Shown here in pieces: positions 1 to 32,314 of a stretch of DNA of 32,314 nucleotides. The notes under the pieces are model-generated. The model was given only the letters and a program-made list of their open reading frames with translations. It was not told where the DNA came from and did no database searches. The translations under genes and the position numbers were made by a program. Source of the stretch: Alphaproteobacteria bacterium (GTDB lineage: Bacteria > Pseudomonadota > Alphaproteobacteria > UBA8366); assembly GCA_030743445.1 (NCBI GenBank), contig JASLSL010000277.1, positions 1 through 32,314 of the forward strand. The letters run 5' to 3'. The number at the start of each line of letters is the position of its first letter. Position 1 is the first letter of the stretch.

Positions 1-1
1 C

Positions 2-721
2 GCCGACCTGTTCGGCGTCTCCGAACGTTCGGCGCTCCGTACGGGTGCTGCGCTGGAGCTCGTCCATTGCTACTCGCTGGTCCACGACGATCTGCCGGCG
101 ATGGACGACGACGATTTGCGCCGCGGCCGGCCGACGGTCCACAAGAAGTTCGACGACGCGACAGCGATCCTCGCTGGCGATGCCCTGCTGCCGCTTGCCT
201 TCGAAATCCTCGCCGACAGCGACACCCACGCCAACGCGCGGACCCGGATCGAGCTGATCTCCGCGCTCGCCAAGGCGGCCGGCGCACACGGCATGGTCGG
301 CGGTCAGATGATCGACCTGCAGGCCGAATCCCGGACCCTCGACATCGGCGAAATCACCCGGCTGCAGCGACTCAAGACCGGCGAGCTGATCGCCTTCGCC
401 TGCGAGGCGGGCGCAATTTTGGGCGGTGCTACCGACGACGCCCGCGAGGCGCTGCGCGGCTACGCCCATGACCTCGGCCTCGCCTTCCAGATCACCGACG
501 ACCTGCTCGACGTCGAAGGCACGGCGGAAGAGGTCGGCAAGGCGGTCAACAAGGACGAGGACGCGGGCAAGGCGACCTTCGTCTCGATCCTCGGTGTCGA
601 GCGCGCCCGCGCCCAAGCCAATCGCCTCGCCGACCAGGCGATCTCGCACCTCGCCATGTTCGGGGACAGCGCGGACCTGCTGTCCAAGGCCGCGCGCTTC
701 GTGGTGGACCGCCGCAGCTAG
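2..721 (+). CDS. ispA: Polyprenyl (farnesyl/geranyl) diphosphate synthase, 5'-truncated by window edge
   Basis: Frame reads ...LVHCYSLVHDDLPAMDDDDLRRGRPTVHKKF (first Asp-rich motif DDxxxxD) and FQITDDLLDVEG (second Asp-rich motif); stop TAG at 719-721. Confidence 0.93.
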   Translation, partial: ADLFGVSERSALRTGAALELVHCYSLVHDDLPAMDDDDLRRGRPTVHKKFDDATAILAGDALLPLAFEILADSDTHANARTRIELISALAKAAGAHGMVGGQMIDLQAESRTLDIGEITRLQRLKTGELIAFACEAGAILGGATDDAREALRGYAHDLGLAFQITDDLLDVEGTAEEVGKAVNKDEDAGKATFVSILGVERARAQANRLADQAISHLAMFGDSADLLSKAARFVVDRRS

Positions 722-734
722 TACTAGCGCATCC

Positions 735-1688
735 ATGTTTCACACCGTCATCTGCGACATGCTCGCCATTCGCTACCCCGTCCTGCAGGGCGCGATGCAG
801 GGCGGCGGCGGACCCGAGTTGGTCGCCGCGGTCAGCGCGGCCGGCGGGCTCGGCGTGCTGCCGACCTTCGGCGGCACCGAGGAAAAGCTGCGCGAAGACA
901 TCGCCCGGGTGCAGCACCTCACCGACAAGCCTTTCGGCGTCAACATCACCGCGATGGGCAAGGGTTTCACCGACTCCCGCACCGATATCATCATCGAGAC
1001 CGGCGTGCCGGTCTGCACCACCGGCCGCGCCGACCCGGGCGAATTCGCGGTGCGCCGGCTGAAGGACGCTGGCGTCAAGGTGGTTTCGGTCATTCCCACG
1101 GTCGACCTCGCCCGGCGCATGGCGGGCGAAGGCGTCGACGCGGTGATCGCGTCGGGCACCGAGGCCGGCGGCCATGTCGGCACGGTCGCGACCATGCCGC
1201 TGGTGCCGATGGTTGTCGACGCGGTCGATATACCGGTGCTGGCGACCGGCGGCATCGGCGACGCCCGCGGTTTCCTCGCCGCCTTCGCGCTCGGCGCCGT
1301 CGGTGTCCAGATCGGCACCCGCTTCATGGCGACGACCGAAAGCGATCTCAACGCATGGGGTGTGGCACAGCTCTTGGAGATGGCCGAGACCGACACCATC
1401 GTCTCGAAGGCGATGACCGGCTCGACCGTGCGCTGCATCGCGACGCCGGAGCTCGCGGCCTACGAGCGGGCGCTTCGCAACGGCGCCCCGGAAGACGAGC
1501 TCGCCGCGCTCAAGAAGCAGGTGCTGCAGGGCCGCAACGTCCCGGACAAAGAAGACAGGCGGCAGTCCGCGGCGGGCCAAATCGCCGGCATGATCCACGA
1601 CGTCCGCCCGGTCGGCGAGCTGATCGAGGAAATGGTCACCGAGGCCGCGCGCCTCGCCGCGGGATTGCAGGAGGCGTCCGAGCGATAG
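735..1688 (+). CDS. Nitronate monooxygenase (2-nitropropane dioxygenase family)
   Basis: MFHTVICDMLAIRYPVLQGAMQGGGGPELVAAVSAAGGLGVLPTFGG; EAGGHVGTVATMPLVPMVVDAVDIPVLATGGIGDARG is typical of NMO FMN-binding barrels. ATG at 735. Confidence 0.9.
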   Translation: MFHTVICDMLAIRYPVLQGAMQGGGGPELVAAVSAAGGLGVLPTFGGTEEKLREDIARVQHLTDKPFGVNITAMGKGFTDSRTDIIIETGVPVCTTGRADPGEFAVRRLKDAGVKVVSVIPTVDLARRMAGEGVDAVIASGTEAGGHVGTVATMPLVPMVVDAVDIPVLATGGIGDARGFLAAFALGAVGVQIGTRFMATTESDLNAWGVAQLLEMAETDTIVSKAMTGSTVRCIATPELAAYERALRNGAPEDELAALKKQVLQGRNVPDKEDRRQSAAGQIAGMIHDVRPVGELIEEMVTEAARLAAGLQEASER

Positions 1689-1698
1689 AGGATCGGCT

Positions 1699-3084
1699 AT
1701 GGCGGTGCGATCGACATATGGCGCGGCGGTCTGGCGGCAGGAGCTCGGCGGCACCCTGTCGCTGGCGGGACCGATCGCCGCGACGCAGATCGCTTATGTC
1801 TCGATCGGGGTCGTCGAAGCGCTGATGCTGGGCCGGCTCGGCGCCGGAGAGTTGGCCGCGGGCGGCCTCGGCATGACGCTCTATACGATCCCGTTTCTCT
1901 TCGGGCTTGGCGTGGTGAGCGCGGTCGCGCCGATCGCCTCGCAGGCGCGGGGCGCGCGCGAGCCCCGGATGGTGCGCCGCTCGGTCCGCCAGGGCCTCTG
2001 GGTCGCGACCCTGATCGGCGCGATTTGCGTGCTCGTCCTAGGCGAGGCGGAGGCGATATTCCTGCTGCTCGGACAGAGCGAAGCCAATGCCGCGCGCGCC
2101 GCCGATTACACCGATTGGGCGCGCTGGGCGATGATCCCCGGGCTTTGGTTGATTGGGCTCAGGAGCTTCGTCGCGGTGATGGACCGGGCGCGCTTGGCGC
2201 TCTACGTCATGATCGCCGGCGTTGGGTTCACGGTCGTCGGCAATTACGGCCTGATGTATGGCAATTGGGGACTGCCGGCGCTCGGCGTCGAGGGCGCGGG
2301 CATCGTCTTCGCCGTGACCAACCTGCTGATGTGCCTGGCGCTGCTCGCCTTTTCGGTCGCCGAGCGGCGACTCCGCCGCTTCGCCATCCTCACCCGATTC
2401 TGGCGGCCCGATTGGGACCTGTTTCGCGAGGTGATCCGTATCGGTGCGCCGATCGGTGGGATGATGCTGTTGGAGCACCTGCTGTTCGCGACCGCGATCT
2501 TCATGATGGGCATCCTCGGCACCGAGTTCCTGGCCGCCCACATGGTCGCGATCCGCTGCGCCTCGCTCGCCTTCATGGTGCCGCTCGGCGTGGCGCAGGC
2601 GGCGACCATCCGGGTCGGGATCGCGGTCGGCCGCCGCGACCCCGAGGCGGTGCGGCTGGCGGGCTGGGTGGCGCTCGCGATCGGCGCCGGGTTCATGTCG
2701 TGCTCGGCCCTGTTGTTCGCACTGGCGCCGCTGACCCTGACCGGCCTGTTCCTCGACCTCGCCGACCCGGCGAACGCCGAGCCGGTCCGGATCGCCGTCG
2801 GCCTGCTGCTGGTTGCCGCCGGCTTCCAGCTCGTCGACGGGACCCAGACGATCGCCGCGGGCATTCTGCGCGGCATGAAGGACACGCGGATACCGATGAT
2901 CATCGCCGCTTTCGGCTATTGGGCAATCGGCTTTCCGACCAGTTGGCTGCTCGGCTTCGTCGCCGGGCTGGAGGGCATCGGCGTCTGGCTCGGCCTCGCG
3001 GTCGGATTGGCGACGGTCGCCCTGCTGTTGACCTACCGTTTCGCCAATGGGCGGCGCCTGTTGCCGGCGCCGGCGGCGGCATGA
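1699..3084 (+). CDS. MATE family multidrug/Na+ efflux transporter
   Basis: 461 aa, about 12 hydrophobic segments; N-terminal LAGPIAATQIAYVSIGVVEALMLGRLGAGELAAGGLG is MATE-like. Confidence 0.9.
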   Translation: MAVRSTYGAAVWRQELGGTLSLAGPIAATQIAYVSIGVVEALMLGRLGAGELAAGGLGMTLYTIPFLFGLGVVSAVAPIASQARGAREPRMVRRSVRQGLWVATLIGAICVLVLGEAEAIFLLLGQSEANAARAADYTDWARWAMIPGLWLIGLRSFVAVMDRARLALYVMIAGVGFTVVGNYGLMYGNWGLPALGVEGAGIVFAVTNLLMCLALLAFSVAERRLRRFAILTRFWRPDWDLFREVIRIGAPIGGMMLLEHLLFATAIFMMGILGTEFLAAHMVAIRCASLAFMVPLGVAQAATIRVGIAVGRRDPEAVRLAGWVALAIGAGFMSCSALLFALAPLTLTGLFLDLADPANAEPVRIAVGLLLVAAGFQLVDGTQTIAAGILRGMKDTRIPMIIAAFGYWAIGFPTSWLLGFVAGLEGIGVWLGLAVGLATVALLLTYRFANGRRLLPAPAAA

Positions 3085-3839
3085 CCGGGCCCGGGAGGCA
3101 ACGCGCCGACGCCCTGCTCCACGCCCGCGGGCTCGCCGAGAGCCGGACCCGGGCCCAGGCGCTGATCGAGGCGGGGCTGGTCTATAGCGGAGAGGCGCGG
3201 ATCGGGAAGCCGGGCCAGCGCCTCGCCGCCGACGCGCCGCTGGAGGTCCGGGGCCTCGACCACCCCTGGGTCTCGCGCGGTGGGATCAAGCTCGACCATG
3301 CGCTGACATATTTCGGGATCGAGCCGAATGGCCTCGTCTGCCTCGACCTCGGCGCCTCGACCGGGGGCTTTACCGATGTGTTGCTCGGGCGGGGCGCCGC
3401 CAAGGTCTACGCGGTCGACGTCGGCCGGGACCAAATCGCGGCGAAGCTGCGAGGCGACGCGCGGGTCGTGGTCCTGGAGCAAACCGACGCCCGCGCCCTG
3501 ACCGCCGAGCTGATTTCCGAGCCCATCGACTTGATCGTCGCCGACCTCGCCTTCATCGGGATCGAGAAGGCGTTGCCCGCGGCACTCGACCTTACAAGGT
3601 CGGGGGCGAAGCCCGAGACCTGCCTGGTCGCGCTGATCAAGCCGCAGTTCCAGGCCGGGCCCGATGACGTCGGCAAGGGCGGCGTGGTTCGCGACCCGGC
3701 GGTGCTGGAGCGGGTCTGCCGGGAAGTGCAAGACTGGCTTGAAGGCGAGGCCGGCTGGCGAGTGCTGGGTCTCGTTGAAAGTCCCGTTCCCGGCGGCGAC
3801 GGCAACACCGAGTTCCTGATCGCCGCGGTCAAGCCCTAA
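3081..3839 (+). CDS. tlyA: TlyA family rRNA (cytidine-2'-O)-methyltransferase / hemolysin-like
   Basis: N-terminal S4 domain (RADALLHARGLAESRTRAQALIEAGLVYSG) plus FtsJ-like methyltransferase (VCLDLGASTGGFTDVLLGRGAAKVYAVDVG). ATGA overlap with upstream MATE gene. Confidence 0.93.
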   Translation: MTGPGRQRADALLHARGLAESRTRAQALIEAGLVYSGEARIGKPGQRLAADAPLEVRGLDHPWVSRGGIKLDHALTYFGIEPNGLVCLDLGASTGGFTDVLLGRGAAKVYAVDVGRDQIAAKLRGDARVVVLEQTDARALTAELISEPIDLIVADLAFIGIEKALPAALDLTRSGAKPETCLVALIKPQFQAGPDDVGKGGVVRDPAVLERVCREVQDWLEGEAGWRVLGLVESPVPGGDGNTEFLIAAVKP

Positions 3840-3926
3840 TTGGCGGGGCAATTCCCCCTTCCCCACAACGCCCGGTGGTGGCAGACTGTGCGCCGACCGC
3901 CCGCCGAGCGGGCACGAACAGGGCGC

Positions 3927-4277
3927 ATGACCATGCAGCGGACCGCTACGGTCGCCTTGCAGACGAGCCTTTTGATCGGGATTATCATGCTCGCCTTCAT
4001 CATGCAGGTGTTCCCGTTCCTGCTCGTCATGACCATGCTGAGCATGGCCTTCGGCGTTTCGTCGGGGGTGATGCTGGTGATTATCCCGATCGTGGTCTTC
4101 GGCATGTTCGGTACCGCCTGCTGGTTCGCCGAGACACGACGGCGCAAGTGGCGGGCGCCGGTATCGCACCTCTCGCCACACGATCAGCGCCAGGACCGGC
4201 GGGCATCAAAGGATCAGGCGATGATCGGGACCCATACATGCCTGTTGCCGTGGATCCGGCGGCGAAGCTTCTACTGA
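3927..4277 (+). CDS. Small hypothetical membrane protein (two predicted TM segments)
   Basis: MTMQRTATVALQTSLLIGIIMLAFIMQVFPFLLVMTMLSMAFGVSSGVMLVIIPIVVFGMFGTACWF; open frame, no recognised family. Confidence 0.5.
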   Translation: MTMQRTATVALQTSLLIGIIMLAFIMQVFPFLLVMTMLSMAFGVSSGVMLVIIPIVVFGMFGTACWFAETRRRKWRAPVSHLSPHDQRQDRRASKDQAMIGTHTCLLPWIRRRSFY

Positions 4278-4293
4278 GCTGGATAGGTCTTTT

Positions 4294-6084
4294 TTAGCGC
4301 GCGAGGCGGAAGGGCGGCGCCTGCAGTACGCCGACCGGGCTGAGCAGGTCGAGAGTCTCGATGATCGTGCCGAGCTCGCCGCCGAGCGGACCCGAACCGA
4401 ACAAATTGGCCACCAGCGAGCGCGCCTCGATCCCGCCATCCTGGATCGCCTCGAGCACCTGCTCGATCGGCGAGAGCGGCCGCGGCAGGACGACGATATC
4501 GATCGGGTCTTCCGGCGCAAGGCCGAGCCTTTCCTTGATCAGGCCTATGGCCACCCTGAACCCGCCAAGCTCGTCTACCAAGCCCCGTTCCTTGGCGTCG
4601 GCGCCGGTCCACACGCGACCGCGCGCCATCGCGTCGATTTGGTCGTCGGTGAGGCCGCGAGATTTCGCCGCCTTATTCGTGAAGTCGTCGTAGACGGAAT
4701 CGAGAAGCTGCCCAACCCGCTCCTTGGCGCCAGGCGGATAGTCGCCGATCTGGCTCCACATCCGCGCCCGCTTGCCGGCCTGCACCCCGTCCCAGCGAAT
4801 TCCGAGCTTGTCCCAAAACGCCTCGGTGACGAGCTTGCCGCCGTAGACCCCGATCGAGCCGGTCACCGTGCCGGGTTGGGCGACGATCTTGTCGGCCGCC
4901 ATGGCGACGAAGTAGCCGCCGGAAGCCGCGAGGTGTCCCATGCTGACAATGACCAACTTGCCCCTACTGCGGGCGTATTTGAGCTTGCGCCAGACGCTGT
5001 CGCTCGGCACGTAGGCACCGCCCGGACTGTCGACCCGGAACAGGATCGCCTTGATTGAATCGTCCTCGATGGCATCGGAAATCGCTTGCCCAACCGTGTC
5101 GGCGTGGAACCGCCGCGTGCCGGTAAAGGGCGAGGGGCGCTCGCGTCCAGGCACGATCGGCCCGACGCCATAAATCAGTGCGACCCGCGGTCCGGCTGCG
5201 TTTGGGCGCCCAGCGGCGGCAAGATAGTCATTCACCGAAATCAATTTCACGTCTGTCCGCGCATCTTTCTGTACAGCAGATACCACTTCGTCCCAGTAGC
5301 CATGACGGTCGACGAGCCCGAGTTGCCTCGCGTCGGCGCCGAGATGCGGTCCGGTATCGACCAATCTGTTTACGGTGTCGTGCCCCAATCGGCGATCCTC
5401 GGCAATGCCCCTGACGATCTGGACGAGCCAGGACTCGACAAGTCGTTTGAGCGATCGGCGGGCCGGCTCGCTGAGGCCGCTGCGGGTCAGCAGTTCGGCG
5501 GCCGACTTGTATTCATGGCGCTGTTCGATCCGGGTCTCGACGTCGAGCTTCTCGAGCGCGCCCTTCAAGAACGGCATCTCGATCGCCGCCCCGATCAGCC
5601 CGACATTGCCCGAGGGCTGCAGCCAGACCTGCTCGAACGCGGCGGCAAGGTAATATTCGACCGTGCCGTTGCGGAGCCCACCGAAGCTCTCGGCGAACGC
5701 CTTGGTGAACTTGCCGCTCTTGCGGAACGCGGCGACCGCATCGCGCAGCTCCTGCGCATGGGCGAGATCGATCCGCTCGCCGCCGAACCTGGCCACCAGG
5801 CCCTTGACCCGGTCGTCCTTCGCGGCCGCTTCGAGTGCCTCGACAACGTCGCGCAGCACGTTCTCGCCGCCGCCGCCGATATTCGGCAGCAGGCCGCGCT
5901 TCGGCCCCTCGACGACGCCGTTCCTGAAGTCGACCGAAAGGACGATCGAATCCGGCAGCTCGGCGACTGGCTCCTGGAGGCGCCCGGCGAAGATCGCCAC
6001 GGCGACGAGCCCGGCCACCGTCAGCCCGCCCAAGGCGGCGAGGCCGTAGAGAATAATCCGTCCGATCCACCGAATGGCGCGCAT
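4294..6084 (-). CDS. sppA: Signal peptide peptidase SppA, 67 kDa (long) type
   Basis: 596 aa with tandem S49 domains; Lys motif HEYKSAAELLTRSGLSE and Ser motif SMGHLAASGGYFVAMAADKIVAQPGTVTGSIGV both retained. Confidence 0.93.
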   Translation of the reverse strand: MRAIRWIGRIILYGLAALGGLTVAGLVAVAIFAGRLQEPVAELPDSIVLSVDFRNGVVEGPKRGLLPNIGGGGENVLRDVVEALEAAAKDDRVKGLVARFGGERIDLAHAQELRDAVAAFRKSGKFTKAFAESFGGLRNGTVEYYLAAAFEQVWLQPSGNVGLIGAAIEMPFLKGALEKLDVETRIEQRHEYKSAAELLTRSGLSEPARRSLKRLVESWLVQIVRGIAEDRRLGHDTVNRLVDTGPHLGADARQLGLVDRHGYWDEVVSAVQKDARTDVKLISVNDYLAAAGRPNAAGPRVALIYGVGPIVPGRERPSPFTGTRRFHADTVGQAISDAIEDDSIKAILFRVDSPGGAYVPSDSVWRKLKYARSRGKLVIVSMGHLAASGGYFVAMAADKIVAQPGTVTGSIGVYGGKLVTEAFWDKLGIRWDGVQAGKRARMWSQIGDYPPGAKERVGQLLDSVYDDFTNKAAKSRGLTDDQIDAMARGRVWTGADAKERGLVDELGGFRVAIGLIKERLGLAPEDPIDIVVLPRPLSPIEQVLEAIQDGGIEARSLVANLFGSGPLGGELGTIIETLDLLSPVGVLQAPPFRLAR

Positions 6085-6117
6085 GGGTCCCGCGATACGT
6101 TACCGCCGTTGCAATCC

Positions 6118-6132
6118 TCGCCTAATAGGCGA
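6118..6132. promoter_or_regulatory. Perfect 15-bp palindrome between divergent sppA and the HtrA-like gene; possible operator
   Basis: TCGCCTA-A-TAGGCGA, 7-bp arms around a 1-nt centre, in the shared upstream region. Confidence 0.35.
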
Positions 6133-6239
6133 AAGCGGCGTGCGGGTCAAACCGCGGCATTGTACGTCATGGTGATTGACTTGGGCGGCCCACCTCCGGC
6201 TCTAATGCAATCCTTGCGATGGCATTACGAGCGGAAGCG

Positions 6240-7205
6240 ATGGCGGGCCGGTATATCCCGATTTTGTGGCTGTGGGCGGCGCTCACGGTGCTGGCGGCAC
6301 CGGCAGCGGCCGGGCCCGTGTCGCCTGACACGCTTCGCTCCGTGGTCAGCGTGCTGCCCGAATGGCCGAAGGGCCGCGACGTTCCGGCCGACGTCAAACG
6401 CGCCCGCCGCGAGCGGCCCGAGGGCACCGGCGTCGCGGTCTTCGAGGGCGGCTATCTCGCAACCAACGTCCACGTGCTGCGCGGCTCGACCTCGGTGCGG
6501 GTGCGGCTAGCGGACGGACGCATCCTGCCGGCCGAGATCGTCGGCCTCGACGCGCCGACCGACATCGCGTTGATCAAGGCTTCGGTCGACCTGCCGGTCC
6601 TCGAGGCGGGGCCGGAGCCGGCGCTGGCCGACCCGGTCTGCGCGATCGGCAACCAGTTCGGCCTCGGCCTGTCGGTCACTTGCGGCGTGGTGTCGGCGAC
6701 ACACCGTTCCGGCGTCGGCTTCAACCCGATCGAAGACTTCATCCAGACCGACGCGGTGGTCAACCCGGGCGCGTTGGGCGGGGCGCTGGTCGACGGCCAG
6801 GGCCGGCTCGTTGGCCTGGTCAGCGCGATCTTCACCAAGGAGGTCGACGCCAATGTCGGGGTCAACTTCGCGGCCTCGCTGCCCATGGTGATGCGCGTGG
6901 TCGAGGACCTGAAGGCCACGGGACGGGTGATCCGCAGCCGCCTCGGCCTCCGCGTCGAGGACCTGCCCGAGGCTGCGCGCAAGACCGGCGCCGGGGCCGG
7001 CGTGGTCCGGGTCCAGGCCAAGGGGGCGGCGGAAGCGGCGGGGTTGCGCCCCGGCGACGTGATCGTCGAGATCGCCGGGCGCAAAATCCTGAAGGCAAGC
7101 GGCGTCACCTCGGCGGTTCACCTGTTCCGCCGCGGCGACGCTTTCGACCTCACCTTCCGCCGCAGCGGCGAGACCAAACGGGTCACGGTGACATTGCGGA
7201 AATAA
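6240..7205 (+). CDS. Secreted HtrA/DegP-like trypsin-fold protein with C-terminal PDZ domain; catalytic Ser replaced (putative pseudoprotease)
   Basis: Signal peptide MAGRYIPILWLWAALTVLAAPAAA; His motif TNVHVL, Asp motif DAPTDIALIKA; expected GNSGGPL reads GALGGAL; PDZ GAAEAAGLRPGDVIVEIAGRKI. An upstream in-frame ATG at 6219 is also possible. Confidence 0.9.
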   Translation: MAGRYIPILWLWAALTVLAAPAAAGPVSPDTLRSVVSVLPEWPKGRDVPADVKRARRERPEGTGVAVFEGGYLATNVHVLRGSTSVRVRLADGRILPAEIVGLDAPTDIALIKASVDLPVLEAGPEPALADPVCAIGNQFGLGLSVTCGVVSATHRSGVGFNPIEDFIQTDAVVNPGALGGALVDGQGRLVGLVSAIFTKEVDANVGVNFAASLPMVMRVVEDLKATGRVIRSRLGLRVEDLPEAARKTGAGAGVVRVQAKGAAEAAGLRPGDVIVEIAGRKILKASGVTSAVHLFRRGDAFDLTFRRSGETKRVTVTLRK

Positions 7206-7208
7206 ATC

Positions 7209-7225
7209 CAGGCGAGGTTCGCCTG
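7209..7225. terminator. Hairpin between convergent genes, possible bidirectional terminator (no clear U-tract)
   Basis: CAGGCGA-GGT-TCGCCTG, perfect 7-bp arms, between the stops of the protease gene (7205) and dctM (7236). Confidence 0.35.
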
Positions 7226-7235
7226 TCTCGCGATC

Positions 7236-8648
7236 TCACTTTCCGATATCGACGAATTCGGGCCCGAACAGCAGGTTCGGCAGCCAGATCGATATCGGCG
7301 CAACGAAGGTGATGAGCACCAGGAAAGCGACCAGGATGATCATCCATGGCAGCGCCGCCTTGAGAACTTCGATCAAGCTCATTCCGGTGATGCCGGAGGC
7401 GACGAACAAGTTGAGGCCGACCGGCGGCGTGACCATGCCGATCTCCATATTGACCACCATGATGATGCCGAGGTGGATCGGGTCGATGCCGAGCCGCACC
7501 GCGATCGGGAAGAATATCGGCGCCATAATGAGCAGGATGGCGGACGGCTCCATAAAGTCGCCCGCGAGGATCAAGATGACGTTGACGACGATCAGGAACA
7601 TCCACCACGTCATCCCGGCCTCGGTGATCAGCGAGGCGATCTGCTGCGGAATTTGCTCGGTCGTCAGAACATGGGCGAATAGCATGGCATTGGCGATGAT
7701 GAACAGCAGCATCACCGACACCTTCCCGGCTTCGATCAAGACTTTGAACACGTCCTTGTCGAACGGCACCCTGGGTGCGGCACAAACGGACGCCACGACG
7801 TTGCGCAGGACGATCGCCGCGAGCCCCTCGTCCGCGTCCGGATTGCGCCAGTGAACGCCCTTGAGCGGCCCCATGTCGCGATAGACGAAAACGGCGATCA
7901 GGAAGGCGTAAACCGCCGCCACCGCCGCCGCTTCGGTCGGCGTGAAAATGCCGCCGTAGATACCGCCTAGAATGATCAGGATCAGCAACAGTCCCCACAC
8001 GGCGTCCGACCCCGCTTCGAACACCTCCTGCATCGACGCCCGCGGCTGTCGCGGCAGACCGATCATGCGGGCGCGGACGTAAATTCCACCCATGAGCAGC
8101 AGGCCGCCAATCAGGCCAGGGATCACGCCGGCCATGAACATGCGGCCGACCGAAACCTCCGTCGCCGCTGCGTAGACCACCATGACGATCGACGGCGGGA
8201 TCAGGATGCCGAGGGTACCGGCGTTGACGATGACACCGACGGCGAAATCCTTCTTGTAACCGGCCGAGACCATGCCGCCGATGACGATGGTGCCGATCGC
8301 CACGACGGTGGCCGGAGAGGATCCGGACACCGCGGCGAACAGCATGCACGCCATTACCGAGGCCATGGCGAGCCCGCCGCTAAGATGACCGATGCAGGCG
8401 ACCGCGAAGCGGATCAGGCGCTCGGCGACTCCGCCTGTCGAAAGGAAATGCGAGGACAGGATGAAGAACGGAATTGCGAGGAGCGTGTAGTGCTCCATCG
8501 TGCTGAACAGCTTCAAGGCTTGGGCGGCAAGTGAATCGTCGGAAAACAAAAGAATCGTCGCGACGCTGGAAAGGCCGAGCGCGATCGCGATCGGCATGCC
8601 GATATACATGAAGCCGAAGAGAAGAACGAACAGGAAGACGGTGGTCAT
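7236..8648 (-). CDS. dctM: TRAP transporter large permease (DctM family)
   Basis: MTTVFLFVLLFGFMYIGMPIAIALGLSSVATILLF...GTLGILIPPSIVMVVYA...MVTPPVGLNLFVASGI; start ATG at 8648. Confidence 0.94.
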   Translation of the reverse strand: MTTVFLFVLLFGFMYIGMPIAIALGLSSVATILLFSDDSLAAQALKLFSTMEHYTLLAIPFFILSSHFLSTGGVAERLIRFAVACIGHLSGGLAMASVMACMLFAAVSGSSPATVVAIGTIVIGGMVSAGYKKDFAVGVIVNAGTLGILIPPSIVMVVYAAATEVSVGRMFMAGVIPGLIGGLLLMGGIYVRARMIGLPRQPRASMQEVFEAGSDAVWGLLLILIILGGIYGGIFTPTEAAAVAAVYAFLIAVFVYRDMGPLKGVHWRNPDADEGLAAIVLRNVVASVCAAPRVPFDKDVFKVLIEAGKVSVMLLFIIANAMLFAHVLTTEQIPQQIASLITEAGMTWWMFLIVVNVILILAGDFMEPSAILLIMAPIFFPIAVRLGIDPIHLGIIMVVNMEIGMVTPPVGLNLFVASGITGMSLIEVLKAALPWMIILVAFLVLITFVAPISIWLPNLLFGPEFVDIGK

Positions 8649-8655
8649 TGTCCGA

Positions 8656-9231
8656 CTAATCCGTCCTTGGCCCGGAACCCGCATCGTCAACGTCCTGATC
8701 CAGCCGCAGCTGGTCCCGGCTACGCTCGATCGCCTGCGCCGCCTCGTCGACAAGTTGGAAGCCGTGCTGGCGGCCACTCAAGATGCGGTACGCAACTTGC
8801 GCGAGCCGCAGGAATAGAAGTCCGAACCCGACCGGCAAAATGAGAAAGGGAACCCATTGAGGTATGGGAAGATCCTCGGACTCGATGTCGAGAACGTAGG
8901 TCGACTCGACCAAATGCCAGCTGCCGGCGAACACGATCGCGCCGTAGCACATGCAGAACACGGCGGCGGCGATGCCGACGACGCGCTGTGCGGTGGGCGA
9001 CATTTTTTTGACGAACGCGTCGACGCCGATATGCGCGCCAACCTTCACGCCATAGGACATGCCGAACAGCACGAGCCAGGCAAACAGATACTGGGTCAGC
9101 TCGAGCGCCCACACCGCGCCGGTGTTAAACACGTAACGCGCGACGACCTGGGAAAAGGTCACGACTGTCATAGCGGCAAGGAGGAGGGCGATAGCGCCCT
9201 CCTCCAGCCGATTTATGATACGTCCGAACAC
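8656..9231 (-). CDS. dctQ: TRAP transporter small permease (DctQ family)
   Basis: MFGRIINRLEEGAIALLLAAMTVVTFSQVVARYVFNTGAVWALELTQYLFAWLVLFG; position between dctM and dctP. Confidence 0.92.
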   Translation of the reverse strand: MFGRIINRLEEGAIALLLAAMTVVTFSQVVARYVFNTGAVWALELTQYLFAWLVLFGMSYGVKVGAHIGVDAFVKKMSPTAQRVVGIAAAVFCMCYGAIVFAGSWHLVESTYVLDIESEDLPIPQWVPFLILPVGFGLLFLRLAQVAYRILSGRQHGFQLVDEAAQAIERSRDQLRLDQDVDDAGSGPRTD

Positions 9232-9277
9232 GGCTCGACCGATCTCATCCGTTTTCGGACGCCTAGTGGCGGCTCGC

Positions 9278-10342
<1,065 letters not shown>

Positions 10343-10402
10343 TCAAATCGGGGAGCCGGGAGCGCGGGTCACCGGGATTTTGGCGCTCAGTCGGGGTCCA
10401 AT

Positions 10403-10453
10403 CTCCGCCGCGACGGCGAGACCAAACGGGTCATAGCGACGTTGCGGAAGTAG
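10403..10453 (+). pseudogene. Remnant 3' end paralogous to the HtrA-like gene at 6240-7205
   Basis: CTCCGCCGCGACGGCGAGACCAAACGGGTCATAGCGACGTTGCGGAAGTAG aligns without gaps to TTCCGCCGCAGCGGCGAGACCAAACGGGTCACGGTGACATTGCGGAAATAA (7155-7205); protein RRDGETKRVIATLRK* vs RRSGETKRVTVTLRK*. Confidence 0.6.
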
Positions 10454-10463
10454 GCGCTAGCGC

Positions 10464-10602
10464 GCCCCCTCACCCTCCCACCGCTCCGCGGCGGGACCCT
10501 CCCTCTCCCTCGGATGGGGAGAGCGTAAGCGGCTTCGCCGCTTGGTAGGCTCGGCCAGAAGCCCCTCTCCCCTGGCGGGAGAGGGGTTTGGGGTGAGGGG
10601 GG
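10464..10602. repeat. Intergenic palindromic repeat copy 1 (CCCCTCACCCTCCC.../...GGGTGAGGGGG family)
   Basis: Begins ccccctcaccctcccaccgc, contains aagcggcttcgccgctt hairpin and cccctctcccctggcgggagagggg, ends ggggtgagggggg. Confidence 0.8.
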
Positions 10603-10629
10603 ATTAACGACAATTCGGTGAGCGCGAAC

Positions 10630-11418
10630 TCACCGCGCCTTGGTCGTCGCGAAGCCGAGGTGCAGGCCGGAGTCGACGATCAGGGTTTCGCCGGTGATCC
10701 ATTCGGCCCCCTTGACGAACCAGACCACGGATTCGGCGATGTCTTCCGGCGTGTTGGCGCGCCGGAGCGGCATATTCGTCTCGACCTCTTTGACGCGGGC
10801 TTGGTATTCCGCATCGCCGCCCATGCCGGCGACCTGCCAACGGGTGCCGATGAAGCCGGGACAGATCGCGTTGACCCGGATTTCCGGCGCCAGGGCCCGG
10901 GCGAGCGACAGGGTCATGGTATTGACCGCCCCCTTCGAGCCGGCGTAGGCGACCGAGCTGCCGATCCCGGTGACGCCCGAGATCGACGAGATATTGACGA
11001 TCGAGCCCCTGCCCGCCGCCTTCATGTGCGGGGTCACCGCGCGGATCATCTGGTAGAGGCCGAAGACGTTGACCCGGAAGATGCGCTCGAAGTCCTCCGG
11101 CGTCAGGCCTTCCAGGTCGTCGTGGTCGACGTATTTGGTCGTCCCGGCGTTGTTGACGAGAGCATCGACCCGGCCCCATTTCTCAATCGTCTCGGCGACG
11201 AGGCGGCGACACTCGCCGTCATCCCCGACGTCGGCCTGGACCAGCAGGGTCTCGACCCCTGAACCCTCGCAGGCCGCCTGGGTTTCCTTGGCCTCGGCCG
11301 CGCTCTGCGAGTAGTTGACGACGACTTTGCAGCCCTTGGCGGCGAGCAGCCGCGCGGTCGCGGCGCCGAGCCCGGTCGCCGAGCCGGTGACGATTGCGAC
11401 GTGTCCCTTGATGTCCAT
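10630..11418 (-). CDS. SDR family oxidoreductase (FabG-like)
   Basis: TGxxxGxG (VTGSATGLGAATARLL), NNAG, catalytic S...YAGSKGAVNTM (YxxxK), C-terminal ITGETLIVDSG. Confidence 0.92.
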   Translation of the reverse strand: MDIKGHVAIVTGSATGLGAATARLLAAKGCKVVVNYSQSAAEAKETQAACEGSGVETLLVQADVGDDGECRRLVAETIEKWGRVDALVNNAGTTKYVDHDDLEGLTPEDFERIFRVNVFGLYQMIRAVTPHMKAAGRGSIVNISSISGVTGIGSSVAYAGSKGAVNTMTLSLARALAPEIRVNAICPGFIGTRWQVAGMGGDAEYQARVKEVETNMPLRRANTPEDIAESVVWFVKGAEWITGETLIVDSGLHLGFATTKAR

Positions 11419-11434
11419 GATCTCCCTCCCCGTT

Positions 11435-12820
11435 TCAGGCGGCTAGCGCTTCCGCGGCCCTGGCGCGCGCCGCGGCGGCACCCTCGCCATCGCCCACACC
11501 GTCGAGCACGTCGGCATACCAGCGCCAGTTGGTCGAGCTGCCGGGCCGGCGTTCGACCCGCTCCGACATCAGCGCCCGGGCGAGGTCGAACCGTCCGTCC
11601 CGGACCGCCGCATAGGCCAGCATTTGAGCGAACAGGTCGCGTTGCGCGTGGCTGCCGCCGATGCGGAAGACCTGGTAGCGGACCGGCGCCATGAGCTCGA
11701 CGACCTTGCCGTACTCGCCGTTGCGGAAGGCGACCATCGCCCGGCAGAGCGGCAAGCCGACCTGCTTGAAGATCAGCCCTTCGGTGGTGTCGGCCTCGGC
11801 CGCCGCCGCCATCGATTTCAGCGACTGCTCGACATCGGCCGGCCGGCCGGCGCCGGCCATCGCCATGATGTAGTGGGCGTCGTGGAAACTGAACATGTGG
11901 TCGTCCATATGCCGGGCGCAGACCTCGCCGAGCTCGGCCCAACGGTCGCCGATATCGACGCCGCGCATCTCGAGCCGCGCCAGCATCGCCGCCGCGTTGG
12001 CAAGGTCGATGTGATCGTCGGTCGACTCGGCCCTGATCTCGGTGTCGTATAGCTCGAGCACCTTGTCGAAATTCTCGGTCTCCAAATAGTAGAGTCCGAG
12101 ATGCCACCAGGTGTGGAAGCGGAAATTGTTGACCGGTCCCCAATTGCCCGACAGCCCTTCGAGCCATTCGATCCCGTCCCGGTGGCGGCCCTGCATCTCC
12201 ATCACATGGGCCACCGCGTGGGTTGCCCAGGCGTCTTCGGCGTTGATCTCGACCGCGTGCTTGCCCGCCACCTCGGCCGGCGCGTAGTTGCCCGACTCCT
12301 CGAGGCCGAAGGATTTGAGCCCCAGGACGAAGCCGAACCCCGGCACCGTCTCGTCCCAGGCATGCATGACCCGCAACACCGAATCCCGCAGGTTCTGGCT
12401 GTCGCCGAGGTAGAAATGCAGGAAATGGGCAAGCCTGAGCGCCAGCACGTCGCGCGGATTGTCCAACAGGATCTGCTCCCAAATCTCCAGCGTGCGGCGC
12501 AGCTGGCCCGCCCGCCACGCCTTCAGCGCTTCGAGATGGAGCTTCTCGCGCGCCGTCCCCCCGTGCTTCCCGATCGCGGCCTCGGCGCCGGCGATTGCCT
12601 GGTCGATCTTGCCCTCGAACGCCCTGAAGGAAAATAGTTGCAGGAAATTGCCGCGGGTCAGGCTCGCCATCGGCATTTCCGGATCGGCCTCGAACGCCTC
12701 GCCCAACAGGTCGCCGGTCTCCAACCGCAACCCGAGATAGGACATCCATGTCCGCTCCAACGCCTCGACCGCCTCGGCGCTGGCGGCGGTCACCTCGTGT
12801 CCCCATTGGTCGGTGTGCAT
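11435..12820 (-). CDS. Tetratricopeptide-repeat protein, TTC38-like
   Basis: MHTDQWGHEVTAASAEAVEALERTWMSYLGL...; helical repeat architecture; DNPRDVLALRLAHFLHFYLGDSQNLRDSVLRVMHAWDETVPGFGFVLGLKSFGLEE resembles TTC38-type proteins. Confidence 0.75.
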   Translation of the reverse strand: MHTDQWGHEVTAASAEAVEALERTWMSYLGLRLETGDLLGEAFEADPEMPMASLTRGNFLQLFSFRAFEGKIDQAIAGAEAAIGKHGGTAREKLHLEALKAWRAGQLRRTLEIWEQILLDNPRDVLALRLAHFLHFYLGDSQNLRDSVLRVMHAWDETVPGFGFVLGLKSFGLEESGNYAPAEVAGKHAVEINAEDAWATHAVAHVMEMQGRHRDGIEWLEGLSGNWGPVNNFRFHTWWHLGLYYLETENFDKVLELYDTEIRAESTDDHIDLANAAAMLARLEMRGVDIGDRWAELGEVCARHMDDHMFSFHDAHYIMAMAGAGRPADVEQSLKSMAAAAEADTTEGLIFKQVGLPLCRAMVAFRNGEYGKVVELMAPVRYQVFRIGGSHAQRDLFAQMLAYAAVRDGRFDLARALMSERVERRPGSSTNWRWYADVLDGVGDGEGAAAARARAAEALAA

Positions 12821-12903
12821 CAGAGACTCCCTGAATATCTTATTCGGCTTGCCCCGACGCTAGCGCACCACCCCGCCGGGCGGCAAGGCGGAGCCGGCGC
12901 AGG

Positions 12904-15900
12904 TTAATTCCCGAACAGTTTTTTCAGCGGGCTGAGCAGGCTCGGCGCCTTTTCCTCGGCCGGTTTTTGCTCGGTCGAGGTCGCCGGCTGTTTCTGTTGG
13001 GTGCCCGGCAGGCTCGGCAGCACCTTCAGCACCTTGTCGATCACCGAACTGCCCGCACTTCCGGCGGTGCCGGTAATCGTCGAGAGGCCAGGAATCTTGA
13101 TCCCCATGCCCTTGCCCATGGTCACCAGGTTATCGGGCAAATTGGCGATCCGGCTCGGGTCGGTCGAGGCGTTGAGCAGCACCGACTTCCAATCGACGCC
13201 GTAGGACGGATCGTCCCACAAGCCGGTGATTTTGACCGGAATCGGCAGCCCCACGAACCCGCTGCCGCCGCCCTGGCCCTTCAGCGAGGCGACGATCTTG
13301 GCCTCGACCGTGTAGTCGACGGTGCGCGGCGGCATCGGCACCTTGCCGGCGCCCGCCAGGCGCACCAGCGGCGCCTGCATCTTGAAGTCGCGGTTGTCGA
13401 CCACGCCGTCGGCGATGGTGAAACTGCCCGAAAGCTCCGCGAAGTCGGTTTTCTCAGCGCTCGAATCGCCGAAGCCGAAGCTGCCGGCGTTGCGCAGGGT
13501 CTTGGCGATGTTGATGCCGTGGATCGCGCCGTCCTTGAACGAGAAACCGCCCTTGCCGTTCAGCGCCGAGACCAACTGCTTCACGTTGGCGCCCTTGGTC
13601 CGCCCGCTCGCCTGAAGCGCGGTGGCGCCGCTCAGCCGGTCGGTGCCGGCGAAGGTCTTCAGGATCGGCCGCGCCTGGACCCCGGCGACGTTGAGCTGGT
13701 AGTCGATCGCCGCCGAAGCGGCCGAGCCGTCGATCGTGGCGTTGAAGTCGATGGTGCCTTTGGCGAGTTGCAGCTTCGCGACCGCGGCCTTCAAGACACC
13801 CTTCGCCAGGGTCAATGTCGCCGTGCCACCTTCGATATCGAGATCGCCATAGCGTACCCGGCCGATCTTCACCTTGGCCTGCCCCTCTGCCGTGTGCAGG
13901 CCCGAGAGGTCGATCGGGTCCTCGCTCCACCCTGCTGGCTTCGAGCCTTTCGCCGATTTCTTCTTCGCGGTTTTTTTCTTGTCCTTCTGCTCCGGCAGAT
14001 AGGCGTTGAGATCGGCCTCGATGATCTCGACATTGGCGTCGAAGCGCTTGACCGCCGCCGATCCGTCGACGCTCGCCGTCATCGTCGCCTTCAGCGCCTT
14101 GCCGTCGATCGTGGCCTGCTCGAGCGAGGCCTTGGGACCGTCGGCCGCGAGCGTGGCGCTGACCTTGAGCGGTCCCGGGTCGGGTTGGTCCTTCGGCAGC
14201 GGCGAGCCGACCCACGCCAGCAGCCCGCCGACCGAGGGCACGTCGAGCCCGAACTTGCCGGCCAAGCCCGGCACCGGTTGGGCCTGCACCGTTCCCGTGT
14301 AGTTCAGCTTCAGCCGCTTGGAGTCGACCGCCAGCTCGGCCTTGAACTTCTTGCCCGAGAGCACCTTGGGCAGCGGGTCGAGCTTGGCCGAGATCGCGAC
14401 CGGCTCCTTGTTGTAGACGAGATTCGCCGCAACGCTCGGGCTCGCGTCGACGCCCGGCAGGTCGACCGCGAGATCGAGCTTGGTCAACGTCCCCGGCGCG
14501 GCCCTCACGTCGATCCCGCCGAGCGACAATTTGGCGCTGGCGACCAGGCCTTGCACCAGGGCGCGCGGGTTCCTTCCCTGGCCCTTGGCCGAGAGGCTCG
14601 CGGTCGCGATGCCGGCGACCTTAGCCTCGCCGCCCTGGGCGGCACGGGCGAGCGCCCCGACATCGACCTTCGCGACGTCGAACTCGGCGTCGATGCCGAG
14701 CGCCGAGCCCGAGCCGTCCGCCTTCACCTTGCCGCTGACGTTGCCGCCATAGAGCCGAAGCTCCTGCAGGGCGGCGTTCAGCACCCCGCCCTTGAGGGTC
14801 GCGGCGAAGCCGATCCGGCCGAGCCTGAAGCCTCGCGCCTTCACGCCGCCGATCGATATTTTGATGTCCGCCTCGGTCCCCTTGAGCCCCGAGAGGTCGA
14901 AGGGCTCGTCGGGGATCGCCGCCATCGGATCGCCCGCGTGCCTTTTCGTCCGCGCCCGTCTGGCCATCGCCGTATCGGCCGGCGGCGGCAGATAGCGGTC
15001 GAGGTCGAGCAAACCGGCCTCGAGGTTGAAGGTCGCGCGCTTGACCTTGCCCGAGCCGTCGAGGCCGCCGGTCGCCTTGACCGACAGCGCCGCCCCCTTG
15101 ATCGTCGCCTGCTCGATCGTCATCTTCGCGCCTTCGCCCTTGAACACCGCATGGACGTTGAACGGTCCGGGGTCCCTCTGGCCCTTGCCGAGCGGCCGCC
15201 CGAGCTACGCCGCCATCCTACCGACCGAGGGGATCGAGAGATCGAAGGTGCCGTCGAGCGCCGGAATCGGCTTTTGCCTGACACCACCGGCGTAGCTCAG
15301 CTTGATGTGCGTCGCCTGGATCGCGGTATCGAGCGCGGCGCGGTTGCCGCCGAGCAACCCGCCGGGCGAGTTCAGCGAGACCTTCAGCACGACCGGATCG
15401 CCGTTCAGGGTCAGGCTGCCGGTCAAGGTGAACGGGGCCGAAAGTTCCGCCAATGCCGCCTTCACGTTGATCGCCTTAGCGACCACCTTCTGGCCGGTCC
15501 GCGCGTCGGTGTAAGTGACCAGCCCGTCCTCGAGCCGCACGTCGCCGAGCTTGAGACCCGAGATCGGCGGGCCACCGTCCTCTGTTTTCGCCGCCGCCTT
15601 CGCTTTCGCCGGCGCCGCCGCGCCCCGGAACGCCCAGTTGGGCCGCCCGGACTTGTCGACCGAAAGGTGGACGACCGGCTTGCTGATCACCAGCTCCTCG
15701 ACGATCGCCGCACCCGAAATTAGCGGAAACAGGCCGATTCGGCCGCGCGCGGCGGCGAGCGTGAACATTTCCGCCTCGGCCGCGCCCGGCGCGTTCGAGA
15801 GCTTTATGTCGCTTACCCGGAAGGAAATCTCGGGCAGGATCGAAACCTCTATATCGCCGCCGATCACCAGGTCGCGGCCGGTCGCATCCTTTACCGCTTG

Positions 15901-16035
15901 GGCGATATCCGGCTTGTAGTTGTTCCAGTCGATGAGCGACGGGACGATCACGACCGCGGCGGCAAGCACCACGATCACGGCGATTACGCCAATGACGATT
16001 TTTTTCATCGGATACGGCTCCCTGTGCCGGGACAT
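12904..16035 (-). pseudogene. AsmA family protein, ORF interrupted by in-frame TAG at 15205-15207
   Basis: ORFs 15205-16035 (276 aa, N-terminal TM MKKIVIGVIAVIVVLAAAVVIVPSLIDWNNYKPDIAQAVKDATGRDLVIGGDIEVSILP) and 12904-15147 (AsmA repeats) share one frame. Readthrough ...IPSVGRMAA*LGRPLGKGQRDPGPFNV parallels the internal repeat VPSVGGLLAWVGSPLPKDQPDPGPLKV. Confidence 0.85.
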
Positions 16036-16157
16036 CCGGGACTTGTAAGGCCACCCGGTTCGATTTCGAGGATTTGGCCAAGTTTAGACTATCCCGGCCG
16101 ACGCGGAAGGGAATTCGGTATCGCGGGCACCCCGATGCGAGAACACCGGCCGGCCGG

Positions 16158-16697
16158 TCAGTCCACGGCGCCGATATAGGGCAAGTGGCGGTAGTCTTCG
16201 GCGTAGTCGATGCCGTAGCCGACGACGAATACGTCGTTCACCGTGAAGCCCACGAAGTCGACCGTGAAATCGATCTCCCGCCGGCTCGGCTTGTCGACCA
16301 AGGCGCAGGACCAGATCGGCCTGGCCCCGGCATCGACCAGCAGGTTCCGGGCGTAGTCGAGTGAGCGCCCGGTGTCGGCGATGTCGTCGACCAGAAGGAC
16401 CGCGCGTCCGCCGACACCCGCGGGCACGTCGCCGATCAGGGCGATGTCGCCCGCGCTTTCCCGCCCGTGGCCGTAGCTGCTGAGCCGGACGAACTCGACC
16501 GAGGGCGTCTGTCCGGTCCGGTCCAGGGCCCGGATCAGATCGGCCATGAACACGAAGCTGCCCTTCAAGACGCCGACCAGCATGAGATCGGGCGGAAGCG
16601 CACCGGCGATCTCGCCCGCAAGCTCCTCCACGCGTTGCGCGATCTCCGCCTCGTCGAAGAGTTTGGTAACGGTTGCCATGATGTTGTCGCCATCCAA
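16158..16697 (-). CDS. hpt: Hypoxanthine(-guanine) phosphoribosyltransferase
   Basis: PRPP-binding motif VLLVDDIADTGRSL; LMLVGVLKGSFVFMADLIRAL; DFVGFTVNDVFVVGYGIDYAEDYRHLPYIG. Confidence 0.95.
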   Translation of the reverse strand: MDGDNIMATVTKLFDEAEIAQRVEELAGEIAGALPPDLMLVGVLKGSFVFMADLIRALDRTGQTPSVEFVRLSSYGHGRESAGDIALIGDVPAGVGGRAVLLVDDIADTGRSLDYARNLLVDAGARPIWSCALVDKPSRREIDFTVDFVGFTVNDVFVVGYGIDYAEDYRHLPYIGAVD

Positions 16698-16811
16698 CCG
16701 GTCGATGCCGGCATATTAGCCCCGGGAACGGGCAAGCAGACTGATCTGTATCATAGCCAATCCGCCCCAAAGCGGCAGATCATAGCGCCGACGCAACAGG
16801 AAATCCGCGCC

Positions 16812-17843
16812 ATGCCGGTCCCGGCATACATCGAGCGATTGCCCAAGGCCGAGCTTCACCTCCACATCGAGGGCACGCTGGAGCCCGCAATGATGCTGGC
16901 GTTCGCCGTCCGCAACGGCGTGGATGTGCCCTATCGCACGGAAGCCGAGATCGCCGCCACCTATCGCTTTCGCAACCTTCAGGAATTCCTCGACCTCTAT
17001 TATCAGGGCAGTCGGGTGCTGATCGCCGAACGCGACTTCTATGAGCTTACCCATGCATACCTGTCCAAGGCGCGCCAACAGAATGTCCTGCATGCGGAGA
17101 TTTCCTTCGATCCGCAGTCCCACACCGGACGCGGCGTGCCGTTCGCCACGGTGATCGACGGCATCCACCAAGCGCTCCAGGACGCAAAAAGCGAGTTTGG
17201 GATCGGTACCAAGCTGATCATGTGCTTTCTCCGGCACCTCGACGCCGAGGATGCCATGACGACACTGGAAATGGCTTTGCCTTATCGCGACCGGATCGCC
17301 GCCGTCGGCTTGGATTCCTCCGAGTTTGGAAACCCGCCGGCGAAATTCGCCAAGGTCTTCGCCCGCGCCCGCGCCGAGGGATTCCTCGCGGTCGCCCACG
17401 CCGGCGAGGACGGGCCGGCCGACTACGTGCGCCAGGCCCTCGACGAGCTTCGCGTCGCCCGTATCGATCACGGCAACCGTTCGCTTGACGACAAGGCCCT
17501 GGTCCAACGCCTGGCGCGAACGCGCACGCCGCTGACCCTTTGTCCCCTGTCGAATCTGAGGCTCGGCGTGGTCCCCGACATCGGGCGCCACCCGCTGCGC
17601 GAGATGATGGCGCGCGGCCTCATGGTCACCGTCAACTCCGACGACCCGGCCTATTTCGGCGGTTACGTCAACGAGAACTACCGGGTGGTGGAGGAGGCGC
17701 TGGGCCTGAGTGAGCCAGAGCTTTACCAACTGGCCCGAAACTCGTTCGAGGCGTCGTTTCTGTCGGCACCCGAGAAACAGGCCCTGATCGCCGAGTTGGA
17801 CAACTGCGCCGGGCGTAAGTTCGCTGTTGCCCGAGCGCCGTAA
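16812..17843 (+). CDS. Adenine deaminase / adenosine deaminase family (adenine deaminase subtype favoured)
   Basis: LPKAELHLHIEGTLEP metal-binding HxH; GLDSSEFGNPPAKFAKVFARARAEGFLAVAHAGE; RIDHGNRSLDD; LCPLSNLRLG; VNSDDPAYFGGY. The SSE..NPP and SDDPAYFGGY signatures fit adenine deaminases. Confidence 0.9.
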   Translation: MPVPAYIERLPKAELHLHIEGTLEPAMMLAFAVRNGVDVPYRTEAEIAATYRFRNLQEFLDLYYQGSRVLIAERDFYELTHAYLSKARQQNVLHAEISFDPQSHTGRGVPFATVIDGIHQALQDAKSEFGIGTKLIMCFLRHLDAEDAMTTLEMALPYRDRIAAVGLDSSEFGNPPAKFAKVFARARAEGFLAVAHAGEDGPADYVRQALDELRVARIDHGNRSLDDKALVQRLARTRTPLTLCPLSNLRLGVVPDIGRHPLREMMARGLMVTVNSDDPAYFGGYVNENYRVVEEALGLSEPELYQLARNSFEASFLSAPEKQALIAELDNCAGRKFAVARAP

Positions 17844-17852
17844 CGTATTAAT

Positions 17853-17884
17853 CTTATCGTTAACCAATAATCCGAAACGATAAG
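17853..17884. promoter_or_regulatory. Inverted repeat downstream of adenine deaminase / upstream of peroxiredoxin (terminator or operator)
   Basis: CTTATCGTT-(14 nt)-AACGATAAG, perfect 9-bp arms; no U-tract. Confidence 0.4.
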
Positions 17885-17918
17885 GTTGACGGCGGCCGGG
17901 GGCCTGCGGGCGGCCGTC

Positions 17919-17934
17919 TCGGGTTCGAACCCGA
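17919..17934. promoter_or_regulatory. Perfect 16-bp palindrome upstream of peroxiredoxin
   Basis: TCGGGTTCGAACCCGA equals its own reverse complement; lies 35 bp upstream of the peroxiredoxin ATG. Confidence 0.4.
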
Positions 17935-17969
17935 TGAATCCAGACCAGGGACAAGCACAGGAGGACATT

Positions 17970-18629
17970 ATGGCACTCAGAATCAACAGCGAGGCTCCCG
18001 ACTTCTCGGCCGAGACCACCGAGGGGAACATCGACTTCCACGAATGGATCGGCGACGGCTGGGCGATCCTGTTTTCGCACCCCAAGGACTTCACCCCGGT
18101 CTGCACCACCGAGCTCGGCTACATGGCCGGGCTCAAGCCGGAGTTCGAGAAACGCAACTGCAAGATTCTCGGCCTCAGCGTCGACGGCGTCAGCGATCAC
18201 GAGAAGTGGTCCAAGGACATCGAGGAATCCCAGGGTCACGCGGTGAACTATCCGCTGGTCGGCGATCCCGAGCTGAAGGTGGTGAAGCTCTACGACATGC
18301 TGCCGGCCGATGCGGGCGATACCTCCGAGGGCCGGACCCCGGTCGACAACGCGACCGTGCGCTCGGTCTTCGTCATCGGGCCCGACAAGAAGGTCAAGGC
18401 GATGCTGACCTATCCGATGAGCACCGGGCGGAATTTCGACGAGGTTCTGCGGCTCTTGGATTCCTGCCAACTGACGGCCAATCACCAGGTCGCCACACCG
18501 GTCAACTGGAAGGACGGCGACGACGTCATCATCGTGCCCGCGGTGTCGGACGACGAGGCCAAGGAAAAGTATCCCGACGGCTGGCAGTCGCCGATGCCCT
18601 ACATCCGGATCGTCCCGCAGCCGAAGTAA
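17970..18629 (+). CDS. Peroxiredoxin, 1-Cys Prx6-like AhpC/TSA family
   Basis: FSHPKDFTPVCTTELGYMAGL; Prx6-type C-terminus VNWKDGDDVIIVPAVSDDEAKEKYPDGW; AGGAGG ribosome-binding site just upstream of ATG 17970. Confidence 0.94.
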   Translation: MALRINSEAPDFSAETTEGNIDFHEWIGDGWAILFSHPKDFTPVCTTELGYMAGLKPEFEKRNCKILGLSVDGVSDHEKWSKDIEESQGHAVNYPLVGDPELKVVKLYDMLPADAGDTSEGRTPVDNATVRSVFVIGPDKKVKAMLTYPMSTGRNFDEVLRLLDSCQLTANHQVATPVNWKDGDDVIIVPAVSDDEAKEKYPDGWQSPMPYIRIVPQPK

Positions 18630-18652
18630 GCGGCCCGCTTTCTAATCGATAA

Positions 18653-18817
18653 CCCCCTCACCCCGACCCTCTCCCGCCAGGGGAGAGGGGGTTGTCGTCG
18701 TGCCACCAAGCGGCGAAGCCGCTTACCCTCTCCCCAGCGCGGGAGAGGGCAGGCCGCGCAGCGGCCGGGTGAGGGTCAAGGCAAATCGGCCGCGAAGCGG
18801 TGGGAGGGTGAGGGGGC
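18653..18817. repeat. Intergenic palindromic repeat copy 2 (inverted relative to copy 1)
   Basis: ccccctcaccccgaccctctcccgccaggggagaggggg...accaagcggcgaagccgcttaccctctcc...gggagggtgaggggg; the accaagcggcgaagccgctta segment is the reverse complement of copy 1's hairpin region. Confidence 0.8.
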
Positions 18818-18887
18818 GTCGCTTGTCTTTGACGCGACCGCCTTTCATACTTCGCCAAAATCAACACCGTAGCCGAGGAGTGCGGCC

Positions 18888-20120
18888 ATGGACTTCCAAC
18901 TGACCGAGGCACAGCAGGATTTGCAGGCCCGCGCCCGCGAGCTGGCGCGCGGCAGCTTCGCGGCCCGCGCCGCCGAGATCGACATCAGCGAGGAATATCC
19001 CTGGAACACCGTCGAGGAGATGAAGAACGCCGGCTTCATGGGCATGACGATTCCCAAGGAATACGGCGGCCAGGGACTGACCTTCTTCGACGCGGTGCTG
19101 GTCGTCGAGCAGATGGCGCAGGTCTGCGGCGTGACCGGGCGGATCGCGGTCGAGAGCAACATGGGCGCGATCTCAACGGTGATGAAATACGGCAGCCAGG
19201 AGCAGAAGAAGCTCTCGGCATCGCTGGTGCTCGACGGCGACAAGCCGGCGATCTGCATCACCGAACCCGAGGCCGGTAGTGCGGCGACCGAGATGACCAC
19301 GCGCGCCGATAAAAAGGGCGATATCTACGTCATCAACGGCAAGAAGCACTGGATCACCGGCGCCGGGGTCTCGCGCCTCCATCTCGTCTTCGCCCGTGTG
19401 TTCGACGAGGCAGGCGAGGAGCAGGGCATCGGCGGCTTCCTCGCGGTCAGGGACGAGACCCCGGGGCTCTCGATCGGCAACCGCGAGCCGACCATGGGGC
19501 TGCGCGGCATTCCCGAGGCCGAGGTCGTCATGCAGGACATGGAGGTCGACGCATCGATGATGGTGCAGCCGCCGCGCGGCCTAAGGAAGGGCTTCGCCGA
19601 CCTGATGGACGCCTACAACTCGCAACGCGTCGGGGCCGGCACCATGGCGCTCGGTATCGCCCAAGGCGCCTTTGAGCACGCCCTCGCCTACTCCAAGCAG
19701 CGCGAGCAGTTCGGCCGGCCGATCTACGAGTTCCAAGGCCTGCAATGGATGCTCGCCGACATGTCGATCCAGATCGACGCGGCGCAGCTGATGCTCTACC
19801 GCGCCGCGGCCAACGCCGGCGACGGCTTCCCGGACGCGACCGAGGCGGCGAAGGCCAAGATCATCGCGTCCGAAATGGCGATCAAGGTGACCAACGACGC
19901 GTTGCAGATGTTCGGCGCCGCCGGCTATTCCAGGCGCAATCCCTTGGAGCGCATGGTGCGCGACGGCCGCATGTTCACCATCGGCGGCGGCACGGCGCAG
20001 ATCCTGCGCACGGTGGTGGCCTCGCGCATCCTCGAGCGCCGGCTGCCGCAGACCCGCGACGGATTCACCAAGTTGGCCGAGCGCGAGAAGGCGGCGAAGG
20101 GCAAGCAGGCGGCGGAGTAG
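18888..20120 (+). CDS. Acyl-CoA dehydrogenase family protein, atypical active site
   Basis: ITEPEAGSAATEM, KHWITGAG, SKQREQFGRPIYEFQ, GAAGYSRRNPLERMVRDGRMFTIGGGTAQILR. Fold clear; catalytic Glu position(s) substituted (see findings). Confidence 0.92.
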   Translation: MDFQLTEAQQDLQARARELARGSFAARAAEIDISEEYPWNTVEEMKNAGFMGMTIPKEYGGQGLTFFDAVLVVEQMAQVCGVTGRIAVESNMGAISTVMKYGSQEQKKLSASLVLDGDKPAICITEPEAGSAATEMTTRADKKGDIYVINGKKHWITGAGVSRLHLVFARVFDEAGEEQGIGGFLAVRDETPGLSIGNREPTMGLRGIPEAEVVMQDMEVDASMMVQPPRGLRKGFADLMDAYNSQRVGAGTMALGIAQGAFEHALAYSKQREQFGRPIYEFQGLQWMLADMSIQIDAAQLMLYRAAANAGDGFPDATEAAKAKIIASEMAIKVTNDALQMFGAAGYSRRNPLERMVRDGRMFTIGGGTAQILRTVVASRILERRLPQTRDGFTKLAEREKAAKGKQAAE

Positions 20121-20151
20121 CCGGCCCGCCGGCCCTGTCGAAAGCCCCCCG

Positions 20152-21408
20152 ATGACGACCGAGGCGACCCCCTGGGGCGGCGACATTGACGACCCGCGGC
20201 CGGCCCCGGACCGCGCCGCCGCATTCGACCCGAACGCCCTCGAACCCGCCTTCCTCGACGACCCCTTCCCGGCCTACCACTTGTTGCGCGAGCACGACCC
20301 GGTGCACCGCTGCCCCGACGGCAGTTATTTCCTGACGCGCTACGACGACCTGATGCAGGTTTACCGCGGCGAGGAGTTCAGCTCCGACAAGACCCGTGAG
20401 TTCGGCCCGAAATACGGCGATAGCCCGCTTTATCTCCACCACACCACGAGCTTGGTGTTCAACGACCCGCCGTTGCACACGCGGGTGCGCGAACTTCTCA
20501 ATCCCGCCTTCACGCCGCGCGCCCTCAAGCAGCTCGAGCCGGACCTGGTGGCGCTGGTCGACCGGCTGCTCGACCGGGCGCAAGAGATGGGCAGCTTCGA
20601 CCTGATCGCCGACTTCGCCGCCGCGATCCCGGTCGAGGTGATCGGCAATATGTTGGGCATTCCCCACGAGGACCGCGGTCCGCTCAGGGGCTGGTCGCTC
20701 GCGATCCTCGGCGCCTTGGAGCCGGTGACCCCAGCGCAAGTGCTCGAGCGCGGCAACCGCGCGGTGACCGAGTTCTCGGGCTATCTTTCGGACCTGATCG
20801 CGGAACGGCGGCGCAATCCCGACAGGTTCGGCGACGACGTGATGGCGCGGCTGATTGAAGGCAATCCCGAGGGCGAACAGCTCTCCGACACCGAGTTGAT
20901 CCAGAACTGCATCTTCCTGCTCAACGCCGGGCACGAGACCACGACCAACCTGATCGGCAACAGCATCGCCGCCCTGCTCGACAATCCAGCGGAATGGCGG
21001 CGCCTCGATGGCGAGCCCGACCTGATCGAGAGTGCGGTGGAGGAGTTCCTGCGCTACCAGAGCTCGAACCAGCTCGGCAACCGCCGCGTGGCGGCGGACA
21101 CCACGGTCGGTGGTGTGGCGATGCCAGCGGGCGCCTACATCCATCTCTGCATCGGGGCCGCCAACCGCGACCCGAGCCAGTTCCCCGACCCGGACCGGCT
21201 CGACATCGCGCGCTCGCCGAACCGGCACCTCGCCTTTGCCACCGGCCGGCACGCCTGCGCCGGGATGATCCTGGCTAGGATGGAAGGCCGGGTCGCGATC
21301 GCCAAGCTCGTCGCGCGCTTGCCCAAGCTCCGGCGCGACGGCGAGTTCCGCCGCGGCGGCCGGGCGCGGTTCCGCGGCTTCCTCGCCTATCCGGTGCGGG
21401 CGGGATAG
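20152..21408 (+). CDS. Cytochrome P450
   Basis: I-helix LLNAGHETTTNLIGN (AGxxTT), EEFLRYQ (ExxR), heme-Cys loop FATGRHACAGMILARMEGR. Confidence 0.95.
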   Translation: MTTEATPWGGDIDDPRPAPDRAAAFDPNALEPAFLDDPFPAYHLLREHDPVHRCPDGSYFLTRYDDLMQVYRGEEFSSDKTREFGPKYGDSPLYLHHTTSLVFNDPPLHTRVRELLNPAFTPRALKQLEPDLVALVDRLLDRAQEMGSFDLIADFAAAIPVEVIGNMLGIPHEDRGPLRGWSLAILGALEPVTPAQVLERGNRAVTEFSGYLSDLIAERRRNPDRFGDDVMARLIEGNPEGEQLSDTELIQNCIFLLNAGHETTTNLIGNSIAALLDNPAEWRRLDGEPDLIESAVEEFLRYQSSNQLGNRRVAADTTVGGVAMPAGAYIHLCIGAANRDPSQFPDPDRLDIARSPNRHLAFATGRHACAGMILARMEGRVAIAKLVARLPKLRRDGEFRRGGRARFRGFLAYPVRAG

Positions 21409-21411
21409 CGA

Positions 21412-21553
21412 CCCCCTCACCCTCCCAGCCACTCTTCGAGTGGCCGGGCCCCTCCCTCTCCCACGAGGGGAGAGGGTGTATACTGCCGAGCTCGCACGAA
21501 AAACCCTCTCCCCTGGCGGGAGAGGGTGGCCGCGTAGCGGCCGGGTGAGGGGG
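21412..21553. repeat. Intergenic palindromic repeat copy 3
   Basis: ccccctcaccctcccagccactcttcgagtggc...ctctcccctggcgggagaggg...ccgggtgaggggg; same ends as copies 1 and 2 with a different central hairpin (gccactcttcgagtggc). Confidence 0.8.
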
Positions 21554-21565
21554 ACGGTTACGCGA

Positions 21566-21961
21566 TTACGGCGCGAAGCTGGAGCGCGCCTGGATGCCCC
21601 AGCGGCCGTCCACATTGGTCACGATATAGAGCGAGCGGTAGGTCGCGATCAGGGACCCATTTTCCCGGTAGCGCGAAAACACCACGTCGAGATGGACCTT
21701 GTCGGGCCCGGCATAGATCACCTCGCGCTTGTCCCACTCGCTGTGGTGCCAGCCGTCGGCCTTGGTGCGTCGGTCGAAATACTCGAATTTGTAGTCGCCG
21801 CGCTGCTCGAAAGTCATGACCTCGTTGTTGCCGGTGATCCGGATGTGGGGGAAGTTGTACGCGGCGTTGATCCCGGCCTCGTCGCGCGCGTTGAGCGCCG
21901 CCATGAAGTCGTCGAGCGCGCCGAGCGCGGCGGCGACACTCTCCGGGTAATCCGCCGGCAA
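21566..21961 (-). CDS. SnoaL/NTF2-like protein (start uncertain; TTG at 21961 or nearby)
   Basis: LPADYPESVAAALGALDDFMAALNARDEAGINAAYNFPHIRITGNNEVMTFEQRGDYKFEYFDRRTKADGWHHSEW... cone-fold-like pattern. Confidence 0.65.
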   Translation of the reverse strand: MPADYPESVAAALGALDDFMAALNARDEAGINAAYNFPHIRITGNNEVMTFEQRGDYKFEYFDRRTKADGWHHSEWDKREVIYAGPDKVHLDVVFSRYRENGSLIATYRSLYIVTNVDGRWGIQARSSFAP

Positions 21962-21965
21962 ACGA

Positions 21966-22319
21966 CTACTCCGCCGCGGCGAGCGCCGCCGCCTCGCCCA
22001 TGAAGATGTCGAGGCAGAGATTCTGGTCGACCAGCCGCAAGGTCTTCTGCGATTCCAGCGGCAGCGGAATCTTGGTCGAGATACAGAGTTCGATGATCGC
22101 CGAAAGCGCCCCTCCCTCGGCGATGCGCACGTTCTCTTCCTTGTTCTTGCCATAGTCGAAGAACGACAGCTCGTAGAAGTGGTCGTCCTTGTCCTGCACC
22201 GGCTTGATCAGGGTGATGTCGCCGCCCGGCACCTTGCTCACCGGCCTCGCGGAACTGTCGGCGATCGCTTGCTTGACCTCGTCGTTGTGGAAGGTCAGGC
22301 GTCGGAATTCGTTCGGCAT
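21966..22319 (-). CDS. Conserved hypothetical protein
   Basis: 117 aa MPNEFRRLTFHNDEVKQAIADSSARPVSKVPGGDITLIKPVQDKDDHFYELSFFDYGKNKEENVRIAEGGALSAIIELC...; compact frame just upstream of the SnoaL-like ORF. Confidence 0.65.
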   Translation of the reverse strand: MPNEFRRLTFHNDEVKQAIADSSARPVSKVPGGDITLIKPVQDKDDHFYELSFFDYGKNKEENVRIAEGGALSAIIELCISTKIPLPLESQKTLRLVDQNLCLDIFMGEAAALAAAE

Positions 22320-22345
22320 GTCGGCCTCCCCTCTCGTTGCTAAAT

Positions 22346-23419
22346 CTACCCGCACTGGCCGCGGTGGCGCAGCAGGTGGTCGGCCAAGACGCAAGCCAGC
22401 ATCGCCTCGCCGACCGGCACCGCGCGGATGCCGACGCACGGGTCGTGCCGCCCCTTGGTCTGGATTTCGGTGTTCTCGCCCTGGACGTTCACCGTCTTGC
22501 GTGGCGTCAGGATCGAGCTCGTCGGCTTGACCGCGAAGCGCGCGACCACGTCTTGGCCCGTCGAGATGCCGCCGAGGATACCGCCCGCGTTGTTGGAGAG
22601 GAACTCGACCTCGCCCGCGTTGGTCATCCGCATCTCGTCGGCGTTGTCCTCGCCCGAGAGCGTCGCGGCGTGGAACCCGGCGCCGATCTCGACCCCCTTG
22701 ACCGCGTTGATCCCCATCATGGCGGAGGCGATGTCGGCGTCGAGTTTGCCATAGACCGGGGCGCCGAGCCCCGCCGGCACACCCGAGGCCACGACCTCGA
22801 TCACGGCCCCCAGCGACGAGCCCGCCTTGCGCGCCGTCTCGACCGCATCCTCCCAGATCCCGGCCGCCTTGGCGTCGGGCGAGAAGAAGTCGTTCCGGTC
22901 GACCTCGTCCCAATCCCACGCGGCGCGGTCGATGCCGTGCTCGCCGACCTGGACCAGGGCGCCACGGACGACCACATGGTCGCCGAGCACCTTGCGGGCG
23001 ATGGCGCCGGCGGCGACCCGCATCGCCGTCTCGCGCGCCGACGAGCGCCCGCCGCCGCGATGATCGCGGATGCCGTATTTCTTCCAATAGGTGTAGTCGG
23101 CGTGGCCCGGGCGGAACTTGTCCCGGATGTCGTCGTAGTCCTTGTTGCGCTGGTCGACGTTCTCGATCATCAGGCCGATCGGCGTGCCGGTCGTCACCCC
23201 GTCGAGCACGCCGGATAGGATTTTCACCGCGTCCGGCTCCTTGCGCTGCGAGGTGTGCTTGCTCTGCCCCGGGCGGCGCTTGTCGAGATAGGCTTGGATG
23301 TCGGCCTCGGCCAAGGGAATGCTCGGCGGCGTGCCGTCGACGACGCAGCCGATCGCCGGCCCGTGGCTTTCACCCCAGGTCGTGAAGCGAAACAGATGTC
23401 CGAAGGTGTTCGAGGACAT
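22346..23419 (-). CDS. aroC: Chorismate synthase
   Basis: [58 protein letters not shown]; chorismate synthase signatures throughout. Confidence 0.97.
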
Positions 23420-23422
23420 GGC

Positions 23423-24259
23423 TCAAGACTTCTTGATTGCCGACAGCAGCTCGCCGACCTCCTCGGCCGCGTCGACCGCCACCATGCCGACCGTGTGGTA
23501 ACCGCAATCGACGTGGTGGACCTCGCCGGTCACGCCCGAGCCGAGGTCCGAGAGCAGGTAGAGCCCGGCCTTGCCGATCTCGTCGAGCGCGACGTTGCGG
23601 CGTAGCGGCGAGTTCAGCTCGTTCCACTTGAGGATGTAGCGGAAGTCGCCGATGCCGGCGGCGGCGAGCGTCTTGATCGGCCCGGCCGAGATCGCGTTGA
23701 CCCGGATTCCCTCGGCGCCGAGGTCGACCGCGAGGTAGCGCACGCTCGCCTCGAGCGCCGCCTTGGCGACGCCCATCACGTTGTAGTGCGGCATCACCCG
23801 CTCGGCGCCGTAGTAGGTCATCGTCAGCATGCCGCCGCCGTCGGTCATCATCCGGGCGGCGCGCTGGCAGACCGCAGTGAACGAGTAGCACGAGACGTCC
23901 ATCGTCAGCTGGAAGTTGTCGCGCGTCGTCACGACGTACTTGCCGGTCAGCTGGTCCTTGTCGGAGAAGGCGATGGCGTGGACCACGAAATCGATCGAGT
24001 CCCAGGCGTCGCCAAGCTGCTCGAAGGCGGCATCGAGACTGGCGTCGTCGCTGACGTCGCACTCCATCACCACGGTCGAGCCGACGGATTCGGCGAGCGG
24101 CCGGACCCGGCGCTCCAGCACTTCAGCCTGATAGGTGAAGGCGAGCTCCGCACCGTGCTCGGCGAGCGTGCGCGCGATACCCCAGCCGATCGAGCGGTCG
24201 TTCGCGACGCCCATCACCAGGCCGCGCTTGCCCTCCATCAGCGCTAGCGGGACTGCCAT
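23423..24259 (-). CDS. fabI: Enoyl-[acyl-carrier-protein] reductase (NADH) FabI
   Basis: GLVMGVANDRSIGWGIARTLAEHGAELAFTYQ; TYYGAERVMPHYNVMGVAKAALEASVRYLAVDLG; VNAISAGPIKTLAAAGI; start ATG at 24259. Confidence 0.96.
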   Translation of the reverse strand: MAVPLALMEGKRGLVMGVANDRSIGWGIARTLAEHGAELAFTYQAEVLERRVRPLAESVGSTVVMECDVSDDASLDAAFEQLGDAWDSIDFVVHAIAFSDKDQLTGKYVVTTRDNFQLTMDVSCYSFTAVCQRAARMMTDGGGMLTMTYYGAERVMPHYNVMGVAKAALEASVRYLAVDLGAEGIRVNAISAGPIKTLAAAGIGDFRYILKWNELNSPLRRNVALDEIGKAGLYLLSDLGSGVTGEVHHVDCGYHTVGMVAVDAAEEVGELLSAIKKS

Positions 24260-24432
24260 CCACCCTGTCTCCCTACAAAAAATCGCCCCGTCGCACGCGA
24301 AAATCGCCGTTCCGGGGCTGGGGATCATCATACGCGTTCTCTCCGGACGGTCAAACGCGGGGCGCCGCGATTTGAACCCGCGCGCGTACGGCCCTATCAT
24401 CGGCGCGGATTTTGCGGGTTCGGAACGCGAAC

Positions 24433-25791
24433 ATGAGCGAACGGCAGGCCACACCGGCCGTCCCCGGCTGGGTCTCGGGCGCGCGCTTCATCGGCTACGT
24501 GATGCGGCGCTTCGCGGCCGACCATTGCACCCAACGCGCGGCGGGATTGACCTATACCTCGCTCATCGCGCTGGTGCCGTTGCTCGCGGTCGGCTTCGCG
24601 ATCTTCTCCGCCTTTCCGGCCTTCGAGGCGCTGCGCGGCGAGGCCCAGTCCTTCATCTTCGAAAACTTCGTGCCCGAGATCGGCGGCGTCGTCGCCGAGC
24701 ACCTCGACCAGTTCACCCAGAAGACCGGCGGCCTGACCGCGGTCGGCGTGATTTTCCTGATCGCCAGCGCGGTGATGCTGCTGTCGACCATCGGCGCCAC
24801 CTTCGACACGATCTGGCGGATCAAAACGCCGCGCTCGCTGGTCATTCGCCTGCTTTCCTACTGGGCGGTCGTGACCCTGACGCCGCTTTTGTTCGGCGCC
24901 AGCCTGTCGCTGTCGAGCTACCTGTTCGCCGCGGCCAAGGCCTCGGGCGTCGAGACCTATACCGGCCCGCTGATCAACTTGGCGGGATTCCTGCCTTTGG
25001 TGCTGCAGTTCGCCGGCTTCACCATCGTCTACATGGTGATCCCGAACGCGCCGGTCCGGTGGCGCGACGCGCTTGCCGGCGGGCTCGCCGCGGGTCTGCT
25101 GTTCGAGGTGCTGAAGAAGGGCTTCGGGCTCTACGTCTCCAGTGTCCCGACCTACCAGACGATCTACGGCGCGATGGCGACGGTGCCGATCTTCCTGATC
25201 TGGATGTACGTCTCGTGGACCGTCGTGCTGTTCGGCGCCGAGATGGCGGCGGCTCTGCCGGAATGGCGTTCGGGGCATCGCAGTCTCGGGCGCGGCCTCG
25301 AAGGGACGGGCCCGCGTCTCGCGGCAGCACTTTCGGTGCTGCATCCCCTGGCGGTGGCGAGCCTCGGTGGCGGAGGCCTGCGGCAGCGCGACCTGCAACG
25401 GCGCACCGGAATGGCGCACGACGCGATGGGCGACACGATCGAGGAGTTGCGAGAGGCGCGCTACGTCGCCAAGGGCGAACGCGGCGAATTCATGATTTCG
25501 CGCGATCTGGAGGCCGCGAGCCTCGGCGATCTGCGCCGTGACCTCGGCCTCGACCTCGTCGTCCTCGAGACAACGGGACCCGCCTGGACCGGCCGGTTCG
25601 CCGACATCGCCGCCGAGATCGAGGCGGCCGGCGCGCCGATTCTGGAAGTCTCGCTGAAGGACCTGTTGGCGGCGGGCGAAGGCGGCGCGGTGGTCTCGTT
25701 CCCGGGCGACCTTCAGCCCGACGAGCCGATCGCCAGCGGCAAGGCGAAGGTGCTGGCCTGGCTCGGCCTGACCTGGCTCGGGTCGTCGTAG
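24433..25791 (+). CDS. YihY/virulence factor BrkB family membrane protein
   Basis: FAADHCTQRAAGLTYTSLIALVPLLAVGFAIFSAFPAF; TFDTIWRIKTPRS; YQTIYGAMATVPIFLIWMYVSWTVVLFGAEMAAAL; C-terminal wHTH-like extension. Confidence 0.92.
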   Translation: MSERQATPAVPGWVSGARFIGYVMRRFAADHCTQRAAGLTYTSLIALVPLLAVGFAIFSAFPAFEALRGEAQSFIFENFVPEIGGVVAEHLDQFTQKTGGLTAVGVIFLIASAVMLLSTIGATFDTIWRIKTPRSLVIRLLSYWAVVTLTPLLFGASLSLSSYLFAAAKASGVETYTGPLINLAGFLPLVLQFAGFTIVYMVIPNAPVRWRDALAGGLAAGLLFEVLKKGFGLYVSSVPTYQTIYGAMATVPIFLIWMYVSWTVVLFGAEMAAALPEWRSGHRSLGRGLEGTGPRLAAALSVLHPLAVASLGGGGLRQRDLQRRTGMAHDAMGDTIEELREARYVAKGERGEFMISRDLEAASLGDLRRDLGLDLVVLETTGPAWTGRFADIAAEIEAAGAPILEVSLKDLLAAGEGGAVVSFPGDLQPDEPIASGKAKVLAWLGLTWLGSS

Positions 25792-25802
25792 AAAATCCCA
25801 AC

Positions 25803-25929
25803 CCCGTCATCCCGGGCGGCGCGCAGCGGAGACCCGGGACCCATTCCGGAAAACACCCGAGCATACCGGCTGGCCCGTTGGTTCTCCGGACTGGGTCCCG
25901 GATCGACCTTCGGTCGTCCGGGATGACGA
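25803..25929. repeat. Second family of intergenic inverted repeat (CGTCATCCCGGG ... CCGGGATGACG)
   Basis: cgtcatcccgggcggcgcgcagcggagacccgggacccattccgg...ctccggactgggtcccggatcgaccttcggtcgtccgggatgacg; terminal and internal arms complementary. Confidence 0.75.
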
Positions 25930-25941
25930 TGGGTAGATGTG

Positions 25942-26580
25942 CTAGGCCGTGTGGAGGCGGTTTTCGATCGATCGCAGGAAGGTTCGGGCGGCGGCGCGCA
26001 CGCCCTCGAACAGACCGTCGGCGATGGTCGCGGCGTCGCGGCGCAACGACGCCAGCCCTTCTGCCGTATCCGTCTCGGGCGCCCTCGGCGCCAGCGAGAA
26101 CGTGGTGCTGGGATTGTCGACCTCGGCCACGGTGACCGACACGCGCCAATCGTTCTCGATCCGGCGCTTGATGCGAAGCGCCGCGAGATGCTCCTCGACC
26201 AGGCGCGGGTAGAAAACCGTGTCGGAGTAGAACCAAACCTGCGGCGGACGCAGGATCCCGCCGGTCGAATCGAGATGGCCCTCGCACGACCAGCACGGCC
26301 GGCACACGCCGAGTGTGTGGAACGCGAAGACCAACGGCACGATTTCGGCCTCGATCGGGAAACGATCCGGATCGGAGGACATCTGGCGCGGCGCCATCGG
26401 ACACCGGGCAGAGCATTTGCAAGCACACGTGGTCGAGCCCGAGCACGAACAGCGCTCGGTGCAGCCGGGACAGGGCCGCAGCTCGGTCGGTCCAGGATGT
26501 TCCACCAGACCCAGAAGCTCGTTCCGGCAGCGGGCGCCGAATTCCGCGCTGGTATCAGGTCGCTCGATCCGCATCGTCAT
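25942..26580 (-). CDS. Cys-rich hypothetical protein (putative metal/Fe-S binding)
   Basis: 212 aa containing CPGCTERCSCSGSTTCACKCSARC and CRPCWSC; no family recognised. Confidence 0.7.
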   Translation of the reverse strand: MTMRIERPDTSAEFGARCRNELLGLVEHPGPTELRPCPGCTERCSCSGSTTCACKCSARCPMAPRQMSSDPDRFPIEAEIVPLVFAFHTLGVCRPCWSCEGHLDSTGGILRPPQVWFYSDTVFYPRLVEEHLAALRIKRRIENDWRVSVTVAEVDNPSTTFSLAPRAPETDTAEGLASLRRDAATIADGLFEGVRAAARTFLRSIENRLHTA

Positions 26581-26672
26581 GGTCCCCTACATGGCGCCGC
26601 GGGCCCGACCGAGCCATCGCGGCGCAATCATCCATGCACCGCCATGCGTAGCCGGAAACGACTAAATAACCG

Positions 26673-28055
26673 TTAACGGAGTAAGGAGATTCGGACGGCC
26701 GGCGCCGATTGCGCCAGACGGTCCAAAGCGGCGACGGCCACCGCCTGCGCTTGGCCCAAGCACGCCGCGACCGAGGGGCCGGCGAGATAGTTCCCGGTGA
26801 CGAACAGTCCGGGCAGGTTGCCCGATAGCCCTTCGAGCACGGCGGTACGGTCACCGTGCCCGTGGCGATACTGCGGCAGCCCGAGCGGCCAGTGCCGGAC
26901 GCGCGCCACGACCGGCTCGCCCTTGGCACCGATCAGGTCGGCGAACTCTTGCCGAGCGAGCTCGATCAACTCCGCCGCCGGCAGGCGGGCCAGGTGCGGC
27001 GCCCGGGCGCCGCCGAAATATCCGGCGACCGCGACACATCCCTGGGGCGCGCGGCCCGGGAACATGGTCGAACAGAACTGGGCGCCGGTCAGGCTTCGGG
27101 CCTCACCTTGCGGCACCAGGAAGCCGAGCCCGTCGAGCGGATGCGCCACCTGCTCGCGGCGATAGCCGAGGAAGGCGACCGCGAGCGGCGGCGCCGCAAT
27201 TCCGCCGGCGGCATCGGCGGCGGCTTCGTCGACGCCCTCCAACAGTCGTGCCGCGACATGGGGCTGGGTCGCGACGATCACCGAACGGGCGGCGAAGCTC
27301 CCGGCTTCGCCGGCATCGATCATAAACCCGCTGGCACTCGCTTCGATCCGGCGCACCGCAACGCCGGTGCGCACCGACTCGCCGAGCGCCCGGGTCAACG
27401 CGTTGGGCAATGTTCCGATGCCGCCCTGCCAGGAAAACAGCCGGCTGCTCGGCATTCTGGCACCCTCCAGGCGCCGGCGAAACATGCCGATCGTGATCGA
27501 GCCATAGCGGCGCTCCAACCCGACCAGCTTCGGAAACGCGGCGCCGACCGACAGCTCGTCGGCGCGGCCGGCGTAGATGCCGGCGACCAGGGGATCGATC
27601 ACCCGCTCGGTGAACTCGCGCCCGAACCGGCGGGTGCAGAACTCGGCGATCGATTCCCGGGTGTCATCGGCGCCACGCGGCACCAAGGGCTCGGCCAGCA
27701 TGCGCAACCGGGCGCCGAGGCTGAGGTAGTTCGTGGCGAGGAAGCCCATGGGATGGGCCGGTATGCCGCGGAGCCGGCCCTCGCCGACCAGGTAGCGCCG
27801 CCGCACCCCCGCGCCGAGATCGCATTTACCGGCGTCGAGCCCGAGTGCCTGGGACAGCTCGCATGCCGCCGTCGATTCGGCGGCGACGGTGCTCGGCCCG
27901 TGCTCCATCAGGAACCCGTCGATGCGCTCGGAGACGGCGTTGCCGCCGGTCCGGGCCTGGCGCTCGAGCACCAACACCCGGCGGCCCTGGCGTTGCAGCG
28001 CGTAGGCCGCGGCCAAGCCGGAGACACCGCCACCGATGATCGCGACGTCGATCAT
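26673..28055 (-). CDS. Protoporphyrinogen/coproporphyrinogen oxidase (HemY/HemG FAD type)
   Basis: MIDVAIIGGGVSGLAAAYALQRQGRRVLVLERQARTGGNAVSERIDGFLMEHGPSTV; VIDPLVAGIYAGRADELSVGAAFPKLVGLERRYGSI; C-terminal GNLPGLFVTGNYLAGPSVAACLGQA. Confidence 0.92.
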   Translation of the reverse strand: MIDVAIIGGGVSGLAAAYALQRQGRRVLVLERQARTGGNAVSERIDGFLMEHGPSTVAAESTAACELSQALGLDAGKCDLGAGVRRRYLVGEGRLRGIPAHPMGFLATNYLSLGARLRMLAEPLVPRGADDTRESIAEFCTRRFGREFTERVIDPLVAGIYAGRADELSVGAAFPKLVGLERRYGSITIGMFRRRLEGARMPSSRLFSWQGGIGTLPNALTRALGESVRTGVAVRRIEASASGFMIDAGEAGSFAARSVIVATQPHVAARLLEGVDEAAADAAGGIAAPPLAVAFLGYRREQVAHPLDGLGFLVPQGEARSLTGAQFCSTMFPGRAPQGCVAVAGYFGGARAPHLARLPAAELIELARQEFADLIGAKGEPVVARVRHWPLGLPQYRHGHGDRTAVLEGLSGNLPGLFVTGNYLAGPSVAACLGQAQAVAVAALDRLAQSAPAVRISLLR

Positions 28056-29344
28056 CCCGCGCCCTCCCCGCCCGGCCAGCGCAAGCCGAGGATGCCCGGC
28101 GGCCCTTTATCGCCGAACCGGCGCTTCGCCACCGCCTGCATATCGGTCGCGGTGACCGAGCCGCGGCCCTGCTCGGCGACGTAATCCTCGACGCTCTTGC
28201 GCACGAAGCGGCGGACGAAGGGTGGGACGTGCTTGAGCCGGGCCTCGGCGTCCTCGCTCCAAGAGAAGTTGCCGGGTCGCGCCGGCATCGGCTCGATCAC
28301 CGCGCCGCCGCCCGGTTGGTAAGCGCAAAGAAAATCCTCGCCCATCGGATTGCCGTCACGCGCCATCGGGCGCGCCCGACAGCCGCCGCAAATTTTGGTG
28401 TACTCGCAGTCGCCGCAGCGGCCCTCGAGCGTCGGCTCGCGCAGTCGGTGGAACAACGGCGACGATTGCCAGATCGTCGCGAAATCGCCCTCCCGAATCG
28501 AACCGGCCTTGGTTTCCATATAGGGACACGGCGTCACCTCGCCGGCCGGGGTGACCCGGCAGTAGCGCGTCCCCGCGAGGCAGTTACCGGCCTCGTAGCC
28601 GTGGGCCGAGGTGATCGGCCAGGCCGGGTCGAGCTCCATCGCCATGCGCTTGAAATGCGGCGCGCACTTGGCCCGGACCATGATATCCGTCTCGTCGTGT
28701 GCGGCGTGGACGACCCGGCGCAGCACATGGTCGTAAGTCTCGGCCGAGATGTTGGTGACCTTCTCGCCGCGTCCGGTGCAAACCAGGAAAAAGACGTTGA
28801 ACGCGAGCGCGCCGGCTTCGCGGGCGAAGTCGATCATGTCCTCGAGCTCGTCCGCGTTGTCGTCGGTCACCGAGAAATGGATCTGGAAGATCAGGCCGAC
28901 GCCGCGGCAGGCGTCGATCGCCGCCATGGTCCGCGCCCAGGCGCCGGGCTTGCCGCGGAACCCGTCGTGATAGGCCGGGTCCAGCGAGTCGAGGCTGATC
29001 CCGACCCCGGCGATGCCGGCCTGTTGCAGGCGGGCGACGCGCTTCTCGTCGAGCGGAGTGCCGTTGGTGCCGACGACCATCATCAAGCCGAGCCCGGCGC
29101 CGTGCCGGGCGATCGATTCGATGTCGGGGCGGAGCAACGGCTCGCCGCCGGTCAATACCACCATGGTCTCGTCGCTCAGCGCCGCGATGTCGTCGAGCAG
29201 CGCCTTCACCTCCCTCGCCGACAGTTCGTCCTCGTCGCCCGTCGACCGCGTGACGGCGTCGAGATAGCAGTGCGCGCAGGCAAGGTTGCAGCGTCGCGTC
29301 AGGTTCAGCGCGACCAGGAACGGAGGATCGACCGTCCGCGTCAT
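28052..29344 (-). CDS. Radical SAM/SPASM protein (NirJ/AhbD-like) with C-terminal PCP_red-like domain
   Basis: CNLACAHC [4Fe-4S] motif, TGGEPLLRPDI; SPASM Cys (CRVTPAGEVTPCPY, CGDCEYTKICGGCRARP...FLC); C-terminal FSWSEDAEARLKHVPPFVRRFVRKSVEDYVAEQGRGSVTATDM. ATGA overlap with the downstream HemY-type gene. Confidence 0.9.
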   Translation of the reverse strand: MTRTVDPPFLVALNLTRRCNLACAHCYLDAVTRSTGDEDELSAREVKALLDDIAALSDETMVVLTGGEPLLRPDIESIARHGAGLGLMMVVGTNGTPLDEKRVARLQQAGIAGVGISLDSLDPAYHDGFRGKPGAWARTMAAIDACRGVGLIFQIHFSVTDDNADELEDMIDFAREAGALAFNVFFLVCTGRGEKVTNISAETYDHVLRRVVHAAHDETDIMVRAKCAPHFKRMAMELDPAWPITSAHGYEAGNCLAGTRYCRVTPAGEVTPCPYMETKAGSIREGDFATIWQSSPLFHRLREPTLEGRCGDCEYTKICGGCRARPMARDGNPMGEDFLCAYQPGGGAVIEPMPARPGNFSWSEDAEARLKHVPPFVRRFVRKSVEDYVAEQGRGSVTATDMQAVAKRRFGDKGPPGILGLRWPGGEGAG

Positions 29345-29350
29345 CGGATC

Positions 29351-31012
29351 CTATTCCTCCTTCATGCCGAGCTTGTGGCCGCCCATGCGCATCGCCTCCT
29401 GCATCACGCCGCGGCCTTCCTCGATCGCTCGTTCGACGATCTCGGGCGTGACCTCCCCGGCGCCTTGCTCGGCCGCTTCGGCTTCGGCCCGGCGGCGCAC
29501 CGAGCCGCGCACCATCTCGGGTGTTCGCGAGAGCCGCGCCAATGCCGCCGCTCCCCAAACCGGGGCCGCCGCATCGGCCTCGTCGAGGAAGGCGGCGACG
29601 TGCTCGGCCAGGACTTGGCGAGCCTCGAGCCGCCGGGCGCGCTTCTCGGCGCGCAGCCGAATGCTGGCCGCGATCGACGCGTCGCCGACCCGCCGCAGCT
29701 CTTCCTCCGCTTGACTGGACCAGGTGAGCGGTTCGCCCTGCTCGTCCTGCTTGCCGCTGAAGTGCGGGCAGAATCGGTTGGTCGCCTCCTCGATCAGCGC
29801 CGAGGTAATGCAGGTGTGGCCGCTCTCCTGGGCGCAGCGGATGATCGCGAGGCGGACCATGGCGCGCGCCGTCTCGGGCACGTTCCGCAAGGTCTCCTCG
29901 GCCTCGTCGGTCCAGGTGATGGTCTCGGCCGCGACCACGTCCGTCGGCGGCGCGTAGGTCGCTTGGCTGAACCACACGTGGCACGGCGCCATGCGCAACA
30001 GGTTCTCGGCATTGCCGCCGATGTCGAGTCCGGCATCCGCATGGACGCCGGTCATGCCGATCACCAGCAGGCTGGCGTCGACCTTCTTCAGGTAGTCGGC
30101 AACCGCCTTGTAGGCCTTGCCGTCGAGCAACTCGATCGCGAGGTCATAGCCTTCCGCCGCCGCGATCTTGCGGCCGACCTCGAGATGCGATTGGTAGATC
30201 TTGGCGATGCCCTCGTCGATCAACTCCTCGTGCAGCTGCTCCTGCTCCTTGAAGCGGAACACCTTGCCGGCCTCCTCGCTCAAGACGCCGCTGATCTTGT
30301 TGAACGCGACATAGTGGTAGTAGGGATCGTAGGCGGCGACGGCGCGGACCTCCGCACCTAGGCGGCGGCCGATATCGAGCGCCGTCTTTAGCGCGCCGAA
30401 CGATTTCGACGAGCCGTCGAGCCCGACGACGATCGGCCCGTCGCCGATCGCCCGCTCGGTGCCCCGGATTACCAGCGCGTCGATCGGCGAGCGCCGAACG
30501 ACCCGCTCGCACACCGTGCCGATCAAGCTGCCCGGCACCGCGCCGAGCCCCAGCGCGCCAAGCGCCAGCACGTCGTACTCGCCGCTCGCAACGGCCTCGA
30601 CCAGGCGGGCGTAGTTCTTGCCCTCGGGACTGAGGCGCTTGTAGGGCACCGTGGCCGCGTCACACGCCGCCTGGCCGACGTCGTGGTAGCTGTCGGTGAT
30701 GATGTTGAGGCCCCGGGTGATCAGCGAGTCGTGCACGTCGCGCTGCTTTTCCATTTCCTCCTCGGCGCGATAGCGCTCGGGCAGGCCGCCCTCCATCTGG
30801 CGGAAGCGGCGGTCGTGCAGCTTGGCGGCGTAGGCATGGATACCGGTGATCGCGCCGGCGGCGCTGCCGGCGAGGCGGATCGCCTCGGCCAGCGCGCGGT
30901 CGGCGTATTCCGAGGCGTCGAGCGCCACCAGCATGCGCTTGAACGAGACCGGGGCGGTGTCGGCGCCGCGAGATGTCGTCGTGACCGCTTCGGGGGCTGG
31001 GGTGGTAGTCAT
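29351..31012 (-). CDS. Tandem universal stress protein (UspA) domains fused to three PCP_red-like repeats
   Basis: Usp1 KRMLVALDASEYADRALAEA with GALGLGAVPGSLIGT; Usp2 PIVVGLDGSSKSFGALKTA with GMTGVHADAGLDIGGN; C-terminal repeats ITWTDEAEETLRNVPETARAMVR, LTWSSQAEEELRRVGDASIAASIR, PVWGAAALARLSRTPEMVRGSVRRRAEAEAAEQGAGEVTPEIVERA. Confidence 0.88.
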   Translation of the reverse strand: MTTTPAPEAVTTTSRGADTAPVSFKRMLVALDASEYADRALAEAIRLAGSAAGAITGIHAYAAKLHDRRFRQMEGGLPERYRAEEEMEKQRDVHDSLITRGLNIITDSYHDVGQAACDAATVPYKRLSPEGKNYARLVEAVASGEYDVLALGALGLGAVPGSLIGTVCERVVRRSPIDALVIRGTERAIGDGPIVVGLDGSSKSFGALKTALDIGRRLGAEVRAVAAYDPYYHYVAFNKISGVLSEEAGKVFRFKEQEQLHEELIDEGIAKIYQSHLEVGRKIAAAEGYDLAIELLDGKAYKAVADYLKKVDASLLVIGMTGVHADAGLDIGGNAENLLRMAPCHVWFSQATYAPPTDVVAAETITWTDEAEETLRNVPETARAMVRLAIIRCAQESGHTCITSALIEEATNRFCPHFSGKQDEQGEPLTWSSQAEEELRRVGDASIAASIRLRAEKRARRLEARQVLAEHVAAFLDEADAAAPVWGAAALARLSRTPEMVRGSVRRRAEAEAAEQGAGEVTPEIVERAIEEGRGVMQEAMRMGGHKLGMKEE

Positions 31013-31033
31013 GTCGTCTCTCCCAATCGATTT

Positions 31034-31558
31034 CTAAAAGAAGGGGTGCAGCTCCATCCTGCCGCCCCTTCGGCGCGGCGAACCGTGGGTCGCGCCACCG
31101 ATCATCTTCCACTTGCCGGCTTCCTTGGTGACCCAGTGCGGCTGCGCCACCCACTGGTCGACCGTGGTGTAGTCGTCACCCTTGCGGGCGATGCCGAACA
31201 GCCCGCCGGTGCAGACCAGGATCGCGTCGCTGCCGGCGACGGTGATCTTGGTGAACACGTGCACCGAGTAGAGGTCGTCGAAGTTGGTGAAGACCTCGAG
31301 CCACATGAACTTGAGCTGCTTCTTGGTGATGCCGTGGTGCAGGTAGTCGTCCGAGTAGAAGCTCATGATCTTCTCGACGTCCTCGGACTTAAGCGCCGCC
31401 TCGATTTCCTCGTAGAACTGGCGGAACTCCTCGTTCGTCTTATCGTCCGCGTTGGTCATCCGCGGCTTCGGGAACTGGGTCTCGGCGGTCGCCGCAACGG
31501 CCCCCGCCAGCACCAGCGCCAAACCGACGGTTGCCGCTTTGAGAAATGTCAGTCGCAT
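31034..31558 (-). CDS. Secreted SnoaL/NTF2-like protein
   Basis: Signal peptide MRLTFLKAATVGLALVLAGAVAATAETQ; FRQFYEEIEAALKSEDVEKIMSFYSDDYLHHGITKKQLKFMWLEVFTNFDDL; start ATG at 31558. Confidence 0.75.
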   Translation of the reverse strand: MRLTFLKAATVGLALVLAGAVAATAETQFPKPRMTNADDKTNEEFRQFYEEIEAALKSEDVEKIMSFYSDDYLHHGITKKQLKFMWLEVFTNFDDLYSVHVFTKITVAGSDAILVCTGGLFGIARKGDDYTTVDQWVAQPHWVTKEAGKWKMIGGATHGSPRRRGGRMELHPFF

Positions 31559-31559
31559 C

Positions 31560-31772
31560 TCATCCTCCTCTCTCGGGCCGAGGATCGTTGAAGCCGTGCC
31601 GGACCGCGCCGATGCCGTAGAGCAGCAAGCCGGCGGCAATGAGCCAAAAATGAAAATCGCTCGGCGCGAAACCACCGCGCCAAGTGAGCATGCTGTCGAG
31701 CGCGCCGAGAAACACCAGCACGACGCCCATGAGCTTGATGATGAAACCTTTTTTGAGACCGTTGTTTCGCAT
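31560..31772 (-). CDS. Small membrane protein (70 aa, two TM helices)
   Basis: MRNNGLKKGFIIKLMGVVLVFLGALDSMLTWRGGFAPSDFHFWLIAAGLLLYGIGAVRHGFNDPRPERGG; tightly packed between neighbours. Confidence 0.7.
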   Translation of the reverse strand: MRNNGLKKGFIIKLMGVVLVFLGALDSMLTWRGGFAPSDFHFWLIAAGLLLYGIGAVRHGFNDPRPERGG

Positions 31773-31777
31773 CGTCA

Positions 31778-32314
31778 CTATGCCTCCCCGTCGCTCTTCT
31801 TGTTGCCGGCGCCGCGCGCCCACCAGACCTCGCCGCCGCCGAGCAGCACGACCACCACCAGCGCCGCGACCAGCGGGCCGACCCCCATCGGCGGCTCGAG
31901 CAGCAGCCAGTACCAGGTAGAGAGCGTGTGCTTGGTGCCGGTCTCGCCGTTGCTGCCGTCCCACAACGCGAAGGCAATGGGAATGAACCGGCCTTGCGCG
32001 AACTGGATGTCGGTCGAACCGTCCCCGGTCTGGAGCGCCCGGCGCATCACGACGCGCCAGGTGCCGTCCTTGTAGACGCCCTTGGCGGAAAGGCCGGCCG
32101 CGGCGGCGTCGCGCCCGTCGATCTTCTCGATCCCCGCGCCGTTGGCGAGGGTGACCGCCTCCGGTCTCTCCACGGTACCGCTTTGCCAGCGCCACAAATT
32201 GACCGGATGCGCCGCGTCTCCCATCAGGAAATAGGGCTTCTCCATGCTGTCCGGGATCGTCACCGGGAGCTTGACCGAGACGGCATCCTCGAATGGCTCG
32301 CCGCCGGCGATCTC
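31778..32314 (-). CDS. Ethylbenzene-dehydrogenase-type (EB_dh) heme-b-binding protein with C-terminal TM, N-terminus beyond window
   Basis: EPFEDAVSVKLPVTIPDSMEKPYFLMGDAAHPVNLWRWQSG...DGTWRVVMRRAL...RFIPIAFALWDGSNGETGTKHTLSTWYWLLLEPP; candidate Met (FLMGD) and Lys (GTKHTLSTWY) heme ligand motifs; TM GPLVAALVVVVLLGGGEVWWA. Confidence 0.82.
   Translation of the reverse strand, partial: EIAGGEPFEDAVSVKLPVTIPDSMEKPYFLMGDAAHPVNLWRWQSGTVERPEAVTLANGAGIEKIDGRDAAAAGLSAKGVYKDGTWRVVMRRALQTGDGSTDIQFAQGRFIPIAFALWDGSNGETGTKHTLSTWYWLLLEPPMGVGPLVAALVVVVLLGGGEVWWARGAGNKKSDGEA

Follow-up and report, generated by a model that had tools for sequence, protein, structure and literature searches.

Nitrospira, Nitrospina and anammox bacteria encode a bd-like oxidase together with an alternative NxrC (PMC3578206, PMC6606698). 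In later papers this bd-like set is called OR-N-type CydAA' and regarded as a putative O2 reductase that oxidises cytochrome c (PMC10839748, PMC12342949). Oxidases of the OR-N/CydAA' type have been proposed to serve nitrite oxidisers as terminal oxidases in waters poor in oxygen, with cofactors and function lacking experimental proof (PMC10839748).

Other described systems resemble single parts of the locus. Iodate reductase is encoded by the idrABP1P2 cluster (PMC8692401, PMC11445184), and the arsenite oxidase family is the closest characterised relative of IdrA (PMC8692401). The heme synthase AhbD has a SPASM cysteine motif that binds two auxiliary [4Fe-4S] clusters in the M. barkeri enzyme (PMC10452713), and NirJ carries a shorter auxiliary cysteine motif (PMC12505453).

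The window, i.e. the whole stretch of DNA that was analysed, is one entire contig (C277, 32.3 kb) of a 365-contig, 70%-complete MAG. A long cluster of respiratory genes from an uncultured marine-type alphaproteobacterium has its 3' end here. Like the CydAA' clusters of Nitrospira, Nitrospina and anammox bacteria, the cluster has two CydA-like genes and no CydB, as well as mono- and di-heme cytochromes c (PMC3578206, PMC6606698, PMC10839748); another shared feature is an alternative NxrC that is membrane-anchored and combines two heme c sites with an EB_dh domain. The present clusters differ in their hosts, which are Alpha- and other Pseudomonadota, in having an Idr-like molybdoenzyme in some cases, and in being followed by a cassette of Usp, radical SAM and HemY genes that the consulted passages of PMC3578206, PMC6606698 and PMC10839748 do not mention. 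No description of such a cassette, or of any single pathway that unites a Usp-PCP_red protein with an additional HemY and a heme-related radical SAM enzyme, was found in the literature searched (open-licence papers only).

Gene layout of the window

Table 1. Minus-strand genes at the end of the window, in order of transcription
Feature	Coordinates	Strand	Basis
Cytochrome c-EB_dh fusion, C-terminal third (alternative-NxrC-like subunit)	31778..32314	-	PF09459 3e-14
70-aa small membrane protein	31560..31772	-	No family match; 45-58% identical homologues, same position
Secreted 174-aa protein, accessory	31034..31558	-	No Pfam or NCBIfam match
Tandem Usp with three C-terminal PCP_red repeats	29351..31012	-	PF00582 x2, PF08369
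AhbD/NirJ2-like radical SAM-SPASM enzyme, C-terminal PCP_red	28052..29344	-	Pfam Radical_SAM + SPASM + PCP_red
HemY-type FAD porphyrinogen oxidase	26673..28055	-	Pfam amino-oxidase/HemY; TIGR00562 263 bits

Six tightly packed genes close the window (Table 1). Their coordinates in the first-pass annotation proved exact, as did the intergenic gaps of 5, 1, 21, 6 and -4 nt (the last an ATGA overlap) from the EB_dh ORF through HemY; the family labels EB_dh, Usp-Usp, PCP_red, radical SAM/SPASM and HemY were likewise confirmed by Pfam and TIGR00562. Promoter and terminator scans gave nothing above chance. The first gene, the EB_dh ORF, is truncated by the contig end (5'-open).

The small genes differ in how widely they are kept. 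The 70-aa membrane protein stays between the EB_dh and Usp genes across many loci; the gene for the secreted protein is found at the same position only in two relatives (L068 and L072), and the 'SnoaL-like' label that this protein had been given is backed by neither Pfam nor NCBIfam. A Cys-rich ORF (25942-26580), listed earlier as following the six genes, was rejected as a seventh member because homologues are absent from all related loci.

The upstream cluster

The EB_dh ORF is the end of a protein of about 510 aa, in which, judged from relatives, two heme c sites precede the EB_dh domain; it scores 85 bits against TIGR03477, under the cut-off. Described earlier as an EB_dh-type heme b protein, it is a membrane-anchored cytochrome c-EB_dh subunit. 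The N-terminal 254 aa of the fusion sit on another contig of the same genome, C196: the C196 piece corresponds to homologue residues 1-253 and the window piece to residues ~342-514. Joining the two contigs by sequence overlap was rejected, since they share none and a stretch of about 88 residues of the fusion is covered by neither contig.

Contig C196 carries, in this order, the end of a HEAT gene, a cupredoxin-like gene, a 709-aa CydA-like gene, two cytochromes c, a cytochrome c-EB_dh fusion, two cytochromes c, a 605-aa CydA-like gene, two cytochromes c and a second EB_dh fusion, which is cut. Its end shares an exact 18-bp overlap, inside the HEAT gene, with contig C186, which encodes the end of one di-heme peroxidase, a complete second one, a Rieske protein and an 890-aa molybdoenzyme. 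In total, the upstream contigs hold six cytochromes c, two cytochrome c-EB_dh fusions and a pair of CydA-like subunits that lacks a CydB partner. In a nearly complete relative (G168), a single contig carries closely the same arrangement, except that the secreted-protein gene is missing. The 18-bp overlap, the shared EB_dh gene and the order in G168 therefore indicate that C186, C196 and the window are one cluster, strongly for C186 and C196, and by gene continuity for C196 and the window.

The CydA-like proteins match PF01654 (4e-16 and 1.3e-11) and also solved bd structures by sequence. This likeness to solved bd subunits ends at about residue 270-296, ahead of the Q-loop region. A Foldseek search with an AlphaFold model of the bd-like subunit, of modest confidence (pLDDT 71.5), returned subunit I of bd oxidases as the best matches (7oy2, 2e-8). 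By gene set, the upstream part matches the OR-N-type CydAA' putative cytochrome c-oxidising O2 reductases.

The molybdoenzyme, the Rieske protein and the two di-heme peroxidases are syntenic on C186 in the arrangement of the Idr cluster. The same four genes are adjacent in idrABP1P2 (PMC8692401, PMC11445184) and, beyond the present genome, in many cassette loci; unlike idrABP1P2, they are joined here to HEAT, cupredoxin-like, FGE-like and bd-oxidase genes and to the heme cassette. The molybdoenzyme scores 426 bits against TIGR02693 (arsenite-oxidase family). The glutamate of the arsenite pocket, the last residue of HNRPAYNSE, is replaced by Ser or Ala in all 20 of the 20 homologues compared, which keep the neighbouring His and Arg; a comparison AioA, in locus L143, retains it. 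We take this glutamate to be Glu203 of AioA, and a reading as arsenite oxidase was rejected on its replacement. The upstream molybdoenzyme is thus best described as a putative IdrA/AioA-like protein in an idrABP1P2-like arrangement.

Extending the search beyond position 32314, as had been proposed earlier, located both a molybdopterin oxidoreductase and cytochromes c, on C186 and C196. A DMSO-reductase-superfamily enzyme is present upstream in the genome, as had been suggested, but not directly upstream of the EB_dh gene: that place is occupied by the bd-like oxidase. Full-length matches to the molybdoenzyme were absent from G122, G096, G016 and G241, and it is thus optional. Since it lies further upstream and is missing from several relatives, the bd-like oxidase is the constant partner.

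Conservation and neighbourhoods of the cassette

The cassette comprises the genes for Usp-PCP_red, radical SAM-PCP_red and HemY. Usp homologues were collected in 80 loci from named genomes, and almost every one of these loci has the three genes side by side in the order given. The conservation of the set, which the first-pass annotation had proposed to test, is thereby supported. The radical SAM gene follows Usp in 67 of 72 loci, and HemY follows the radical SAM gene in 58 of 61, counting named-genome loci with the next gene called; the median gaps are 4.5 nt and -4 nt. Gene calling relied on a simple script, and several exceptions to the order are uncalled genes, including radical SAM genes, that tblastn recovered. 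Such constancy of gene order goes well beyond chance.

Most hosts are uncultured Alphaproteobacteria and a few are Gammaproteobacteria, many of them from oxygen-poor or deep marine samples as judged by record name. One cassette record is labelled Dehalococcoidia, which may be a binning error.

Three types of neighbourhood occur: a bd-like/EB_dh cluster, an Idr-like cluster and a type II DMSO-reductase-like set. In other Pseudomonadota classes (L150, L152, L153), HemY adjoins or stays near the bd-like cluster despite rearrangement: it comes directly after an EB_dh gene in L152, and all three cassette genes lie between cytochrome genes in L150.

The cassette proteins

The Usp protein consists, in its AlphaFold model (mean pLDDT 76), of two Usp folds followed by three three-helix repeats, and resembles the tandem Usp 3ab8 (Foldseek, 2.5e-14). 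Pfam scores only two PCP_red stretches; alignment and model bear out the three repeats originally reported. The radical SAM protein ends in a domain matching the solved PCP_red domain of BchB (2kru). PCP_red is known from this protochlorophyllide reductase subunit, so that contact with a tetrapyrrole is suggested. The repeats in both proteins resemble the C-terminal domain of the DPOR subunit BchB; unlike in BchB, there is no nitrogenase-like domain, and PCP_red is appended to Usp and radical SAM proteins instead. The Usp-PCP_red protein is proposed to be a tetrapyrrole carrier or scaffold.

The radical SAM protein has the CX3CX2C motif and the full AhbD SPASM motif CX20-33CX17CX36-37CX2CX5CX2CX17-35C in 39 of 39 homologues. 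It scores 312 bits with each of the AhbD and NirJ2 models, under the curated cut-off of 500, and 186 bits with the NirJ model TIGR04051 (cut-off 515). Given the full motif and the sub-threshold score, it may work like AhbD and is not classed as AhbD. It shares with the heme synthase (PMC10452713) CX3CX2C and an eight-cysteine SPASM motif of matching spacing, and departs from it in the score, in the extra C-terminal PCP_red domain and in being paired with HemY and Usp. Its proposed role is that of a porphyrin side-chain decarboxylase or modifier.

HemY matches protoporphyrinogen/coproporphyrinogen oxidases over its full length, above the TIGR00562 cut-off of 98 bits (Table 1), and G8, G10 and G13 of its FAD motif are invariant. 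The closest solved relative is the M. xanthus protoporphyrinogen oxidase 2ivd (254 bits), followed by the plant enzyme (209) and the Bacillus enzyme (172). Unlike the usual HemY, it is locked into a cassette and is additional to HemJ in most hosts. HemJ was found in 11 of 14 distinct cassette genomes checked and was not found in the present, 70%-complete MAG; HemY is therefore probably not the housekeeping oxidase, is unlikely to be the sole protoporphyrinogen oxidase, and looks like an extra, dedicated enzyme.

Ferrochelatase genes join the cassette in some loci. In L079, a ferrochelatase gene (TIGR00109, 253 bits) comes after HemY at a spacing of -10 nt. In L089, a gene sharing its start motif comes +23 nt after HemY, and in L100 a ferrochelatase-like gene is located next to the cassette on the opposite strand, the latter two being assigned by motif only. 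With ferrochelatase genes beside the cassette in these three loci, an AhbD-type cysteine motif and a HemY on top of HemJ, the link to heme and tetrapyrroles suggested at the outset is upheld.

Co-occurrence with the bd-like subunit

The cassette keeps close company with the bd-like subunit. Both occur in the same 7 of 44 genomes in a survey of the order (Fisher 2.6e-8) and in the same 4 of 399 in a survey of the phylum that counted Usp matches below 1e-100 (9.6e-10); in the survey of the class, the cassette was present in 6 of 190 genomes and the bd-like subunit in 7, with an overlap of 6 (1.2e-10), all these Fisher values ignoring relatedness and physical linkage. The surveys cover Pseudomonadota.

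Across the union of surveys (roughly 600 genomes), the bd-like subunit is found in 15 of 15 cassette genomes, representing 12 genera. It occurs alone in a single genome, the 97%-complete G086, with a 52%-identical subunit and no cassette match. Among genomes picked for the cassette, 47 of 49 have the bd-like subunit. Homologues elsewhere do co-occur, contrary to the outcome that would have spoken against the set. Co-occurrence alone is no proof of a functional link, because of the physical linkage of the genes, their probable spread as an island and the lack of correction for relatedness in the surveys.

Proposed role and alternative readings

As the bd-like complex is the steady partner, the cassette is proposed to be a dedicated kit for heme synthesis or modification that serves the cluster's bd-like, cytochrome c-linked oxygen reductase, a reading that we regard as somewhat better than even. 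The specialised-heme operon of the first-pass annotation thereby stands as to its heme link and its conserved gene set; its partner has changed from a molybdoenzyme complex to a bd-like oxidase. Gene content, gene order, co-occurrence and cysteine motifs are the data on which the proposal rests.

The order of reactions that we infer would begin with HemY oxidising a porphyrinogen. Iron would then be inserted by a ferrochelatase, the one beside the cassette in some loci and otherwise the housekeeping one. The AhbD-like radical SAM enzyme would alter propionate side chains through SAM-radical chemistry, the presumed substrate being coproheme or heme b. The Usp-PCP_red protein would hold or pass on the tetrapyrrole, acting as a carrier, and the tetrapyrrole would finally be inserted into the membrane complex, with the bd-like subunit as the presumed recipient. 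The product may be unmodified heme b, a heme decarboxylated in part, or a new compound. That it is an undescribed heme (not b, c, a, o, d or d1) at the O2-reducing or electron-entry site of OR-N/CydAA' reductases, with Usp-PCP_red as a new kind of carrier, is a doubtful but serious possibility. A dedicated cassette in strict company with the oxidase would offer a direct, testable handle on the heme used by OR-N/CydAA'-type oxidases.

The EB_dh subunits, which accompany the cassette almost as steadily as the bd-like subunit does, are a second candidate for the recipient. According to the main rival, it is these NxrC- or alternative-NxrC-like subunits, with their heme b bound outside the cytoplasm, and not the bd-like subunit, that receive ordinary or modified heme b from the cassette. 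In many loci an EB_dh gene lies immediately ahead of the cassette. In L079, the cassette follows a verified type II DMSO-reductase-like set (alpha, beta, delta chaperone and EB_dh gamma). Two loci of similar context (L097 in G255, L106 in G263) have cassette and EB_dh with no bd-like match in genomes whose completeness is not established. Against this, L095, L113 and similar loci of Idr context are without an EB_dh gene in the retrieved DNA, and their genomes have the bd-like subunit. To our knowledge, moreover, the ethylbenzene, DMS, chlorate and selenate enzymes have EB_dh-type heme b subunits without any such cassette. On balance, EB_dh subunits are fairly unlikely to be the intended recipients.

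The cassette might instead provide ordinary heme b by an auxiliary route, suited to a life with little oxygen and a high demand for heme, with HemY acting as coproporphyrinogen oxidase, then ferrochelatase, then an AhbD-like conversion of coproheme to heme b. HemY, ferrochelatase and an AhbD-type enzyme would make up a complete coproporphyrin branch, heme c motifs are numerous in the proteins of the cluster and b-type sites occur as well, and the oxygen-poor marine origin that record names give for many hosts fits. However, HemY is nearer to protoporphyrinogen oxidases than to the Bacillus enzyme, hosts usually retain HemJ, and a generic heme pathway would hardly track one oxidase so tightly; we consider this route unlikely.

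It is improbable that the genes merely share a mobile respiratory island, the three cassette genes having no functional tie to the oxidase. A patchy spread across distant genera and variable neighbours agree with such an island, but in other classes the set persists even where protein identity has fallen to about 35-48%, and in G310 its pieces lie on separate contigs and yet are all kept, with HemY beside the bd-like operon.

Synthesis of heme d1 or a d1-like heme by a NirJ-type function, to which the equal scores with the NirJ2 and AhbD models might point, is very improbable: further nir genes were not observed next to the cassette, a strong match to cytochrome cd1 (NirS) occurs in only 7 of 14 distinct cassette genomes checked, both scores fall under the cut-off, and the radical SAM proteins carry the full AhbD motif throughout, whereas that of NirJ is shorter (PMC12505453).

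Gene sets adjoining the proposed heme cassette

In many marine alphaproteobacteria, HEAT-repeat, cupredoxin-like and FGE-like genes come after an Idr-like (iodate reductase-like) cluster, and the heme cassette comes after them; together they form an island larger than the published idrABP1P2 cluster. In some Alphaproteobacteria, a type II DMSO-reductase-like set adjoins the bd-like oxidase and the cassette; gene sizes in four other loci (L071, L089, L102 and L107) are similar to those in L079. The subunits of the L079-type set are similar in size to those of periplasmic nitrite oxidoreductase.

Coordinates of the features discussed
Feature	Location	Details
Idr-like cluster island	Genome of the window, contig C186 (L142) 1-6360; also L053, L095, L117 and other loci	
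Type II DMSO-reductase-like set	L079 3112-10017	alpha ~1185 aa, 92-aa protein, beta 424 aa, delta chaperone, EB_dh gamma
Secreted ~174-aa protein gene	Window 31034-31558; L068 9441-9959; L072 9389-9886	
Cys-rich ORF	Window 25942-26580	92 bp past HemY
Long overlapping ORFs, opposite strands	Window 16467-17843 (+) and 16716-18485 (-)	

Small and overlapping reading frames

The secreted protein matches no known family, and only three genomes have its gene inserted between those for the small membrane protein and the Usp protein; the Cys-rich ORF has neither a family match nor a homologue in related loci. The 589-aa minus-strand ORF is probably spurious, because the family match (adenosine deaminase) is confined to the overlapping plus-strand ORF.

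Distant homologues

Distant Usp proteins (L154 and L155, in genomes G380 and G438; about 700-820 aa, 31-32% identical) occur in another Pseudomonadota genus, where the bd-like subunit has no match; a multi-heme EB_dh protein is encoded close to one of the two genes. Gene order is almost identical between L125 and L127, a Dehalococcoidia-labelled record and a gammaproteobacterial Acidiferrobacteraceae locus, and the Dehalococcoidia label possibly reflects a binning error.
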